Assembly (NCBI GenBank): GCA_019057475.1
Contig: DXJO01000013.1
Span: 1-63,518, forward strand
DNA length: 63,518 nt
From: Candidatus Thorarchaeota archaeon
GTDB lineage: Archaea; Asgardarchaeota; Thorarchaeia; Thorarchaeales; Thorarchaeaceae
Direction: 5' to 3'
This document shows, in pieces, positions 1-63,518 of the stretch. Positions within the stretch are counted from its first letter, which is position 1. Each line of letters opens with the position of its first letter. The notes below the pieces were generated by a model. That model did no database searches. It saw nothing but the letters and a program-made list of their open reading frames with translations, and had not been told where the DNA came from. The position numbers and the translations under genes are program-made.

Positions 1-249
1 GTCGCCCCAGTAGACGTCAATGAACTCACCGTGCTTCTCGCAGGTCTTCTTGTACATGACCTTGCCGTCCTCTTCATAGAGGGTAGCATCTATCACATTT
101 ACTTCATCATGCTCCAAAAAGCACTCAGGGCAGATGGACTGCGTAGTGTACGGAAGCTCCTTTTCGGGATGTAGCTCAACATGGTATCTAGAAACATCCC
201 CATGAGTGAGCGGCTCTTCCGGAATTGGCTTTACTTCATCAGTTGCCAC
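1..249 (-). CDS. Tes-like radical SAM enzyme, N-terminal fragment
   Basis: Only the first 83 codons lie in the window; the gene runs off the left edge. The start is a GTG at 247-249 with GGAG about 11 nt upstream and an in-frame TGA just before it. The visible part has a CPEC motif after LPYTTQSI, then a stretch ending KKTCEKHGEFIDVYWGD. This N-terminal pattern (CPxC, DGKVxMxKxCxxHGEFxDxYWGD) is the one known from archaeal radical SAM proteins of the MJ0619 / tetraether synthase (Tes) group, which precedes the radical SAM CxxxCxxC core. Tes joins archaeol tails into tetraether membrane lipids; other members methylate pterins. The core itself is outside the window, so the choice between these functions is inference. 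Confidence 0.6.
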   Translation of the reverse strand, partial: MATDEVKPIPEEPLTHGDVSRYHVELHPEKELPYTTQSICPECFLEHDEVNVIDATLYEEDGKVMYKKTCEKHGEFIDVYWGD

Positions 250-362
250 GATTGTTCAGCTCCATAATAAGTTACCACCACTGAACAGGGTGGTATTACG
301 CGCAGAAACCTGAGTTTCTTGGATATAACCTTTATCCAATGGTTCAGAGTATGATGAGTGAA

Positions 363-689
363 TCATGCAGGGTGTTCTGAATCATCGAGCAATAGCACAT
401 AGCCGCGCTTAAAGCCACCCCGCGTCTGGTTCTTCTCCGCCCTCAGTTGATCAAGTTTTGCGCGACCAAGACCCCTTAGCTGAATCAGAGCATCGATGAC
501 TTCAAGGAGATCAACAATCTCCTCAGTTTCACCGGAAGAAAGAAGCTCCTCCGCCTCTTCAACAATCTTAGTTCGCATCAGCAGGTCCAGCTCGTCCTCT
601 AACGCGGTTCGTACTGTTGGTTGCGCACCCCTGGAGCGTATGATCTCAGGGATTCTATCACGCACTAGTTTCTCTCTCAATGAATACAC
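363..689 (-). CDS. MazG-like nucleoside triphosphate pyrophosphohydrolase
   Basis: A 108-aa all-alpha NTP pyrophosphohydrolase of the MazG / phosphoribosyl-ATP pyrophosphatase superfamily. The opening KLVRDRIPEII is typical of the small archaeal members. The metal-binding acidic pattern follows: KIVEEAEELL (about residues 41-50) and EEIVDLLEVIDAL (about 56-68), giving EExxE and ExxD. Such proteins hydrolyse non-canonical or phosphoribosyl nucleotides to monophosphates in the cytosol; the substrate cannot be read from sequence. The start is GTG at 687-689 without a strong ribosome site. It lies 16 nt downstream of the CxxC protein on the same strand, so the two may be co-transcribed. It is not a full-length MazG, which has tandem domains. 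Confidence 0.8.
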   Translation of the reverse strand: MYSLREKLVRDRIPEIIRSRGAQPTVRTALEDELDLLMRTKIVEEAEELLSSGETEEIVDLLEVIDALIQLRGLGRAKLDQLRAEKNQTRGGFKRGYVLLLDDSEHPA

Positions 690-705
690 CAGCAGGACTA
701 TCGGG

Positions 706-1377
706 TCACCTCAACGCAAGAGATACCTCAATCTGAGGTTTTGCTTCTGTGACAAAGGCATCAACAGCAGACTTCACATCTTCGGGGAAGTCCGAAGTCC
801 AAGGCTCATCCGCGCCCCGAGAAATCGACTCAGTCATCGAACCAAAGGGTAGGTATCGCGGTGTCAATGATTCATCGAATGAAATACTCCCAATCCACTG
901 TCCTTGGTTCACCATTTCATAGACTGGCTGGAATTTCTTCATCTCTGCGGGAAGGATGGCACTCCAATAAAATGACATTCCATTGAACTGTCCCAGCTTG
1001 CCGAGTGGAACGAGATAGCTGTCCAGGGTCGCCTTCGCAAAAACGAGATTGTATAGAATCCCAACGTTGCAGTTAAGACAAGCATTGAACTCTAAGCCAT
1101 CGCCACTTGACTGAACATATGCAATACCATTCTTCTCAATGTTATCATCATTGCAGTGAACGCATTGGCTCATTCCCCATCGTACTTCTACGTGGCTCTC
1201 AAATGGGCCCGTTAGGAATCTGTTCTTGGCACCCTCAAAGGCTGCCTTTACAGCCTCGGCGCCCTCGGAGTCCATCTTTGGTCTTATGGCACGCCAGACT
1301 TCAAGCAAATCCTGCCACGATGTATTGTATATCATATCTGCGAGTTTATCCAAGGTTCTGTCTTCCAGAGCACTCAT
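706..1377 (-). CDS. hypothetical protein with two CxxC pairs
   Basis: A 223-aa protein I do not recognise. The ATG at 1377 is preceded by GGTGAT at good spacing. The first 60 residues are predicted helical. Two CxxC pairs (CVHC near residue 72 and CLNC near residue 99) are 24 residues apart, the right arrangement for one structural zinc site. The remainder is mixed with many aromatic residues and no membrane segment or signal peptide. It shares a direction with the pyrophosphohydrolase gene downstream (16-nt gap) and is divergent from ileS. A zinc-ribbon fold is inference. Confidence 0.6.
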   Translation of the reverse strand: MSALEDRTLDKLADMIYNTSWQDLLEVWRAIRPKMDSEGAEAVKAAFEGAKNRFLTGPFESHVEVRWGMSQCVHCNDDNIEKNGIAYVQSSGDGLEFNACLNCNVGILYNLVFAKATLDSYLVPLGKLGQFNGMSFYWSAILPAEMKKFQPVYEMVNQGQWIGSISFDESLTPRYLPFGSMTESISRGADEPWTSDFPEDVKSAVDAFVTEAKPQIEVSLALR

Positions 1378-1694
1378 CGAGTATCACCACAATTTGGGCA
1401 CTAGTCCCCATCTATCTGACTGAGAAAATCATCTAGCAATTAAGTGTTGGTCGGGTCGCTCCTCAAATCAGGTGTATCAAAGGTCAACATGTGTTAGCCT
1501 AACATTTTTATTAGCGTGAAAATATCTCTAACAAACAGCCCTAGAAGGTGAATTGCAGGATGGATTGTCAAATTAACTAGCGTCGCTTCTCCAAGACGAT
1601 TAGCTATATCCGGTTCATCCTTGCCTTCGTCCCGATTCAACGGGTGTCTTTTGCACTCATTGCTCAGGTCACATCAATTAGAGAGGTGTTCAGT
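1378..1694 (+). promoter_or_regulatory. ileS upstream leader with short palindrome
   Basis: A 317-bp divergent intergenic stretch. It holds a 13-bp palindrome, TGTTAG-C-CTAACA, at 1492-1504, directly followed by an AT-rich TATA-like tract (TTTTTATTA, about 1505-1513). Transcription from there would give an ileS leader of roughly 150 nt. A six-codon reading frame (MDCQIN) starts at an ATG near 1560 behind AAGGTGAATTGCAGG. No tRNA or other gene was seen. The promoter placement and any role for the palindrome are inference. Confidence 0.35.
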
Positions 1695-4600
1695 TTGAGT
1701 TCATTACCCAAGCGCTATGATCCTTTAGCCGTAGAGAAGGAAGTATTAGAGTTCTGGAACACCAACCAGATCTATGAGAAGACCGTTGACTTGAGGAAGT
1801 CAGGTCCGGCTTGGAACTTCCTTGAGGGACCTCCCACGACAAACGGCTTCATGCATGTTGGTCACGCGAGAGGCCGAGCTATGAAGGATGCTGAAATCAG
1901 ATACCAGACCATGAAGGGATACAACGTCTGGCGGCGTGGCGGATGGGACATGCAAGGGCTCCCGGTGGAGCTGGAAGTAGAAAGGAAGGAAGGAATAGCG
2001 GAGAAGGGCCATATCGAATCGAGCATGGGGATGGACCAGTTCGTCCAGAAGTGTAAGGAGCTTACTGATTTCTACCTTGATCGTTGGGTCAATGACTCGA
2101 TAAGACTTGGTCTCTGGTTGGACTACCCAAACGCATACCAGACGCGCAGGGATGACTACATAGAACATGTCTGGTACTTCTTGAAATTCGCGAATGAGAA
2201 AGGACTCCTTGGGAGAGGGTATCGTGTAAACCCAACATGCCCAAGGTGTAACACTGCCCTCTCAGGACATGAGGTTTCCCAGGGATACATGACGAAAGTA
2301 GACCCATCAGTCTACGTGAAGTTCAAACTGCAGGATAAAGAGAATGAATACTTGGTAATATGGACAACAACTCCATTCACGTTGATATCAAACGAGATGG
2401 TGTCTGTCCATCCCAAATACAGGTACGTCAAGGTGAAGGTTGGGAATGAACTATGGTGGCTAGCAGAGGACCGTGTAGACATTGTTATGGGGAAGATCGG
2501 TGTCAAAGACTTCCAGGTTGCTGATGATCTCATTGGTAAGAATATGCTCGGTTGGAAGTACGTTCACCCGTTCAAGGACGAGGTTCCTTGGCATCAAGAA
2601 CACAATGAAGAATACATGCACGCCATCGTAACAGGCAAGCATGTTACCGTGGATGATGGAACGGGCCTTGTTCATACAGCACCAGGCTTTGGACCTGATG
2701 ACTTTGTGGTAGCCCGGGAATTTGGTGTCCCTGTTCTTGCGCCAGTCACAACCGATGGGAAGTTCACGGATGAGGTTCCAATGTTCAAGGGCAGGTATGT
2801 ATTTGACACGAACGAAGACATTCCTCGGTTACTTAAGGAAAAGGGGCTTCTCGTTTATGAAGAAGAAATCGAACACGAGTATCCGCATTGTTGGAGATGC
2901 GATACCCCGCTCATATACTTGGCAGACAGCACTCAATGGTTCCTCAAGATGACCGGAGTTCGTGACAGACTCGTTGAGCAGAACAAGGCAGTTGATTGGA
3001 TTCCGGAATGGGCTGGTACGGGGCGCTTTGGTGATTGGTTAGCGAATGCAGATGACTGGTGCATATCGCGCTCTAGAATCTGGGGTTCACCACTTCCTGT
3101 GTGGGTCTGCGATGACTGCAATGCGGAAGTTGTTGTTGGCTCTAGAAAGGAACTCAAGGAGCTGGCCATCGAGTTCCCTGATGAGTTCGAGATGCACAGG
3201 CCTTGGGTTGACCGAGTTGTTCTAGAGTGTAAGAAGTGTGGCGGGAGAATGCACAGGGAACCTTTCGTCACTGACTGCTGGCTGGATTCCGGTCTCGCTC
3301 ATACTGCTAGTGTGGATTACCTTAGGGACCCCAGTCTGTTCGAGAGTTTATTCCCCTACGACTTCATCACTGAAGCTGTCGATCAGTCCCGTGGGTGGTT
3401 CTATAGTCTGCTCTATACTTCGGTAGTCCTGCACAACACTGCTTCATTCAAGGTGTGTGTGAGTCAAGAACATGTTCTCGACGATGATGGACAAAAGATG
3501 AGCAAATCGAAGGGAAATGTTGTGTGGGCTAAGGATGCATTTGAAACCGTGGGCGCAGACCCGTTTAGGGTCTTTGTTCTTACACGGTCCGCGTCATGGT
3601 CTCGGATGAATTATGATCAGAAAGAGATTAATTTGGTCCGGAGAAATCTTGACATCCTCTGGAACGTCACGCTCTTTGCTGAAACATACATGGGGCTCGA
3701 CAAGTTTCAGTTTGACCCGAAGAGATTGAAGAAGAGCTACAAGAAAGCAGAGCTTGAGGATAAGTGGCTGCTTTCAAAGGTTCAGAGTATCATTGGCGAA
3801 TTCCATCAACACATGGAGAAGCATCTGTGGCATCAAGCAGGCCGCGTCCTACTAGACTTCATCTCTGATGATTTGAGCAGAGTCTATCTGCCGATAGTGA
3901 AGAAGCGAGTCTGGCTGGATAGCGAAGACCCCAAGAAGGTCATGGCCTATGATGTCATGTACTATGTTCTTCAAACCATGCTGAGATGCTTGAATGGGTT
4001 CACGCCATTCCTAGCTGAGAAGCTTCACAGGGACTTCTTAATGCGATTCCAAAAGAGCCTCCCTGAATCAATCAACATGACCGACATGCCTGAAGTGGAG
4101 AAGGCCTTCCTTGATATGAAGACGGAGAGTGCTTTCGATGTTCTACAAGAACTGAGATCGTCTTCAAGTCACGCTCGAAACAAGAAGGGCGTGAAACTAC
4201 GGCATCCTGTGGCTAAGATCACACTGATAGCGGCCTCGAAAGAAGTCGTTGAGAGTGCTAAGAGCCTCAAGTCACTGTTACTGGATGATCTCAACACAAC
4301 AGATTTCGAGGTTTTTGAAACTGATGTCATGGAAGGCTTCCTGCATCTCTCGATAAAGCCAGACTACAAAATCATGGGACCCAAGTTCAAGGACAAGATG
4401 AAGGACCTTGTGGATGCACTTCAGGAAACAGACGCAACCAAACTGAGGGACGATCTTGAGAAACATGGAACAGCAGTAGTTGAGGTCAGTGGTAAGAAGC
4501 TAAAGCTTGAACAAGGAGATGTGCACTTTGAGGAAACATTGCCAGAACACCTCAGTCATGCTGATAGCAGAGTTGGCCGAGTCTATGTTGATATCACTCG

Positions 4601-4895
4601 TACTCGCGAACTTGAGGCCATGGGCCTTGTTAGGGACGTTACCCGCAGAGTACAAGTCATGAGAAAGGAGATAGACTTGAGCGTTGACCAGAGCATAGAT
4701 GTGCTAATCCGATTCTCCGACCCCGAATCAGTAGAACTGGCTGAAATGCATAAGGACTACTTGACCACAGAAATCCGGGCTGACTCTCTAGAGCTAGTAG
4801 GTCCGAAATCAAAGCCTAAGTGGTCCAAGTATAGCTACGCTAAGGAGTGGGAGATAGACGACCTTACGATCAAGGTCGGTATGAATCCCAGGTAA
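1695..4895 (+). CDS. ileS: isoleucyl-tRNA synthetase
   Basis: Class I aminoacyl-tRNA synthetase charging tRNA-Ile, 1066 aa from the TTG at 1695. That start is preferred because GAGAGG lies 8 nt upstream and the product opens SSLPKRYDPLAVEKEVLEFW as in the family; the frame stays open a further 17 codons upstream. The HIGH motif is HVGH (residues 54-57). The CP1 editing domain follows (WTTTPFTLISNE; TGLVHTAPGFGPDD) and KMSKS is at 601-605 (GQKMSKSKGN). The C-terminal anticodon and zinc-type regions follow, of archaeal/eukaryotic length. It is convergent with the M20 peptidase, with only 4 bp between stop codons. Confidence 0.96.
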   Translation: MSSLPKRYDPLAVEKEVLEFWNTNQIYEKTVDLRKSGPAWNFLEGPPTTNGFMHVGHARGRAMKDAEIRYQTMKGYNVWRRGGWDMQGLPVELEVERKEGIAEKGHIESSMGMDQFVQKCKELTDFYLDRWVNDSIRLGLWLDYPNAYQTRRDDYIEHVWYFLKFANEKGLLGRGYRVNPTCPRCNTALSGHEVSQGYMTKVDPSVYVKFKLQDKENEYLVIWTTTPFTLISNEMVSVHPKYRYVKVKVGNELWWLAEDRVDIVMGKIGVKDFQVADDLIGKNMLGWKYVHPFKDEVPWHQEHNEEYMHAIVTGKHVTVDDGTGLVHTAPGFGPDDFVVAREFGVPVLAPVTTDGKFTDEVPMFKGRYVFDTNEDIPRLLKEKGLLVYEEEIEHEYPHCWRCDTPLIYLADSTQWFLKMTGVRDRLVEQNKAVDWIPEWAGTGRFGDWLANADDWCISRSRIWGSPLPVWVCDDCNAEVVVGSRKELKELAIEFPDEFEMHRPWVDRVVLECKKCGGRMHREPFVTDCWLDSGLAHTASVDYLRDPSLFESLFPYDFITEAVDQSRGWFYSLLYTSVVLHNTASFKVCVSQEHVLDDDGQKMSKSKGNVVWAKDAFETVGADPFRVFVLTRSASWSRMNYDQKEINLVRRNLDILWNVTLFAETYMGLDKFQFDPKRLKKSYKKAELEDKWLLSKVQSIIGEFHQHMEKHLWHQAGRVLLDFISDDLSRVYLPIVKKRVWLDSEDPKKVMAYDVMYYVLQTMLRCLNGFTPFLAEKLHRDFLMRFQKSLPESINMTDMPEVEKAFLDMKTESAFDVLQELRSSSSHARNKKGVKLRHPVAKITLIAASKEVVESAKSLKSLLLDDLNTTDFEVFETDVMEGFLHLSIKPDYKIMGPKFKDKMKDLVDALQETDATKLRDDLEKHGTAVVEVSGKKLKLEQGDVHFEETLPEHLSHADSRVGRVYVDITRTRELEAMGLVRDVTRRVQVMRKEIDLSVDQSIDVLIRFSDPESVELAEMHKDYLTTEIRADSLELVGPKSKPKWSKYSYAKEWEIDDLTIKVGMNPR

Positions 4896-4899
4896 TCGG

Positions 4900-6231
4900 T
4901 CACACAGGGCTTTTGTCCCTGCTTAAAACCTCAAGCAATGTGTGGAAGAACGCTGTATTCTGCTCAAGAGATGCTAGGGATACCCACTCATTAGGCCCAT
5001 GAAGGTTATCACCTTCAGGCCCGAAGTCAAAGAGGTCTGCCCCCTGACCCGCGAAGTAGCGTGAATCAGAAGCTCCCGATCCTTCAACCAATCGGGGAGG
5101 AATCCCTTCCTTCTGCAGCGCCCACACCACGGTTCGAATCAATAAGGAGTCGGAATTCGAGTCTATGTATCCTGGACCTGCTTTTGATTGAAGAGAAAAC
5201 AGCTCAACCTTGCCAGCAAGAGCAGTTTCGAGTGCCTGTTGCACAGCCTTACCATCGTTCGTCATGGCTCGGATGTCACAGTAGAGAGTCCACAGGTCTC
5301 GGTCAAGTGAAAGGAGGTTGGGATTAATGATTGTGCCTTTGTCGGATGGCATGGTCGGAAACGGAACTTGGGAGATAGTCAACAGGGACCTCAACAGGTC
5401 AGTCAGAGCCGCATCATATTGGGTTTTCACCCCAGATTCATCGGAATGAACAAGGTCCATCTCTACCCAGTCCGGGATAACATTCGACTTCAGAAATGCA
5501 CCTCTGATATCCGATACTACTGTGTCAGGGTGCAAATCAAGGTACTTTGAGGCTGTAAGCATGGCATGGCGGTCAACACCAGGTCGAAGGTACGCAGAAT
5601 GACGAGTTTCTGAACCAAATACTTCTGTCGTAAAACGTAACGTTTCTTTCTTGCCGCGAGTTTCTGAAGTCATTCTCTTCACTTTGATGTGCGTTGGGAC
5701 TGTATTCCTGCGACGGTGGATGACCTGCTGATGAATGCCATCCGCGATAACGATGTAGTCAGGGAACAGTCCTTGCTTAATCAGATAGTTCCGAAGGAAA
5801 AGCGCTCCATTGACACCGCCTATCTCTTCATCCCCGGTTGTAGCCATCATCACGCTGCAAGGCAGGTCCGATTCGGCTAGCTTCTCAGCCAAGAGCAACA
5901 TCGAGACAATGTTGCCTTTGTCATCACAGGTTCCACGACCGTATGCTCGATCCCCCTTCACCTTTAGCTTGAACGGGTCTGAATCCCAAGCATCTCCGAC
6001 AGGAACGACATCATGATGCGCGAGGAATAGTATCTTGGACTTGCCCTGACCCCGTCGCGCAAAAGATGTGTAGAAACCGTTGGATTCAATCAGTTCGCTG
6101 ATGAAGCCAAACTCCTCCAGTTTGGACCCGATGTACCTCGGGCATTCGGAGGATGCTTTCTTGTCTTTGCCATCATTCACCGTATTGAAGGATACAAGCT
6201 TTTCAAGCTCTCTAACTGCACTCAGAGTCAT
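4900..6231 (-). CDS. M20 family metallopeptidase / deacylase
   Basis: A 443-aa zinc amidohydrolase of the M20 (ArgE/DapE/CPG2) group. The dinuclear metal ligands are visible: HHDVVP near residue 73 (His), GRGTCDDKG near 97-105 (bridging Asp) and TGDEEIGG near 131 (catalytic and metal Glu). Near the C-terminus, DFGPEGDNLHGPNEW supplies the last His. A central insertion containing the dimerisation lid is present. Family members cleave amino-acyl or peptide amide bonds in the cytosol. The substrate (peptide, acyl-amino acid or diaminopimelate-type) cannot be told. ATG start; no close upstream partner. Confidence 0.85.
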   Translation of the reverse strand: MTLSAVRELEKLVSFNTVNDGKDKKASSECPRYIGSKLEEFGFISELIESNGFYTSFARRGQGKSKILFLAHHDVVPVGDAWDSDPFKLKVKGDRAYGRGTCDDKGNIVSMLLLAEKLAESDLPCSVMMATTGDEEIGGVNGALFLRNYLIKQGLFPDYIVIADGIHQQVIHRRRNTVPTHIKVKRMTSETRGKKETLRFTTEVFGSETRHSAYLRPGVDRHAMLTASKYLDLHPDTVVSDIRGAFLKSNVIPDWVEMDLVHSDESGVKTQYDAALTDLLRSLLTISQVPFPTMPSDKGTIINPNLLSLDRDLWTLYCDIRAMTNDGKAVQQALETALAGKVELFSLQSKAGPGYIDSNSDSLLIRTVVWALQKEGIPPRLVEGSGASDSRYFAGQGADLFDFGPEGDNLHGPNEWVSLASLEQNTAFFHTLLEVLSRDKSPV

Positions 6232-6392
6232 TGTGGCTCAGATAGCAGTAATTAGCTGGTGGTCAAAAAGGTATCCTCTGATTATCGAGTAATGCATCAT
6301 GCCTGCGGCAGCCACGCGGGGTTTGATTGAGAAGAAAGAAAACAGATAGAGCGACGCAGTTGAAACGGCGCTCCATCTTTGCATGTGAATGA

Positions 6393-8642
6393 CTATGTTC
6401 TCTTGTAGAGGTACCTGCTCCACGAACTTAAGTCCGGCATCTGCACTGGCATCTTCTTCCGCTCGCGGATTTCAAGGATCAGATCTTCCTGCATGCCTAT
6501 CGGAACAGGTTCGAACCCACTAAACACGTAGCCGAAGAAGCTTCTCCCTGCAGACGCACTTCTGAATTCATCAGCAATATCGATGGTTTCCGCGGTGGGG
6601 AGGGTGCCCTTGATAACGACTGTGTCTTCCTCCGCTTCTATTGTTACTATCTGACCTCTGTGTCCGGTTAACACCTTGATGACAGCTCCCTGAGTATCCG
6701 GGGGGGTCTTGATGTCCGTGTTAAGCACTGGTTCGAAAAGAAGAGGCTTTCCTGTCAGGAAGGCCATGTTCAGGCCAGAGCTTGTCATTGTTGCTACTTC
6801 GTTGTACCCAGTATGAGCGGGGTCATTGTGAACCGTAGTGTCTGTCAACACGACCTTCACACCCATCACAGGTTCCCGGGCTATGGGACCGCCTTCGACA
6901 AACTCCCTGAAAGTTGTCTGCAGGTATGAGAATATTCTATCAAATCTCTGAACTCCACTCATAGCGTCTACAAGCATGCAATTTCCGTAGATGTCCAGAA
7001 TCTTTCTTGCCTTTTTGGCATCCCATCCGGCTTCATCTCTGAGGATAGCAGCCCGTTCCTTATTGTTCTGTTCTGCAGTGATCTGTTTCTTCCGGATTAG
7101 CTTGAGCGTTTTTTCGTCGAGGGGCTCCAAAAACATCTTCAGTCGATTATGACCATTCGGGGACTTGGTATGGAACTCCGCGCTCCTTTGGGTCATCTTC
7201 TCACGATAGACAATGATGGGGTCAGATACATGGATCTTGACCTGCTCGTTGATACGCTTGGTCAGAATCTCAATCTGCAGTGGATCGATTCCGTCCAGGC
7301 GATACTCACCTGACTCCTTGTCATGGAAGAACCGTGCCGTGGGATCTGCCATTATCCACTTGGACACAACATCGCCAAGTTTCGCGACGTCCTGCGGATC
7401 TTTCGGCTTGATGCTTCTACTCACGACTGGCTCAGCGACGTACTCGATGGCCTCAAAGGGCTTCATGTCAACGTCAGTACCGACAAATGACTCACCTGAG
7501 GGGCACATGAACCCAAAGACAGAGAACAGATTCCCGGCAGGAACCTCATTCATGTCAAGTATGTCAGTGATTTCCTGAACCCCAAGACGCTTCACCTTGG
7601 CATTCTGCCTCATGTTAACGAGTCGAATCTCCTGTCCAGACTTTATTGTTCCTGAGAATACGCGTCCAATGAGGGTTGGTCTCTTGCTCTTGGGATCGAC
7701 AAATATCTTGGTAATCATACCCATGAGTGGGCCGTTTCGGTCACACTCAAGCAGCGCCTTTCCTTCGGGAGAGTCTAAATCGCCTTTCCAGATTCGTGGA
7801 ATCTTGTACTTTTGCGCCTCCTTTGGATTAGGCAAGTGCTCTACAATCATCTCGAGCATGGCATCGTCAAGGGCTAGATTCTCTCTTAGCCACACTTCGT
7901 CACCCTCATTGTACTTCTCGAATACAATCAACGGCTCGATACTCTTCTTCTTCAAAGTCTTCATCGTGAAGGCCCAACCGGTCTTTGCGCTGCCAATCGC
8001 AACACTTCCATCTTGGAAGCTCACACGCCAGTCCTTTGCATACTCTGGCGGTGCAACCTTCCTGATGAGTGCGTTGACCTTCTCAATAATGATGTCAATG
8101 CGCTCGTACACTTTCTTTGGAGGCAGCTTGAGCTCGTTGATCAAGCGATCGACCTTGTTGATGAATAACACTGGTTTGCAGGCTTCTCCACCCACCGCCA
8201 GACGGATGTTTGTTTCTGTTTGAGTCATAACCCCCTCTAATGCATCTACTAGAAGCACCACCCCATCGCTGGCACGCAGTGCTCTTGACACTTCACCTGT
8301 GAAAGAGATGTGTCCGGGAGTGTCTGAAAGCTGCACCAAGTACTCCTCACCATCGACCTCGAAGTTCAGAAGCACCACTGAGGTGAATATTGTAATACCA
8401 CGCTCCTGTTCCTCTTCGTCGCTGTCAGTCATGAGAGCCTGACCTGCAGCAGCATCACTCATCAATCCTGCACGGCGCATCAGATAGTCCGTGGTAGTGG
8501 TCTTTCCGTGATCAATATGTGCACTAATGCTAATGATCCTCTTGTGCTCGAAGTCGTCTGACATTATGAGCCGCTTAATTGCGTCTGGCTCCTTAATCTT
8601 GACCAATTGTTTCACCCTATTGTGCTGATAGCCTATCCCCAA
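6393..8642 (-). CDS. elongation factor 2 paralogue (translational GTPase)
   Basis: A 749-aa EF-2/EF-G family GTPase. G1 is AHIDHGKT (residues 41-48), G3 is DTPGH, G4 is NKVDRL, and domains II-V follow to the usual length. The domain IV loop that carries diphthamide in EF-2 normally reads HRGPAQ after the modified His. Here it reads DPAHTGYNEVAT: His610 is kept but its partners are changed. Switch-region residues also differ (DTPGHISFTGEVSRAL rather than the usual DTPGHVDFGGDVTRAM). This points to the divergent archaeal EF-2 paralogue rather than canonical EF-2. The longest frame starts TTG at 8642; a GTG at 8615 is an equally good start. It would act on the ribosome. Confidence 0.85.
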   Translation of the reverse strand: MGIGYQHNRVKQLVKIKEPDAIKRLIMSDDFEHKRIISISAHIDHGKTTTTDYLMRRAGLMSDAAAGQALMTDSDEEEQERGITIFTSVVLLNFEVDGEEYLVQLSDTPGHISFTGEVSRALRASDGVVLLVDALEGVMTQTETNIRLAVGGEACKPVLFINKVDRLINELKLPPKKVYERIDIIIEKVNALIRKVAPPEYAKDWRVSFQDGSVAIGSAKTGWAFTMKTLKKKSIEPLIVFEKYNEGDEVWLRENLALDDAMLEMIVEHLPNPKEAQKYKIPRIWKGDLDSPEGKALLECDRNGPLMGMITKIFVDPKSKRPTLIGRVFSGTIKSGQEIRLVNMRQNAKVKRLGVQEITDILDMNEVPAGNLFSVFGFMCPSGESFVGTDVDMKPFEAIEYVAEPVVSRSIKPKDPQDVAKLGDVVSKWIMADPTARFFHDKESGEYRLDGIDPLQIEILTKRINEQVKIHVSDPIIVYREKMTQRSAEFHTKSPNGHNRLKMFLEPLDEKTLKLIRKKQITAEQNNKERAAILRDEAGWDAKKARKILDIYGNCMLVDAMSGVQRFDRIFSYLQTTFREFVEGGPIAREPVMGVKVVLTDTTVHNDPAHTGYNEVATMTSSGLNMAFLTGKPLLFEPVLNTDIKTPPDTQGAVIKVLTGHRGQIVTIEAEEDTVVIKGTLPTAETIDIADEFRSASAGRSFFGYVFSGFEPVPIGMQEDLILEIRERKKMPVQMPDLSSWSRYLYKRT

Positions 8643-8718
8643 CCCGTTAGTTCAAGGCGATAGAAGGTCGGGGTCACCGACAACCTCGTCGGCGGCTTGC
8701 GCGACCTGCTTTGGCGAG

Positions 8719-8730
8719 TCTTAAAAGATT
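8719..8730 (-). promoter_or_regulatory. putative TATA box for the EF-2 paralogue
   Basis: On the minus strand GCAAATCTTTTAAGACT reads as a BRE-like plus TATA-like element about 80 bp upstream of the longest EF-2 start. A small hairpin (CCGAC-GAGGTT-GTCGG) lies in the presumed 5' leader. Assigned by motif resemblance only. Confidence 0.35.
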
Positions 8731-8757
8731 TGCGTCAAGGCAGTCTAGGTCCTGCCT

Positions 8758-9546
8758 CTATTTCGTGGCCAGAACGACCATCCGTTCAGATGTGGCTGAG
8801 TAAGGCATTCTTGGAAGCTTGTTCTGCCCATAAAACTCCACATTGCCAAAGCCCACGTCATTGAGCATACTGTGAATCTCAAGGGCTGTGTACATTCTGA
8901 TGTCGTTATTTGATAGGGCATCCTGATTCATGAGGATGATGTGCCCCTTTTCTACATCGATGAACTTGGCGGGTCGACCCTTAAGAACACCTGCTGATGC
9001 ATCGAGAACATGCGGCTCACTCAAGAGATATCCGCCTTCAAGAGATGCCCAAGTCTTCTGGAATCGTGGGAGTTGGTACGGATTCATCAAATCGAGAAGC
9101 ATCTTTCCACCTTTGGCCAGTGCGCTATGAGTTCTCTCCAATACCGTTATGTTCTCTTCATGGTTGAAGAAACCGAAGCTATGACTCAGTAGCACCGCTC
9201 CTTGGAATCGATTGGAGAAATCCATCTTACGCATATCCCCAATGAGAAAATTCACTTCGACTCCTTCCTCCTTCGCGCGCTCCTTTGCCACCTCTATCAG
9301 TCGCTTGGAGATATCAAAGCCAGTCACCTTCAGTTCGCGTTTTGCAAACTCGATGCAATGATCCCCAGCTCCACAAGCTATGTCAAGGATTTCCTTCCCG
9401 GGCTCGAGAGCCAGGCTTTCAATGCAGAAGTCTACGACCATCTTGTCATACTGCTGTATGCCAGGAATTGAAAGGCGATGCTTGACTCTGAATGTTTCAG
9501 CCCAATAATCATCCCAGCCACTCTCGATTCGATCCATAGCACTCAC
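8758..9546 (-). CDS. class I SAM-dependent methyltransferase
   Basis: A 262-aa Rossmann-fold methyltransferase. Motif I is EILDIACGAGDHCIEFA (about residues 54-70) and the acidic ribose-binding position follows in VTGFDIS. Motif II/III (NFLIGDMRKMDF) and post-motif hydrophobic strands (GAVLLSHSFGFF; KGGKMLLDLMNP) are present. The substrate is not indicated; small-molecule methylases of this layout are common. The start can be GTG at 9546 or ATG at 9537; the latter has GGAAGTGA about 8-12 nt upstream. It lies upstream of the EF-2 paralogue on the same strand, separated by about 115 bp with its own promoter-like element. Confidence 0.75.
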   Translation of the reverse strand: MSAMDRIESGWDDYWAETFRVKHRLSIPGIQQYDKMVVDFCIESLALEPGKEILDIACGAGDHCIEFAKRELKVTGFDISKRLIEVAKERAKEEGVEVNFLIGDMRKMDFSNRFQGAVLLSHSFGFFNHEENITVLERTHSALAKGGKMLLDLMNPYQLPRFQKTWASLEGGYLLSEPHVLDASAGVLKGRPAKFIDVEKGHIILMNQDALSNNDIRMYTALEIHSMLNDVGFGNVEFYGQNKLPRMPYSATSERMVVLATK

Positions 9547-9936
9547 TTCCGATTACACAGCTTGGCTAGAGATTGATATGAAGCTTGTCATAAGTAGTGG
9601 TTCCTCGCAGCAAATAGATTACTGAGAATGTTTCAGATGTGAAACAGCTCGTAGAAAGAGTGGAGAAGACCCGCTTCCTGTTGATCTCCGCCGGGAGGGA
9701 CGTAGACTCAAGAAACAGGAACGCTACATGAATAGCATGCCTGCGGGCCTTGTGTCTCCAATGAAAATCACGAATCTTTGCCTATAAATGTTATCTTTTG
9801 TGTAAAAAAGCGAGGTCCTGTGCAAAAATCGAAAGGATTCGATATTGATGGAATCCGTGCCGTGGAAGGCTTGTACAGGCTCCATTAACCGCTTGCTCAC
9901 CCTGAAATGGTGTTGAAACAACTTCAAAGAAGAAGA
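9547..9936. other. gene-free stretch between methyltransferase and tRNA-Gln
   Basis: About 390 bp with no convincing gene. It contains an inverted repeat TTCCTGTT / AACAGGAA (about 9674-9719) enclosing a small CTCC-GCCG-GGAG hairpin, so a structured RNA is possible. A 30-codon frame from a GTG at 9639 to a TGA at 9731 overlaps this structure. Its composition looks protein-like but it matches nothing I recognise. No promoter is clear. Confidence 0.3.
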
Positions 9937-10012
9937 TGGTAGCCCCGCCAGGACTCGAACCTGGGTCAGAAGGACCAGAACCTCCTGTGCTTGACCGCTA
10001 CACTACGGGGCT
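9937..10012 (-). tRNA. tRNA-Gln, anticodon CTG
   Basis: Read on the minus strand, a full cloverleaf folds. The acceptor AGCCCCG pairs with CGGGGCT. The D stem is GTGT/GCAC with the GG-containing loop, the anticodon stem is GGAGG/CCTTC with loop TTCTGGT (anticodon CTG, reading CAG), and the variable loop is short. The T arm is CCAGG-TTCGAGT-CCTGG. The discriminator is A and a CCA follows at 9937-9939, apparently genome-encoded. No intron is seen. Confidence 0.93.
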
Positions 10013-10050
10013 ATTGAATCAATGACTCAGGCGAACGGCCTTCTGGGTGC

Positions 10051-10065
10051 TCTAAATCTTTTCGG
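10051..10065 (-). promoter_or_regulatory. promoter of tRNA-Gln
   Basis: On the minus strand CCGAAAAGATTTAGA gives a purine-rich BRE (CGAAAA) followed by a TATA-like box, 39-53 bp upstream of the tRNA 5' end. This is the usual distance for an archaeal stable-RNA promoter with a short leader. Confidence 0.55.
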
Positions 10066-10085
10066 TAAGTTCTAGGAGATTGCCG

Positions 10086-10934
10086 CTAGATCCCGACCTT
10101 GAAGATGAGAGCGTCCCTCAATACCCTCTGGAACATTCTGAGAAGGTTCTTCCCTTCAGTGGCTATTGTGGAAAAGATTGGAAACCCCTCTACATCGAGC
10201 ATCCGAACCATGTAATCTACTGGAAGTGCATTCGGCAGATCCCGCTTGTTCAAAGCGATAATGATGGGTATTGTGGCAATACGATCTGTTCCAAGGGCAA
10301 TCCGCAGCTCCTGGATGGAGGCAAGATTCTCGTTCATAGACTCGGGGCGAGAGTCTGCCATGAAAATGAGACCGTCCGTATCTCTCAGTACTGTGATGCG
10401 GCTTCTTGCGTGTCTTCGCTGTCCGGCTACTGTGAAGACGTCAAACACAATCCCCTTGCTTGCAGTTACAGGAATGAAGTCGAAGTAGGTTGTCCGGCCT
10501 AGTTCGTCGGATATCTCGATTATCTTACCCTTTGACAGAGATCTCACGTTGGCAAACAGCCATCTGAGAGCAGTTGTCTTGCCAGATAAGGAAGGGCCAT
10601 AGAAGACTAGTTTGATATGAATGCGACCCTGGTCATCGCGTTTTAGCACTCTTCCAGGAACTATCTCTGCGGTGGTCTGAGGAAGAATATGAGCTTCCTT
10701 CGCCAGCTTAGCGGTTTCTTCTTCGTCAAACTGTAGATCATCGGATGATGTGACAAGGTAACCCATAGGAGGGGGTACACCTCGAGGCACTGCTACAGTG
10801 GTTGAGGGCCTTATCTCATCTACAACGGATGTACTACCTGCAGATTCGACCGACGCAGAAAGATGCCGTTCCGTTTCAGCATCTTCATCCTTTCTCTTCT
10901 TCTTCCGGCCGAACAGCCTCCTCAGCACCGACAA
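10086..10934 (-). CDS. MglA/Arf-like small GTPase with N-terminal extension
   Basis: A 282-aa protein. Residues 1-100 are a charged, low-complexity extension rich in Lys/Arg at the start (GRKKKRKDED) and acidic later. Residues about 105-282 form a Ras-superfamily G domain. G1 is GPSLSGKT (113-120) and G4 is NKRD (229-232). The G3 position reads TVAGQ (168-172), with Thr in place of the usual Asp, a feature of the MglA branch. MglA-type GTPases work with Roadblock (MglB-like) regulators, which are present in this window. The TTG start has GGAG 6 nt upstream. It is divergent from the aminotransferase gene. Confidence 0.85.
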   Translation of the reverse strand: MSVLRRLFGRKKKRKDEDAETERHLSASVESAGSTSVVDEIRPSTTVAVPRGVPPPMGYLVTSSDDLQFDEEETAKLAKEAHILPQTTAEIVPGRVLKRDDQGRIHIKLVFYGPSLSGKTTALRWLFANVRSLSKGKIIEISDELGRTTYFDFIPVTASKGIVFDVFTVAGQRRHARSRITVLRDTDGLIFMADSRPESMNENLASIQELRIALGTDRIATIPIIIALNKRDLPNALPVDYMVRMLDVEGFPIFSTIATEGKNLLRMFQRVLRDALIFKVGI

Positions 10935-11044
10935 GCCGCTCCGAGTTCACGAGTGGTTTATGCGACTTAAAGCCTTTAGGGGGATTCATTCCTCCCAAAT
11001 CTTTAGAGAGATTTATCAGCACTAGAGATTCCTCGGTCCGTGTC

Positions 11045-12169
11045 ATGCCAACTGATATCGATCGTGAGTATATCGAGAATCTATTCCCCACTCTCGCAGA
11101 TATGACCTATCTGAACAATGCAGGGACAGGCATTCCACCTAGGACTACAGTGGATGCGATGAAACAACACTTGGCGAATCGGACGGCTGCCAAGGGGAAG
11201 TTCGAGGATACCTTGAGGATGCTCAAGGAAGTTCGAACCCTCCTGGCCAAGCTGCTAGGTGGCGATTACAGCCAATATGGTCTGGTGCCAAACACATCTT
11301 CTGGTGTCAACGCACTTGCACATAGCATCGAGTATCCCAAGGGATCCAATGTTGTCTTGTGTGACCTAGAATTCCCCGCGAACTACGTTCCGTGGCAGAA
11401 CATAAGCAGACTCTATGACGTTGATCTCCGCATTGTTAAGTCCGAACAGGGTGCTGCACCAGTTGATGCCTTCAGGGAGATGATTGATGAGAACACGAGA
11501 GTCGTCGCTGTAAGCCAAATCCAATTTGGTTCGGGCTACCGAACAGACTTGGAATCGCTTGCCGCATCGGTACATGAAGTTGGGGGGTTCTTGGCTGCAG
11601 ACATTATACAAGCGGCCGGCTACATAGATACTGATCTTACGAAAATTGGTGTGGACTTTGCCGCAGGTCAGGCAGCGAAATGGCTCCTAGGACCGATTGG
11701 GGCAGGCTATGTCTACTTGAAGAAGAGCCTCTTTAGCACAGTACGCCCCAAGTTTCTCGGATGGTGGGGAGTGAAGGACATCATGAACTTTTCCTATTCC
11801 ATGAGGGAACACATTCCGGATGCAAGAATGTTCCAGGTTGGTTCACCTGCGGTCATTACGTATGTGGGAATGGTTGAATCATTGAAGGTCATTCATGGAA
11901 TACCAGCCAAGACGAGAGAGAGGACCGCTCTCGATAATGCAGAGTATCTACGCAAGCGACTTGAGGAAAATGGAGTCGAGTACTACGACTTCGGCCCGAA
12001 GCATAACTCCGCCATAGTGTCATGCGCACCTCCTGATGCTGAGAAACTTCTAGAGAAACTCTCCGAGAACAGAATACACTGCTCGGTCCGCAATGGTCGA
12101 TTGAGAGTCGCCCCTCATTTCTACAATTCTCGAACCGACATCGACAAGCTAATGGAGCATCTGAGGTGA
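11045..12169 (+). CDS. class V PLP-dependent aminotransferase
   Basis: A 374-aa fold-type I PLP enzyme of the class V aminotransferase / cysteine desulfurase / isopenicillin-N-epimerase-like group. The N-terminus MTYLNNAGTGIPP (about residues 19-31) is the usual opening. The Schiff-base lysine is Lys212 in GQAAKWLLGP. No loop cysteine typical of desulfurases stands out near the C-terminus, so transamination, lyase or epimerase chemistry is more likely than sulfur transfer. The frame is open upstream to 10802, but that overlaps the divergent GTPase and is unlike the family; ATG 11045 fits. The MBL gene follows within 5 nt, suggesting co-translation. Confidence 0.82.
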   Translation: MPTDIDREYIENLFPTLADMTYLNNAGTGIPPRTTVDAMKQHLANRTAAKGKFEDTLRMLKEVRTLLAKLLGGDYSQYGLVPNTSSGVNALAHSIEYPKGSNVVLCDLEFPANYVPWQNISRLYDVDLRIVKSEQGAAPVDAFREMIDENTRVVAVSQIQFGSGYRTDLESLAASVHEVGGFLAADIIQAAGYIDTDLTKIGVDFAAGQAAKWLLGPIGAGYVYLKKSLFSTVRPKFLGWWGVKDIMNFSYSMREHIPDARMFQVGSPAVITYVGMVESLKVIHGIPAKTRERTALDNAEYLRKRLEENGVEYYDFGPKHNSAIVSCAPPDAEKLLEKLSENRIHCSVRNGRLRVAPHFYNSRTDIDKLMEHLR

Positions 12170-12173
12170 AGTC

Positions 12174-12854
12174 ATATTCGAACACATCTCTGAACGTATT
12201 CATTTCCTGACTAGTAGAACCTTTGACTCAAACATCACCTTCCTCGATTGTGGTGACAAACAGGTTCTCATAGATACCGGGACCGGTGTAAACGCAGAAC
12301 ATCTTGAGAAATCATTAGCCAAGCTTGGTTCATCAATGGAATCCATCACGGATGTAATTTTGACTCATAGTCATATTGACCACATAGGTGGTGTAGCAAT
12401 CCTGCTTGAGGAAGCCTCACCAAAGCTGCATCTTCATAAAGCCGAGGCAGACATGATTAACAAGGGGGACATGAGCCTTACACTGTCAGATACATTCGGT
12501 GCACGGCTTCCGCCGCTAAAGATAGAAGGTATCTTGGAGGAAGGGGAGGTTGTGCAGTTTGGAGACCTTAACCTCCGCGTCTACAACACACCGGGCCACT
12601 CTATAGGCAGTATATGTCTTGAGATTCTGAATACTGGTATCATGGTCACGGGTGACACCATGTTCTCTGGGGGCAGCTTCGGAAGAGTGGATTTTCCAAC
12701 AGGAAGCCCTCGGCAGTTGGTGGAATCGCTCAGAAGACTATCTGAGATTAGCTTCGAGATAGCTCTTCCTGGCCACATGAATGCAATAAAACATGGCGCA
12801 CAGCGTTCAGCAATCGCATCTTATGAGATGGCACGCGACTGGTTCAAGGTGTAG
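12174..12854 (+). CDS. metallo-beta-lactamase fold hydrolase, apparent ATA start
   Basis: A 226-aa MBL-fold hydrolase. THSHIDH (residues 64-70) supplies the first metal ligands, GHS near residue 142 and GDTMF near 160 supply the next, and LPGHMNAI near 200 the last. The domain clearly begins upstream of the first ATG (12336): the preceding residues give the strands FLDCGDKQVLIDTGTG expected before the motif. In that extension there is no ATG, GTG or TTG between an in-frame TGA at 12162 and 12336. GAGGTGA at 12164-12170 sits 3-4 nt before an ATA at 12174, the best candidate start. The alternative is translation from 12336 giving a truncated fold. The 3' end overlaps the convergent PanE-like gene by 11 bp. 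Confidence 0.75.
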   Translation: MFEHISERIHFLTSRTFDSNITFLDCGDKQVLIDTGTGVNAEHLEKSLAKLGSSMESITDVILTHSHIDHIGGVAILLEEASPKLHLHKAEADMINKGDMSLTLSDTFGARLPPLKIEGILEEGEVVQFGDLNLRVYNTPGHSIGSICLEILNTGIMVTGDTMFSGGSFGRVDFPTGSPRQLVESLRRLSEISFEIALPGHMNAIKHGAQRSAIASYEMARDWFKV

Positions 12855-13833
12855 ATATCGCCTTCAACAACTCTTCTGTAGCAAGAGGGCGCATTTCCGG
12901 CTTTGATTCCACGCTGACTAACCGCTTGGCCTCTAATGCCTTGACGAGGGCGTAGATGGTTTCGCTGAAAGGGGTATCTATCCCAAGCTCTTTTGCTCGT
13001 CGGATGACCTCACCAGTTATCGATTCAATCTCGGTTCGCTTACAGGCGCGAACATCTTGTAACATGGAGTTTGTATTCTCGGCAGTGGCTTTTGCCGTAC
13101 CCAACGTGTACCGTATAGGGTCGCCTGTGGTCAGCTGCACATTCAAAGTATCAGCCACTTGGACTGCCTCTTCGACGAGTTTGACCACCAGATTCCGAAG
13201 AGCCATGTCATCGTGGATTTCTCCGTTCGTGAGGCCGGTCAGGGCTCCTATGGGATTGATACCACAGTTCACAATCGTCTTTGTCCAGACGACTCCCTCA
13301 ATATTATCGGACGATCTTACATCAAAGCCAGCTTGCTTCAAGCGTTTGACAATCTTGTCGACCATCTCACGGTTTTCGGGGAAATGTGAACCAATCTCTG
13401 TGATTCCGCAGCCAGTAGCAGTTATCTCGCCGGGTCCTGTAACCAGAGCACCCATGCAAGTTGTTCCTCTGAGCACTCTAGTGGTGCCAAGGTACTCTGC
13501 CACCTTGACTTCCGTATCAAGACCATTCTGAAGGCATAGAACGTATGCCCCACCATCTACGAGATGACGAATTTGGGATGCCGCTTCGATTGTATCATAC
13601 GCTTTGGTCGTAATGAAGACTAGGTCAGCACTGTGTATGTCCTTGGGGTTTTCCGTGACATCTAGGTGTAGCTCATGGTCGCCAAGTATCCCCGTGATTC
13701 GAAGACCACTATCATGAATAGATTCCATCTGTCGTTTTCTTCCGACGAGAAGAATAACATCCTCGCCGCTCAGACTAAGCAGCCCACCATAGAGACCGCC
13801 AATTGCTCCAGATCCCATGATAACGATTCTCAC
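12844..13833 (-). CDS. panE: 2-dehydropantoate 2-reductase (PanE/ApbA family)
   Basis: A 329-aa NAD(P)H-dependent ketopantoate reductase-like protein. The Rossmann motif GSGAIGG is at residues 7-13. The catalytic-lysine region VFITTKAYDT, the QNGLD segment and the helical C-terminal domain with VWTKTIVNCGINPIGAL are typical. It would reduce ketopantoate to pantoate, the substrate of the kinase encoded upstream in the same operon. The GTG start at 13833 is chosen because GGAGGT lies 6 nt before it; an in-frame ATG at 13860 would overlap the previous gene. The ribosome site overlaps the phosphopantothenate synthetase stop codon, so translation is probably coupled. Confidence 0.85.
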   Translation of the reverse strand: MRIVIMGSGAIGGLYGGLLSLSGEDVILLVGRKRQMESIHDSGLRITGILGDHELHLDVTENPKDIHSADLVFITTKAYDTIEAASQIRHLVDGGAYVLCLQNGLDTEVKVAEYLGTTRVLRGTTCMGALVTGPGEITATGCGITEIGSHFPENREMVDKIVKRLKQAGFDVRSSDNIEGVVWTKTIVNCGINPIGALTGLTNGEIHDDMALRNLVVKLVEEAVQVADTLNVQLTTGDPIRYTLGTAKATAENTNSMLQDVRACKRTEIESITGEVIRRAKELGIDTPFSETIYALVKALEAKRLVSVESKPEMRPLATEELLKAISTP

Positions 13834-13837
13834 TTCA

Positions 13838-14635
13838 TTACCTCCCACTTGTAGATGCATTTGCTGTAGGAAACCTGGCCTTGGATTCCAGATGCTCCAT
13901 GATCAGACGTATGGATTCCCGCAAATTCTCTTCATTGCCAAACTCTGACACGATTTGTTCAAGGTCCGATACTGGCGTGTCCTTCATCTCTCGTGCATAC
14001 TTCACCATCAAAGGCAGTGCCCGCACGATATTGTCAACAATCGTAATGTCAGAATAGATTGCTGTTCGGCTCATCGGATTCAAATCGATTGTTAAGACGA
14101 ACTTGTTGACTCGTTTCAGAGCCTCAGTTCGGTCACCGTCCTCAAGAGGGACCAACACAACATCTGCAATTCCAATGCCATCGGGGTCAACCTTTCTTCG
14201 AGTGCTAGATAGCTCCGGTATTGTGGCTGATGGACGGTCATGTGTGCCCAGTACTTCCTTTGCACCAGCAGCCAGAAGGGCCGACTTGATGGCTTCCTCA
14301 CGTTCTGGACGATAGTAAAAAAGATTAATCTCAAGAGGTGCTCCAGTCAGCTCCGAGAGCGAAACAAGATCCTTTGGAACAAGCGCACACGCATTGCCAT
14401 TCACACTGATGACTGGATGATCTGCCATTAACATCGCCGCAACAGCCGCTCGGATTGCTGCATCTGCTTGAGCTGTTGTACGTTCGCCGATGAGGTAGTC
14501 AAATGCCTCTCCGCGCCCATGTGCCAATAAGCCAGCTGTTGCCAGCACGTTGGACTGATGACTTTCAATCACAGTGTCTCTCATATCAAGGGAAGCCTTT
14601 CGAGGATGATCATCAGGAACAATAGTCCGAGTCAT
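13838..14635 (-). CDS. 4-phosphopantoate-beta-alanine ligase (phosphopantothenate synthetase)
   Basis: A 265-aa archaeal phosphopantothenate synthetase (COG1701). It condenses 4-phosphopantoate with beta-alanine using ATP. Recognisable segments are GLLAHGRGEAFDYLIGE (about residues 36-52), VISVNGNACALVP (75-87), EINLFYYRPE (102-111) and the acidic VDPDGIGIADVVLVPLEDGD stretch. The length is normal for the family. ATG at 14635 follows the pantoate kinase stop with no gap. Archaea replace the bacterial PanC/PanK order with pantoate kinase then this enzyme, so the two-gene pair is diagnostic. Confidence 0.92.
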   Translation of the reverse strand: MTRTIVPDDHPRKASLDMRDTVIESHQSNVLATAGLLAHGRGEAFDYLIGERTTAQADAAIRAAVAAMLMADHPVISVNGNACALVPKDLVSLSELTGAPLEINLFYYRPEREEAIKSALLAAGAKEVLGTHDRPSATIPELSSTRRKVDPDGIGIADVVLVPLEDGDRTEALKRVNKFVLTIDLNPMSRTAIYSDITIVDNIVRALPLMVKYAREMKDTPVSDLEQIVSEFGNEENLRESIRLIMEHLESKARFPTANASTSGR

Positions 14636-15553
14636 TTAGATCAACCCCGCTCCCTGACCTGCAATGGAGGTCGACATAACTTCCGAGGAATTCCAATGGT
14701 CAGAGAGTATCTTAACAGCTAGAGCTATGTCTGACTCAGCACAAAGACAGAATACCGAGTCACCCAGCATCACCATGCTTGAATCTCCGAGCCCTTGCGA
14801 GGATAAATCCTCAAGTGCAGACTCTACTCTTCCAGTCATCAGGCCAGTTTCATTGGCAAACTCTCTTGAGCATGCTACAAAGGTTTCAACAGTAGGATTT
14901 GACACTACGCGCTTGATCAATGCACCACCGACCATATTGATGCGCGCACGCCATGACGTGTCTGTCAGGAAATTCCTAGTTTCAAGGCCTGCTGCCCCTG
15001 CCAATACAACGTGGGGCATGTTAGCAATTAACATGTTCATTATCTCACCGATGCCAGGAGCGCCAGGTCTAAGCCGTATCTCAAACCCGCCAGCCACCTG
15101 CCCCAGCACGTCTCCCAACCCAGTGTGATTTGTGACCTCTGCGTAATGAGCGTATCTCGCTACCTCTTCCAGCGTCAAATCGTTATTCAGAATATGACCC
15201 AGAGAAATCGATACACTAAGAGCGCCAGCACCAGATGCTCCAAAGCCAACACCAATTGGTAGAGCAGACTCGTGCTGAACTCTGACCTTCATGTTTCTAT
15301 TGTGTTGACTGAGCAATCGTTCTACCACCGTTCTAGTCACTGGAGCATCTATGATCTCATCATTGTATTCCACGATTATCTCGCGGGTGGCCTGTTGTAC
15401 AACAGTCACCGTAGTAACCGTTCCGGCGGTTACAGAGAAACCAGCACCCACAGAACCACGATGAAGGGGATCAGCATGGCCATCATGTATTTCAAAGAGG
15501 CCTGTGATGTGTCCCGGCGCGAAAGCGCGCGCCTTTTTCAGTCGCGAGTTCAA
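14636..15553 (-). CDS. pantoate kinase
   Basis: A 305-aa GHMP-superfamily kinase (COG1829) phosphorylating pantoate to 4-phosphopantoate. The GHMP ATP-binding motif PIGVGFGASGAGAL is at residues 99-112. The N-terminal FAPGHITGLFEIHD and the GSVGAGFSV segment match the archaeal pantoate kinase pattern. The start is TTG at 15553; a TATA box 30-40 bp upstream suggests a very short leader. It is the first gene of a PoK-PPS-PanE operon with 0 and 4-nt junctions. Confidence 0.92.
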   Translation of the reverse strand: MNSRLKKARAFAPGHITGLFEIHDGHADPLHRGSVGAGFSVTAGTVTTVTVVQQATREIIVEYNDEIIDAPVTRTVVERLLSQHNRNMKVRVQHESALPIGVGFGASGAGALSVSISLGHILNNDLTLEEVARYAHYAEVTNHTGLGDVLGQVAGGFEIRLRPGAPGIGEIMNMLIANMPHVVLAGAAGLETRNFLTDTSWRARINMVGGALIKRVVSNPTVETFVACSREFANETGLMTGRVESALEDLSSQGLGDSSMVMLGDSVFCLCAESDIALAVKILSDHWNSSEVMSTSIAGQGAGLI

Positions 15554-15581
15554 GGTGTCGGTCGTCCCTTATGAAAAAAAG

Positions 15582-15592
15582 GTAAGTATAAA
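15582..15592 (-). promoter_or_regulatory. promoter of the CoA operon
   Basis: TTTATACTTAC on the minus strand is a strong TATA box 30-40 bp before the pantoate kinase TTG. Transcription would begin within a few bases of the start codon, suggesting a near-leaderless mRNA. Confidence 0.55.
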
Positions 15593-15662
15593 GTAATCCA
15601 TGGTAAATGTTAGTTGGTATATACATGTATATGTTTCACCTAAAGAGGCGGGAACAGTAAAA

Positions 15663-16523
15663 TCAATCCTTGTCTAGCGGCACCAAGCTAGTGTATTGCT
15701 TAACTCGTGGATCCTTGGAAGCAGGTGCAGGATAAGCCCAGCGCGCATCTATGTCGCGGCCACTCAGGTCGTAGACACTGAAGCTACCAGAAGACCAAGT
15801 AAGAGGGCTGAAGCCCAGCAATAGGCTCTGAGTTCTCCAACTCATTACAACGAGGTGTCTGTTCATGCCAGCCGTCGGGACAACTAGGAATACGTTTGAA
15901 AGTTCCATTAGTAGAGAGGTGCTTATTCTGTAGAAGAAGCTGTATGCCTTGCGATGCTCTTCAGAGCCTAGATGTCTCAGATCGTTCAGGTACCGCAGGA
16001 TTGTCATGTCGTGTACCGTGGGATCCATGACGTCAGCAAGGTCATCTACGTCAACCGCTACAGATATCTCGAAGTAGTATGCGAGAGGAAACTCTGAAAC
16101 ATGGAACACTATGAACTTGTCTTTGGTGATGGCCTGATAGAGGTGCTGGAAAATGGCTTGTTTTGAGTAGAGCAGTGAGGGGTCCAGCTTTGCCGCTTCA
16201 GCTGTCGCAACTTTATTGGAAACGGTTAGCCTGTACATGTCGTCCAGCATATCACCGTCATACCCTATTCGGACCATATGATATGGCAGTTCTCGCGTTT
16301 TTGGATCGAGTCGTCCGGTAGATTTGAGAAAGTCGTTGAAGTCGCGTTGGAACGTGTCAACTTCACCATCATTGTCAAGGACGAATAGGGACTGGGATGG
16401 TGTTCCGAAAGCTGACACGACACGATCGAAGGATTGGAGTTGTGCCCTCTTCTCTGGTTGGAGCTTATTTGGAATTGCATCCGAATCAGAGGAGGAGTCA
16501 CCCAAGTATTCCGCACCTACCAT
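15663..16523 (-). CDS. conserved-looking protein of unknown function in the CoA block
   Basis: A 286-aa soluble protein that I do not recognise. It has an acidic, serine-rich N-terminus (DSSSDSD, residues 9-15) and then alternating predicted helices and strands. A striking hydrophobic stretch, KFIVFHVSEFPLAYYFEISVAVD, runs around residues 126-148, and another, LLMELSNVFLVVP, around 204-216. No signal peptide, metal motif or nucleotide-binding loop is seen. It lies upstream of pantoate kinase on the same strand with about 110 bp between, and is divergent from coaBC. A regulatory or scaffolding role in CoA synthesis is only a neighbourhood guess. Confidence 0.6.
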   Translation of the reverse strand: MVGAEYLGDSSSDSDAIPNKLQPEKRAQLQSFDRVVSAFGTPSQSLFVLDNDGEVDTFQRDFNDFLKSTGRLDPKTRELPYHMVRIGYDGDMLDDMYRLTVSNKVATAEAAKLDPSLLYSKQAIFQHLYQAITKDKFIVFHVSEFPLAYYFEISVAVDVDDLADVMDPTVHDMTILRYLNDLRHLGSEEHRKAYSFFYRISTSLLMELSNVFLVVPTAGMNRHLVVMSWRTQSLLLGFSPLTWSSGSFSVYDLSGRDIDARWAYPAPASKDPRVKQYTSLVPLDKD

Positions 16524-16733
16524 TGTAATGTTGAAACTCTACCACGCCGCTGGAAAGGCCCGCTCCAGTTCCTTCTGTCGCGACTACCAATGCGCGCAAT
16601 CATAGACGGTTTTACCTCTGGGGGTGCCCGTCATTGGCGTACAGGCTTTTCCTTGTTACCTCATATATTCTTTGCCTACAGTCTCATCTTATGGACATAC
16701 ACATGAAATCCTGCACCATAGTCATCTTCGTTC

Positions 16734-16743
16734 AGTTTATCTG
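16734..16743 (+). promoter_or_regulatory. promoter of coaBC
   Basis: AGTTTATCTG contains a TATA-like box centred about 35 bp upstream of the coaBC GTG, which would place the transcript start a few bases before the start codon. No strong ribosome site is present, consistent with near-leaderless initiation. Confidence 0.45.
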
Positions 16744-16772
16744 CATGTATTCCGAGGCTTTCGTGAATAAAA

Positions 16773-18023
16773 GTGTCAGCCGAGCATACATCAAAACTGA
16801 TCAAAGGCAGTCTCAGCCAACTCTTGGAAGATAGGACCATCGCTCTTTGTGTTACAGGGAGCGTGGCAGCTGTCGAGTGTGTTGCCCTAGCACGGCGCCT
16901 CATGCGACATGGAGCTGAAGTTTACGCGGTTATGAGTGCAATGGCACAGAAAATAATTCACCCAGACCTGCTTGAGTGGGCAACTGGAAATCCGGTCGTA
17001 ACGGAATTGACCGGCCAGATTGAGCACATAACTCTGGCTGGGAAACACGAAGAGCATGTCGATTTGGTCTTGATTGCGCCGGCAACAGCTAACACCATCG
17101 GCAAGATTGCCAACGGCATTGACGACACGCCAGTGACAACCACGGTCGCTTCAGCGATTGGAGCGGGCATCGAAGTCCTAGTCGTGCCGGCCATGCACGA
17201 ATCCATGTATGATCATCCTGCTGTGATTAAGAACATCGAAGTGCTTAGGGGGATTGGAGTCCACGTAATGAACCCCAAGATGGAAGAGGCGAAGGCGAAG
17301 ATTCCTGAAGTAAATGCTATAGTCAGTGAGGCTATCGCACTTCTCGGGCCTAAGGATCTCCGGGGTCTGCATTTCTTGATCACTGCTGGACCAACTAGAG
17401 GTTGGATTGATAGAGTACGTTTCATCACCAATCCATCTACTGGAAAGATGGGCATTGCCATCGTTGAAGAAGCGAAGGCAAGGGGAGCAGAAGTGACTTT
17501 GATCATGGGACCTACAGGACAAAGGGTGCCCGATAAAGTCAACTTCGAGAGTGTCGACACTTCCAAGGACATGCTTGACGCAGTGATGACGACCCTGTCT
17601 GATGGGGGAGTGAACGTACTTGTGTCGACTGCTGCTGTGCTTGACTACACTCCCGAGAAGACCATTGATAAAAAGATAGAATCGGGCGACAAACTTACAG
17701 TCAAACTGGTCCCAACGAAAAAGATAATCGAAGAAGCTAGAGCGAAGCACAAGGGTCTGTTCATTGTGGGCTTCAAAGTGGAGTCAGGCGTTACCGATGA
17801 GGAATTAGAGAATCGTGCCCACCAGAAAATAGAATCTGGCACTTGCAATTTAGTTATCGCAAACGACGCTCAAAGACCGGGGGTTGCGTTTGGGACGGAT
17901 ACAAATGAGGTTTTGATAGTCGGTCAAAAGGGACTGATTGAGAAAATTCCCATATCGTCAAAGAGAGAGATATCTCGTTACGTGGTGAATGCCATAGTGA
18001 AGGCCCTATCAACACACAAGTAG
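16773..18023 (+). CDS. coaBC: bifunctional phosphopantothenoylcysteine synthetase/decarboxylase
   Basis: A 416-aa fusion. The N-terminal flavoprotein decarboxylase half (CoaC, residues about 20-195) has CVTGSVAAVE, APATANTIGKIANGIDDTP and the PAMHESMY motif. The C-terminal synthetase half (CoaB, about 200-416) has ITAGPTRGWIDRVRFITNPS, then GKMG, and later GFKVES and NLVIANDA. It ligates cysteine to phosphopantothenate and decarboxylates the product to 4'-phosphopantetheine. It is divergent from the operon encoding the two preceding enzymes, so most of the pathway from ketopantoate to phosphopantetheine lies within 5 kb. The GTG start at 16773 fits the promoter. Confidence 0.95.
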   Translation: MSAEHTSKLIKGSLSQLLEDRTIALCVTGSVAAVECVALARRLMRHGAEVYAVMSAMAQKIIHPDLLEWATGNPVVTELTGQIEHITLAGKHEEHVDLVLIAPATANTIGKIANGIDDTPVTTTVASAIGAGIEVLVVPAMHESMYDHPAVIKNIEVLRGIGVHVMNPKMEEAKAKIPEVNAIVSEAIALLGPKDLRGLHFLITAGPTRGWIDRVRFITNPSTGKMGIAIVEEAKARGAEVTLIMGPTGQRVPDKVNFESVDTSKDMLDAVMTTLSDGGVNVLVSTAAVLDYTPEKTIDKKIESGDKLTVKLVPTKKIIEEARAKHKGLFIVGFKVESGVTDEELENRAHQKIESGTCNLVIANDAQRPGVAFGTDTNEVLIVGQKGLIEKIPISSKREISRYVVNAIVKALSTHK

Positions 18024-18041
18024 AAGTGTGTGAACAGTAAG

Positions 18042-18404
18042 TCAGAGAATCTCTAGAAGACTTTTGGCCATCCGCTTCATGTCCACGAAAATGAGACCCA
18101 GCTGAGCATTAACTTTTGCAAGGACAAGGAGGAGTGCGCTGTCACCCACGGATGTGAGAAGAGTGAAACCTCTGTCAGCCTTGACGTATATTTCTATGAG
18201 GGTTCCTCTGTCAAGCTCTCCGGCTGCTTTCTCGCCCAAGGAGAGCATCGCTGCGCTGATGGCAGCCACTCGATCGTGTTCGCTCTCTGGGAGAGCAGAA
18301 GAAATCATGAGCCCATCCATTGACACGAGCGCGGCGCCCTCGACACCAGGCACGGTTTCGAAATCACGAATCGCCTTGTTGATTGTATCTACACGGCTTG
18401 ACAT
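18042..18404 (-). CDS. Roadblock/LC7 domain protein
   Basis: A 120-aa single Roadblock/LC7 domain. The pattern is VPGVEGAALVSMDGLMISSALP (beta hairpin, read as two parts), then a helix AAISAAMLSLGEKAAGEL, IEIYVKADRGFTLLTSVG, and LLLVLAKVNAQLGLIFVDMKR. These proteins dimerise and regulate or tether small GTPases (MglB, Ragulator, dynein light chain families). The ATG at 18404 has GAGG 9 nt upstream. It lies downstream of the gingipain-like gene on the same strand, with about 100 bp between, and near the COG2229-type GTPase; in prokaryotes that GTPase family is often encoded with Roadblock proteins. Confidence 0.92.
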   Translation of the reverse strand: MSSRVDTINKAIRDFETVPGVEGAALVSMDGLMISSALPESEHDRVAAISAAMLSLGEKAAGELDRGTLIEIYVKADRGFTLLTSVGDSALLLVLAKVNAQLGLIFVDMKRMAKSLLEIL

Positions 18405-18502
18405 TCTTGCATCCTCAGGTCAGTGAAACAAGGGGAAGTTTGGCCCCCTTTGTATAAAGCTTATCCTACTAGATGCATGCGGAAGGCCCTCTTTTGCGCA
18501 AT

Positions 18503-21500
18503 TCACTCAACCCCAAAGAATTCGGCAGCGTCGAATTCCTCATCCTCTTTCTTCTGACGTTGTTTCTCCTCCTTACTCTTGTCCTTGAACCTTGTTGACT
18601 TGCCCTTTCCTCTGCGTGGGAAGATCTCGTCACCCCGGCGGTACTTATGGTAGTAGTATAGAACCACAACTCCGATGACAACGCCGGCACCTAGTAGAAT
18701 TATCAATAGCGGGGAGCTACGGACTAGCATAAAATCAGCGAGTGTGATTGAGAGCGTGTCATAGCCAGCCTTTCTTGCATCAATCCTAAGGCTGTGGATT
18801 CCAACCTTTCCAGTGGTCCATTCTTCAGTGAGAATAACTGTGTATATTCCCTCGCCTTCATCAACGGCTGCAACTTCCGTTTCATTGAGGGTAGCAAGAA
18901 CATTTGCAGCTGCGATTCCATTCCCAAGTTGATCTGTCAATTGAAGGGTAATGATAACGCGGTCACCCTCCCAGATTATCTGCTGGTTTTTCTGAATGTT
19001 TCTAAGCAATATTGAGGGCGCGTCGGCCCATGATACTGCATTCTGGATTGTAGCATTGCGTTCTGCGTCAGTAGGTGTTGTTGTTGTCAGAGCAATTTTG
19101 CCAGTTCCCAGAGCTGCAGCCACGATTACGGGATTCGTGCCATCAGTTGCAAGGATGGAAAGATTCGACCATGTTGACGAGAAGTGACCTTGATAGTCAA
19201 CTGTAGACGCAAGGGCATTTGGTATCGTAAGAAGGGGATGTGCCGGGTCCATGATGGTGACGGATGTGCCACTCCCAGAGCTGTCATACGAAACGGGCCA
19301 TGGCAACCAACTAAGGTCACCAGATACACCGAGGACCACGAAGATACCGCCGTCCGTCACATAGCTCTTAAGTCTGTCACTGCTTGCGTTCAGATTAGAG
19401 CTTAGAGAGCTCAGGGAGCCCGGCTCTAACAGTACTGCATGCCTCATTGAGAGCAGTATCTCAAAATCGCTGTAGTTTGAAGTCGAGTAGTAATCATGAG
19501 ATATCCCCAACCCGCTTAGAGTGTCAGGCAAGTATCCCGACGTCCCCAAAGCTGCGACCTCAGCTACCCCTCGACCAGGTGTATGTCCTCCAAAGGAACT
19601 TGTCAACGGGTCTGCTGAAGGTACGTGCGGTGAGGCGGTCGGTTCGTATAGGTATATCTCGGGGTCTCCAAACAACACGTGTTGATTTGCGTAGTCGATC
19701 GGATCTGTTTCAAGTGGGTCAGAGTAATCGAATGAGTAAGTAGTTATCGCATAACTCAGGGCTGCTCCAGTGGAGTTTCCTGTAACAAGTGAGTCAGTCA
19801 CAAGTTTGCATATCATGCCAGCAGGCTGGAAGTATACCGTTCTTGGAGAGGCCATCACGCCAACAGCTCCATGTTCCATCAGCATCTGGGGAAATCTTGA
19901 ACCTCCAAGAAGACAGGCAGTTACAATCACAATTGGAGACCCTATGTTGTCCACTGCACCCTCGAGGTCCGTTGTTGTCTTCAACACGTGGTAGGGAGCA
20001 TCATCAAACAGAACGGGGTTCACAATTTCGTCAGCATTGGAGTCAGCCATACCCTCCTGTTCCATTCCATATGGTGAGTCCTCTGATCTCATTGAAAAGA
20101 CACCAATGCCTCCTGGTCGTTGGGGTGGGTCTGTAGGCAGCTCGGTCAGAGTGCCGTGCGTGCTCAGAGACCAGAGGGCCACTTGAGAGTCGAGGGCTTC
20201 GAATACCTCTTCAAAGCCAATGTGACTTTCAACCTGATATCCAGCACCCTGAAACGCAGTCAATGAATCCGTGTATTGGTGAAGCGAATGGGGATGCCCG
20301 AAGTTGTCTCCATGGGTGTAACCATCGGTATAGGCGTACATGCTCAACAGGACTGTGTCAGCGGAGTCAGCAGATAGGTACAGGAATCGGTGGAGTGCCC
20401 CTCGAGCGATCATCACTGAGGCCATCGCAGGATTTTCTGCAGGAATCCGCCCAGGAGAGAAATGGCTCTGTAAAGACCTGTCAAAGCTAATCTTGAGTAA
20501 GTCAACAGGAGCCACTATTACAACTGATTGACTGGACGTAGCGTTGTACGCTCCGCGATCATCAAGGAAGTTTTCGAAGTCCGTCACGGACTTCGTCATG
20601 GAGTACTTGTTGGGGATTCGTTCATCATACCAGCCATTCTCGGCTCGTGCAGTGAAGGTGTCCGTGACGTATACCTCGATTTCAGGGCCAATGAGGTATG
20701 GTGCCCATGTTTCCTCCGCTCGTGTGGTCAACGAATTGTCTGTTCCGCAGAGGGATAGGATAGGAGCACCATGAAACGCTGCAGAGAATGTAGCAGGCGC
20801 AAAGAACTCGCTGCCGTCTCCAGTAGGCACACTAATCACAACATCATTCTGACCGGACTCATTTCGTATCATGTTCGTTAACATCGGGTAGTTGTCAACG
20901 TTAACGGAAGTGCTGTAGTCGTCAAGCTCGTTCTCAAGAGATGTAGAGTGAATATTGGCAGGATCCACAAGTATGCAAGTATTGACTCCCAACCTCTCAG
21001 CTGCCCATGTTGTCACCTCTGGGATAGAGTCAGCATCCACATAGAGTAGGGGCGCGTTCAGAAGAGACGCAAGCACGGCTCCGTTGGCTGCAGACTCGAG
21101 ATAATCTTGAAGTTCAGAGGGCATGACTGAAACATCCCAGCTGACATCCACATTGTTCTGTTCCTCGACCGCGTCTATCCAAGATACCAAAATAGTCCAG
21201 TCGCCAGCCATCGGATAGGGAAAGTTCACTGATTCACCAAGGCCTGCCAGCACACTTTCTGTGGGAGACCATTGAGCCAATCTGCCGTCTGGATCTATGA
21301 GCACCAGATTGAGATTCGTTCCAGCATTGTCCCAGGTGATGCTGACATTCAGCCACTTTGCACCGTTTGGAACAGTCACACTCTGTGTAAACCCTGGATG
21401 ATAGCTGACCTCAAACTCAAGGGGAATCGTTCCCGAAACAAAGGGTGGCGGGTGGATAATCATCTCCCACTCCCCATCCATTGTCTTCGGCACCCAGAAG

Positions 21501-22324
21501 TTAAGGGGTATACCAACAAGGCGCTCGTGATAGACCCGAAACCTGGCAGAGTAGTCCACGGTGTTGCCGTCCGGATCCCGAATAGAATGGGTGAATATCT
21601 CCGCACTGGTCCAATTGCACGAACCCTCTAGCCATCCCGCACTGGATGGTGGTGAGAAAGGAATGCTTACGGGGTCGGTTGAAGTTACTTCAGAATCAAT
21701 CGTTTCCAGTTCTGTCTTCAAGTTTTGAAATGTATAGGATGCTTCGTCGGATGTTATGAGAAGTGCTCCGAAATTCTCGTCAGCAAGAGCGAAGACTGCA
21801 ATCGGTGACGACGACCATTCTGCAACTGCCAGCTGTGCCGCCACATCTGCTGATGTTGCACCAGAGAACCTAGGGAATACTTTAGTTCCGATGAGAGACT
21901 GAATCTCCAAGATAGAAGAATCTGTGAAATCACCAACGCTGATGGCTTGAGTCATGCCCCCATCTCCGTTCAGATACTCGATCCAGTCCTCAACTAGCCA
22001 GGTTTCGGCATCAGACCCATCTCTAAGAATTAACGGTGAGATGTATCGAGTACCAGTATCTACGTCCGTAAACACGGATGTGGGCACTGCCGCGATGTAT
22101 GAGAAATCATCCAAATAGGAATCTGGATCATTCGCCACAAAGCCAATCCTGCGTAGCGGAACCGGAGCAGATTCGTTTTGCGCAAGCTCAAATGGGGCTA
22201 CCAAGGCCGGAGGCGACACCCTCAGCTCTTGTTGCACTGACGCATGATTTGGAAACAAAGCGATAGGGGCAAAGAGCAATGCGATTGCAATGGAAATCAT
22301 GATTGGCTTGCTGAAAGACGTCAT
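18503..22324 (-). CDS. large secreted gingipain-like (C25-type) membrane-anchored protein
   Basis: A 1273-aa cell-surface protein. An N-terminal signal peptide (residues about 8-30) is followed by a long extracellular region with beta-rich repeats. A caspase-like fold of the C25 type comes next: LWSLSTHG puts a candidate catalytic His at about 722, TACLLGG a candidate Cys at about 804, and FGDPEIYLYEP closes the domain as in gingipains. C-terminal domains of beta-sandwich type follow. One membrane helix (about 1202-1225) ends in a cytosolic Lys/Arg-Glu-rich tail. It may be a surface protease or a non-proteolytic relative; the His-Cys spacing supports activity. The ATG at 22324 has GGAG 10 nt upstream. 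Confidence 0.75.
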   Translation of the reverse strand: MTSFSKPIMISIAIALLFAPIALFPNHASVQQELRVSPPALVAPFELAQNESAPVPLRRIGFVANDPDSYLDDFSYIAAVPTSVFTDVDTGTRYISPLILRDGSDAETWLVEDWIEYLNGDGGMTQAISVGDFTDSSILEIQSLIGTKVFPRFSGATSADVAAQLAVAEWSSSPIAVFALADENFGALLITSDEASYTFQNLKTELETIDSEVTSTDPVSIPFSPPSSAGWLEGSCNWTSAEIFTHSIRDPDGNTVDYSARFRVYHERLVGIPLNFWVPKTMDGEWEMIIHPPPFVSGTIPLEFEVSYHPGFTQSVTVPNGAKWLNVSITWDNAGTNLNLVLIDPDGRLAQWSPTESVLAGLGESVNFPYPMAGDWTILVSWIDAVEEQNNVDVSWDVSVMPSELQDYLESAANGAVLASLLNAPLLYVDADSIPEVTTWAAERLGVNTCILVDPANIHSTSLENELDDYSTSVNVDNYPMLTNMIRNESGQNDVVISVPTGDGSEFFAPATFSAAFHGAPILSLCGTDNSLTTRAEETWAPYLIGPEIEVYVTDTFTARAENGWYDERIPNKYSMTKSVTDFENFLDDRGAYNATSSQSVVIVAPVDLLKISFDRSLQSHFSPGRIPAENPAMASVMIARGALHRFLYLSADSADTVLLSMYAYTDGYTHGDNFGHPHSLHQYTDSLTAFQGAGYQVESHIGFEEVFEALDSQVALWSLSTHGTLTELPTDPPQRPGGIGVFSMRSEDSPYGMEQEGMADSNADEIVNPVLFDDAPYHVLKTTTDLEGAVDNIGSPIVIVTACLLGGSRFPQMLMEHGAVGVMASPRTVYFQPAGMICKLVTDSLVTGNSTGAALSYAITTYSFDYSDPLETDPIDYANQHVLFGDPEIYLYEPTASPHVPSADPLTSSFGGHTPGRGVAEVAALGTSGYLPDTLSGLGISHDYYSTSNYSDFEILLSMRHAVLLEPGSLSSLSSNLNASSDRLKSYVTDGGIFVVLGVSGDLSWLPWPVSYDSSGSGTSVTIMDPAHPLLTIPNALASTVDYQGHFSSTWSNLSILATDGTNPVIVAAALGTGKIALTTTTPTDAERNATIQNAVSWADAPSILLRNIQKNQQIIWEGDRVIITLQLTDQLGNGIAAANVLATLNETEVAAVDEGEGIYTVILTEEWTTGKVGIHSLRIDARKAGYDTLSITLADFMLVRSSPLLIILLGAGVVIGVVVLYYYHKYRRGDEIFPRRGKGKSTRFKDKSKEEKQRQKKEDEEFDAAEFFGVE

Positions 22325-22430
22325 TCATGAGCAACTCCGATTATGGACTTGAGATAGAGCCTGCGGGGGTGCAAATAGAGTTTTCTTGGTGGAACGCTTC
22401 GTATTCTGACTCACACAGGACTCATGTTAC

Positions 22431-23294
22431 TTAGTCCAGATCGGGCACATCAAGCAGGTCATCATCATCAGGGGCCTCGTCGGTTTCCTCAGGAAGAGCG
22501 TCCTTGATGTCATCGATGACGCGTCGAAGTCGCCGGCGAGTAGCCTTCGGTACGTCCCACATCTTCGCCTCAGCCCGCTCCACTACCTCACGTGCAATAT
22601 CAAATATCTCAGATTCCATGTAGCATTGAGCTGCGTTAACAAAATGCTCTGCGGCTTTTTTTTGGTTGTTCTTCAGCTCCGCGATATCACCTAACAATGA
22701 ATGAGCAGTACCTATCCCCGTTTTATCATCGAGGTCCTTGTAGAGCTTGAGAGCCTTTGCAAATGTTTTTGCGGCTGCCTCTAGGTCCTCTTTATCAGCC
22801 TGTGCAGTGCCGATGTCCATTAGCGTAACTGCGACAGCTTGGTCATTACCAATGGTCTTGTATACACGCTGAGCTTTCTTGAAGTAGTTCATTGCATCGT
22901 CGAAGTTGCCCAACCCAAGACGAGCAAGTGCAAGTCCGTACATCGCATCAGCAGTTCCGTCTTTATTGTCGGCTTTCTCAAAAATCTTCATGGATGCTTC
23001 GCATGCCTTTACAGCCGCGTCCCATTGCTCAAGGTTGATCTGAGCAACGCCAAGATTGTACATGGCATCGGCTGTTCCACTCTCATCCTTGAGACCTTGA
23101 TAGAGCTCCAAAGACCGCTCGAAGCTTTGAGCAGCTTCTTGAAACTCAGTTACTGACATGTAGATATTGCCAGCCGTATTGAATATCTTCGCAGCTTCCA
23201 ACTCATCGCCTTTGTCAAGTGCTGTAGCAGCTTGCTCTAGGAGTTCTGCAGGACCTATGATATCAGAGGAGAGTTCGTTGCTCAATAACCTCAC
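22431..23294 (-). CDS. TPR repeat protein
   Basis: A 287-aa protein built of about five to six tetratricopeptide repeats (residues about 15-240). Examples are AAKIFNTAGNIYMSVTEFQE, DAMYNLGVAQINLEQWDAAV and AHSLLGDIAELKNNQKKAAE, each with the W/L-G-Y/A-A-P-like spacing. The tail is strongly acidic (DEAPDDDDLLDVPDLD). It is a cytosolic adaptor; partners are unknown. It lies between the COG2229-type GTPase (51-bp gap) and the surface protein (about 106 bp), all on one strand, so a shared complex is possible. GTG start at 23294. Confidence 0.88.
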   Translation of the reverse strand: MRLLSNELSSDIIGPAELLEQAATALDKGDELEAAKIFNTAGNIYMSVTEFQEAAQSFERSLELYQGLKDESGTADAMYNLGVAQINLEQWDAAVKACEASMKIFEKADNKDGTADAMYGLALARLGLGNFDDAMNYFKKAQRVYKTIGNDQAVAVTLMDIGTAQADKEDLEAAAKTFAKALKLYKDLDDKTGIGTAHSLLGDIAELKNNQKKAAEHFVNAAQCYMESEIFDIAREVVERAEAKMWDVPKATRRRLRRVIDDIKDALPEETDEAPDDDDLLDVPDLD

Positions 23295-23345
23295 CGATTG
23301 AGTTGATGGCGGTTCAACGCGCTTTTGATTCTTTCTCCCTGACCG

Positions 23346-24047
23346 TCAGCGCTTCATTATCAAGACGGGGTTCTCAAGCAGAGGACGTATCGGTTCTTTC
23401 ACGGTGAAGCTCTCGTCACCCATAGCCACCTCAAGTAACTTTCTCAGCTCGAATCTCCGCAGGTAGCCCACTGCCTCCTCGCGGGGTAGGTTCAAGTCCT
23501 TCATCAACTTCTTCAGACCGCTCTTTTTGCCGCTGTGATCAGCGAAAGTGGAAAAGACTGTGCTCCATTGCATCATGCTGAGGTATAGCAGTGTTCTTAG
23601 CATACTGTCTACGTTTTTGCCAGTCTTAGCTGAAATTGGAATCACCGGAAGACCTGCTAGGAATCTCATCTTCTTACGCAGCTGAGTGACTCGTCGAGCC
23701 GCTTTTAGATCCTGTTTGTTAGCAGCAACAACACAAGGAACACCTGGAAGGAAAAACGCTATCTCTCTGAAGAAGAGCTTGGCACGTGCATCAGATTCAG
23801 GATCAACAGAGTCAACAACGAATATGATGCCATCAGCTCCCTCGCTCAGGATCTTCCTCATTGTTCTAAATCGTAGGAGTCCAGGTGTGCCAAACAAGAA
23901 GACATTGAGTCCATCAACATTTGCAAGGCCATGGTCCATGGCAATGGTTGTGCCTCTTCGTTCTATGTTAATGCAGGAACCATCAGTGATGTGATGTATG
24001 ATCTGGCTCTTGCCTGACCCATATGGCCCTGTAACTACAATCTTCAT
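23346..24047 (-). CDS. COG2229-type small GTPase
   Basis: A 233-aa Ras-like GTPase. G1 is GPYGSGKS (residues 7-14). The family signature TTIAMDHG is at 33-40 and the G3 region reads FGTPG near 52-56. G4 is NKQD near 109-112 and G5 is ISAK near 137-140. The C-terminal 70 residues form a helical domain with EEAVGYLRRFELRKLLEVA. The TT(I/V)AMDxG signature marks the predicted GTPase family COG2229, usually found near Roadblock proteins. It has no lipidation cysteine. The ATG at 24047 is the natural start, just before MKIVVTGPYG. Confidence 0.9.
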   Translation of the reverse strand: MKIVVTGPYGSGKSQIIHHITDGSCINIERRGTTIAMDHGLANVDGLNVFLFGTPGLLRFRTMRKILSEGADGIIFVVDSVDPESDARAKLFFREIAFFLPGVPCVVAANKQDLKAARRVTQLRKKMRFLAGLPVIPISAKTGKNVDSMLRTLLYLSMMQWSTVFSTFADHSGKKSGLKKLMKDLNLPREEAVGYLRRFELRKLLEVAMGDESFTVKEPIRPLLENPVLIMKR

Positions 24048-24171
24048 TCGCTATCACCCACACTCGACTCTCATTGCGTCAATTTCCAAGTAGCTGATTG
24101 CGTGTTAAATGATTTGCCGTACCTTACTCCCCTGTAGGCTCTTGGCACGCCATCGAAAGGAATGCCATCAG

Positions 24172-24186
24172 CGAAAATGCTATATC
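24172..24186 (+). promoter_or_regulatory. strong archaeal promoter for a tiny gene
   Basis: CGAAAATGCTATATC matches a BRE (CGAAAA) plus TATA (TATATC) very well. The transcript would start near 24207, about 28 nt before the ATG at 24236. Confidence 0.6.
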
Positions 24187-24235
24187 GGCAAGTGACGAAG
24201 TAATGTATGAGAATATAATTAGGGTGGAAGTACTG

Positions 24236-24400
24236 ATGGCAGAATCTAAGCAAATGCTAAAAGACGATTTCTGGCTTTTCCATGATATTGAGGAAGAAGA
24301 GTTCGCGGAGATTAGGAAGTTCATCGACCCCGACTTTGATCTCAGCTCTCTAAGAGGCATAAACAAGCTATTCGACAAGCTTAACCATCTCCTAGAATAA
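24236..24400 (+). CDS. 54-aa acidic helical protein
   Basis: A very small gene supported by its promoter and by a GGTGG ribosome site 9-13 nt before the ATG. The product is helical and acidic, with DDFWLFHDIEEEEFAEIRKF in the middle and a C-terminal amphipathic helix INKLFDKLNHLLE. An upstream in-frame ATG at 24203 would lie before the predicted transcript start. It is followed at once by a run of A/T, and it is convergent with selD. I recognise no family; it could be a partner or inhibitor peptide, but nothing shows this. Confidence 0.5.
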   Translation: MAESKQMLKDDFWLFHDIEEEEFAEIRKFIDPDFDLSSLRGINKLFDKLNHLLE

Positions 24401-24447
24401 AAAGTCTAGACATCTACGGCGGACCAGGATAGAGCATAAGATGAGAT

Positions 24448-24476
24448 GAGGCCGTCCGCTCGCGACGGCAATCCTC
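24448..24476 (-). other. GC-rich hairpin downstream of selD
   Basis: GCCGTC/GACGGC arms with a 7-nt loop, flanked by a GAGG/CCTC pairing with an asymmetric bulge. It lies 30-58 nt after the selD stop and is a candidate SECIS or terminator. The archaeal GAA/A internal-loop consensus is not evident. Confidence 0.35.
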
Positions 24477-24477
24477 G

Positions 24478-24503
24478 ACCATCAATCAGCTGTTTCAGAT
24501 GGT
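24478..24503 (-). other. hairpin just after the selD stop, candidate SECIS
   Basis: Minus-strand ACCATC/GATGGT arms enclose the 14-nt loop TGAAACAGCTGATT, starting 3 nt after the stop codon. The loop has TGA and GAA on the 5' side and TGAT on the 3' side, reminiscent of SECIS core elements. I could not fit a complete consensus, so this is a candidate only. Confidence 0.3.
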
Positions 24504-24505
24504 TC

Positions 24506-25549
24506 TCATGGGAACTCGGCCTCGATAAACTGAATACCCTTTGCCAACCGGACTTTGGGTGCGCCCTTCGGCTTCATAGCTTTGCCAACAGTCCAAGACG
24601 GAAGACCTGCACTACGAAGAATTCCGTGGAAGTCATCCGCAACATCTGGTTGCAGAAACACCAGCATGCCGCCAGCAGTTTCGGCACCCATACCTTCAGA
24701 GAGTCTGTGCTCAAAGAAGGTAGCAAGATCGAGTGTTCCCGGAATCACTGGCATTGTATCAATGACCACATCAACACCGCTCATAATGGCGACATTGCTT
24801 GCATGGCCCAAGAGTCCGAATCCGGTGATGTCCGTTGCGGCGTGAGTACCCACTCTGTTCATCGCCTGCGCCACTTCAAAATTGCTCTGGGTCATCACAC
24901 GTACTGCAGTATCCTGCATGCGAATGAGATCTGGCTCTTTGAACTCCGTGAGCAGCGCATCACGCTTCTCATCTTTGAGGTCGCGGTAGGACCTCATCGC
25001 TGGCTGGATCCCAAGTGGTTTTGTGAGTAAAACCACATCGCCAACCTTTGCGCCGCTTGAGTAGACGACGTTTCTGGGATGTGTTACTCCCAGACAGACT
25101 CCTCCGAAGACAGGCACTGGATTCATGATTGTCTGACCGCCCGACACCTTCGCGCCAATGCGATTCATGAAATCACTCATCCCCTTGAGCACCCCAACTA
25201 CAACCTTCTCGGGGAGTTCTTTGGGGTACGCTAGGAATGCTTGAAGCGAGAGGATGTCAGTTGCACCCATGGCGAAGATATCGTTAGTCGCGTTGCATGC
25301 GACTATCTCACCTTGAGTGTGGGGGTCGTCATGAATCGGTGTGAAGATATCAACATTCTCCACAACTGCGATGTCTTCACTGACAATCCGTACGACTGCA
25401 TCATCGCCGATATCTCCAGCGCACTCAGATCCAAGGTCGAGGAGATTAGCAGACTCTAGGAGATGGAACAAGTCATCCTTCTTGACTTTACAGCTTCAGC
25501 CGTGGGTAGTTACCATTGCAGTCAATCGCACTTCAGGCACCTGATACAT
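24506..25549 (-). CDS. selD: selenide, water dikinase, itself a selenoprotein
   Basis: SelD makes selenophosphate from selenide and ATP, the Se donor for Sec-tRNA. The full frame starts at ATG 25549 with a perfect GGAGG 5 nt upstream and is 347 codons, with one in-frame TGA at codon 18 (25496-25498). The translation around it is LTAMVTTHG-Sec-SCKVKKDDL, exactly the family's active-site GCxCK / GUxCK position. ATP-binding and metal motifs follow: GDDAVV, NATNDIFAMG, SGGQTI and ATDITGFGLLGH. Reading TGA as Sec is far more likely than a start at 25471, which would lose the catalytic residue. Candidate SECIS hairpins lie in the 3' UTR. It is divergent from rtcB. Confidence 0.95.
25496..25498 (-). 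other. in-frame TGA selenocysteine codon of selD
   Basis: TGA at codon 18 replaces the catalytic Cys codon in THG-U-SCK. The reading frame is conserved in sequence and function on both sides, and the upstream segment carries its own ATG and GGAGG. Confidence 0.93.
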
Positions 25550-25678
25550 CAATCCTCCTTTCTTACTAGGCTGTGTAGCCTGCCCGTAGAACTAGCAAGT
25601 CCGTTAATAAAGCGTGGCGGTCATGATGTTTCACAAGCCTTATAGCGAATCAGAGAGGCCGTGCGATAAGAACCGGAT

Positions 25679-27133
25679 GTGGCACATTTGGAAATAAACA
25701 AGATAGCCGAGAATGTGTATGAAATTCCCAAGAGCACCCAATCATGTATGACAGTCCCGGTGAGAATCTATGCGTCTGATTCCTTAGTGAAGAAAATGAA
25801 ACAGGATAAGACGTTCGAACAGGGAGTGAATGTTGCATGTCTACCCGGAATCTACTCACACAGCACGATCCTTCCTGACGGTCACCAAGGGTATGGGTTC
25901 CCAATCGGGGGGGTAGCGGCTACGGACTACGAAAAGGGAGTGATATCACCAGGTGGTGTTGGTTACGATATCAACTGTGGTGTCAGGGTCCTAACAACCA
26001 ACCTGAACGAATCAGATGTACGACCGAAGCTGAGGAACCTAGTCGATTCTCTCTTCCGAAATGTGCCTACTGGAGTCGGCAGGTCCGGCAAGATTATGCT
26101 CGCTGGAAAAGCCGGCGTCGACAATGTGCTGAGTGGCGGTGCCAAATGGGCTGTAGATGAGGGTTACGGATGGGAAGAAGACCTAGAGCACACGGAGGCA
26201 GGAGGGCGCCTTGAACTCGCAGATCCAACCAAGGTGTCACCACACGCAAAAGAGAGAGGAAGGAAACAAGTTGGTACTCTGGGCTCGGGAAACCATTTCC
26301 TAGAGATTCAACTGGTGGATGAAATCTACGACGAGACGGCTGCAAAGGCCGTTGGTATAACTCGCAAGGGGCAAGTCACTGTGATGATTCACAGTGGATC
26401 CAGAGGTTTAGGTCACCAAGTCTGTGGTGACTACATCAAGACGATGACTCATGCCATGAGGAAGTACAACATCAATGTTCCAGACAGGGAGCTCTGTAGT
26501 GCACCAACAACCTCGCCCGAGGGACAAGCGTATTTGGGAGCCATGAGCGCTGCAGCCAACTACGCGTGGGCAAACAGACAAACCATGATGCATTGGACAC
26601 GAGAGGTCTTTTCAGAGATATTCCGCAAGTCCGCCGAGGACCTGGACATGCGCTTGGTCTATGACGTTGCACACAATATCGGCAAAGTTGAGGAACACGA
26701 TATCGAAGGAAAGAGGACGAAAGTCTTAGTCCACCGAAAAGGAGCGACTAGAGCATTCCCGCCCGGTCATCCAGAAACTCCAGCCAAGTACAAGAGCATT
26801 GGTCAACCCGTACTCATTCCGGGTACGATGGGCACAGCTTCATACATCCTTGTTGGAAACCAGATGGGAATGGAGCTTACCTTTGGCTCAACCGCCCATG
26901 GTGCTGGCCGCGTTATGAGCAGAAGCAGAGCCAAAAGGCAATTCTACGGCAGAGAAGTTCAAGACAAGCTCGCAAAGGAAGGTATCATAGTTAAGGCATC
27001 CAAGGGGATTGTGATTGCAGAAGAGGCCCCTGGTGCGTACAAGGATGTTGATGAAGTAGTGCGCGTATCAGACGCTTTGGGAATCGCCACCAAGGTAGTG
27101 AAACTACGCCCCATTGGTGTTATCAAGGGATAA
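25679..27133 (+). CDS. rtcB: tRNA-splicing / 3'-phosphate RNA ligase RtcB
   Basis: A 484-aa GTP-dependent RNA ligase joining 2',3'-cyclic phosphate (or 3'-phosphate) to 5'-OH ends in tRNA splicing and repair. Manganese ligands and motifs are visible: LPDGHQGYGFPIGGVA, GVGYDINCGVRVL (Cys in DINCG, about residue 100), LGSGNHFLEI, MIHSGSRGLGHQ, and GSTAHGAGRVMSR with the guanylylated His. The length is typical and there is no intein. GTG start at 25679; a TATA-like CCTTATAG about 40 bp upstream implies a short leader. It is convergent with the EamA gene, overlapping it by 30 bp. Confidence 0.97.
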   Translation: MAHLEINKIAENVYEIPKSTQSCMTVPVRIYASDSLVKKMKQDKTFEQGVNVACLPGIYSHSTILPDGHQGYGFPIGGVAATDYEKGVISPGGVGYDINCGVRVLTTNLNESDVRPKLRNLVDSLFRNVPTGVGRSGKIMLAGKAGVDNVLSGGAKWAVDEGYGWEEDLEHTEAGGRLELADPTKVSPHAKERGRKQVGTLGSGNHFLEIQLVDEIYDETAAKAVGITRKGQVTVMIHSGSRGLGHQVCGDYIKTMTHAMRKYNINVPDRELCSAPTTSPEGQAYLGAMSAAANYAWANRQTMMHWTREVFSEIFRKSAEDLDMRLVYDVAHNIGKVEEHDIEGKRTKVLVHRKGATRAFPPGHPETPAKYKSIGQPVLIPGTMGTASYILVGNQMGMELTFGSTAHGAGRVMSRSRAKRQFYGREVQDKLAKEGIIVKASKGIVIAEEAPGAYKDVDEVVRVSDALGIATKVVKLRPIGVIKG

Positions 27134-28048
27134 GACACTATTTCGATCCCGTTGGGCCATCCCAGACACTACAAGCATCACGCCGAACAAGATTATTGCA
27201 AAGGCCACCAGGGTCATCTCAGGCGGCTGTTCACCGAGAACGAAATATCCCAGTATGGTGGCCCCTATAGGTTCACCCAGGACTACAGCAGAAACAATGT
27301 ATGCCGGGACTAGTGTAAGAAGATGGTTGTTCACTGAGTGTCCGAGAACGGTGGGGAATATCGCCAGGGCTATGAAGATGGCTATCTCGAAGGGGTCGAG
27401 AACAAGAATGTTAATTCCTAGAACCGCACAGAAGACAAGTGTAACAAGCGCAGCAGAGGAATAGACTACCGAGGTGTATACTGAGTTTGGCAGGCCCTTA
27501 GCGTACTTCCGACCGCCAATGAAATAGATTGCGAGAAAGACAGAACTCACAAGCGCCAGCGCGTTTCCCAGAAAGGCACCCGAGCCCTCAGCAACTAGAC
27601 TGTTCCAAGTCAGAAAGATAGCTCCCGCCACTGCAATTAGTATTCCCACCCATGACCTTCGCCTGAGAGACTCTCCAAGAATCACCGTGGATAGTATTGC
27701 GGTGGTGATGGGAGCTGTGTGCACTAGCATTACACTGGCTGCAATCGTGGTAAGTTTCAGTGAGGTAAACCAGGTGGAGAAATGTAGCGAGAGGATGAAT
27801 CCGATTAACACGAGCCACATCCAATTCTTTCTAAGCACAGGACCCCGGAACTCGGACAAATCGCCTTTCACAGCCCCAATCGAGGCCATCATAATAGCAC
27901 CGTAGAGAGTTCGCCAGAATGTGATAACAAGAGCATCTGAGGCACTCATCTTAATCAAAACACTAGCGCTAGAAACCATTGATATCGAGAGAAGCATCAG
28001 GAGGGTGACTCGCGTACGATCAACTGATTTTCTAGGAATACCTTGCAT
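27104..28048 (-). CDS. EamA/DMT family transporter
   Basis: A 314-aa membrane protein with about ten transmembrane helices in two EamA repeats, the drug/metabolite transporter layout. Typical features are FWRTLYGAIMM in helix 2 and LHFSTWFTSLKLTTIAASVML in helices 3-4. The second repeat has GEPIGATILGYFVLGEQPP. It is likely an exporter of small metabolites or amino acids in the cytoplasmic membrane; the substrate is unknown. The frame opens at 28084, but ATG 28048, right after the upstream gene's TGA, is preferred. The 3' end overlaps rtcB convergently by 30 bp. Confidence 0.9.
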   Translation of the reverse strand: MQGIPRKSVDRTRVTLLMLLSISMVSSASVLIKMSASDALVITFWRTLYGAIMMASIGAVKGDLSEFRGPVLRKNWMWLVLIGFILSLHFSTWFTSLKLTTIAASVMLVHTAPITTAILSTVILGESLRRRSWVGILIAVAGAIFLTWNSLVAEGSGAFLGNALALVSSVFLAIYFIGGRKYAKGLPNSVYTSVVYSSAALVTLVFCAVLGINILVLDPFEIAIFIALAIFPTVLGHSVNNHLLTLVPAYIVSAVVLGEPIGATILGYFVLGEQPPEMTLVAFAIILFGVMLVVSGMAQRDRNSVLSLDNTNGA

Positions 28049-28052
28049 TGCT

Positions 28053-28544
28053 TCACATCGTATGCTTCTTTCGACATTCTGCACATATCATCATGGCCCC
28101 AGTTTTTTCAACCACTTGAGAATTGCACGATGGACATTGTGCTACAATCATGTTTTCGAGAGCTCGCGTACGTAACACATTGGTAACTTCGCTCAAATCA
28201 CTGTACTCAAACAGAGCTGTCCCATCTGCACCTTTGACCATGAAGGAAAGAGGCCGTGCATCCTTGTGACGAAATAGGAGTATGGGTTTCTTGAGCTGGA
28301 TCGCTAGCATAATCTCCATTCCAACACCAAGTGATGCATGTGAAACCTCGGCTATGAGAAGGTCAGACTTAGAGATCTGATCAACATCGCGCCTGTAAAC
28401 GTGAGCTGGACCAACAGGAGGGAGGAACTGAGGAGCAAAGACGGCAGTCCCTTGCTTCTCAAGCGCATCAATCACTAGGTGATAGAAGTCATCCATTCGT
28501 AGCTCAGAGTTGATAATCGGTCCGGAGAGGTATACCTGAACCAT
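28053..28544 (-). CDS. nucleoside 2-deoxyribosyltransferase-like protein with zinc ribbon
   Basis: A 163-aa protein. Residues 1-110 resemble the nucleoside 2-deoxyribosyltransferase / TIR-like Rossmann fold: MVQVYLSGPI, DVDQISKSDLLIAEVSHAS, GVGMEIMLAIQLKKPILLF. The last part is a four-cysteine zinc ribbon (CPSC and CAEC, about residues 141-157). Start ATG 28544, with GGTGA upstream, is chosen over the longer frame to 28667, which overlaps the OB-fold gene. Family members cleave or transfer the nucleoside N-glycosidic bond, and some relatives act on NAD. The added ribbon suggests nucleic-acid or protein binding. It lies between an SSB-like gene and a transporter on the same strand. Confidence 0.7.
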   Translation of the reverse strand: MVQVYLSGPIINSELRMDDFYHLVIDALEKQGTAVFAPQFLPPVGPAHVYRRDVDQISKSDLLIAEVSHASLGVGMEIMLAIQLKKPILLFRHKDARPLSFMVKGADGTALFEYSDLSEVTNVLRTRALENMIVAQCPSCNSQVVEKTGAMMICAECRKKHTM

Positions 28545-28578
28545 TCTAGTCACCAAGCAGAGAACTGAAGGAATGGAC

Positions 28579-28929
28579 CTAGTTTGCTGTATCGTCCTTA
28601 ACGAGTTCCGTAATGGGGGGGATTGAATCGTCATCAGGAATCTCTTCGTAATGGCCAGAGCGTCCAAGAGACAGTTGCACCTTGCCCCGCCATTCCTTAG
28701 CCCAACCGTCTGTTATTTTAATCACTTTTCCAGCGGACAAGCCAGAGCCCTCACCAAAACCCCACAGTGATAGGATTACAGTTGCTCCAGGTTCATCCGC
28801 AACGAGAACCTCTGTCAATTGGGTCTTGCGGCCACCGCGGGTTGTTATGATTCGTGGCGGAGCCACCGAAAGCACCCGAACAGTAAGCTCAGTAACATTC
28901 TTGCCGGCCTCTACTTCAACTAGTTTCAA
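28579..28929 (-). CDS. single OB-fold ssDNA-binding protein (RPA/SSB-like)
   Basis: A 116-aa single OB-fold. The text KLVEVEAGKNVTELTVRVLS followed by APPRIITTRGGRKTQLTEVL, VADEPGATVILSLWG and AGKVIKITDGWAKEWRGKVQLSLG is the archaeal SSB/RPA pattern. The TTG start at 28929 aligns with the family and is supported by a TATA box 36 bp upstream. A longer frame reaches 28995. The C-terminus is acidic (PDDDS, DDT), as in many SSBs that recruit partners. It lies just downstream of the longin-Arf gene (about 66 bp between reading frames). Confidence 0.85.
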   Translation of the reverse strand: MKLVEVEAGKNVTELTVRVLSVAPPRIITTRGGRKTQLTEVLVADEPGATVILSLWGFGEGSGLSAGKVIKITDGWAKEWRGKVQLSLGRSGHYEEIPDDDSIPPITELVKDDTAN

Positions 28930-28960
28930 AGAGAATCCCTTTATCTCGTTGGAACTTAAC

Positions 28961-28975
28961 CAATAAATCAGTCTT
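28961..28975 (-). promoter_or_regulatory. promoter of the OB-fold gene
   Basis: Minus-strand GAAGACTGATTTATTG carries a TATA-like box 32-46 bp upstream of TTG 28929. This distance argues for the shorter start and a very short leader. Confidence 0.45.
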
Positions 28976-28995
28976 CCGAAGTGTACATGATTCAA

Positions 28996-30789
28996 TCATT
29001 CAGAATCTTCAGTGTCCTTGTCATCCATGCTCGCGAGGATCTCGTCCATCTCATGGATGGCATCACCATCTGGGAACTCAGCATCCTCGCCAGCCTTTCG
29101 CTTGTCAACAGTTCTAGATATCGTCTTCTCAGTTTCGCTGTAGGCGGCCCATAGCTCCTTTATCGCGTCGTTACCAAAATCCTCAGCCCCTTCAGCCTTT
29201 GAGATATCATCTGCATATCCCGCGTCGTCATCAAGATAGCCAAGTATCTGATCAAGCTCTTCCACAATGGACAGCTCGACACTCTCAGGAGCATCATTCT
29301 CACCTTCGACGGGGATAACTTCGTCGGATGATAGTGCCTCAAGAGCTCCATCCACATCCTCGATGGTTGCCTTGTCCAGCTCAGCGGTGATTATGTCATC
29401 TGCATCAAGTACATCGGAGAGAAAATCTTTGGCAATTTTCAGGGTGGTTGTTTCTTGCTCATCAACCGTTGGGGTGGCTTCGATCTCTACCTCGCTGCGC
29501 TCCAGTTCCTCAAGCTCCTCGGAAAGAATCTCAACATTGATAGAACTGTCCTCAATTTTACCTGCTGGCTCAGCTGTAACCACATCAATCTCAAAGGCGA
29601 CTGGCATCTCGGATGGCTCAGACTCCGCTTCAGCGGCGACTACATCTTCAGGCTCTGCTACGACGGGGACTTCTTCCAGATCCTCAGATGCACTCACCGA
29701 CACCGTGACAATCTCGAACGTATCGGCGGTTGCATCAGCTTCAGCAGGCATATCCACAGGCTCCACGACATCTTCAATGATCTCATAGTCGTCAATGTCC
29801 TCTATGATGTTACCCTCTTCATCAACGAAGACCTCTTCTACGATCTCCTCATACTCCTCTTCTTCCTCGAATGTTTCAATTGCCTCTGTCTCTGCGGCTT
29901 CAGTGAATTGTAGAAGTTCGGATGCGGGCATGTCAGGGAGAACTACGCCGATATATTGAGCTGCTGCTGTCATCAGAATGCTAAGCATCTCATCCCGTCG
30001 ATTCTTGTCGATAGCCACCATGGGATACGTTGGGACTCCGAGGATTTTCCCCACAACCCCAGGTTTCATTGCATTCGGCAGATCCTGTTTGTTGGCCAGA
30101 GCGAACACGGGAACTTTGGGGGCATCTCGCCTTATCAGCTTGAGAATATCTCTGCTTATGATGACGTTGCGCAGACTTGAGTCGCAGACTAGAAAGATTA
30201 CGTCTGCCCCATGGAAGTAGAAGCGCCAGAGAGTCCGAAATCGCTCCTGCCCCGCAAAGTCCCACAAAACGAGCGAATAGTTCCCAAATCTAATGTTCTC
30301 AACAGTTTCCAGATTGAGCGCGATGGTTGGCACATACTGCAATGGGGGAGTTTCCCCGAGGAGAAGGTTCAGTGTTGTGGTCTTGCCAGTACCTCCTTCC
30401 CCGACTAACGCAATCTTCAGCCGGGTAATGACACAGGGCTCTATTAGTTTCTCGTAGGAATCAATGACTGCTTGGAGATCATCCTTCTTGAGCTTCCTTC
30501 TGAGAGCCTTCGCCGCAGTTTCGAGCTTGTTAGCTATGCCGCGTTCATCTTCTCTCTTGTCTGTCACGAAAACCAAGAGCGCGTCTTCGAGCCAATCAAC
30601 CGCCATGAATTTCATGTCATCGACTATCAGGGGCATCTCTGCGATATCGGCACCATGCGTTGTCTTGAGCTCCTCCCTCGTGGATAGGTACTCCAGCAGT
30701 TTTTCTTCAGGCAGTTCCACTGGCCAGTACTGCGTCGATGCAAGTACCTCTTTTGTCGAAATTCGGACCAGCAGAGTGTTGTGAATCAT
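28996..30789 (-). CDS. longin-like domain fused to Arf-type GTPase with long acidic tail
   Basis: A 597-aa three-part protein. Residues 1-115 look like a longin/profilin-like alpha-beta domain (NTLLVRISTKEVLASTQYWP at the start, then KFMAVDWLEDALLVFVTDKR). Residues 122-295 are an Arf/Ras-like GTPase: G1 GEGGTGKTT (130-138), G3 WDFAGQERF (176-184), G4 NKQD (233-236). Residues 300-597 are a highly acidic, low-complexity tail with repeated EEEEEYEE, VEPVDMPAEAD and SEEL-type runs. The ATG at 30789 has GGTGA 9 nt upstream; a TTG 6 nt further upstream is also possible. No prenylation or signal motif is seen. The fusion places a longin-type regulator in cis with its GTPase (inference). Confidence 0.82.
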   Translation of the reverse strand: MIHNTLLVRISTKEVLASTQYWPVELPEEKLLEYLSTREELKTTHGADIAEMPLIVDDMKFMAVDWLEDALLVFVTDKREDERGIANKLETAAKALRRKLKKDDLQAVIDSYEKLIEPCVITRLKIALVGEGGTGKTTTLNLLLGETPPLQYVPTIALNLETVENIRFGNYSLVLWDFAGQERFRTLWRFYFHGADVIFLVCDSSLRNVIISRDILKLIRRDAPKVPVFALANKQDLPNAMKPGVVGKILGVPTYPMVAIDKNRRDEMLSILMTAAAQYIGVVLPDMPASELLQFTEAAETEAIETFEEEEEYEEIVEEVFVDEEGNIIEDIDDYEIIEDVVEPVDMPAEADATADTFEIVTVSVSASEDLEEVPVVAEPEDVVAAEAESEPSEMPVAFEIDVVTAEPAGKIEDSSINVEILSEELEELERSEVEIEATPTVDEQETTTLKIAKDFLSDVLDADDIITAELDKATIEDVDGALEALSSDEVIPVEGENDAPESVELSIVEELDQILGYLDDDAGYADDISKAEGAEDFGNDAIKELWAAYSETEKTISRTVDKRKAGEDAEFPDGDAIHEMDEILASMDDKDTEDSE

Positions 30790-30899
30790 TGTCAATCTTC
30801 ACCAGCTTAGGCGAGCAGAGGAGGTGAGTCCATTTTCCATTCAGGTCAGCCCACATGGCAATTAAACCTTTCACGGTTGAACCCAGAACCTCTTTGGCT

Positions 30900-30926
30900 G
30901 TATTATCGCGCTTCGTTGGATAATAC
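30900..30926. repeat. inverted repeat, 8-bp arms
   Basis: GTATTATC and GATAATAC separated by 11 bases; symmetrical and perfect. It lies upstream of the longin-Arf gene, about 110 bp from its start. Confidence 0.6.
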
Positions 30927-30956
30927 CCAGGACTCTGTATATCCCTTGTCTGGTGC

Positions 30957-30972
30957 ATTAGTTACAACTAAT
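30957..30972. repeat. palindrome, possible operator
   Basis: ATTAGTT-AC-AACTAAT, two perfect 7-bp arms with a 2-bp spacer, directly before a TATA-like tract on the plus strand. It could be a regulator site, but no gene with a secure start follows. Confidence 0.4.
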
Positions 30973-31513
30973 TATAAGATATCTAGGTCATATATTCGCT
31001 CAGCTTGTCAATGTGAAGACATGTATCTCAGGAGAATAAGAGAATCAAAAGGCGGAATTTGGAAGCAGAGGACTGCCGGGCCAAAGCCGCTTTAGAGGCA
31101 GGACCCCCTGCATCCGTGGAGCCGTTCTACCTAGGACACGGAAAATGCGCAAGTATTGGCCCTTCGCAAGGGACCAATCAAATGGGGACCATTTGCTAGA
31201 ACTCATTTGGGACCATGCATTGCGAATGCGAGTTCAATGACGGGGGGAACCGTGTACCCAGATTTCGGGCGAATTACCATCACAGTAAAGCAACATATGA
31301 GTCTTTCTGGTTTTCAAGATATGGAGCAGCGATTCCTGAATCGCTATTGCCTGAAGAAGGTGAATAGAGCCGTTCTGTCGGAGAATTTCACTGTCAGATG
31401 GATTAGAAGCTGGGCTAATCGTGGGTGCGCTATCGCGATGCCACTACGAGCTGGAATCAGTCCATAGTATCAGTGGGATGGCTACTGAAGCATTGCGATT
31501 TGGACATGAGAAC

Positions 31514-32653
31514 CTACCTTGGGAAGTTGTCCCTCAAAAGCCGTAGGTGTTGATGGACCATCTCACGTTGCGCGTCATCGTCAGGGTTCTGCTCAAGATT
31601 CACAATCAGGGTCTGTAGGAAGTATTCAGGGAAGAATAGTCTGACTCGGATGTCATTCAAAAGGAAAAGCCACTTATCATATTCTCCCGATGGCCCTTTC
31701 CTCCTCTTTTCTGAAACAACTCGATACTTCTTCAATGTCTGAGCGGCTTGTTTCAATTCCTTGGGAGGGATGCCCAAAGTTGCTTCAAGCTCGGAGATAT
31801 TCACAGGATGGCGTCTAAGAAGAGTTAGTGTGTCGTAACAATCGGGATCCGCGAGTATGTTTGAAACCGCGACTGTGTCATCAGGTGTCTTTTGCCACTC
31901 CGTGAGGAACTCAAGCACTTCACTCTTGTATTCAGCCGCTAGCTCCGGATCGAGAACTGAACTCGCCGCATCCATGGCAGTTAGTGGAGGTGCACGAAAG
32001 ATCTCTAAGTCCTTCACCAAGAAGATGCAGGTCCGTCCTATCTCATCAACCCATTCTGTCTTCACAAGACCTAATTCCTCGAAGGGTGCGATGATGGAAT
32101 CCACGCTTACGCTGGGGAGACCTGTGACCATCTTAAGCCACTCTTCGAGATTCTCTTTGGATATGCCGCCCTTCCAAAGCTTCGGGAATACCGCACGAGA
32201 AACCTCATCAGAAAAGAGACGAGCAAGACGAGACTCATCAGTCATTCCTGCAAGTCTGATTATTCTACGGTATGTGCTGTCAAGTTCAACCTGCAGTTCA
32301 GCATCAGTCATTGATATTACTGCGTTAGTGATTGGAGACACGATAGAGGTGATTGCTGCCTCGTAGACCTTGGGGTCCTCACCGGGGGTAAGCAGTAAGG
32401 AGATGCAATACTGTTCTTCCTCCCTCACAAGTCCAGTATAGTATGATGCAACATTGTATTCCTCGCCCCCGATTCGAATGCTCAGGGAGGCGAACCCTGC
32501 TGTGGCATCCCCCATGGCGTGTGATGTGAAGATGCGCATGATCTCCGTATTGAGATCTTCGCGGTAATAATCAGCAAAATCTCCTGGGACTTTCGCCTTG
32601 AGGACAGCCCCTATTTTCGAGTCCCAATCTATAAGCAACATCGCTACTGGCAT
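31514..32653 (-). CDS. longin-like N-terminus plus winged-helix protein, unknown function
   Basis: A 379-aa soluble protein. Residues 1-115 begin MPVAMLLIDWDSKIGAVLKA and continue with alternating strands and helices (GFASLSIRIGGEEYNVASYY), a layout like longin/Roadblock-type sensors. The middle has helical segments with KMVTGLPSVSVDSIIAPFEE. The last 110 residues contain a winged-helix-like region: DTLTLLRRHPVNISELEATL then LGIPPKELKQAAQTLKKYRVV, ending in a helix. No enzymatic motif is visible. It lies upstream of the longin-Arf GTPase on the same strand but 718 bp away. The domain call is resemblance, not certainty. ATG start. Confidence 0.6.
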   Translation of the reverse strand: MPVAMLLIDWDSKIGAVLKAKVPGDFADYYREDLNTEIMRIFTSHAMGDATAGFASLSIRIGGEEYNVASYYTGLVREEEQYCISLLLTPGEDPKVYEAAITSIVSPITNAVISMTDAELQVELDSTYRRIIRLAGMTDESRLARLFSDEVSRAVFPKLWKGGISKENLEEWLKMVTGLPSVSVDSIIAPFEELGLVKTEWVDEIGRTCIFLVKDLEIFRAPPLTAMDAASSVLDPELAAEYKSEVLEFLTEWQKTPDDTVAVSNILADPDCYDTLTLLRRHPVNISELEATLGIPPKELKQAAQTLKKYRVVSEKRRKGPSGEYDKWLFLLNDIRVRLFFPEYFLQTLIVNLEQNPDDDAQREMVHQHLRLLRDNFPR

Positions 32654-32807
32654 GGTCTTTTTCTCCGGTCCCTAAGCGGCTGGCCATTTTGGAGTGGTCC
32701 GGTATCGTTTCCGAGTGCTTGACTAAAAAAGCTTGTCACTATTCACTTCGCGATTCAGCAGAGAACAAACGAGTAAAAGTCACTTAGTAATATGCTCGTA
32801 ATACATG

Positions 32808-33452
32808 CTATTGTCGATTCTTAACGTATCGAACAATCTCACTGTACACTTCAGATGTTACTTCCTCTAACGTTTTTGCGGCATCTACGACCACGTACAT
32901 TCCATCATCTTCCTGAACCATGGCAAGGTACGCCTCACGAACCTTGATGAGACGATCGACTTGCTCAAATTGCTCATTCTTAGTTCCATTTCGTTGAAGA
33001 GCCCTTTCAAGACCGACTTCAACAGACACGTCCAAGATGAAGATAATGTCGGGTTCTGGTACGCCAATCTCCACGCGGTTCCTGCGGAGAATCTCCTTCC
33101 ACGGAATGCCAGTGCTGACACTCTGGTATGCACCTGAAGCGAAAAAGTATCGATCCATTAGCACAAGTTTGCCAGCCTCAAGCGCGGGATGAATCCGATT
33201 CTTAACATGCCACTGCCTGTCGCGGTGAAAGAGCTCCAGCTCCTCGTCTGGTGTGAGCGCACCCATTGGCGATCGTTCCCGAATCTCAATGCCCCACTTG
33301 CTCTCATTGGTGGGCTCCCGGAGTTGCACAACATCATAGTCTCGGCTGAGGAACTCAACAAGCGATTCAACCACAGCAGTCTTGCCAGCTCCGTCAATCC
33401 CTTCCAGAACGAAAAGGAAGCCGGGATGCTCATCATGTCGTTTGCCATTCAC
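32808..33452 (-). CDS. tmk: thymidylate kinase
   Basis: A 214-aa dTMP kinase. The P-loop is LEGIDGAGKT (about residues 13-22), the substrate-binding loop has LREPT, and the DRY-type motif is VLMDRYFFASGAYQ. The lid region and C-terminal EQVDRLIKVREAYL helix follow. It converts dTMP to dTDP for DNA synthesis in the cytosol. The frame runs up to 33569, but the GTG at 33452 with GGGGAG 8 nt upstream gives the normal family length. A minus-strand TATAAAAG at about 33553-33560 could drive it, sharing the DNA with the divergent ECF operon promoter. Confidence 0.93.
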   Translation of the reverse strand: MNGKRHDEHPGFLFVLEGIDGAGKTAVVESLVEFLSRDYDVVQLREPTNESKWGIEIRERSPMGALTPDEELELFHRDRQWHVKNRIHPALEAGKLVLMDRYFFASGAYQSVSTGIPWKEILRRNRVEIGVPEPDIIFILDVSVEVGLERALQRNGTKNEQFEQVDRLIKVREAYLAMVQEDDGMYVVVDAAKTLEEVTSEVYSEIVRYVKNRQ

Positions 33453-33551
33453 AGGTAAGATTCTCCCCTTTAGAAGAGTCACTGAGCAGCCATCATGTGG
33501 TTGTATTAGATGCTTCGGTGTGAAATGGTATGATATCATGTTGAGGGTAAT

Positions 33552-33562
33552 TCTTTTATAGC
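33552..33562 (+). promoter_or_regulatory. promoter of the ECF operon (also usable on the other strand)
   Basis: TTCTTTTATAG reads as a TATA box on the plus strand, placing transcription start near 33583-33587. The same bases read TATAAAAG on the minus strand, so the box may also serve tmk. Confidence 0.5.
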
Positions 33563-33575
33563 CGCCCAAGTTCCT

Positions 33576-33597
33576 TAGGATAGGTTAACCTATCCTA
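33576..33597. promoter_or_regulatory. perfect 22-bp palindrome, likely operator
   Basis: Two perfect 11-bp arms (TAGGATAGGTT and its complement) meet at GTTAAC. The site begins about 15 bp after the TATA box and would cover the transcript start of the ECF operon, a classical position for an archaeal repressor. Confidence 0.65.
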
Positions 33598-33604
33598 GGA
33601 GCTG

Positions 33605-34105
33605 ATAAATTTACTTGCGGCCAAACTGATTTCGACGCTTCTAATTGCAGCGCTAATCAGTCAGCCCGCTGCGGCATTTGCGGGAGAATTCTCCCACGAG
33701 ATTGCTGCGACGGGTCTGTCGCTTCATTTGGATTTCGGGAACGGAACTGTCTTGGATTTCCATGACATTGAGGGCACCAACGTTTTGAATGTGACCGAAT
33801 CGGTCACCGAGGTTGAAGTGATCTGGTATGGCGACCTCGCGTTTGTGACATCAATCGCCGGCACATCCAACAACGAGTCCGCAAGTCTATGGTGGCAGTA
33901 TTGGGTGAACGATGAGTTGGGCCCCGTTGCCGCAAACAAGTACCAAGTTCATGATGGTGATGCTGTTTCTTGGAAGCGCATTCCTCCTGAAATGGAGTCC
34001 ACAGACCAACCCATTGACTACACAATCATTGGAGGAGCTGTTGTTCTCGCAGTCATTGGTTTTGGTTTCCTGGTCTTCCTCTCAACTAGGAAGGCAAAGG
34101 AGTGA
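33605..34105 (+). CDS. signal-peptide membrane protein, first gene of ECF operon, apparent ATA start
   Basis: A 166-aa exported protein. The signal peptide NLLAAKLISTLLIAALISQP with AAAFAG cleavage-like end precedes a short beta-rich extracellular domain (residues about 35-130). One membrane helix, IIGGAVVLAVIGFGFLVFL, and a short Lys-rich tail follow. The first ordinary start (TTG 33728) falls after the signal peptide. Upstream there is no ATG, GTG or TTG before an in-frame TAG at 33596. AGGAG at 33597-33601 sits 3 nt before an ATA at 33605, the best start. Its 3' end overlaps the next gene by 4 bp, so the three genes form one operon. The role is unknown, perhaps a receptor or accessory of the transporter. 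Confidence 0.65.
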   Translation: MNLLAAKLISTLLIAALISQPAAAFAGEFSHEIAATGLSLHLDFGNGTVLDFHDIEGTNVLNVTESVTEVEVIWYGDLAFVTSIAGTSNNESASLWWQYWVNDELGPVAANKYQVHDGDAVSWKRIPPEMESTDQPIDYTIIGGAVVLAVIGFGFLVFLSTRKAKE

Positions 34106-34857
34106 AGAATGAAATGCGAATGAGAGGTCTGCTGATTGCGTCCCTTACACTGTTCTTTCTGACTGCCAGCATCGTGGCAAGCTCAGACGACTACTATCAG
34201 CCGCTTGTTCCCAGTCCGCAGGGTAATACCATTGTCAATTGGAGAATGGTAGAAGTCCCTGAGCTAGCTGTGCAATGGGGCTGGACCGGTGAAGGTGCTT
34301 GGCTCGCTGAGAGCGCAAGCATTATGTCCTTCACGATAACAACGTTGGACGAGTATATCACCGGAAACCTGATGATTGGAAACTTCACCATCGAATCCAA
34401 CAACACAGATGCGGCCAGAGAACTAGTCCTCGGAGTCTGGGGGTTGACTCCGTTCTTCCCGGGGCTGGTTGTTGCAATTGGTCAGGATAATCTTAATGAT
34501 CTCAATGTCACCGCATATGCTTCAGCAGAAAGGGTGCAGGGCAACTACTTGAATGGGACCATGGAATCTTCGTATGAACTAGTTGTTGTCGGGGGAACCT
34601 CATACGACTGCATAGTATTTGACTATGAGCAAGACCCGTCGGGTTTCGGGGAGCCACAAAGAACGTATCTTGCTTACGACACGCTGACTGGGGTTCTCGT
34701 CCGAGCTAACACAAGCGTTACAATCGTGAATGAGTACGTACTTGTACTAGAGCTTCAGTCCATCCTCCCACCGGGTCCAAACATACTGTTGATTGTGGGC
34801 GGTTTGAGTGTAGTCGCAATCGTGGTGATTGTGATAGTTATCGTCAAGCGTAGATAG
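34102..34857 (+). CDS. signal-peptide membrane-anchored protein of ECF operon
   Basis: A 251-aa protein with an N-terminal signal (residues about 8-26), an extracellular beta-rich domain with several N-glycosylation-type NxT/NxS sites (NFT, NNT, NVT, NGT), and a C-terminal membrane helix (ILLIVGGLSVVAIVVIVIVI) ending VKRR. The start is GTG at 34102, overlapping the previous stop. It has the same membrane topology as its upstream neighbour, suggesting the two work as a surface pair. I do not recognise the extracellular fold. It is followed after 24 bp by the ECF S-component. Confidence 0.65.
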   Translation: MKNEMRMRGLLIASLTLFFLTASIVASSDDYYQPLVPSPQGNTIVNWRMVEVPELAVQWGWTGEGAWLAESASIMSFTITTLDEYITGNLMIGNFTIESNNTDAARELVLGVWGLTPFFPGLVVAIGQDNLNDLNVTAYASAERVQGNYLNGTMESSYELVVVGGTSYDCIVFDYEQDPSGFGEPQRTYLAYDTLTGVLVRANTSVTIVNEYVLVLELQSILPPGPNILLIVGGLSVVAIVVIVIVIVKRR

Positions 34858-34881
34858 AACGCAATACGTGAGGCCTACTAG

Positions 34882-35481
34882 ATGGAAGCCCTTCGTGCAA
34901 GGCATTCGATGAAACCGAGTCGGAGGGTTTCCATCACTAGCATTATGACTGCATTGGCATTGATAGGCAACTATTGGCTTGTCAGTATTCCGAATGTTGA
35001 GCTGGGCTCGACCATCCTATTTACAACTGCTTTCGTCTTCGGTTTCCCGATGGGAGTCACATGCATACTACTGATGTCCATCATCTACGCTTCATTCAAT
35101 CCATGGGGTAGCTTCATACCTCAGATATGGCTCGCTCAGGTTGTAGGGTGGGTTTTCATGGTCGCAGTGGGAGCGCTGGTGGGGCGCGGACTTTCTAGAG
35201 ATAGCAACAATCTACTCTTCCGACTGGAGCTCGCGGCCATGGGAGCATTCACTACGTTGTTCTTTGACCTAGTCACAACCCTAGGGTATTCGTGGGCATT
35301 TGGGATTCCTTACTTGGTTGCGCTGGCAACGGGACTTCCCTTCATGATCATTCATATTGTGTCCAATGCGTTTTGGTTTGCAGCTGTCACACCTGGGCTC
35401 AATTCCATCCTGAAGACGCATTTTCAGTTCGCTATCTGGGACGAACAAGCTGAACTCATTCAGGAGATTAGCGAAGAATAA
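34882..35481 (+). CDS. ECF transporter S component
   Basis: A 199-aa integral membrane protein with about six helices. The segment IGNYWLVSIPNVELGSTILF followed by FGFPMGVTCILLMSIIYASF and NPWGSFIPQIWLAQV is the hallmark of ECF S-components for vitamins and related compounds. Such proteins bind the substrate and use a separate EcfT/EcfA module, which is not in this window. The substrate cannot be told. The ATG at 34882 has GAGG 8 nt upstream. It is the last gene of the operon behind the 22-bp palindrome, with two single-pass surface proteins before it. Confidence 0.85.
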   Translation: MEALRARHSMKPSRRVSITSIMTALALIGNYWLVSIPNVELGSTILFTTAFVFGFPMGVTCILLMSIIYASFNPWGSFIPQIWLAQVVGWVFMVAVGALVGRGLSRDSNNLLFRLELAAMGAFTTLFFDLVTTLGYSWAFGIPYLVALATGLPFMIIHIVSNAFWFAAVTPGLNSILKTHFQFAIWDEQAELIQEISEE

Positions 35482-35511
35482 AAAGCAGGGCATCAGAGGT
35501 GTAGATGGACG

Positions 35512-36159
35512 TTGATTAGGGTGACATGGAAGAGAGCGTTTGTTCATCTTGCTGAACCTGCAGATGGTCGTGTGCCGCCTGTGTTCAAGCCCTATCATGC
35601 GGCCGTTGCACTCATGATGATTGGCAGAGAGCAGCCACTAGGACGTTACGAGCTTTGTGAGAACCTGTCAATTGGCGAAGGCAGTGCTAGGACACTTCTG
35701 AAGCGCCTAACAGAGTCAAACTACATTGCTGCGGATGGCAAGCAGGGACAAAGACTGACCGCAGCAGGAAACAACCTCTTCAAGGCGTTCTCAAGCGATG
35801 TGCCTATCGGACTCTTTCTAGACATAGCACCATTGATTGTTCACAGTCAAGCTTTCGCAAACTTGGTGAAGGGGAAAGCAGCTAAAATCACCGACGGGAT
35901 TAGACAGCGGGACGAAGCAATCATTCAGGGAGGATATGGCAAGGCGGGTGCAACAACCCTGATTCAGAGAAGTGGTCTACTTGTAATGCCGCCAGACGAC
36001 TTCAATGTGCTCTCGGCTTACGAGAGAGAAACAATTCTCATATTGGAAAGCCTCCGACCAGAGGAAGATGATGTGATTGTTGTTGGGTCAGCAGAGGACG
36101 GTAATTTAGCCAGAGAGGTTTCAATGGCGGCTGTGATGACTCTCTTTGATGAGGAGTAA
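35512..36159 (+). CDS. DUF4443-like winged-helix regulator
   Basis: A 215-aa protein. The N-terminal winged helix (residues about 20-85) reads VFKPYHAAVALMMIGREQPL, then GRYELCENLSIGEGSARTLL with KRLTESNYIAADGKQGQRLT. This is the pattern of the archaeal DUF4443 HTH proteins. The C-terminal domain has DVPIGLFLDIAPLI and ends with GSAEDGNLAREVS. It probably binds DNA or a small ligand. It lies 30 bp after the ECF S gene and 2 bp before the XPF nuclease, so it could regulate either; the palindrome upstream is a natural target to test. TTG start; GAGGTG about 12 nt upstream. Confidence 0.75.
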   Translation: MIRVTWKRAFVHLAEPADGRVPPVFKPYHAAVALMMIGREQPLGRYELCENLSIGEGSARTLLKRLTESNYIAADGKQGQRLTAAGNNLFKAFSSDVPIGLFLDIAPLIVHSQAFANLVKGKAAKITDGIRQRDEAIIQGGYGKAGATTLIQRSGLLVMPPDDFNVLSAYERETILILESLRPEEDDVIVVGSAEDGNLAREVSMAAVMTLFDEE

Positions 36160-36161
36160 GA

Positions 36162-36977
36162 ATGCAGTCAGATCTATTCGGTAATGTTCCAGAGATTGTC
36201 ATTGACATCCACGAAACCGGTGGCAAACGAATGAATGCAGTCAAGCATTTGATGTCCATGCTTGACAAGGAGCAGATTACCTACACAGTTGAGAAGATAC
36301 CAATCGGAGATATTCTTGGAACAGATGGAATAGCAATAGAGCGTAAGACCGTGAGTGATCTAGTGAATACACTGAAGGGCAGCAGTTCTGGCGTCCCTCG
36401 TTTGACCAAGCAGATGGATGCCTTGCTTGAATACGAGAAACCCTACCTCTTGATAGAGAACATTCTGTCGATCAGACGAGACCCCATGAAGAAGTGCGTC
36501 TATGTCCCGTTCTCTAGTAAGAAGACGAAGAATAAGGGTTACTTCGTTACGCTAGAGCGGGCTAGCTACATTCATCCGAGTTCTCTTGATGCTTTGATCG
36601 AGAGTGTTCAAGAGAGGGGTATCACGGTAATCAAAGGCTTCAATGCACTCCACTCCGCGGGACTTCTCTTTGGTATTCTTGGTGGCGGGGAGAAGAAAAA
36701 GAAGGGCAAAGGCCAAAGGCTACCAGTGATTCGGACACGGAAGGGCTTAGAGAGCATGGCGGATGAGCAGGAGTTCTTCATCGCAGGATTCCCAAGTGTC
36801 AATGTTGTAAGGGCAAGAAGCCTTTTGCATCGTTTTGGCTCACCCATTGAAGTCGTAACTCGCACAGATGAATGGGCAGAAGTGCCAGGCATAGGACCAA
36901 AGACAGTAGCTTCGGCCAAGAAGCTGCTCTATTCAGATTACTTGAGCACCGCTTCCAGGGAGAAAGAGGAAAAATAG
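36162..36977 (+). CDS. XPF/ERCC4-family structure-specific nuclease
   Basis: A 271-aa helicase-free XPF-type nuclease. The catalytic motif GDILGTDGIAIERKTVSDLV is at residues 49-68, with ERK at 60-62 and the upstream acidic VIDIHE at 13-18. After a Lys-rich linker (EKKKKGKGQ), tandem helix-hairpin-helix elements close the protein (FPSVNVVRARSLLHRFG; EVPGIGPKTVASAKKL). Family members dimerise and cut branched or 3'-flap DNA, often bound to PCNA; a PIP-like motif may lie at the N-terminus (QSDLFG). ATG start, 2 bp after the DUF4443 gene. Confidence 0.9.
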   Translation: MQSDLFGNVPEIVIDIHETGGKRMNAVKHLMSMLDKEQITYTVEKIPIGDILGTDGIAIERKTVSDLVNTLKGSSSGVPRLTKQMDALLEYEKPYLLIENILSIRRDPMKKCVYVPFSSKKTKNKGYFVTLERASYIHPSSLDALIESVQERGITVIKGFNALHSAGLLFGILGGGEKKKKGKGQRLPVIRTRKGLESMADEQEFFIAGFPSVNVVRARSLLHRFGSPIEVVTRTDEWAEVPGIGPKTVASAKKLLYSDYLSTASREKEEK

Positions 36978-37075
36978 TGAGCTAAGTCCGAATTTGGCTT
37001 TGCCACAACTCGATAGAGTTAAAAAGCGATTACTATTCTATGGCCAAAGAATACCTTGTGCAAGGTGATGATTTC

Positions 37076-38155
37076 ATGGGTGACATTCGTGTAGCGATTG
37101 CAGGGCTTGGTAACTGCGCCTCAGCTCTAGTGCAAGGAGTTCACTATTATAGGAACGCAAAGGCAAATGAAGAGGTACCAGGCTTAATGCATGTTGATTT
37201 TGGAGGCTATTTCCCCAAGGACCTGAAGTTCGTGGCAGTATTCGAGGCTAACAGGAAGAAAATAGGACTCGATGTTGCTGATGCGATCTGGGTTGAGCCA
37301 AACTGCTGCTTGAAGTTCGCCCCTGATGTACCCAAGATAGGAGTGAAGGTTCTGCCAGGGCCGGTTTCTGACGGCGTGGCACCTCACATGAAGGAGTCAT
37401 TCTTCTCGCATGATCTAGAACCTGTTGATGTAGCAGAAGAACTGAGGAAGGCAAAGGCTGATGTCCTTGTTTCTTACCTCCCAGTAGGCAGTGAGAAGGG
37501 TTCGAGAATATATGCACAGGCTGCGCTCGACGCAGGTGTTGGTTTCATCAACGCGATTCCTGAGTTCATTGTATCGGATCCTGACGACCCCATTGCCAAG
37601 GGGTTCAAAGAAAAAGGCCTACCTTGCGCGGGAGATGATATCAAGAGCCAGCTAGGAGCGACCATTCTCCACCGCGTCCTTGCTCAACTCTTTGACAAAC
37701 GAGGTCTGATTCTTCAGAATACGTACCAGTTGAACATCGGCGGCAACACCGACTTTGAGAATATGCAAGTCGAGAATAGATTGAAGTCCAAGCGAGTGAG
37801 CAAGACCCAAGCAGTAACGAGCTGTGTTGATTACGAGCTGCCAACTAAGATTGGTCCCAGTGATTATGTCCCATTCCTCGAAGACAACAAGGTTTGCTAT
37901 ATCTCCATGCGATCCAAGGCATTCGGAGACCTGCCACTTGATCTAAATCTGAAGCTGTCAGTGCAAGACTCACCAAACAGTGCCGGAGTTATCATTGACG
38001 TCATCAGGGCGATAAAGCTTGCCTTGGACCGAGGCGTCGGCGGAGAGCTGTCCAGCATCAGCAGCTACAGCTTCAAACACCCACGCTATCAGATCGACGA
38101 CTTCGAAGCCAGAGACCGTGTAGATGAATTCATAGACGGTAAGAGGGAGCGCTAG
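37076..38155 (+). CDS. myo-inositol-1-phosphate synthase
   Basis: A 359-aa enzyme of the archaeal/actinobacterial MIPS type, converting glucose 6-phosphate to inositol 1-phosphate with NAD+. The Rossmann start is IRVAIAGLGNCASALVQG. SYLPVGSEKGSRIYAQAALD, FINAIPEFIVSDP, GDDIKSQLGATILHRVL and QLNIGGNTDFENM are diagnostic. The ATG at 37076 with GGTGATG 6-10 nt upstream matches the family; an in-frame ATG lies at 37040. In archaea the product feeds archaetidylinositol lipids or osmolytes. A CDP-alcohol phosphotransferase elsewhere in the window could use it. Confidence 0.95.
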   Translation: MGDIRVAIAGLGNCASALVQGVHYYRNAKANEEVPGLMHVDFGGYFPKDLKFVAVFEANRKKIGLDVADAIWVEPNCCLKFAPDVPKIGVKVLPGPVSDGVAPHMKESFFSHDLEPVDVAEELRKAKADVLVSYLPVGSEKGSRIYAQAALDAGVGFINAIPEFIVSDPDDPIAKGFKEKGLPCAGDDIKSQLGATILHRVLAQLFDKRGLILQNTYQLNIGGNTDFENMQVENRLKSKRVSKTQAVTSCVDYELPTKIGPSDYVPFLEDNKVCYISMRSKAFGDLPLDLNLKLSVQDSPNSAGVIIDVIRAIKLALDRGVGGELSSISSYSFKHPRYQIDDFEARDRVDEFIDGKRER

Positions 38156-38204
38156 GGGAAACCCCTACCACCCCTCAGCATCTGTTCTCTAGAACTAGCG
38201 AAAT

Positions 38205-39356
38205 CTAGAGCTTCGTAAAGCCTGCTACAGTTGCTTTGTCCAGTTTTTTAATCACTTCGACAAGCAATTCAATTGCATTCTCAACATCGGACATGTCCAG
38301 CATGCCGTGATGGGAGTGAATATGGCGAGTTGGGATTCCTATGAAAAGAGAGGGAGCACCCATGCCTGTAAGATGGATTGCACCTGCGTCAGTGCCACCG
38401 AATTTCAGGAATGCGGGCTGATATCTAAGATCCTTCTCCTTTGCAATGTCTAGGACGAACTTGCGGAATCGCGGGTTTGGTATCATGGAACCGTCTCCCG
38501 CAGAAATAGACACGCCTTTGCCCATCTTCTGAACCAGACCTTCAACACCGGGGACGTCACCTGAGATGTCTACATCAAGAGCAAAGCCGATGTCGGGCTG
38601 GAGCATCTGAGCAGCAGTACGAGCGCCTCTCAGACCCACTTCCTCTTGGGTCGTGGATACGCAATACACCGTGTTGGGATGCGAGATCTTGCCCTCGGAA
38701 AGTCGTCGCAAGACTTCCAGCGCAATGAACACCCCAATCCGATCATCGAATGCCTTTGCGACTGCAATAGTCACCTCGCGCGTTTCCTCTTTGGCATCCG
38801 TATCATCTTCATCCTTCTTCTCCTTGCGAGTCCGTTTCTCGGCCCTGAAAACGGCATGCGGAACAGCGGGGTCTCCAATCCGAATCCCCAGCTCCTCGAC
38901 ATCCTTAGCGGAGGAACAGCCGACGTCAATGAACATCTTGTCTTTGGTCACAACATTCTTGCGCTTCTCAGGAGTAAGCACATGCGGCGGCGGAGCACCA
39001 ATAACACCAATGATTTTCTTGTCACCGTCAGATGGTTTGATGACTACTTGATGTCCCAATAGAACTTGGTCCCACCATCCACCAAGTTGATGGAAACGCA
39101 AGAACCCCGTTTTCTCGATGTGGGTGATGACGAAGCCAATTTCATCAATGTGTCCCGCAAGCATAATCTTGGGGCCTGAGTCGCCCCTGCGGAACACAAC
39201 AGAACCGAGGCGATCATAGAGGACCTCGTCTGCATACTTCTTGCCGTATTCATGGGCGATTTTCTGAGCCTCGTGCTCGTGGCCACTCGGGCCAAAGGCA
39301 TTGCACAAGTCTTCGAGTAATTTCATGTCAATTTTGAAATCTGTCACAGGTTTCAC
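38205..39356 (-). CDS. M42 family aminopeptidase
   Basis: A 383-aa dinuclear metal aminopeptidase (TET/cellulase-M-like). Metal ligands and catalytic residues are visible in AGHIDEIGFV, KAFDDRIGVFIALEVL, STTQEEVGLRGA, ALDVDISGDVP and IPTRHIHSHHGMLD. It degrades peptides in the cytosol as large oligomers. A charged insertion near residues 175-200 (RTRKEKKDEDDTDAKEETRE) is unusual and lies before the central metal motif. The longest frame has GTG at 39356; ATG 39326 is an alternative. It lies downstream of the Rab-like GTPase on the same strand. Confidence 0.92.
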   Translation of the reverse strand: MKPVTDFKIDMKLLEDLCNAFGPSGHEHEAQKIAHEYGKKYADEVLYDRLGSVVFRRGDSGPKIMLAGHIDEIGFVITHIEKTGFLRFHQLGGWWDQVLLGHQVVIKPSDGDKKIIGVIGAPPPHVLTPEKRKNVVTKDKMFIDVGCSSAKDVEELGIRIGDPAVPHAVFRAEKRTRKEKKDEDDTDAKEETREVTIAVAKAFDDRIGVFIALEVLRRLSEGKISHPNTVYCVSTTQEEVGLRGARTAAQMLQPDIGFALDVDISGDVPGVEGLVQKMGKGVSISAGDGSMIPNPRFRKFVLDIAKEKDLRYQPAFLKFGGTDAGAIHLTGMGAPSLFIGIPTRHIHSHHGMLDMSDVENAIELLVEVIKKLDKATVAGFTKL

Positions 39357-39431
39357 TTCAGCTGCTTTGAATGAAACTCAGGACCTTTAGCTAACAATTA
39401 TGTATAGCGGTAAGGGCGCCAATGCTAATAG

Positions 39432-39944
39432 CTACGCGAGGCTTGCCGTGGCAAGCAGACGGAAGGCCTCCTCAACGTTTTGCCCGCTCAATGCACTTGT
39501 TTCAAGGAATCCGTTAAGACCATTTTCTTCCACAAACTGCTCGCACATCTCAGTTGAAATCACTCTCTCTTCGACAAGGTCTATCTTATTCGCAAGCAAG
39601 ATAATCGGAATCCTGTGGCCCAGGGATTTCTCAGTTTCCTCAATCCATTTTGAAAGTTCAAGGAAGGTGTTCTTCCGGGTTGTGTCAAAGACAAGCAGTG
39701 CTCCCTTTGAGCCCTTGTAGTAACTGCTTCTGATGAAATCGAACCGCTGTTGACCTGCCAGATCCCAGACGAGAAGCTTCACGTTCACGAGATTCCCAGT
39801 GGTGCTCTCTACTGTTACAGTTTTGACGGCGAACTGGCTGCCAATCGTCACGATGTACTGCTCTGTGAACTTGTGTGTTAGGAAGCGATTGACCAGAGCG
39901 GTCTTGCCGCTGCCCCCAGCGCCAATCAAGACCACCTTGCGCAT
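39432..39944 (-). CDS. Rab/Ras-like small GTPase
   Basis: A 170-aa compact Ras-superfamily GTPase. G1 is GAGGSGKT (8-15), G2 Thr33 is in YIVTIGSQF, and G3 is WDLAGQQRFDF (60-70). The effector-side RSSYYKGSKGALLVFD follows. G4 is NKID (near 117-120) and G5 is TSALSGQNVEEAF. The overall look is Rab-like, as in eukaryotic endomembrane GTPases. It has no C-terminal cysteine, so membrane attachment by prenylation is absent. The ATG at 39944 with GGCGAAGTG upstream is better than the 27-bp-longer frame. Confidence 0.93.
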   Translation of the reverse strand: MRKVVLIGAGGSGKTALVNRFLTHKFTEQYIVTIGSQFAVKTVTVESTTGNLVNVKLLVWDLAGQQRFDFIRSSYYKGSKGALLVFDTTRKNTFLELSKWIEETEKSLGHRIPIILLANKIDLVEERVISTEMCEQFVEENGLNGFLETSALSGQNVEEAFRLLATASLA

Positions 39945-40205
39945 AAATATCACTTCGCCTGACAATTGCATACCGCAACCCTACATCGTTCGCTATCAAA
40001 TGCGTGGAAGTATCTTATGAGAGTTGTAAAAACAACATCCTCCAAACATCCGATGCATAATTGAACTCGCTTAGACTCTATTTAGCCTTTGTCGGAATGA
40101 ACCCTCCTGAGGAAAGATGAAAGCTCAGTCAAGGATTGGCGCGATAGGAGCCCAAATACCACACAAGCGCGAAGGAGTTATATCACGCTCGCAAAGGATG
40201 AATGA

Positions 40206-40403
40206 ATGGGGGCACGCACTATGCGCCTAATCACAGTGAAGATGAGCGATATCTATGTCAAGGGCCTCGACAAGCTTGTAGAGATTGGTATGTACCCATC
40301 GCGTAGCGAGGCGATAAGAGTGGCAGTCCGAGACCTGCTGAGGAGAGAACTCTGGAGCGATGGGATGCCGCTCGTAAGCACTGCAGATATCAACGCCGAG
40401 TAG
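40206..40403 (+). CDS. ribbon-helix-helix (CopG-type) regulator
   Basis: A 65-aa RHH DNA-binding protein. The N-terminal strand RLITVKMSDIYVKGLDKL is followed by EIGMYPSRSEAIRVAVRDLL, the helix-helix pair. Such proteins dimerise to pair the strands in the DNA major groove. The start is ATG at 40206 or ATG at 40221; both have G-rich sequence upstream. A TATA-like GGAGTTATATCAC lies about 30 bp before 40206. The target is unknown; the nearest candidate is the ABC pair that follows. Confidence 0.9.
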   Translation: MGARTMRLITVKMSDIYVKGLDKLVEIGMYPSRSEAIRVAVRDLLRRELWSDGMPLVSTADINAE

Positions 40404-40524
40404 CTGGAAAGCGCCGCGCGCCAAGGCAAGTTCATCGCTTTGCAGTCTCCATCCCCACAACACACATTAGGAAACCAGACGATTCAAAGGCAAAGCTGTG
40501 CCATAATTGGGAGGTCCAGATTAA

Positions 40525-41040
40525 TTGAATTTCAAGATTCTCTTTAAGAGCTTCAAGTTCGCATTTAGGTCGAAAAAACGTGTGTTGTCGTTCATTGTGG
40601 TGTATGCATTCCTATTCGTCACCGTTGCTAGAGGGCTGGAAACTCCTTCATGGTATCTGTACCTAGCCATGGCACTTGTTGTTGGCACATTTTATGCTAT
40701 TTTGATCTCCCAGTTCAGGCGTCGGGACATATCCATCTTCAAATGTATAGGTTGGGACAACAGCAATGTCATGCTGCTTCTGGTTGGTGAGGTGGTCCTT
40801 GTATCACTATCAGCCTTTCTAATCCTGTTCCAGCTGAGTGTTGAGATAATCGGTCTTATGTCATATATCGAGGGTCTTGGTTCCTCGGCGCTTGCTAGCG
40901 TCTATGATGCGATAGTGATTCCAATCGGACTATTGATTACTACCCTGTTGTGGATTGTTGTTCTTCAGATACCGGGCCTTCTGCTTGCTCAGTATAGGGC
41001 CACAAGAATACCACCGATGAGAGCGGTTAGGGAGGAATAG
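40525..41040 (+). CDS. half-size FtsX-like ABC permease
   Basis: A 171-aa membrane protein with four helices: an N-terminal KLISK-type amphipathic start (FKSFKFAFRSKKRVLSFIVV), then helices around residues 21-37, 46-66, 86-108 and 128-155. The C-terminal ARATRIPPMRAVREE-type end (YRATRIPPMRAVREE) matches the FtsX/MacB-family carboxy end. It lacks the large extracellular domain and second core of full MacB permeases, so it must work as a multimer. Start TTG at 40525, GGAGG 9 nt upstream. The ATPase follows 2 bp later. Confidence 0.75.
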   Translation: MNFKILFKSFKFAFRSKKRVLSFIVVYAFLFVTVARGLETPSWYLYLAMALVVGTFYAILISQFRRRDISIFKCIGWDNSNVMLLLVGEVVLVSLSAFLILFQLSVEIIGLMSYIEGLGSSALASVYDAIVIPIGLLITTLLWIVVLQIPGLLLAQYRATRIPPMRAVREE

Positions 41041-41042
41041 AG

Positions 41043-41732
41043 ATGGCGAATCCAATAATCCAGGTCGAGGGCGTTAACAAGGAATACGGGAAAGGTAAGA
41101 ATACCGTCGCCGCCCTGAGGAATATCAATATCGAAATTCGACCGGGGGAGTTTGTCGCAGTGGTAGGTCCCTCCGGCTGTGGGAAATCCACTCTGCTTCA
41201 TGTGATGTCAGGTTTGGAAGCACCAACCTCTGGTCGAGTTCTGGTGGATAGCGTTGATGTTACGTTAATCAGTGAACGGGATCTCCCGAAGGTGAGAGCG
41301 CAAAAGATAGGCTTCGTATTCCAAGCATTTCTACTTATTGAGAATCTTACAGCCTTCGAGAATGTTCAGTCAGTTTTGTGGCCGAATGAAGAAATCAAGA
41401 AGGAAAGACAGGAAGAGATGGCCCTAGAAGTGCTGCGCGAAGTTGACATGCTAGAGCGACGGGACCACTTCCCGCGACAGATGAGCGGTGGTGAACAGCA
41501 ACGCATAGCCATTGCAAGAGCCCTCGTCAATAGGCCACCGATTCTGTTCTGCGATGAGCCAACAGGCAATATAGACTCAAAAACAGGCGACACCATATTG
41601 AAGATAATCGCCCAGCTAAACAGAGAGAAGAGTATGACTGTGGTCCTCGTGACACATAACCACGATCTCACGAAGTATGCCAAGCGAATCCTCAAAATGA
41701 AAGACGGCGCCATAACTTCGGATAGATCATAA
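41043..41732 (+). CDS. ABC transporter ATPase (LolD/MacB type)
   Basis: A 229-aa ATPase. Walker A is GPSGCGKST (near residues 41-49), the Q-loop is VFQAFLLIENLTA, the signature is MSGGEQQRIAIARAL, Walker B is ILFCDEPTGNID, and the switch His is in VLVTHNHDL. The layout is that of the LolCDE/MacB/FtsE group, which drives mechanotransmission rather than solute import. It pairs with the half-size permease 2 bp upstream; ATG with GGAGG 7 nt upstream. Confidence 0.95.
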   Translation: MANPIIQVEGVNKEYGKGKNTVAALRNINIEIRPGEFVAVVGPSGCGKSTLLHVMSGLEAPTSGRVLVDSVDVTLISERDLPKVRAQKIGFVFQAFLLIENLTAFENVQSVLWPNEEIKKERQEEMALEVLREVDMLERRDHFPRQMSGGEQQRIAIARALVNRPPILFCDEPTGNIDSKTGDTILKIIAQLNREKSMTVVLVTHNHDLTKYAKRILKMKDGAITSDRS

Positions 41733-41829
41733 TCTTTGAGGGGGCCATTCGGGCGGTCCATGGGACACCGAACAAAGCTTTAGAAGTGGTTTCAGAGAGT
41801 TCACGCTAAGTCTTAGGAGATTTACAGAT

Positions 41830-42660
41830 ATGGAGTCCTCTGATTGCCTAGCTGCACAGCAAGAGGCTGAAGAGAAGGCAAGCAGAGGTAGCAACGAAGA
41901 GGCAACAGAGCTCTTCGCTCGCTCAGCGAAATGCTGGCAACGATGGGAATCCTTCGCAAAGGCCGCAGGTTGCTACGAGCGTGCGTATGAACATGCAATG
42001 CTGTCGCAACGGTACTCAAAGGCTGCAAATCTGCTGATGAATGCAGGATCATCGTGGATTAAGCAGGGGGAGCATGAAAAGTTCGAGATAGACTGTCAGA
42101 TAGCAGCAGAGGCCCACATAATGGCCGCTGAGGAGGAAAAAGATCCTGAGCACTTCGTTGTGGGCGCATTCTGTGCAATAACCGGCGGCGACCTTGAGAT
42201 GGCAAAACAGTTGATTCATGCGGCAGCGGAAACTACAAAGGGCCAGGTAAAGGAACTTATCAATCTCGCACTGATGCTGAGCGAGTATCAGTTTGGAGAA
42301 GCAGATCGATACATCGAGTCTACTATAGTGGAAATTCATGACCGGGATAAAATCCGTGAGGTGCGCAAAATCTTTGAACTGGTCTTTGCTGGTTTCGTCA
42401 GAACCTCACTAGAGTCCGAAGCTGCACTGACGATTGTCAGTCTAGTCGAAAGCACAGGCTTAGAGAACACCAAAGTGGAGAAACTTGTCAGAAAAGGTGT
42501 CGAAGAGGGTCTTATTCCAGCCTACTTTGATAATGAATCGAAAGAGCTAGTCATTGACGCGGACAGGTATGATATGGAGGCTCTCGAGTTAAGGCAAGGC
42601 CCCATTCTTAGTAGGGACCTCAAGGATCCGGGAGCATGGGACATCGACCCGGACGAATGA
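41830..42660 (+). CDS. TPR/SNAP-like helical repeat protein with PCI-like winged-helix end
   Basis: A 276-aa protein. Residues 1-165 are paired helices of the TPR/alpha-SNAP type (EATELFARSAKCWQRWESFA, then KAAGCYERAYEHAMLSQRYS, and others). Residues about 195-250 resemble a winged-helix as found at the end of PCI/proteasome-lid-type proteins: TSLESEAALTIVSLVESTGL, then ENTKVEKLVRKGVEEGLIPA with a strand pair FDNESKELVI. The combination of helical repeats with a terminal winged helix is the PCI layout (COP9, proteasome lid, eIF3), but similarity is only architectural here. ATG start; cytosolic. Confidence 0.65.
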   Translation: MESSDCLAAQQEAEEKASRGSNEEATELFARSAKCWQRWESFAKAAGCYERAYEHAMLSQRYSKAANLLMNAGSSWIKQGEHEKFEIDCQIAAEAHIMAAEEEKDPEHFVVGAFCAITGGDLEMAKQLIHAAAETTKGQVKELINLALMLSEYQFGEADRYIESTIVEIHDRDKIREVRKIFELVFAGFVRTSLESEAALTIVSLVESTGLENTKVEKLVRKGVEEGLIPAYFDNESKELVIDADRYDMEALELRQGPILSRDLKDPGAWDIDPDE

Positions 42661-42766
42661 ATGACCTCAAACCGATATTCCTCCGTCTTAATGCTCTGAG
42701 AAATTCTTTTTAGTACGATTGCTGACTCATGCTTAGTTCGCCCTGCATGAAACACAGGTGTCGCTG

Positions 42767-42988
42767 ATGGCAAAAGGGATGAAATGGCTGCAATGTCCAG
42801 TCTGCAAGCAGACAATTTACTGGAAAATCCCTGAAGCTGCAATGAAAGAAGTGAAGCGATTCCCTGCCGCAATAATCATCAAGCATGACGACCACTACCT
42901 AATTGTGTACGTGGATAGCCATCTTCAGCTTGCAGATACAGAAATAGCCAGTGCATTCGTAGAAGGATTGGCGCAGAAGAAGGAGTAG
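42767..42988 (+). CDS. 73-aa protein with one CxxC
   Basis: A small protein with WLQCPVCKQTIYWK near the start and a charged, helical remainder ending LAQKKE. One CxxC alone cannot make a full zinc site unless it dimerises. The start is ATG 42767 or GTG 42758. A TATA-like TTTTTAGTAC lies about 50 bp upstream. It is convergent with the helical protein that follows. Function unknown. Confidence 0.55.
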   Translation: MAKGMKWLQCPVCKQTIYWKIPEAAMKEVKRFPAAIIIKHDDHYLIVYVDSHLQLADTEIASAFVEGLAQKKE

Positions 42989-43009
42989 TTGCATTCTCTT
43001 CGCGAGTAT

Positions 43010-43591
43010 CTACTGCTGAACGCCGAATGGTACAGCAAGTCCATTATCGTAAGCCCACTCAAGCACTCTGGATGCCTGCGCACTTGCCATGTTCCAGGTC
43101 TGGAGATAGGAAACCAAGCGCTCGACCCCGATCACCCAGTCAGACAGTAATTCTTCAATCCTTCGTCGGATGTTTGGTTCTTTGACCTCTTTCAGTATGG
43201 GAAGTAGACTGCTAACCAGACTTTGCGATAGCACGAGTATTGTTTCCAGTCGAGCGACCCACTCTTCCCGAGGCAAGCCTTGTAAGGTCTGAGCTACTGC
43301 GAGATGGTAGTCGTACTGTGCGGTGAAATACCTCAGACGCCAGCCGAGAACCTCTAGCACCAGCGAACGGTGAGCAGCGGTCGGTGCAGTCTTCATCATT
43401 AGTGAGAGAAAGCGTTCATGCATCTCATCGGCAGACTGGCTTGCTTCGAAGAACAGTGCCATCGCCTGCTGATAGTCTTCCATAGCAAGGCATGCTTCTG
43501 CTTGTTTAGATGCTTTCCTAAACTGCTCGAGAACCCTTCGAGTTCTTCCGGCTATGTCAGGAGTCGATCTGCTATCATTGGTTCCCGTCAC
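43010..43591 (-). CDS. helical protein of unknown function
   Basis: A 193-aa almost entirely helical protein with no membrane segment. Residues 25-60 (RKASKQAEACLAMEDYQQAM, then ALFFEASQSADEM) look like a TPR-type or MIT-like helical hairpin. Residues about 75-180 are long helices with many Leu and Trp. MIT domains bind ESCRT-III tails, and Asgard archaea have ESCRT, but the resemblance is slight and not enough to name it. GTG start at 43591 with GGTGT 6 nt upstream. Confidence 0.55.
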   Translation of the reverse strand: MTGTNDSRSTPDIAGRTRRVLEQFRKASKQAEACLAMEDYQQAMALFFEASQSADEMHERFLSLMMKTAPTAAHRSLVLEVLGWRLRYFTAQYDYHLAVAQTLQGLPREEWVARLETILVLSQSLVSSLLPILKEVKEPNIRRRIEELLSDWVIGVERLVSYLQTWNMASAQASRVLEWAYDNGLAVPFGVQQ

Positions 43592-43703
43592 TTGTTACAC
43601 CAGCTAACTCATCCGCCCGTTCGGTGTTTCATCTCATAGATTTCAAGTCAATAATCGCCCTAAAACAAATCTATGATGTCCTCGCTCATCGTAACGGCTC
43701 CAA

Positions 43704-44693
43704 TCAGTTCAGGTCGAGTGACAAGGGGGGCTTATTCTTCCGCTTGTACTCCTCAGTTGCCTTGGTCCAGTTCATGAATGCTTCATCCGGGGGATATTCC
43801 ACGTAGAGTTTTTCGCGCTTCGCCTCAAGTGGTCGATTCTCAAGACCAGCCAATTGTGCCATGGTGATGAGCTTGTTGCCAGCCGCTGAAGCTACATCTA
43901 TGGCTGGTGATAGCCAAGACTCCCAATGTGGGGACCTCAACAAGTGATGGTCCACAACAAGTGTGGGGATTTGCGACGCGAGCTCGATTATGGCTGAGAG
44001 CGCGGAGGCTTTGTCCCCCTCCTCAAATCGACTGAGATAGATGGGGGGGCCTCCGATTATGGCAAGGTCTGCACGAGAAGATATGCAGTACTCAAGCGCC
44101 TGTTGAGCTACTGGACCTTGAACGTCAGGCGCAAACAGGACTTTTTTCCCGCCGTGGCTAATTACCGTGGCAATAACATAGCCAAGGAAGGTCGATTCTG
44201 TACCGTGCGGCAGTGGTTGAGAATACGTAACTAGAGTGTCACCAAAAGACCAGGATTGGCCATCTGCCCATCGAATCTCCCCTACTATTCCATCCAAGTC
44301 TTTCTGGAAGGAGTGTGCTCTGCGCTTCTGAGAGTGATTGATATGTGATCTGGCGTCTTTCGCAAGAACTGTCTTTCCCTCGAACATGCGTTGAAGCTCT
44401 TCCCGGGAACCGAGGGTGTACGTGAAGTCGGTAAACCCAGGTCGTACGTGGTCATAATGATAGTGTGATACAGAAAGCAAGTTTGCTTTCCTAGCTGACA
44501 TAAAGATGGACTCCAGGGATTTCAGAAGAAGTTCATACTCTAATGGGTGTGGCTCAAGTCGATACCTCTTGGAGAGTGCTGCTGACGGATCAAGAACAAT
44601 GGAGAGATCCGGAGTTGTGATTTGGGTGCATAAGGAACGTACTCCCATACTCTCTGCTGCCAGAGGCGTTATCTCCATCTCACCCAGAATCAC
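43704..44693 (-). CDS. UPF0282-type MBL-fold protein
   Basis: A 329-aa archaeal metallo-beta-lactamase-fold protein of the UPF0282 kind. The first metal motif is SVSHYHYDHVRPG (HxHxDH). FAPDVQGPV, LAIIGGPPIYLSR and LVVDHHLLRSPHW are family-type segments. It is typical that two His-rich motifs are conserved but the hydrolase substrate is unknown. The GTG start overlaps the Nudix gene stop by 4 bp, so the pair is translationally coupled. Confidence 0.88.
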   Translation of the reverse strand: MILGEMEITPLAAESMGVRSLCTQITTPDLSIVLDPSAALSKRYRLEPHPLEYELLLKSLESIFMSARKANLLSVSHYHYDHVRPGFTDFTYTLGSREELQRMFEGKTVLAKDARSHINHSQKRRAHSFQKDLDGIVGEIRWADGQSWSFGDTLVTYSQPLPHGTESTFLGYVIATVISHGGKKVLFAPDVQGPVAQQALEYCISSRADLAIIGGPPIYLSRFEEGDKASALSAIIELASQIPTLVVDHHLLRSPHWESWLSPAIDVASAAGNKLITMAQLAGLENRPLEAKREKLYVEYPPDEAFMNWTKATEEYKRKNKPPLSLDLN

Positions 44694-45184
44694 GAGTCTG
44701 CCTTCCTGTAGTAGTTGAGATGATACCGGGCTCCATCATGCAAGAGCTCTGCTTCGTACATTCCGGACCAACCAGCCGCGACATTGAAGCTCTGGAACAT
44801 ATGCCAGTCAGATGGAAGGAAATCCGCATCCTCTCCAAGAACCTCATCCAAAGTGAAGAGCTTCAAGTCGCCTTCTCGATGGCTATCTTTGAAGTCATCA
44901 ATTTCAGCATAACCAACGAAGATTAGGAAGTGAGCGGAAAGCTCCTGATTCGAAGAAATTAGACGTTCTGAAACCATTCCACGAGATTCATAGTTCCGAA
45001 CTACTGTTGCGCCGGTTTCTTCCATGACCTCTCGTGCTGCGGCATCATGTATATGCTCTCCGAGATTCACTTTCCCACCGACCATGCTCCATAGATTTTC
45101 ATACGGCGGCTTGCGACGCTTAATGAACAGGTATTGATTATCACACCGTAGAATTGTAATCGCGATTGGCACTAGACTAGCCAT
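44690..45184 (-). CDS. Nudix hydrolase
   Basis: A 164-aa Nudix enzyme. The Nudix box reads GKVNLGEHIHDAAAREVMEE and continues TGA (G-x5-E-x7-REUxEExGU is satisfied). It is preceded by KRRKPPYENLWSMVGGKVN as in MutT-like members and followed by a beta strand VGYAEIDDF. It hydrolyses nucleoside diphosphates linked to another group; the substrate is unknown. ATG 45184 with GGTGA 9 nt upstream is preferred to the longer GTG at 45196. The gene overlaps the MBL gene downstream. Confidence 0.92.
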   Translation of the reverse strand: MASLVPIAITILRCDNQYLFIKRRKPPYENLWSMVGGKVNLGEHIHDAAAREVMEETGATVVRNYESRGMVSERLISSNQELSAHFLIFVGYAEIDDFKDSHREGDLKLFTLDEVLGEDADFLPSDWHMFQSFNVAAGWSGMYEAELLHDGARYHLNYYRKADS

Positions 45185-45342
45185 CGTGTAATTCACCAGC
45201 TATTGAACTAGGAAAACGGGAGCGTGGCTTTAAATCTAGGGAAGGTGTGGTTGCACAGCTTCGGATTCATGCAAGATGATGCCTAGGAAATTAGAGGTAA
45301 CATTCTTAGCAACCACATCCCAATTGCAGTCAGGTCTTTGCT

Positions 45343-46821
45343 TTGGGAAACATTCTGCGTGACGAGAACAGAACGAGGATATTGGCGACGATAACGCCCT
45401 CCAAGAGCGAAATCCTTGATCAACAGGAAATCATCAAGAAGCTCACTCACGCACTCGAACAACAAGCAATGGTACAAGGGCGAATCTACTCGTTCATTGA
45501 AGCTCAAGGCTCCACAGGTAAGAAACAAACACAATTGAAAGATGCAGCAGACATCGATCTATTTGTAGGGCTCAGACCAGATGATTACTCGGAAACCCTG
45601 TTACTCTCAGCGACTGAGCGGCACCGGGCACTTGATGTAACGCTTAACGATATTGTGGAGAAGTGGTTCATTCCAGCCATTCAAGATCTGAACGTTCATG
45701 ATGTGCAGAAAACCTTCTCGCAACATCCATACCTATCGTTGAAAGCGGATGGACTTGACGTCGACATACTATGCTGCTTTGATATCTCCCAAGCCGAGAT
45801 TATGTCAAAAGGACCCATAACAGCTGTGGACAGGACCGTTCATCACTCACGTTATATCGCCGACAACCTGACAGAGAAGATGAGAGAGGATGTGCGACTT
45901 CTCAAATCATTTGTGCGTGCTAGTCATGCCTATGGCGACATGTGTGCAGTGGGAAGAATGGGCTTCACCGGGTACGCACTGGAACTTCTTGTAGTCGCCT
46001 CGGGTTCACTTGATGGTGCATTGAAAGCATTGGCCGCCCTAGATCAAGCCCCCCACGACCCTCTGAGTCGATCGCTGAAGCAACTGAAGAAGATCCCAGC
46101 TTTTCGCAACGATATCATCTTCATTATAGATCCTGTCGACATTGGAAGGAACGTGGCCTCTAGTTTTTCACGCCGGGCATACAGCTGGCTGAAGAAGAGA
46201 ATCCAAGAGATGAGGAGCGCAGCAAAAGCACGGAAGCACGAAGTGGTAATGGGTGCGTTTCTGGAAAGACCAATCCCTACAGATATTTTGCCTGACTGGC
46301 TTGTTCCCCATGCCCTAGCCTACGAGTTTGCATCCGATGGGTCAGTACATTACACTGTTCTCAGAGACAAGCTGTACAGGCTAGCACGGAAGGTTTCTTC
46401 CCAATTGAAACATGAACGGACTGGAGAATCAAGATTCGGAAACATCTTGACCGAAGTGTACTTTGAAGATGCCACGTTCTCGATTGGTTTCTTGATTGAG
46501 AGCCCTGCTGCTGAAGAATCGTATGAACGAAGGGGGCCGCCAGCAGAGCTCACTGAGGGAGCGAGGGAGTTTAGGAAAACACACAAGGAAGTATCTGAGA
46601 GAGATGGCTTCCTGTGGACCATTGCGAGAAGGGAATGGACAGATGCCTTCGCGCTTGCTGATAACATTGTAGGTCGGAGCCCCATAAATGGACTCACGCG
46701 CGGTCCTGACAGGGGAATAGTTTCTACTAGAGTGTTGAATGCGCTCTATCTGTACGCGGTTCCTGTGGAACGTGTTTTGCTCGAACAGTGGCAAGGATTT
46801 AAGGAGCAAGGCACCGAGTAA
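45343..46821 (+). CDS. cca: CCA-adding enzyme, archaeal class I
   Basis: A 492-aa tRNA nucleotidyltransferase that builds or repairs the 3' CCA end. The class I signature is GSTGKKQTQLKDAADIDLFV (residues 56-75), with GS at 56-57 and the catalytic DID at 70-72. The third carboxylate is in LDVDILCCFD. The central and tail domains have GFTGYALELLVV, IFIIDPVDIGRNVASSFSRR and the C-terminal RNA-binding region; length is near normal. The start TTG 45343 is the longest; a TTG at 45382 (near LATITPSKSEI) is plausible. It is followed by the HDAC gene 15 bp later. Confidence 0.94.
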   Translation: MGNILRDENRTRILATITPSKSEILDQQEIIKKLTHALEQQAMVQGRIYSFIEAQGSTGKKQTQLKDAADIDLFVGLRPDDYSETLLLSATERHRALDVTLNDIVEKWFIPAIQDLNVHDVQKTFSQHPYLSLKADGLDVDILCCFDISQAEIMSKGPITAVDRTVHHSRYIADNLTEKMREDVRLLKSFVRASHAYGDMCAVGRMGFTGYALELLVVASGSLDGALKALAALDQAPHDPLSRSLKQLKKIPAFRNDIIFIIDPVDIGRNVASSFSRRAYSWLKKRIQEMRSAAKARKHEVVMGAFLERPIPTDILPDWLVPHALAYEFASDGSVHYTVLRDKLYRLARKVSSQLKHERTGESRFGNILTEVYFEDATFSIGFLIESPAAEESYERRGPPAELTEGAREFRKTHKEVSERDGFLWTIARREWTDAFALADNIVGRSPINGLTRGPDRGIVSTRVLNALYLYAVPVERVLLEQWQGFKEQGTE

Positions 46822-46836
46822 GCTAAGTGACTAATC

Positions 46837-47907
46837 GTGCCATCAGGGATTGCCTTCATATCTCACCCGAAGTCCATTCTGCATAGACAGCCCTTTCCAA
46901 GGCCGCATCTTGAGTCCTTTGATAGCCCTATCAGAGTTCAGATGGCTGAGAAGCATCTGTCAGAGAGAGGTATGCTCCAAAAAATGAGTAGAGTGAAAGC
47001 ACCCAAGGCGACTCCGGAGGATGCCCTGCTCGTTCATTCCGCATATCTCGTTGACACTGTTGGGTTGATGTCAGACTTGGGTAGCGGGGAGCTTGGTGAT
47101 GGCGCCTATGCGAGCCCGGACCTTCTGGAAACAGCCCTTATAGCAATGGGAGGCTCTATGAAGGCAGCGGAGATTGTCGTGTCAGAAGAAGCTAGACACG
47201 CATTCGCATTGATGAGACCTCCGGGGCATCATGCGAGTGTGTCAACACCAATGGGGCTCTGCTACTTCAACAACGTAGCAGTCGCAGTGAAACACATCAT
47301 GAAACGCCACGGCATCAAACGTGTATCGATTCTGGACTTCGACGCCCATCATGGAAATGGCACATCCGAGATATTCTACACACATCCTGGAGTCCAGTAC
47401 ATCTCGTTACACGAATATGACTACGAGAACTTCGGACTGGGGCATTACGAGGAGATTGGCTACGGAGAAGGAAAGGGTACAAACATCAACATCCCCTTGC
47501 TTGAAGCGTCTCCTGACGTTTCCTACAAGACGGCAATAGAGAGAGTTGTGCGACCCATTCTTGAATCATTCAAGCCCGAAGTTATTGCCGTTTCAGCGGG
47601 CTACGACCCACACTATGCCGACCCTGTTGGCAATATGAATGTCGACAGCTCGACGTTCTGGGAGTTCGGACACGCTGTCAATGAGGTTGTAAGTGCACTT
47701 GGAGCAAAGGGATCATTCTGGGTTCTTGAGGGGGGGTATAATCCTCTAGTTCTTGGCCCCTGCATTGAAACAAGCCTTCAAGGGTTGCAGGGGAAGAAGA
47801 AAGAGAAATTCGATGATCAAGTTATCCGGGAAGTAAGAGATGAGCTCGTCAACGCCAACAACCAAGTGTTTGACAAAGTCCTAGAAACCCTAGCTCCCTT
47901 CATGTGA
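46837..47907 (+). CDS. histone-deacetylase superfamily hydrolase
   Basis: A 356-aa zinc deacetylase of the HDAC/acetoin-utilisation/acetylpolyamine class. Zinc and catalytic residues are visible: RPPGHHAS (the two catalytic His), ILDFDAHHGNGT (Asp and His ligands), and SAGYDPHYADP (Asp ligand). Also present are GLCYFNNVAVAVKHIM and WVLEGGYN. Whether it acts on proteins, polyamines or other acetyl amides cannot be told; the short length favours small substrates or lysine. GTG start at 46837. It lies directly after cca. Confidence 0.92.
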   Translation: MPSGIAFISHPKSILHRQPFPRPHLESFDSPIRVQMAEKHLSERGMLQKMSRVKAPKATPEDALLVHSAYLVDTVGLMSDLGSGELGDGAYASPDLLETALIAMGGSMKAAEIVVSEEARHAFALMRPPGHHASVSTPMGLCYFNNVAVAVKHIMKRHGIKRVSILDFDAHHGNGTSEIFYTHPGVQYISLHEYDYENFGLGHYEEIGYGEGKGTNINIPLLEASPDVSYKTAIERVVRPILESFKPEVIAVSAGYDPHYADPVGNMNVDSSTFWEFGHAVNEVVSALGAKGSFWVLEGGYNPLVLGPCIETSLQGLQGKKKEKFDDQVIREVRDELVNANNQVFDKVLETLAPFM

Positions 47908-47944
47908 GTATATTTCCTACGCCCCACGCCCTGACGACATGGAC

Positions 47945-47955
47945 AAGATTTTAAG
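47945..47955 (+). promoter_or_regulatory. putative promoter of eS26
   Basis: AGATTTTAAGG resembles a TATA box 50 bp upstream of the eS26 start, giving a leader of about 25-30 nt. Confidence 0.4.
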
Positions 47956-48003
47956 GTCAACGGGCATGGGCGGCTTAAGAACGAGTTACGGTGGAACGTG
48001 GAA

Positions 48004-48297
48004 GTGGCCAAAAAAAGAAAATCTGGCGGACGCTCGAAAGGCAGCTCCGGCAAGTCCAAAACTGTCCAGTGTTCGAAATGCGGACGTATGATCCCCGTAG
48101 ACAAGGCAAAACGTCACACCAAGCGGGTTTCGCTTGTAGACTATCAGCTTGCGCGAGAACTGAGACAGCAAGGAAGCTTCATACAGACCAAGCAAATCAC
48201 TCAATACTATTGTGTAAGCTGTGCTGTGCATACAGGCAGAGTTCAGATTCGGCAAGCCAGCGAGAGGAAGACTGTACCGCGCCGTCGACGCTATTAG
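48004..48297 (+). CDS. rps26e: ribosomal protein eS26
   Basis: A 97-aa small-subunit protein, eukaryotic/archaeal eS26. The Lys/Arg-rich start AKKRKSGGRSKGSSG, the CSKCGRMIPVDKAKRHTKRV core and the YYCVSCAVHTGRVQIR end with two CxxC pairs form the zinc site. It contacts the mRNA exit channel. The GTG at 48004 gives the family start MAKKR; another GTG at 47998 lies two codons upstream. eS26 occurs in only some archaea, so its presence supports an Asgard or TACK origin. Confidence 0.95.
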   Translation: MAKKRKSGGRSKGSSGKSKTVQCSKCGRMIPVDKAKRHTKRVSLVDYQLARELRQQGSFIQTKQITQYYCVSCAVHTGRVQIRQASERKTVPRRRRY

Positions 48298-48376
48298 GCA
48301 AAATTGCAAGATGTCCGTCTATCGAAGTAACCCTACAACAGAAGGCCAATGGAATCTTACCTAGCTGGTACTCCAA

Positions 48377-48970
48377 ATGACCCAACCCACAGGATTGCTC
48401 AGGTTCATACAGGTTTTGCCACAGTCTTCGACTGACGGGAAATTCCTACTTAGGGACTTGCCGGGCTCTGGAAAACGGATAGATATTTTGTGCCGTGTGC
48501 TTGCAGCTTGCTTTGACTGGGGCCCTTCTACATGGCCAAAGTCTCTGTTAGAGTTGACAGCTGTCATTGGAAACGAAATTATCTTGACATTTCGCCATTC
48601 AGGGAAAGATCAAGTAAAAGGGGAACCTCAATGGGGCTCAATAATCAGAGATGCGCTGAAAGGCCACTTGTCTGGTAATGTCATTGTCAAGCATTCATCT
48701 CTTCACGATTTTATCGCTGAGCTGCTAGCATCTGCAGGTTCTCAGCTGTGGGTCCTAGAAGAGGACGGCATATCCATCTCCAGATGTATTAGCAATGACG
48801 GGGCATCACAAAGCAGTTTTATTGTCGGAAACCATAGAGGCTTCGATTCAGGGACACAGCGAGTCATTGATAACTGCAACATACCGAGTGTATCGCTCGG
48901 AGCAGCTAGTTATCTGAGTAGCCACTGTATAGCTGCTGTAATCTCAGAGTTTGAAAGGATGATTGAATAA
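48377..48970 (+). CDS. TrmY-like tRNA pseudouridine-54 N1-methyltransferase (SPOUT)
   Basis: A 197-aa SPOUT-class methyltransferase of the DUF358/TrmY family. Diagnostic parts are GKFLLRDLPGSGKRIDILCR (with DLPGS and R-x-D-x-L), FIVGNHRGFDSGTQRVI, and VSLGAASYLSSHCIAAVI at the knot. TrmY methylates N1 of pseudouridine-54 in archaeal tRNAs. The central region is more divergent than usual (TWPKSLLELTAVIGNEI), so the activity is inferred. The ATG of the next gene overlaps its TAA. It is in an RNA-gene neighbourhood (eS26, cca). Confidence 0.82.
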   Translation: MTQPTGLLRFIQVLPQSSTDGKFLLRDLPGSGKRIDILCRVLAACFDWGPSTWPKSLLELTAVIGNEIILTFRHSGKDQVKGEPQWGSIIRDALKGHLSGNVIVKHSSLHDFIAELLASAGSQLWVLEEDGISISRCISNDGASQSSFIVGNHRGFDSGTQRVIDNCNIPSVSLGAASYLSSHCIAAVISEFERMIE

Positions 48971-49320
48971 TGCCAGAGAGTATTCATTCAAAAGAGGAAT
49001 CTAAGGCTATCAAGCGATTAACAGATAAGTTGACAAAGGAGATGCTGTGGGTTTACATTCTTCGACTCCTTCAGGAGAGACCCCTCTACGGATACGAGAT
49101 AAAGCATCTAATAACTCAGAGATTTGCCTTCTCTCCTGCTACTGTCAGCGGCTATGCAATCATTTACAGATTAGTCAGGGATGATCTCATAGAGGCTCAG
49201 AAGCGCGGTGACTCCCCCAGAAAGTACTACACTATCACAGAGAATGGACGTCAAGCAATGAGAGAGGCGAAGGTCTTTCTCGAAAGGACGTTGGGAACGG
49301 TCTTTGACCTAACTGAATGA
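48970..49320 (+). CDS. PadR family transcriptional regulator
   Basis: A 116-aa winged-helix regulator. LWVYILRLLQERPLYGYEIK followed by ATVSGYAIIYRLVRDDLIEA and RKYYTITENGRQAM is the PadR N-terminal signature (YGYEI, IYxxLxxLxxxGL, RKYYxxTxxG). It has only a short C-terminal helix. It is translationally coupled to the TrmY-like gene (ATG overlaps TAA). Its ligand and target are unknown. Confidence 0.93.
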   Translation: MPESIHSKEESKAIKRLTDKLTKEMLWVYILRLLQERPLYGYEIKHLITQRFAFSPATVSGYAIIYRLVRDDLIEAQKRGDSPRKYYTITENGRQAMREAKVFLERTLGTVFDLTE

Positions 49321-49516
49321 CTGTTCAGCAGGCATGCAAGTCAATGCATTTGTGGTCGATCTGCAATTATCCCAGTGCGCTCCTGTAGGTTCGCCCCATA
49401 TCTACAGCGCTCCCCGAGATAATCCGGTCTACACTATGGAAATACGATGTATCAAATACGTTGCATTGTGAACTCCCGATGACAACGATATCAAATGTCG
49501 GGTGATTTACTGCTTT
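49321..49516. other. 196-bp gap with two hairpins
   Basis: CTGTAG/CTACAG arms (about 49384-49408), extended by GCGC on both sides, and CCCGA/TCGGG arms (about 49475-49503) could form stem-loops at the end of the converging transcription units. They may act as terminators or part of a structured RNA. No gene is seen. Confidence 0.35.
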
Positions 49517-50176
49517 CTAACTCCCCCCAATGACCTTACGAGCATATGCGAGACGCTGAACGACAGTAAAATGTGACAGTACACCTACTACAACGATGCA
49601 GATCGTGAGAATGTTCCAGATTTGAAGGGAGAGGAACAGATCAAACGCCCACATGGGAATGGAGGAGCTATAACCCATCCAGCCATCGACTGTGTCAACG
49701 GCCAGAAGAAGAATCCCAACCACTGTGATGAGGAGTTTTTCTTGGCGCTCGGCAATGCCTACAGCGCAATCTTTCATGCCGCCCACAGATTCAGCTTTCG
49801 CGCGGGTAAAGCTAGCCATCAACATCCCGAATAGAGCAAAGTACCCCCAGAACCAAGGCACGAATCCACCCATCATAAGACCCAGCATGAACAGAAACTC
49901 AGCATAGCGGTCCAACGTATGGTCAAATGTTGCCCCAAATCGTGAGATGAGATTCGCAGCGCGCGCTACTGCACCATCGAACATGTCCATAACTACTGTG
50001 AACACCATTAGCGCAAGACCCACCAGAAGGTCACCCAAGTAGAAGAAATAGGCACTAAACAAGGCGATTACTAACGTCAGTGCAGTGATCATGTTTGGAG
50101 TGATTCCAGTGCGCGCCAATGCGCTTCCTACGGGCGTCATGGCTTTCTGATAGCGTTCTCTGAGTTTGCCTAACAT
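49517..50176 (-). CDS. CDP-alcohol phosphatidyltransferase (archaetidylinositol phosphate synthase-like)
   Basis: A 219-aa membrane enzyme with about six helices. The CDP-alcohol phosphotransferase signature is DMFDGAVARAANLISRFGAT followed by FDHTLDR: D-x2-DG-x2-AR...G-x3-D-x3-D. It swaps CMP from CDP-archaeol for an alcohol phosphate. The N-terminus MLGKLRERYQKAMTPVGSAL resembles archaetidylinositol phosphate synthases, and inositol-1-phosphate synthase is in the window, so that product is likely (inference). Longer starts at GTG 50185 and TTG 50215 are possible. It lies downstream of lysS on the same strand. Confidence 0.85.
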   Translation of the reverse strand: MLGKLRERYQKAMTPVGSALARTGITPNMITALTLVIALFSAYFFYLGDLLVGLALMVFTVVMDMFDGAVARAANLISRFGATFDHTLDRYAEFLFMLGLMMGGFVPWFWGYFALFGMLMASFTRAKAESVGGMKDCAVGIAERQEKLLITVVGILLLAVDTVDGWMGYSSSIPMWAFDLFLSLQIWNILTICIVVVGVLSHFTVVQRLAYARKVIGGS

Positions 50177-50253
50177 GGAATTCACATATCCAAATAGATG
50201 GCCGGAATCGTGCAAAGTTGGTGTGTTAATAAACGTGTTGTGGAATTTTCACT

Positions 50254-51921
50254 CTACAGAATGCTCGCAATTCGGTCGGCCACCCATCCTCGTCCAAGAG
50301 TGCTGATGAATGGAGCAAGACGTGGTCCAGACTTGCGAGAGATGAGTATGCGATATATCACCACAAACGCCCTTCGATCCTTTATTCCAACTCCGCGGGC
50401 GGCTTCGAATATCGCTGACTGTAGGCTATCTTCGTCCAGATCCTTATGGTGCAATAGCTCCACTACTTTGGCCAGAAACTCTCTGTCAGGGTCAGTCAAT
50501 GTGCTGAGGACATCTTGAGAAACTTCCTCCGTAATCTCTATCCTATCGCGTTCAGAACCATACCCACGAACCCAGTACAGCGCGCGCTCCAATCTAGGCT
50601 CAATGAGAGCCTTTGCTTCTTGAGGTACTTCTTCCAAGCCGTACTGTTTTTTCAAGGCCTGCTCGCACTTTTCGAGTGTCGCTTCGTGCCCGAGAATGTC
50701 TGCTAGCTGAGATATGACAGTCGCGAACTTGAATGGAAGTTTCGGTATGTATTCTGGAGATAAGTCCCCAGACAGACATAGAGGATAGACTAGTTGTGCG
50801 AGTTCGCGTCTGGTTTCATTGGCATCTTCAACACCATAATAGACGCGCTCAAACCTCTCGTACTCATCAATCATATCAGGGATTCGCTCAGGTTGAATAT
50901 TGATTGCGCGAGTAAGGTCAGTCTTCAATAGCAAATATCTGTAGAGCTCTGGTGGGGCAATTGATAGCCAGACACGGGGAGTGAAGACAATGCCCTCGGA
51001 GGTGCTCATGTCACGTCCTCCAATACGTACCCATTCGTAAGGCACCTTGACAGGCCCAGGCCAATCAAATACTCTCCGAGAAACTTCGAGCCCAGTGTCA
51101 TACGATCCTCCCTTGACTGAATGGTCCTTGCCAGCCGGTTCGCAGGTTACATTGAGAACATGCCATTTGGCGGGCCAGTCGACTCTCCATACCAATTTAA
51201 TCCGAAGTCTGTCAAGAGTGACCTCATCTGAGTGCCCACAGGCTTGACACTCGAATGAAACCATGTCACTTTCAGGATTGTAGGACGTTATTCTGTTCGG
51301 AGTTATTGCTCCTTTTGCACCTGCCTGAAGATGCCCACACTTGGGACAGACCACAGATGCGGGATACCAGTTCTTCATTGATTCGATGTATCGTTCTTTC
51401 TGCTCTTCATTGAAGTCATTGGCAACATACTCAATCATTATGTCCCGGATTACCTCTGTGTGTTTCAAGCAGATGCGGACAGCATCTTGCATCTCAGGCG
51501 TTTCATACAGCTTCGAGGTCCAGATTATCTCAGGATTGACCCCGAAAGCATCAAAGGTCTCTATGAGTTCATTCGCGTAATGAGCCCCGAAACTACCACA
51601 ACATCCAAACTCGTCAACGACGTCTGAATATGGTATGCCGACCCAATCCTCTAGATTGAGGGAAACCGACGCGGGGAACGAACGTACGGGATCATAGTCA
51701 TCGACCACGAACATCGTGCGTGCATCATTTCCTGTTCGAACGAGCTCTCTCTTGATCACATCAGCAATTATGATCTCTCTCATGATGCCAATGTGAATGC
51801 TTCCGCTCGGGCTTTTTCCTGTGGATATCAAAAATACTGCAGCGTTTCTTTTGAGAACCTCTTCAGTCACATCTCGGATCCAATGGATGGAGAACTCTTC
51901 TTCCGGAGCTTCGCTAGTCAT
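50254..51921 (-). CDS. lysS: lysyl-tRNA synthetase, class I
   Basis: A 555-aa class I LysRS, the archaeal type, charging tRNA-Lys. The HIGH-like SGSIHIGIMRE is near residues 38-48 and the KMSKS equivalent is RDMSTSEGIVF. Two CxxC pairs (CPKCGH and CQACGH, near residues 190-230) form a zinc site in the insertion. The C-terminal alpha-helical anticodon-binding cage follows. ATG at 51921 with GGAA upstream. It is one of two aminoacyl-tRNA synthetases here and supports the archaeal assignment. Confidence 0.97.
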   Translation of the reverse strand: MTSEAPEEEFSIHWIRDVTEEVLKRNAAVFLISTGKSPSGSIHIGIMREIIIADVIKRELVRTGNDARTMFVVDDYDPVRSFPASVSLNLEDWVGIPYSDVVDEFGCCGSFGAHYANELIETFDAFGVNPEIIWTSKLYETPEMQDAVRICLKHTEVIRDIMIEYVANDFNEEQKERYIESMKNWYPASVVCPKCGHLQAGAKGAITPNRITSYNPESDMVSFECQACGHSDEVTLDRLRIKLVWRVDWPAKWHVLNVTCEPAGKDHSVKGGSYDTGLEVSRRVFDWPGPVKVPYEWVRIGGRDMSTSEGIVFTPRVWLSIAPPELYRYLLLKTDLTRAINIQPERIPDMIDEYERFERVYYGVEDANETRRELAQLVYPLCLSGDLSPEYIPKLPFKFATVISQLADILGHEATLEKCEQALKKQYGLEEVPQEAKALIEPRLERALYWVRGYGSERDRIEITEEVSQDVLSTLTDPDREFLAKVVELLHHKDLDEDSLQSAIFEAARGVGIKDRRAFVVIYRILISRKSGPRLAPFISTLGRGWVADRIASIL

Positions 51922-51970
51922 AGGGGATTCCTGCTGGCATTCACTGACTTTCTCTAAAGAACGTTGTCCC

Positions 51971-53824
51971 TTAAACGGCGAATTCCGATACTCTGAGGTC
52001 TCTATGGCTCATGAATAAGAGGAACACAGGCATAGTCGACAGCACCACTACTATGAGCATTGACATTAGCATGATAGCAATAGCCGTTGGGAGATATAGT
52101 AGCGAAGGAACTGCAGCTTCGGGCACCAGGAAGTAGATGCTGAATAGTGTCGCTACTAAAACCGCTGGAAGGCCAGCAGTGAGCCCGACTCCAACCCCTT
52201 CTGCAATCATTGTCCTTGCAATAAATGAAGGCTTCGCACCAATTGACTTCATAATCACATAGTCTCGAAATCTGCCAAATACTGAAACCAGTAGATAGTT
52301 CATCAAGCTCAGGAATGCACTGAGGAGTGCTATCAATGGTAGTGGCTGTAGCAGACTCCAAAAGGCGCCAAGGGTTTTCAAATTGCTTTCAAGAACCTCT
52401 TGCTGTAGGAAAATTCCAAATCCGGTCTCACCCGATACAAGCGACTGAATTCGTGAAATCATGGATGGGGAGTAGTCTTCCACTTGCACTAGAACGAGAT
52501 TACTCTCTGCTATGCCATAGAGCTGCTGCATAATGGAGATATCCATGAGAGTTATGTTGCCACCGTTGATAACATCAAAGGCTATCGCCTTGACCTCGAA
52601 TGAGGACCCATGAACTCCAAGACTCTGTATGAGAGGGTCCTCAAAAAGCGTGTCCGCCATCCCCCCACCAATCCACACTTGTTGAGAGGAATTTGTTTCA
52701 TCACCGTAGTAATACCAATCGGATACTGTATTGTCCCAATCCAAACCGACAACGAGCGCCTCTCCAACCCTCGAATCCCCGATGAGTTCGTACTGTCCAA
52801 GATTATCATTCCAGAGAGCTTTGGCAATCTCTGAAACCGTCGCATAGTCCACTAGTCGCTGTTCAACTCGTGAAACTCCAGAGAGGGCTTCCAAGTCCGC
52901 TATGAGTGTGGAAGGCACCATGTACGGTGCGTCGATGAAACTGAAGGATTCGTTGAGCATAGAACCTGTCAGAGAATACGCATCATAGTATTGAGCTAGG
53001 AGATCTGGATTGCCGACAGCTATAACGTTTGTTCCCATAGATCGTGAAATGTAGGCGTCGGTAGTTGTATCGACAATCCCTCCGCCAATCCAAAGCAGGG
53101 ATGCCAGAGAAAAGCTTAGGAAGAGCGAGAGGGTGGTTCTTCGCGTACCCTTGATTCGCCGTCCGGTGGCCTTTGTGGCAATCTTGAAGGGAAGCCCGAA
53201 GCTATCAAGGAAACCATGCTTCTTGACCTTCATACCAACGTTGGGATTCAGTGCATCAATGGGAGTTTCATGAACAGTAGAGTAGATAGGTTGTTGCGCT
53301 GAAAAGTATCCAATGAGTAGATAGACGCCGCTAAGAAGAGCCACCTGAAGCACTGGATACTGAAATGTGAACTGTGCGTTGGGGAGCACAGAGGCGAGCC
53401 AGATAAGCCCGGCAAAGTATAGCAGGGTTCCAGCGGTGACTCCAAGTGCCACCCCTCCGGCTAACAGTATCACCGCTTGTGTCATGAAATGGTCAAATAT
53501 CGTGTCCATCAAAGTTCCGATAGCCTTCATTAATCCAATATCCTTCCTTCTGCTCACCATTTCCAAAGAGATTGTGCTTGAAACAACCACAGTGCCCAAA
53601 ACAAAGACCAACAGCAAGACCGACCAAATGAAGGTTTCAAAGAATACCCGCATGGATGATGCTGATGGAGTCGATGTCAGGAGTGTTGTCACGTCCAACA
53701 ACACATTCCCAAACAGGAAGAGGAATGTTGTCGAAGCCACGACACTGGAAATAGAGAGAAGTGCAAGAGCTGTACGAAATGGTCTGCGTCTGAGATCCTG
53801 CGATGCGTAATCTTGTTCAGACAT
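51971..53824 (-). CDS. FtsX-like ABC permease (MacB type, two-core)
   Basis: A 617-aa membrane protein. The FtsX-type core segments are SMEMVSRRKDIGLMKAIGTL-like (SLEMVSRRKDIGLMKAIGT) and FGRFRDYVIMKSIGAKPSFI. About eight helices are split by a large extracellular region (residues about 255-480) that is acidic and beta-rich. Members of this group move lipoproteins, peptides or signal force across the membrane. The gene overlaps the ATPase gene by 8 bp, and both lie below a membrane-anchored regulator. Confidence 0.9.
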   Translation of the reverse strand: MSEQDYASQDLRRRPFRTALALLSISSVVASTTFLFLFGNVLLDVTTLLTSTPSASSMRVFFETFIWSVLLLVFVLGTVVVSSTISLEMVSRRKDIGLMKAIGTLMDTIFDHFMTQAVILLAGGVALGVTAGTLLYFAGLIWLASVLPNAQFTFQYPVLQVALLSGVYLLIGYFSAQQPIYSTVHETPIDALNPNVGMKVKKHGFLDSFGLPFKIATKATGRRIKGTRRTTLSLFLSFSLASLLWIGGGIVDTTTDAYISRSMGTNVIAVGNPDLLAQYYDAYSLTGSMLNESFSFIDAPYMVPSTLIADLEALSGVSRVEQRLVDYATVSEIAKALWNDNLGQYELIGDSRVGEALVVGLDWDNTVSDWYYYGDETNSSQQVWIGGGMADTLFEDPLIQSLGVHGSSFEVKAIAFDVINGGNITLMDISIMQQLYGIAESNLVLVQVEDYSPSMISRIQSLVSGETGFGIFLQQEVLESNLKTLGAFWSLLQPLPLIALLSAFLSLMNYLLVSVFGRFRDYVIMKSIGAKPSFIARTMIAEGVGVGLTAGLPAVLVATLFSIYFLVPEAAVPSLLYLPTAIAIMLMSMLIVVVLSTMPVFLLFMSHRDLRVSEFAV

Positions 53825-54566
53825 CGCTCAGCAACTCTCCTTGTGACATTCTGAAGCGGCGCACTTCCGGCACCGAGAAAATCTTCTCATCGTGCGTCAT
53901 GACGATAACTGCTTTGCCTCCGTTGTTGAGATTGCGTAGTATTGCCCGGACCATTTCCGCACTCACTTCGTCCAAATTTGCCGTCGGTTCGTCTGCAAGA
54001 ATGATTGGAGGGTCGTTTGCCATTGCTCGCGCTAGGGCGACCCTTTGTTGCTCTCCAGAACTCAACTGCCAAGGCAGGTGATCCAATCTGTCCTTCATGT
54101 CAACCATTTCAAGCAGGCGGTGAGCCTCTGCATTCAGCTCTGGGATTGGTTTGGAAGATAGCTGCATGGGAAACATGACATTCTCAATTGCAGTCAATGT
54201 AGAGATTAGATTATAGCTCTGGAACATGTAGCCAGTGTTCTGAAGTCGGAACGTAGCCCTAAAGGACTCATCATAATCCTCTATTGGAACATCCATAACG
54301 TGGATCCGGCCCTCCGTAACTGAGTCTATTGCCCCAATTATATTCAGAAGTGTCGTCTTTCCCGATCCTGAATGCCCTGAAATAACAATGTAGTCCCCCA
54401 TGCCAACCTCAAGACTGACACCGCGGACTGCATCAATTTTTCTTTTGCCTAACGTGTAGGTTCGTGACACATTTACGAGCAGCACCGCGTGGCGTACTTC
54501 GTCTAACCCTTCAACATCAAGCTCATCATGGGCCTTATCGGCTCCTAGGATAGTATCTTCATCCAT
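53817..54566 (-). CDS. ABC transporter ATPase partner of the FtsX permease
   Basis: A 249-aa ATPase. Walker A is GHSGSGKTT, the Q-loop is YMFQSYNLISTLTAIENVMF, the signature is LSSGEQQRVALARAM (Ser for the second Gly), Walker B is IILADEPTANLD, and the switch His is in VIVMTHDE. The N-terminal 25 residues are acidic and extra. The stop codon overlaps the permease start (8 bp). MacB/LolD type. Confidence 0.95.
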   Translation of the reverse strand: MDEDTILGADKAHDELDVEGLDEVRHAVLLVNVSRTYTLGKRKIDAVRGVSLEVGMGDYIVISGHSGSGKTTLLNIIGAIDSVTEGRIHVMDVPIEDYDESFRATFRLQNTGYMFQSYNLISTLTAIENVMFPMQLSSKPIPELNAEAHRLLEMVDMKDRLDHLPWQLSSGEQQRVALARAMANDPPIILADEPTANLDEVSAEMVRAILRNLNNGGKAVIVMTHDEKIFSVPEVRRFRMSQGELLSDV

Positions 54567-54702
54567 TCCCTTTCACGCTCATCACGAATTACTACATCAA
54601 TGATACAGCTCTGAGGCATTCGCGCCGGGCATCTGAGTTGTAGCTTATGTTTAGGAATCCCAAGGGGATGTGAAGATAAGCTTAGAGGTTCGACTCGAGA
54701 TG

Positions 54703-55467
54703 CTATACCAGAGCGAAGTTCGTCAACGCAGAGTGAGCCCATGACGCCAAGATCATGGGCCTTTCGCGTCCAAACACTCGAATCGTGTTCAGCACTCCTA
54801 AGGAGAGAAGATTGCTGATATAGTACGAAACCAGGCTCTTGTCAAGAGACAATGTCCTGCTCAGCTCAGCCTGGGTAACTCGACCATTCTTCATGCACTC
54901 AAAGAGAATCGAGGCAACTGTCGAGTTCCTTGACATAGCTGTCAGTCGCAGGACCTGCTCATCGTCGGAGAACTCAGGTAGGAAGAAGTGCCTAGAGTTG
55001 CCGTTCTTGAGAGAGGTTATGTAGCCACCCCGTTCTAGATGCTTCAGATGATATTGAAGAGCCCCCATAGCGCATCCCAGATAACGTCGCAGCTCACGCA
55101 AGTGTATACCAGGGTTGGAGGCGATTTCATCAACTATGCGGTCTCGCAGCTTTGGTGGGCTTTTCTCATCTCGTCGCGAGATTGATACGGTGCCCGCAGC
55201 GAGAACAAAGATGCAGGATGGAGTGTAGAGCTTAGCGATGACTCCGGGGAGGAGCACAGCCGTCCCGCCGCTCACTGGTGCGGCAAGGACTTGAAAATCA
55301 ATGAATACTGTTTCCGAAGATCCAGAGAACGAAAGATCCTGGACTGCAACGTCCGGACCAGTTGGGATTGAATTGAAGAGAAGCATACTAGCGACTCCAG
55401 TAAGAACGAGTGTTAGAGTCACAGCCAGTACGGCTTTTCTAGTACGGTCTCCCATGATTCTGCCCAT
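54703..55467 (-). CDS. membrane-anchored double winged-helix regulator
   Basis: A 254-aa one-component regulator. Two membrane helices (about residues 12-32 and 73-95) hold a small loop of about 40 residues outside the cell. The cytosolic part has two winged helices: NPGIHLRELRRYLGCAMGAL, then QYHLKHLERGGYITSLKNGN; and RVTQAELSRTLSLDKSLVSY, then YISNLLSLGVLNTIRVFGRE. It could sense an extracellular or membrane signal and control the ABC exporter encoded 137 bp downstream on the same strand. Start chosen at the longest frame; a second Met lies at residue 5. Confidence 0.82.
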   Translation of the reverse strand: MGRIMGDRTRKAVLAVTLTLVLTGVASMLLFNSIPTGPDVAVQDLSFSGSSETVFIDFQVLAAPVSGGTAVLLPGVIAKLYTPSCIFVLAAGTVSISRRDEKSPPKLRDRIVDEIASNPGIHLRELRRYLGCAMGALQYHLKHLERGGYITSLKNGNSRHFFLPEFSDDEQVLRLTAMSRNSTVASILFECMKNGRVTQAELSRTLSLDKSLVSYYISNLLSLGVLNTIRVFGRERPMILASWAHSALTNFALV

Positions 55468-55717
55468 CTGGAATACGCTCAGAATCCAGTTAAAGACTGT
55501 GTTTGTGGTAAGGATGTACTAGCTCATTTGTTACTGTTCATTGTAAGTTGTACAGAGTCAGACGCAGGAGTCTAGTACGTCCAGAGGGCGGCACTGGACT
55601 ACTCCGTGAGGAAACTTCCCAGTTATGTCATATTCCTCAGAGTTCAATGCCGTATGGTCTACATGAAACCCACAATAGAATTATCCAGGTATTGTCCAGC
55701 TTTGCTGCAGCTGTTTG
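55468..55717. other. 250-bp gap upstream of the membrane regulator
   Basis: The intergenic stretch has no ORF, tRNA or clear box C/D motif. It probably holds the promoter of the regulator gene and the 3' end of the V4R gene. Confidence 0.3.
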
Positions 55718-56263
55718 TTACCCGCGGGCCGGATATGTCATCGTAATTCTGAACGTACATGCCTTGTGGCCTACCGACATGCAGGTGTCCTCGATGACAT
55801 CAAGCTTCTCGAATGTGATCCTATTGAAGTCAATTAAATACTCCAAGACCGCTTCAATGAATCCCTTCAAGAAGTGACAGGAGGGTTCAGCGCTCTCGTA
55901 ACCTGAGGCATAAGGATTGTCCTCAATCTCTATGATTGCCTCCTCGTCCAGCCAAAGCTTGTAGAGCTTCGCAATCTTAATGTCGCCGAATGGTACAATG
56001 AGCGTTTCAAGTGCAAGTTTGATGAACTCGATAATCCCCTTGAAATCACCTGGAGGCTTTTGTTTCCCCAATTTGAAATACTCACGCTGTGTTTCAAGAC
56101 CGGCCAAACGACCTGCGCTGTAGTAGAGCGTAGCAGTCTTTTCAGGAAACATGACCATGATTCTACTGCCAAGCTTGTTCCAAGTTTTCGAGAAGAAGGC
56201 TTGCATTAGTTGGCGATCTTTCAGCTTACCTTTCCACCACGGAATTACTTCTCTATCGGGCAT
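55718..56263 (-). CDS. V4R-domain protein
   Basis: A 181-aa protein with a V4R-like alpha/beta core. Conserved cysteine spots are EPSCHFLKGFIEAVLEYLID and IEDTCMSVGHKACTFRI, matching the 4-vinyl reductase/Bet3-fold pattern (C-x-F...G near the helix, C-x4-G-x3-C at the end). The N-terminal 55 residues are specific. It is third gene after the Roadblock-wH and Bet3-like genes (69-bp gap), probably in one operon. ATG at 56263 with GGAG 9-10 nt upstream. It could bind a small ligand or metal. Confidence 0.75.
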   Translation of the reverse strand: MPDREVIPWWKGKLKDRQLMQAFFSKTWNKLGSRIMVMFPEKTATLYYSAGRLAGLETQREYFKLGKQKPPGDFKGIIEFIKLALETLIVPFGDIKIAKLYKLWLDEEAIIEIEDNPYASGYESAEPSCHFLKGFIEAVLEYLIDFNRITFEKLDVIEDTCMSVGHKACTFRITMTYPARG

Positions 56264-56332
56264 CTGAATTGCTCCAGTTGGAGTTTACTCTCCGGGGGTT
56301 GTTAAGTGCTTTGTGCTGATATAACGGTGAGA

Positions 56333-56809
56333 TCACCATACGAGGCGTACGTTCCAAGTGCAAACGTCGGCCCCGGTAGCGCGACACATCTCCTGAAAGA
56401 CCTTGGACTCTACGCCCTTAAACTCAAGAATAGATTCGAGAATGCCACTGAAGATTTCACAGTAGCCGAAGCCGCGCATCCCCTCGAGATGCACATCTTG
56501 GCACCACAAGCAGTCTTTGTCAGTCACACGAACAGAACCACGAGCCGTTTCCATGTCTACATTGGAGGGCTTCTTGCCAAAGAGACTCTTGAATACAACG
56601 TCCATCAGCTTAGCGACATCTTCCCTAGTGGATACGGTGTCCTTCGTCTTGTCGACTATCTCGGTAGTGAGGTACACCTGTGAGCCAATCTCACGGCCAA
56701 GGTCACGCAAGCGCTGATTTGCATCTTCAATGTTAGCTGTACTAGATAGTACTTCTTCGACGTATTTTGAATATAGGGTGAGAAGTAAGGGATTCTGTAT
56801 CTTCGCCAT
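56333..56809 (-). CDS. Bet3/TRAPP-like V4R protein, copy A
   Basis: A 158-aa protein whose helices and strands line up with TRAPPC3/Bet3. The N-terminal NPLLLTLYSKYVEEVLSSTA then EDANQRLRDLGREIGSQVY matches the Bet3 helix pair (LTLTYGxxV...N-x-L-x-x-x-G-x-x-I-G). The second half has YCEIFSGILESILEFKGVES then KVFQEMCRATGADVCTW, again Bet3-like. Extra cysteines (CLWC, YC, C-x6-C) suggest a metal or redox site absent in eukaryotic Bet3. It follows the Roadblock-wH gene by 28 bp. ATG with GAGG 10 nt upstream. TRAPP parts act in vesicle tethering; the archaeal role is unknown. Confidence 0.8.
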   Translation of the reverse strand: MAKIQNPLLLTLYSKYVEEVLSSTANIEDANQRLRDLGREIGSQVYLTTEIVDKTKDTVSTREDVAKLMDVVFKSLFGKKPSNVDMETARGSVRVTDKDCLWCQDVHLEGMRGFGYCEIFSGILESILEFKGVESKVFQEMCRATGADVCTWNVRLVW

Positions 56810-56837
56810 TGAACTCTGACCTCAGATGGTTAGTCAC

Positions 56838-57833
56838 TTACACTGTCTTTCCGATCATCTTGAGACCATGCTTCCTGTAAAGTGCAACGGTCTGAATGAC
56901 CTTAACGTGTGCAACACCCAGAAGCTCTGCAATCGCGTCCGTCGTCTGTGTGCCGTCGCATGCATTAATGATGCGTCTATCTTCCGGCTTAACCTTGTTA
57001 GGAGATCCCTCGTACTTGGGGCACTTCACAAAGCGGCCAAGAGTTGCTTCCTTTTTCTTGACCTGGCCTGTTTCAATTGGGACTTCGACTATTCCCTTGG
57101 AAGCCGCCCACTTCAACAGATCCGCCACGCGCTCATTGGATTGAAACATTGAATCTGCAATCCGTTCCACGTTTTGTGTGCCGTCAACAAGCATCAGCAC
57201 ATCAAACCCGAAGTTGCGGTATTTCTTCTTCATCTCCTTGTGCATCTCTGATTCAAGGGTTAGGGCCGCTGAGTATGTTTCACCTCGCTTTGGAACTGTA
57301 GAAGGTTGCACTGCGAAATCCTCTGGTGACCGTTCAATGACTGGTGCAGGTGCTGCAGATACTGCAGGTGATGCCACCGCAGTCTTTGGCTCCTCAACAG
57401 GCAGTCCATTGGAAAAAGGCACCGGGGAAGTGGAGGCAGCATTGATTGCCATAGTTTCTAGTACTTGGAGATTCCCCTCCACAGAATCCTCGAACTCGTC
57501 AGGTGGAGGAGGCAGTTCAATACCTTCTAGCTGGCGCAACACGTTTTTCGTCTTTGCTATCGCCAAGCCTAGCTGCAATTCAGGAACATAGAGAACCGTT
57601 AGTATCCAGTTTACGTCCACTGGTGACAGGACCACTAAGCCCTTCTCAGTATCTATTGTCATAAGCCGCAGATCGGACTTGTAAAGACTGATACTATCCC
57701 TAACGCGGGGAAACAGCTCATCAGGAAACGAGAAGCTGACAAAGGGCCGTCCGTCCTTGGTCATCAATGAGTAACCCAATACTTGGTCATCAAATCTAAG
57801 CTTTGATAGAGCTCGTTCCAAATCGGTCGTCAT
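56838..57833 (-). CDS. Roadblock-like domain plus winged-helix protein, copy A
   Basis: A 331-aa protein. Residues 1-105 resemble Roadblock/LC7 or longin: LERALSKLRFDDQVLGYSLM then TKDGRPFVSFSFPDELFPRV, and ILTVLYVPELQLGLAIAKTK. A Pro/Ala-rich linker follows. Residues about 190-331 have two winged-helix-like repeats with VDGTQNVERIADSMFQSNER and ACDGTQTTDAIAELLGVAHV. The ATG at 57833 with GGTGC upstream matches the start of the paralogue. The paralogue at 60519 keeps both ends. It lies 28 bp before the Bet3-like gene, the core of a three-gene operon. A joint complex is inference. Confidence 0.78.
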   Translation of the reverse strand: MTTDLERALSKLRFDDQVLGYSLMTKDGRPFVSFSFPDELFPRVRDSISLYKSDLRLMTIDTEKGLVVLSPVDVNWILTVLYVPELQLGLAIAKTKNVLRQLEGIELPPPPDEFEDSVEGNLQVLETMAINAASTSPVPFSNGLPVEEPKTAVASPAVSAAPAPVIERSPEDFAVQPSTVPKRGETYSAALTLESEMHKEMKKKYRNFGFDVLMLVDGTQNVERIADSMFQSNERVADLLKWAASKGIVEVPIETGQVKKKEATLGRFVKCPKYEGSPNKVKPEDRRIINACDGTQTTDAIAELLGVAHVKVIQTVALYRKHGLKMIGKTV

Positions 57834-58159
57834 TCTGGCGCACCTTGTAATTCTAATCTGCACTCGGTCCCGCGTGTGCACACTCTTTTCTCAGAGTATT
57901 CTGAAAAGCATTGTGGTATTATACTTGATGAAAGGGGGTCTGAGTGGCCCAAACGAAACTAGCTAGGACTCTATTCTGGATTCAATGACAACCTAGCGGC
58001 ACGAAATCGTGCATGGGTGGTCAAAGATGTGCACTACTTACTCCGACCGGGCTGAACAAATGGCCAAACATACAAAGCGCTGGATCAACCCACTGTTACC
58101 TAGCCCAAAATGATTAAGACTCGAACGGACATTCTCAGGACTGCGAAAAAGGAGAAGGA
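57834..58159. other. gap between the Roadblock-wH gene and the divergent membrane gene
   Basis: About 325 bp with the presumed divergent promoters of the two flanking genes. A reading frame extends the Roadblock-wH protein to 57881 without support. No RNA gene seen. Confidence 0.3.
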
Positions 58160-58747
58160 TTGACAAGAATGCGGAATATTATCGGAGGTCTGGTCGGTGC
58201 ACTGGTTGGTTCAAGCATGATTGTCATCCTGCTGGCTTTGCTTCCAACCGAGTATCCGTCACCATTCGGCCTATTCTGGATAGCCTTCAGCGGTAGTGAT
58301 TCGCTTCTGGCTTCTGCAACCGGCTTGCTCAGTCCAACCACTTGGATATTGTACGTCATGACGTGGATTGCGATTGGGCTGGTAACTGCGCCGTTCGCTA
58401 AATCGGAATGGAATGCTGTGCGAACAGCCCTTTGGGTCGGTGTGTTCCTCTCTGTATTCGCTGTTTCATCCGCTCTGCTCTTGGATCCCACGCTGTGGAC
58501 ACTTGATAGAGAAGCGAGAAACATCTACTTCGTTCTGCAGTTTGCTAGTGGAATCGCATATTCGCTACTGTCCCTAGTCAGCTCGATACCATTAGCAATA
58601 CTGTTCCAGAAAGCGAGAAGAGAATCTGAGGCGCCCCCTCCAATCAAGATTGAAACTATATGTGAATGTGGAGCGGTCTTCAAATCTGCTCCGCTCATGT
58701 GCGCGGAGTGTGGACGGATTCTCAGAAACGAGTCTGAAGCAGTCTGA
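58160..58747 (+). CDS. four-helix membrane protein with C-terminal zinc ribbon
   Basis: A 195-aa protein. Helices at about residues 8-28, 38-80, 90-112 and 125-150 are followed by a cytosolic zinc ribbon: ICECGAVFKSAPLMCAECGR with two CxC/CxxC pairs. The start is TTG 58160 or ATG 58169 behind AAGGAGAAGG. It lies between the two Roadblock-Bet3 modules, convergent with the next membrane gene. It could be the membrane anchor of these modules, but nothing besides position says so. Confidence 0.7.
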   Translation: MTRMRNIIGGLVGALVGSSMIVILLALLPTEYPSPFGLFWIAFSGSDSLLASATGLLSPTTWILYVMTWIAIGLVTAPFAKSEWNAVRTALWVGVFLSVFAVSSALLLDPTLWTLDREARNIYFVLQFASGIAYSLLSLVSSIPLAILFQKARRESEAPPPIKIETICECGAVFKSAPLMCAECGRILRNESEAV

Positions 58748-58761
58748 TTAGAGTGCGGCGC

Positions 58762-59295
58762 CTACCGCTCCCTGCTGATTCCTCCACCGAGGAGACCCCC
58801 AAAAGCTGTTGCTATAGCTGGATACAACATGCCAGTGAGCACTCTCTGAAGGAGTAGCATGGATTCGGCACCAGCAATCTGTGTGAAGTCTGGTACTTGG
58901 ACAAAGAAGACCAACAGCCAAATCAAGAAAGCCCCTATGATAGCTGAGAACAATGCCGAAAGAACTCCAGGCAATATGTCCTTAGACAGAAGACCAGCAA
59001 TGAGACCACCCAGTCCCCAGGTTAGAAACATCAAGACCGGCACTTCCTGCGCACCATACGTCAGACCTACTCCCAATTCAGAGGGATAGAGCACAGTTCC
59101 CATAACAACCAACTTGAGCTCCAAATCAGTAAATGTCAGAAAGTCATTAATGATTCGCGGGTCGACTACATCCGGGGGAATGAACAGACCGAATGTCAGT
59201 ATCACGAATGTAACCGTGAAAGTAACTACTAGGCCCACGAGTGTGCCAAGACCTTGTCCCAAATGATTTCCTCCATGCGTGCTTGCTGCTATCAA
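58762..59295 (-). CDS. multi-pass membrane protein, unknown
   Basis: A 177-aa protein with four to five predicted helices (residues about 14-38, 62-80, 86-104, 110-132, 145-170), several glycine-rich (AFGGLLGGGISRER at the end). It is a hydrophobic small protein with no channel or enzyme motif I recognise. It starts at TTG 59295. It lies between the modules, convergent with the zinc-ribbon membrane protein (14-bp gap between stops). Confidence 0.65.
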   Translation of the reverse strand: MIAASTHGGNHLGQGLGTLVGLVVTFTVTFVILTFGLFIPPDVVDPRIINDFLTFTDLELKLVVMGTVLYPSELGVGLTYGAQEVPVLMFLTWGLGGLIAGLLSKDILPGVLSALFSAIIGAFLIWLLVFFVQVPDFTQIAGAESMLLLQRVLTGMLYPAIATAFGGLLGGGISRER

Positions 59296-59356
59296 TAGGA
59301 AGTAATCCAGAGCATTTATGCCTATTCTATGCGGGCATAGACTGTGTGATTCAACC

Positions 59357-60004
59357 TTGAACAGAATCGTGGACCTTACATTACCTCTCTATGCTGATGT
59401 GCCAGTCAGACCGGGCGATCCCGGGGTCGTCATGGATGAGCTCGCAGATATCGCCACTGAGGGGTACCGTTTGACTCATCTCTCAATGGGCACTCACACT
59501 GGTACTCACATAGACGCTCCTTCGCACATTATCGAATCGGGAAACACTCTGAACAACATCAGTTTCGATGTATTAGTAGGGCCATGTTGCCTTGTGAATG
59601 TGGCAGGCGAACCGGAGTCTTCTATTACGTTGGACGACCTCATTATTCACAAGGATGTTATCAGAAGTACCGGTCGTGTTGTTCTCAAATCGGGTTGGGC
59701 GAAACGGTGGGGCACGCCGGAGTACTACAGCAATTCACCGTCCATCACCATAGAGGCTGCGCGATGGCTTACGGGAAAAGATGTACATGTGAAGCTAGTT
59801 GGCTTCGACATGCCTACGCCATCAGTGAAGCAAGAAATAGACATCCATAAGGTGTTTCTCGAAGGGGGCATTCCTATAGTAGAATGTCTGAATCTTGAGA
59901 ACCTGACTCAATCTCACTTCGAGATAGTGGTGGCCCCACTCCCGCTGCGTAACCGAGAGGGAGCCCCGTGTAGAGTGTTTGGTTTACTCAATCGGTCTTC
60001 CTGA
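59357..60004 (+). CDS. cyclase-family (kynurenine formamidase-like) hydrolase
   Basis: A 215-aa Cyclase/PF04199-fold metal hydrolase. NRIVDLTLPLYADVPVRPGD followed by HLSMGTHTGTHIDAPSHI (HxGTHxDxP metal motif) and VKLVGFDMPTPS then VECLNLENL mark the family, which includes arylformamidase and polyketide cyclases. The TTG at 59357 matches the family N-terminus; a TATA-like CATTTATG about 40 bp before it fits. The longest frame begins at 59318. The 3' end overlaps the Bet3-like copy B gene by 17 bp, convergently. Confidence 0.88.
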   Translation: MNRIVDLTLPLYADVPVRPGDPGVVMDELADIATEGYRLTHLSMGTHTGTHIDAPSHIIESGNTLNNISFDVLVGPCCLVNVAGEPESSITLDDLIIHKDVIRSTGRVVLKSGWAKRWGTPEYYSNSPSITIEAARWLTGKDVHVKLVGFDMPTPSVKQEIDIHKVFLEGGIPIVECLNLENLTQSHFEIVVAPLPLRNREGAPCRVFGLLNRSS

Positions 60005-60410
60005 TGGTCCAAGTGCAGTCTGCATCACCCAATGCCTTGCAGGACTCTTGATACGTTTCGCCCTTGAATCCTCGGAGATCCAATACCGCTTGAAATACAC
60101 CACTAATCAGATTGCAGTATTGAAGTCCAGGCATGTCCGTAATTTCAACGCCCTCACATATCGGACAGTCTGCATCAGTGAACTTCAAAGTCCGCTTGTC
60201 TTCACTCACCGAAACCGACGAGAATGGTTGTCCAGAATTCACCCTATACGCTAGCTGCAGCGTCTTGCCAAATTCGTGAAACTCGCTTGCGTGTTGGCGG
60301 ATCTTATCTGCATAGTCAAGCAAGAGATGCTCGCCCACGCGGAAGCCGATCTCCTTCAATCGCTGATTGATGATCTCCACGTTCTCACTCGAACTCATCA
60401 AGTTGTTCAT
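59988..60410 (-). CDS. Bet3/TRAPP-like V4R protein, copy B
   Basis: A 140-aa paralogue of copy A. The N-terminal part EIINQRLKEIGFRVGEHLLL matches the Bet3 helix (N-x-R-L-x-x-x-G). The cysteines are the same: CPIC, then QYCNLISGVFQAVLDLRGFK, and CKALGDADCTW. The N-terminus is about 25 residues shorter than copy A, since the first Bet3 helix is reduced. It lies 108 bp after the Roadblock-wH copy B on the same strand. Function as for copy A. Confidence 0.78.
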   Translation of the reverse strand: MNNLMSSSENVEIINQRLKEIGFRVGEHLLLDYADKIRQHASEFHEFGKTLQLAYRVNSGQPFSSVSVSEDKRTLKFTDADCPICEGVEITDMPGLQYCNLISGVFQAVLDLRGFKGETYQESCKALGDADCTWTIRKTD

Positions 60411-60518
60411 TAGTTCTCTGTAGATTGCTTAGAAAAGGGGCTTTGATACTTTGTCGATTTTGAAAGTCCAAGCAAGTTTTCCTTTAATACCCATTTTTAT
60501 TCACTCCAAATAATGATG

Positions 60519-61448
60519 CTATTCTCTGGTTTTTCTAATCATTTTGAGGCTCTTGCCGCGATAAGGTACAATGCACTGTAGAGCATTGAAGTACAGTATG
60601 CCAAGTTTTTCTGCAATCTCATGGACTGTTAGTGTGCCGTCACAAAGCTCAAGAACATCTCTATGGTTCTTTTTCGCCTTCTTGATTTTACCCTCGAAAA
60701 GGGGCAGTTCTACAATCTCTTTGGCACTGGTTTCCTGCGCCTCCGGACACTCTACATCAACGACACCTTTTTGCAGACACCACTGAACAACCTCAAGCAC
60801 TTGCTCAATTCGCTTTGACAGGTCATCTGCAATCTTGACAACCGTGCGCTTCTCGTCCACCATTAGAAGGACGTCCACGCCTACATTGGCGAACTGCTTC
60901 TTGAACTCAATGTTCAGAGCTGAGTCAATCTTGAGTGCATCGGCATACGCAACTCCGCGTAGTATAACACAACCATGTCTGGCCTTGGTGTCAGAAGGAA
61001 TCAACTCCTCAGCTTTCGCCATCACAACTGATTGCGGGGTTTCCTCAACAGCAGGACTGATGGCAGCTGAAGTCCCTGAGCCGATTTCCGATGTAACTGG
61101 AATTGGATGCTCAACAGGCGCCGGTGGAGGCGGAAGCGTGACGTCTTCAAGAAGTCGCGCCACCTCCTTGACCTTTTGAAGTGCGCTACCAAGTGACTCT
61201 GTGGGTTCGAAAAGAACGCCAAGGATCCATTGCGGGTCCACTCGAGCCAGAATCACCGTGCCTGCATCGGTCATGATATTCATGAGTCGAAGAGATGATT
61301 CATGGATTCGGAGAGTGCCCTGAATCGGAGGAAGAGCCTCGTCAGGTAAGGAGAAGGACAGAAATGGTTGGCCATCATTTGTAATCAGAGCATAACCATT
61401 GACCGACTCGTCATACCTAAGCTTACCAAGTACACGCTCGAGTTCCAA
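60519..61448 (-). CDS. Roadblock-like domain plus winged-helix protein, copy B
   Basis: A 309-aa paralogue of the copy A protein. Residues 1-110 (ELERVLGKLRYDESVNGYAL, then ITNDGQPFLSFSLPDEALPP, then WILGVLFEPTESLGSALQKV) match its Roadblock-like domain. The tail has LMVDEKRTVVKIADDLSKRI and LCDGTLTVHEIAEKLGILYF as in copy A. TTG start at 61448; an AT-rich TATA (GGTATTAATC) about 30 bp upstream. The Bet3-like copy B gene follows 108 bp later, so the whole pair is duplicated. Confidence 0.78.
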   Translation of the reverse strand: MELERVLGKLRYDESVNGYALITNDGQPFLSFSLPDEALPPIQGTLRIHESSLRLMNIMTDAGTVILARVDPQWILGVLFEPTESLGSALQKVKEVARLLEDVTLPPPPAPVEHPIPVTSEIGSGTSAAISPAVEETPQSVVMAKAEELIPSDTKARHGCVILRGVAYADALKIDSALNIEFKKQFANVGVDVLLMVDEKRTVVKIADDLSKRIEQVLEVVQWCLQKGVVDVECPEAQETSAKEIVELPLFEGKIKKAKKNHRDVLELCDGTLTVHEIAEKLGILYFNALQCIVPYRGKSLKMIRKTRE

Positions 61449-61499
61449 TGCGGCATCACACCTAGCTAACCGCGATTAATACCTGATTTCTGCTGCGCG

Positions 61500-62606
61500 T
61501 TACTCCATAAGTAAGTTTGTAGCACTTTCACGAACGGCAGGAGTAGAACTCAGAAACTCGATTACCTCTTCGCGAGAGGGGTGCGTGACTGAAGCGGAAG
61601 ATACATAGAGAGCAGCAACGGCGTCTGCGAGGTGAAGGCGATCCTTCGTCTGGAGACCGGTGAGTGTGCCATAGATATTCCCGGCATTCCAAGCATCTCC
61701 CGCACCACACATTAGTTTACATTCAACCTTGAATGTCGACACCACTGTGGTTTCAGCATCTTCAATCGACGCAGAGAATTCAGGCGTATGGAGATCTACT
61801 CGAACTCCGGTTTCCTTTGAAACCAGTTTCGCCGCGTTGAGCCACTCGGTGGAATCCTGCATCGCTCCGCGCCAGTAATCATCTTCTCCCGAGACCACCC
61901 CAGCAAGCCAGCAAGCCTCGTTTTCGTTCATTCCCAGAATGTCGACAAGACCCTCCGAGAGCACTTGACTGACGAGAGGCTGCAATATGCTCATGTTATC
62001 AGAAGGATCACCTATGTCAAGATACGTTGTTGCACTGGTTTCATCACGGACCATCCTGAACAAGTCCTCGGCAAGGCTAGCACCGTGTCGATTATGATTG
62101 AGACATAGGAGCGCTACAAGGCCGCTGTTGCGTATGGCATCCAGGTCATTCTCGCTGAGCATGGAGAATTCAAATCCTGCCGCCGAACCACTATCGCTGA
62201 CCATCAGGTTGACCTTGCGACCCCGATACTCCGTTTCTATTGAAACTGTGGCTGAGAGACGGCCTTCGGTATGAACATGACTAAGATCCAGCTCTGGACT
62301 AACCAGACCTCTGAGCATGGAAGCGCCGTGTTCATCAGTTGTTACAATAAGACACGGGTCTGCTCCTAGTGATAGAAGGGCAGACGCAGTATTGACAGAG
62401 TTCCCGCCGCGGCGAATCAACTGAGTGGTATTCATCAAGCTGCCACCGCCTTGATCAGCCAATCCCCTTAATCCAGTCAAGAAGCCTTCGAACTCATCAA
62501 CCAGTACGAAATGATCAAGGAAGAAATCCGGCATGACCACAACACGTGGCATCTCTGGAGGGTTCTGTAATTTCTCAACGAGCTGATCGTAGTCCAGCTC
62601 AATCAC
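61500..62606 (-). CDS. PfkB/ribokinase-family carbohydrate kinase
   Basis: A 368-aa PfkB kinase. The N-terminal substrate motif is RRGGNSVNTASALLSLGADP and the C-terminal ATP/catalytic motif is KLMCGAGDAWNAGNIYGTLT (GAGD). ILGMNENEACWLAG is the usual middle motif. It phosphorylates a sugar or nucleoside in the cytosol; substrate unclear. The frame begins with GTG at 62606; a Met at residue 19 may be the real start. It lies upstream of Roadblock-wH copy B on the same strand but 51 bp away with its own context. Confidence 0.9.
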   Translation of the reverse strand: MIELDYDQLVEKLQNPPEMPRVVVMPDFFLDHFVLVDEFEGFLTGLRGLADQGGGSLMNTTQLIRRGGNSVNTASALLSLGADPCLIVTTDEHGASMLRGLVSPELDLSHVHTEGRLSATVSIETEYRGRKVNLMVSDSGSAAGFEFSMLSENDLDAIRNSGLVALLCLNHNRHGASLAEDLFRMVRDETSATTYLDIGDPSDNMSILQPLVSQVLSEGLVDILGMNENEACWLAGVVSGEDDYWRGAMQDSTEWLNAAKLVSKETGVRVDLHTPEFSASIEDAETTVVSTFKVECKLMCGAGDAWNAGNIYGTLTGLQTKDRLHLADAVAALYVSSASVTHPSREEVIEFLSSTPAVRESATNLLME

Positions 62607-62635
62607 CTAGTGAGATGGTAGGTGAAAAGCTTCCA

Positions 62636-63079
62636 TTAAATCTTCTTCAGTGCAGCCTTGACCATCGCTGTGACTCTGTCCTCGTCAATCCCCGTCTTCT
62701 TGGCCACTTTTGTAATTTCACAGTATGCGAGGTCGGACATATTCATTATGCCGATTTCTGCGAGCTGTTTTGCTTCGACCTTCTTAACCGCCCTGAGTGA
62801 AAAGAGCTCATCGATTGCTTTGTCCAATCCCTTCACAGGCTTAGGCTTTGAAACCGTGGCTGCAATCTTTTTCACATCTTTAGCGTACTGCTTGAGAGCA
62901 TCGATGTTCTCCTGATGAGTTGTCTTCCTGCGAAGGTCCACAATTAGACCCATCCTTCGCGCCTCAGCAATTGTCAGTCCTGCTTGTTTTGCCTCATCTA
63001 TACTGAATCCACGACCTATCTTTGGACGTGCATCTCTTGGTGATTTCACAACAGGCTCAGCAAAGGTATCAAAGCTCAT
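62636..63079 (-). CDS. rpl13e: ribosomal protein eL13 with C-terminal helical extension
   Basis: A 147-aa eL13-like protein of the large subunit. The eL13 core reads KIGRGFSIDEAKQAGLTIAE then ARRMGLIVDLRRKTTHQENI and DALKQYAKDVKK (residues about 20-75). The remaining 70 residues form a helix-hairpin-helix-like tail: EAKQLAEIGIMNMSDLAYCE then ITKVAKKTGIDEDRVTAMVK. This resembles the Rad51-type N-terminal helical domain. eL13 is rare in archaea and known from some Asgard and TACK lineages. ATG start at 63079. Confidence 0.88.
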   Translation of the reverse strand: MSFDTFAEPVVKSPRDARPKIGRGFSIDEAKQAGLTIAEARRMGLIVDLRRKTTHQENIDALKQYAKDVKKIAATVSKPKPVKGLDKAIDELFSLRAVKKVEAKQLAEIGIMNMSDLAYCEITKVAKKTGIDEDRVTAMVKAALKKI

Positions 63080-63198
63080 GGACTATTTCACCTGACTTGG
63101 CGCCCGAGCAGAGTGTTCTCTTATTAGGCTTTCGAGGTGGCTGTTGTTTGCCGTCTATACAGGGCTAAGGAGCAAATCACTCATAAGGGGAGTTAACA

Positions 63199-63518
63199 AT
63201 GGTTCATGAGACATACAGGAGGCTGTTGACCCTCCGGTACATGAACTCATCTCCTCAGTCGTTACATGAAGCACTTTCTGTAGCAAGGAGATTTCCTTCA
63301 CCTGAAAAATTGAATACTGATTTCATCGTTGAGTTCCTTAACTCCTACAATAACGTCAATACACGTTCCTACTATTACTACATCATCAAGGTCATTTGCA
63401 AAGAGATAGGTTGTCCTGAGTTGATTGAACCTATTCCAAGACCCAAAGAAGTTTCAGCTATTAGACGACGTGACCTCTTGACTCCTAATGAAATTGCTGC
63501 ATTGTTGAGAGCCTGCAA
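63199..63518 (+). CDS. tyrosine recombinase (phage-integrase family), 5' part
   Basis: The first 106 codons of a gene that continues past the right edge. ATG 63199 has GGGGAG 8 nt upstream. The start MVHETYRRLLTLRYMNSSPQ and the SAM-like helical part NSYNNVNTRSYYYYIIKVIC are followed by RRRDLLTPNEIAALLRAC, the typical link into the catalytic domain of integrase/XerC-type recombinases. The catalytic RHRY residues are beyond the window. The base composition is richer in A+T than the neighbours, suggesting a mobile element or recently acquired gene. No att site is apparent. Confidence 0.82.
   Translation, partial: MVHETYRRLLTLRYMNSSPQSLHEALSVARRFPSPEKLNTDFIVEFLNSYNNVNTRSYYYYIIKVICKEIGCPELIEPIPRPKEVSAIRRRDLLTPNEIAALLRAC

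Follow-up and report, generated by a model that had tools for sequence, protein, structure and literature searches.

The window, that is, the whole stretch of 63,518 nt analysed here (contig DXJO01000013.1 of assembly GCA_019057475.1, Candidatus Thorarchaeota archaeon), carries at positions 55718-61448 two gene pairs lying about 3 kb apart on the same strand. Each pair consists of a gene for a Roadblock/winged-helix protein (RB-wH) and a gene for a TRAPPC3/Bet3-like protein, and all the ORFs are on the minus strand. RB-wH_B (60519..61448, 309 aa), a paralogue of RB-wH_A, is intact and encodes a Roadblock-type N-domain, a linker, and two winged-helix-like domains. It is paired with TRAPP_B (59988..60494), an interrupted TRAPPC3/Bet3-like gene. 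In pair A, RB-wH_A (56838..57833, 331 aa) has a conserved start at 57833, while the ORF itself reaches a GTG at 57881, and its partner TRAPP_A (56333..56809) encodes 158 aa. A third V4R-fold protein of 181 aa is encoded by V4R_C (55718..56263), whose position directly after pair A is conserved. Between the two pairs lies a gene for a membrane protein (58762..59295), which is syntenic in Thorarchaeota, has no Pfam match, and is a possible anchor. Since the gene order is kept across the Thorarchaeota loci, it is not a chance arrangement. The original prediction of a duplicated module was right in that both same-strand pairs and the third V4R gene are real, but the duplicate is not intact: TRAPP_B is interrupted by a stop codon, and only remnants of it survive in sister species.

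TRAPPC3/Bet3-like proteins

It was found that both TRAPPC3-like proteins score above the curated cut-off (27 bits) of the Pfam TRAPP family (PF04051), with 42.6 bits (6.9e-11) for TRAPP_A and 29.7 bits (6.2e-7) for TRAPP_B. TRAPP_B also matches PDB entry 7yh2 (5e-20) and Drosophila TRAPPC3 (5.9e-7). TRAPP_A matches 7yh3 (7.2e-78) and 7yh2 (2.7e-77), which are the Thor-TRAPPC3 crystal structures from SMTZ1-45 and AB25, respectively (Tran et al. 2024, PMC10933270). Judged by sequence likeness, TRAPP_A is the orthologue of the crystallised Thor-TRAPPC3, and a Bet3-type fold and a TRAPPC3-like homodimer may be assigned to it through this orthology. Thus, the Bet3-like identity that had been proposed for both copies was confirmed.

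Because of this orthology, the Bet3-like fold and the four-cysteine zinc site are already known. Metal binding by the cysteines had been predicted correctly; according to the structural report, Thor-TRAPPC3 holds zinc by four cysteines (PMC10933270). The same four are found in TRAPP_A (C100, C103, C117, and C150) and are invariant in 48 homologues. Five cysteines had been described as common to the two copies. All five are indeed present in TRAPP_A and TRAPP_B of the window, but the fifth (C142 in the TRAPP_A numbering) is variable among the 48 homologues. At the position of the palmitoylation cysteine in the pocket of eukaryotic TRAPPC3, the aligned residue is not a cysteine in TRAPP_A or in TRAPP_B. 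The motif of Podar 2008 has a glycine pair in helix 2 and another in helix 5. In the alignment, the first pair is present (G38 and G42); of the second, G122 is invariant, and its companion is replaced by Ser or Ala.

In relatives, the start codon of TRAPP_B is at the position of 60492-60494. In the window, an in-frame TAA (60429..60431) replaces the Gln residue of the relatives' 'PLFQA(I/T)YREL', and the remaining ORF (59988-60410, 140 aa) begins at an internal ATG and is missing the N-terminal portion of helix 1. Two sister genomes, G001 and G004 (loci L064 and L066), have only a C-terminal remnant of TRAPP_B, and the match in a third, G006, is remnant-sized. RB-wH_B is intact in the genus of the window despite the broken TRAPP_B. 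Thus, RB-wH_B is not strictly dependent on TRAPP_B. In G017 and G018, both B genes have decayed or been lost together. Pair A is the sole pair still intact in the genus of the window. In the phylogenetic tree, copy B clusters with the TRAPPC3 homologues of other Asgard families. Judging from this tree, pair A is a derived Thorarchaeota paralogue and copy B is of the ancestral Asgard type, which is at odds with the earlier reading of the module as a minimal, possibly ancestral version as far as pair A is concerned. The crystallised copy is thus the derived paralogue, and for the ancestral type copy B of other genera is the better model.

Roadblock/winged-helix and V4R proteins

The AF2 model of RB-wH_A (pLDDT 83) has a Roadblock domain at residues 2-102 and winged helices at about 187-245 and 268-330. 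The N-domain shows the Roadblock/LC7 order of secondary structure (helix-2 strands-helix-3 strands-helix), and Foldseek matched the model to Thor Roadblock 7f8m with a probability of 1.00 and a TMt of 0.66-0.68. By sequence, phmmer of RB-wH_A against the PDB gave a chance match only, an RB-wH_A profile reached 7f8m at a weak 0.33, and 15 of the 47 RB-wH members matched Pfam Robl_LC7 (PF03259) weakly and below the cut-off (best 0.028). The tail weakly matches HTH_47 and other DNA-binding families. RB-wH_B is 38% identical to RB-wH_A and matches the profile along its whole length, and its fold may be read across from the RB-wH_A model. As modelled, RB-wH has one Roadblock domain followed by two winged helices, in an NPRL2-like order. 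The predicted Roadblock/longin protein with a winged-helix tail is therefore borne out by AF2 and Foldseek for the Roadblock and the winged helices, but in Thorarchaeota the N-domain is a Roadblock and not a longin. For copy A in Thorarchaeota, the identity is 91% in the Roadblock domain, 72% in TRAPP_A, and 56-65% in the winged helices. That the Roadblock domain exceeds TRAPP_A is as expected for a binding surface.

The prediction of a third V4R gene after pair A also stood. V4R_C matches Pfam V4R (PF02830) above the cut-off (1e-11), and its AF2 model (pLDDT 82, pTM 0.81) was matched by Foldseek to MopR (3.7e-6, the nearest), TRAPPC3 (about 2e-5), and PoxR. The alignment shows four invariant residues (C129, E158, C161, and C169), a possible zinc site of the PoxR/MopR type.

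Conservation of the pairing in Asgard families

Is this arrangement common in Thorarchaeota and in other Asgard families? Absence of adjacency in related genomes had been named as grounds against the original prediction. RB-wH_A was found directly upstream of TRAPP_A in 31 of 31 Thorarchaeota loci, with intergenic gaps of -17 to +39 nt (median 23; about 10 nt for pair B). In the other Asgard families, 19 of the 40 fetched loci of TRAPPC3 homologues adjoin a same-strand gene matching the RB-wH profile. The surrounding genes are unrelated there, and the profile matches lie mostly in the second winged helix, for which profile-profile comparison gave probabilities of 97-98% for the families labelled f9, f11, and f5 and 89% for f13. 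About half of the loci outside Thorarchaeota have no adjacent partner, and f4 and f6 carry tandem TRAPP genes instead. The N-domain of the partner differs between lineages, being Roadblock-like, longin, or zinc-ribbon-like (the last in f9, neither Roadblock nor longin). When the Roadblock domain was compared with the other N-domains profile to profile, no connection emerged; thus, I do not claim that the different N-domains share an ancestor. In summary, the pairing is widely conserved across Asgard families. It appears to be new, as no earlier report was found in the open-access literature. According to the searchable literature, regulator genes could not be assigned partners from genome layout.

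In at least one family, the longins adjoining TRAPPC3 homologues have BET5 (Bet5/TRAPPC1) as their best PDB matches (4.8e-4 and 0.0078). This match was reached only with a profile of five longin sequences, and a phmmer search with one such neighbour by itself (L085) gave no match. In one family, locus L165 is a longin-TRAPPC3 gene fusion without a winged helix. A Heimdall fusion of the same type (MBD3190748.1) is described in PMC10933270; it has the same domain combination as L165, and its longin is homologous to that of L085 and L178. This is a single chain, in contrast to the two genes with a Roadblock in the window. A Sybindin search gave no match in the genome of the window and gave matches in other families. 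A longin partner of the Bet5/Trs23 (Sybindin) type, as in the TRAPP core, was thus not found in the window, where the partner is a Roadblock.

Discussion

The Thor-TRAPPC3 gene of SMTZ1-45 directly follows RB-wH_A, as in the window (locus L062). The accessible text of the structural paper (PMC10933270) treats single proteins, with no mention of the RB-wH neighbour or of the second, ancestral-type copy B. The eukaryotic TRAPP core, made of Bet3/TRAPPC3, Trs31, and Trs33 with the longins Bet5 and Trs23, shares the Bet3-like fold with the Asgard proteins, and a Bet5-like longin also occurs in the paired gene of some Asgard families. In contrast, the Thorarchaeota partner has a Roadblock and two winged helices, and its TRAPPC3-like protein has the zinc site and lacks the palmitoylation cysteine. 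The Roadblock fold is common to the RB-wH N-domain and the MglB/Roadblock (Robl_LC7) GTPase regulators, but RB-wH carries a winged-helix tail and falls below the Robl_LC7 cut-off. The bacterial V4R sensors PoxR, MopR, and DmpR have the same fold with a zinc-stapled ligand pocket and are closest to V4R_C, whereas the V4R-fold proteins of the window stand alone and are not fused to AAA+ activators.

The two proteins of each gene pair may be subunits of a single small assembly. The TRAPPC3-like protein would be a homodimer with a zinc-stapled hydrophobic pocket, as in the crystallised orthologue of copy A, and its neighbour would be an adaptor whose Roadblock (longin in other lineages) dimerises and whose winged helices serve mainly for protein contacts. 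Such a ligand-binding platform, responsive to a membrane or a ligand, would bind a small GTPase whose gene lies elsewhere in the genome and regulate it by exchange or GAP activity, as a simple counterpart of the Bet3 and longin core of TRAPP. I favour this reading tentatively, at slightly less than an even chance. It draws support from the TRAPPC3 identity, the RB-wH model, the recurrent adjacency, the Bet5-like longins and the longin-TRAPPC3 fusion, the joint decay or loss of the B genes in G017 and G018, and the high identity of the Roadblock domain. Counting against it are the loci without an adjacent partner, the zinc-ribbon-like N-domains of f9, the intact RB-wH_B beside a broken TRAPP_B, and the non-cysteine residue at the palmitoylation position. 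The GTPases in the same 63 kb, which had been cited in support, are weak evidence. None is encoded in the module, the nearest being about 16 kb from pair A, and GTPase proximity was rejected as evidence since about 24 Ras-family matches are found in the 3.34-Mb genome.

The main rival, a somewhat improbable one, is a ligand-sensing transcription regulator, in which a V4R/TRAPPC3-like dimer would bind a lipid or another hydrophobic molecule, by analogy with the PoxR/MopR sensor domains, and signal to a winged-helix DNA-binding partner, with the Roadblock or longin only dimerising. Across families, it is the winged helices of the partner that are conserved and the N-domain that varies, which would fit this, as would the Foldseek proximity of V4R_C to MopR, the DNA-binding families matched by the RB-wH tail, and the ligand-binding role that the crystallographers suggest (PMC10933270). 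However, the Roadblock domain of copy A is far more conserved than its winged helices, and the fusion L165 has no winged helix at all.

The domain order of GATOR1 NPRL2 resembles RB-wH as much as TRAPP does. Like RB-wH, NPRL2/NPRL3 have an N-terminal Roadblock/longin-type domain and then winged helices (a longin and two or more winged helices, PMC5681675), and Foldseek ranks GATOR1/KICSTOR and SEA-complex chains highest for the RB-wH_A model (5e-7 over about 360 columns). RB-wH could then be an NPRL2/NPRL3-like GAP or scaffold on Rag/Gtr-type GTPases, with the TRAPPC3-like protein as the ligand sensor. This is unlikely, as the TM-scores to these chains are low (about 0.2) with a different domain orientation, the N-domain is a Roadblock and not a longin, the partner is TRAPPC3-like and not DEPDC5, and no Pfam NPR2 match was found near the RB-wH genes in 29 genomes. 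It is even less probable that the genes simply remain together without a common function. The surrounding order (L13e, pfkB, and an ABC transporter) is largely kept in Thorarchaeota too, but the pairing recurs in families whose fetched loci lack these surroundings, and a longin-TRAPPC3 gene fusion exists.

If the pair is indeed a GTPase-regulating platform, the TRAPP core might descend directly from it. The ancestor would have been a regulator of two genes whose longin/Roadblock subunit was exchangeable between lineages, which was later duplicated in Thorarchaeota, and whose form with a Bet5-like longin was passed to eukaryotes. I consider this further step doubtful. The TRAPPC3 homologues, roadblocks, and longins of Asgard archaea had been known as separate parts, and the conserved pairing may provide the crystallised TRAPPC3-like protein with the partner that it lacked. 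Thus, the existence of a pre-eukaryotic TRAPP-like complex would become testable with two proteins, one of about 160 residues and the other of about 330.

Results

The window lies on contig C45 of a 3.34-Mb genome and encodes two pairs of ORFs on the minus strand. Pair B consists of RB-wH_B (60519-61448), a Roadblock and winged-helix protein, and TRAPP_B (59988-60410). Pair A consists of RB-wH_A (56838-57881, conserved start at 57833) and TRAPP_A (56333-56809), and V4R_C (55718-56263, also minus strand) follows it. Both TRAPP_A and TRAPP_B score above Pfam's cut-off for TRAPP. TRAPP_A in addition matches Thor-TRAPPC3 proteins of known crystal structure (7yh3, 7e-78; 7yh2, 3e-77), and both results bear out the Bet3-like identity in the original prediction. 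The crystallised sequence is encoded directly after RB-wH_A at the SMTZ1-45 locus (L062). In the crystal it forms a homodimer resembling TRAPPC3, in which four cysteines hold Zn (PMC10933270). Five shared cysteines had been proposed as a possible metal site; across 48 A and B homologues, C100, C103, C117 and C150 never change, but the fifth varies. From this invariance and the published count, I infer that Zn is bound by these four residues.

V4R_C scores above the Pfam V4R cut-off, and its AlphaFold2 model (pTM 0.81) has a V4R/TRAPPC3 fold in Foldseek, with MopR as the first match and TRAPPC3 close behind, as predicted for a third V4R gene. C129, E158, C161 and C169 are invariant and presumably resemble the MopR Zn site, which offers a lead. 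Contig C33 of the same genome opens (1-798) with the end of another TRAPP_A-like gene and, after it, a divergent V4R_C copy; this is either a further paralogue or contaminating DNA.

The predicted Roadblock-type protein with a winged-helix tail was recovered in the AlphaFold2 model of RB-wH_A (47 sequences, mean pLDDT 83). Residues 2-102 form a helix-two strands-helix-three strands-helix domain followed by two winged-helix-like domains, and Foldseek matches include the Roadblock proteins 7f8m and 9jue, Ragulator MP1/p14, and MglB. The best E-values were for GATOR1/KICSTOR and SEA-complex chains over about 360 columns with a low TM-score; I take these chains of 360-400 residues to be NPRL2/NPRL3-type subunits. 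Such subunits are described as a longin with two or more winged helices (PMC5681675), whereas the RB-wH_A model has a Roadblock with two. No Pfam NPR2 match was found near the RB-wH genes.

Most Thorarchaeota loci keep the order L13e, pfkB, RB-wH_B, TRAPP_B, TM177, TM195 (opposite strand), RB-wH_A, TRAPP_A, V4R_C, HTH, ABC. Two likely membrane proteins without Pfam matches (58160-59295; 195 aa on the plus strand, 177 aa on the minus strand) are kept between both pairs. At the window edge beside L13e, an open-ended ORF (63199-63516, plus strand) resembles a tyrosine recombinase by eye. Pair A is present in 31/31 Thorarchaeota loci examined. The pairing is also kept in other Asgard families, where RB-wH profile matches, only about 1-8 per genome, directly adjoin TRAPPC3 homologues at 19 of the 40 fetched loci. 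What the partners have in common is their final winged helix (hhalign probability 97-98% for families f9, f11 and f5; 89% for f13). Judged by sequence pattern, the N-domain is Roadblock-like in f11, f12, f5 and f16; it is longin in f13 and zinc-ribbon-like in f9. Literature searches of open-access papers found no earlier account of this pairing.

A longin profile, built including the longin half of a longin-TRAPPC3 fusion (L165), has BET5 as its first PDB match (4.8e-4) and finds matches in 224 of 228 Asgard genomes, with eight matches in the window's genome. Longin matches occur in Thorarchaeota, while PMC10933270 names only Loki and Odin as having longins. Another Roadblock and V4R pairing was seen in f4, with a Robl_LC7 gene directly before a small V4R-like (MetOD1) gene (L202 1315-3146, L204 1450-3234); at L202 its neighbour is a longin gene that passes Pfam's Sybindin cut-off. 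In f4 and f6 (L162, L164, L181, L194), TRAPPC3-like genes stand in tandem and have no winged-helix partner next to them.

The module is duplicated as predicted, with two same-strand pairs, but TRAPP_B is broken. Its relatives have about 170 aa; in the window, the start (60492-60494) is followed by an in-frame TAA (60429-60431) where relatives carry Gln. Since sister genomes G001 and G004 retain only a C-terminal remnant beside an intact RB-wH_B, true decay is favoured over an assembly error. A third sister, G006, has a remnant-sized match. Independent damage is seen elsewhere: the TRAPP_B N-terminus is disrupted in L099/L042, both B genes carry stops in L079, and both are missing from L078 and L094. 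A Pfam Cyclase gene (PF04199; 59318-60004, plus strand) adjoins TRAPP_B only in the window's genus, overlapping its 3′ end by 17 nt, and its presence coincides with the decay.

Discussion

In a tree of 79 sequences, copies A and B each form a single clade (99/99 and 96/98, respectively). B groups with TRAPPC3 homologues of f5, f7, f9, f10 and f13, while A sits on a long stem; because of the midpoint root and several long branches, this reading of the two copies is held with moderate confidence. Eukaryotic TRAPPC3 is matched better by B (5.9e-7) than by A (0.034) in phmmer. Since f9 encodes the Roadblock and first winged helix in a separate gene, the Thorarchaeota RB-wH protein may have been assembled from two ancestral genes.

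What might the pair do? The GTPase genes in the window (10086-10934, 23346-24047, 39432-39971) had been noted in the original prediction, but are not evidence for partnership. In MK-D1, GTPase genes generally lie outside operons with Roadblock, longin or TRAPPC3 genes (PMC10933270). The main rival explanation is that the pair is a ligand-sensing transcription regulator. The Roadblock of copy A is near-invariant (91% identity versus 72% for TRAPP_A), and Roadblock/longin dimers serve as GTPase platforms. Together with the gene adjacency and the longin-TRAPPC3 fusion, this conserved surface and dimer role suggest that the RB-wH and TRAPPC3-like proteins would form a complex acting on a GTPase.
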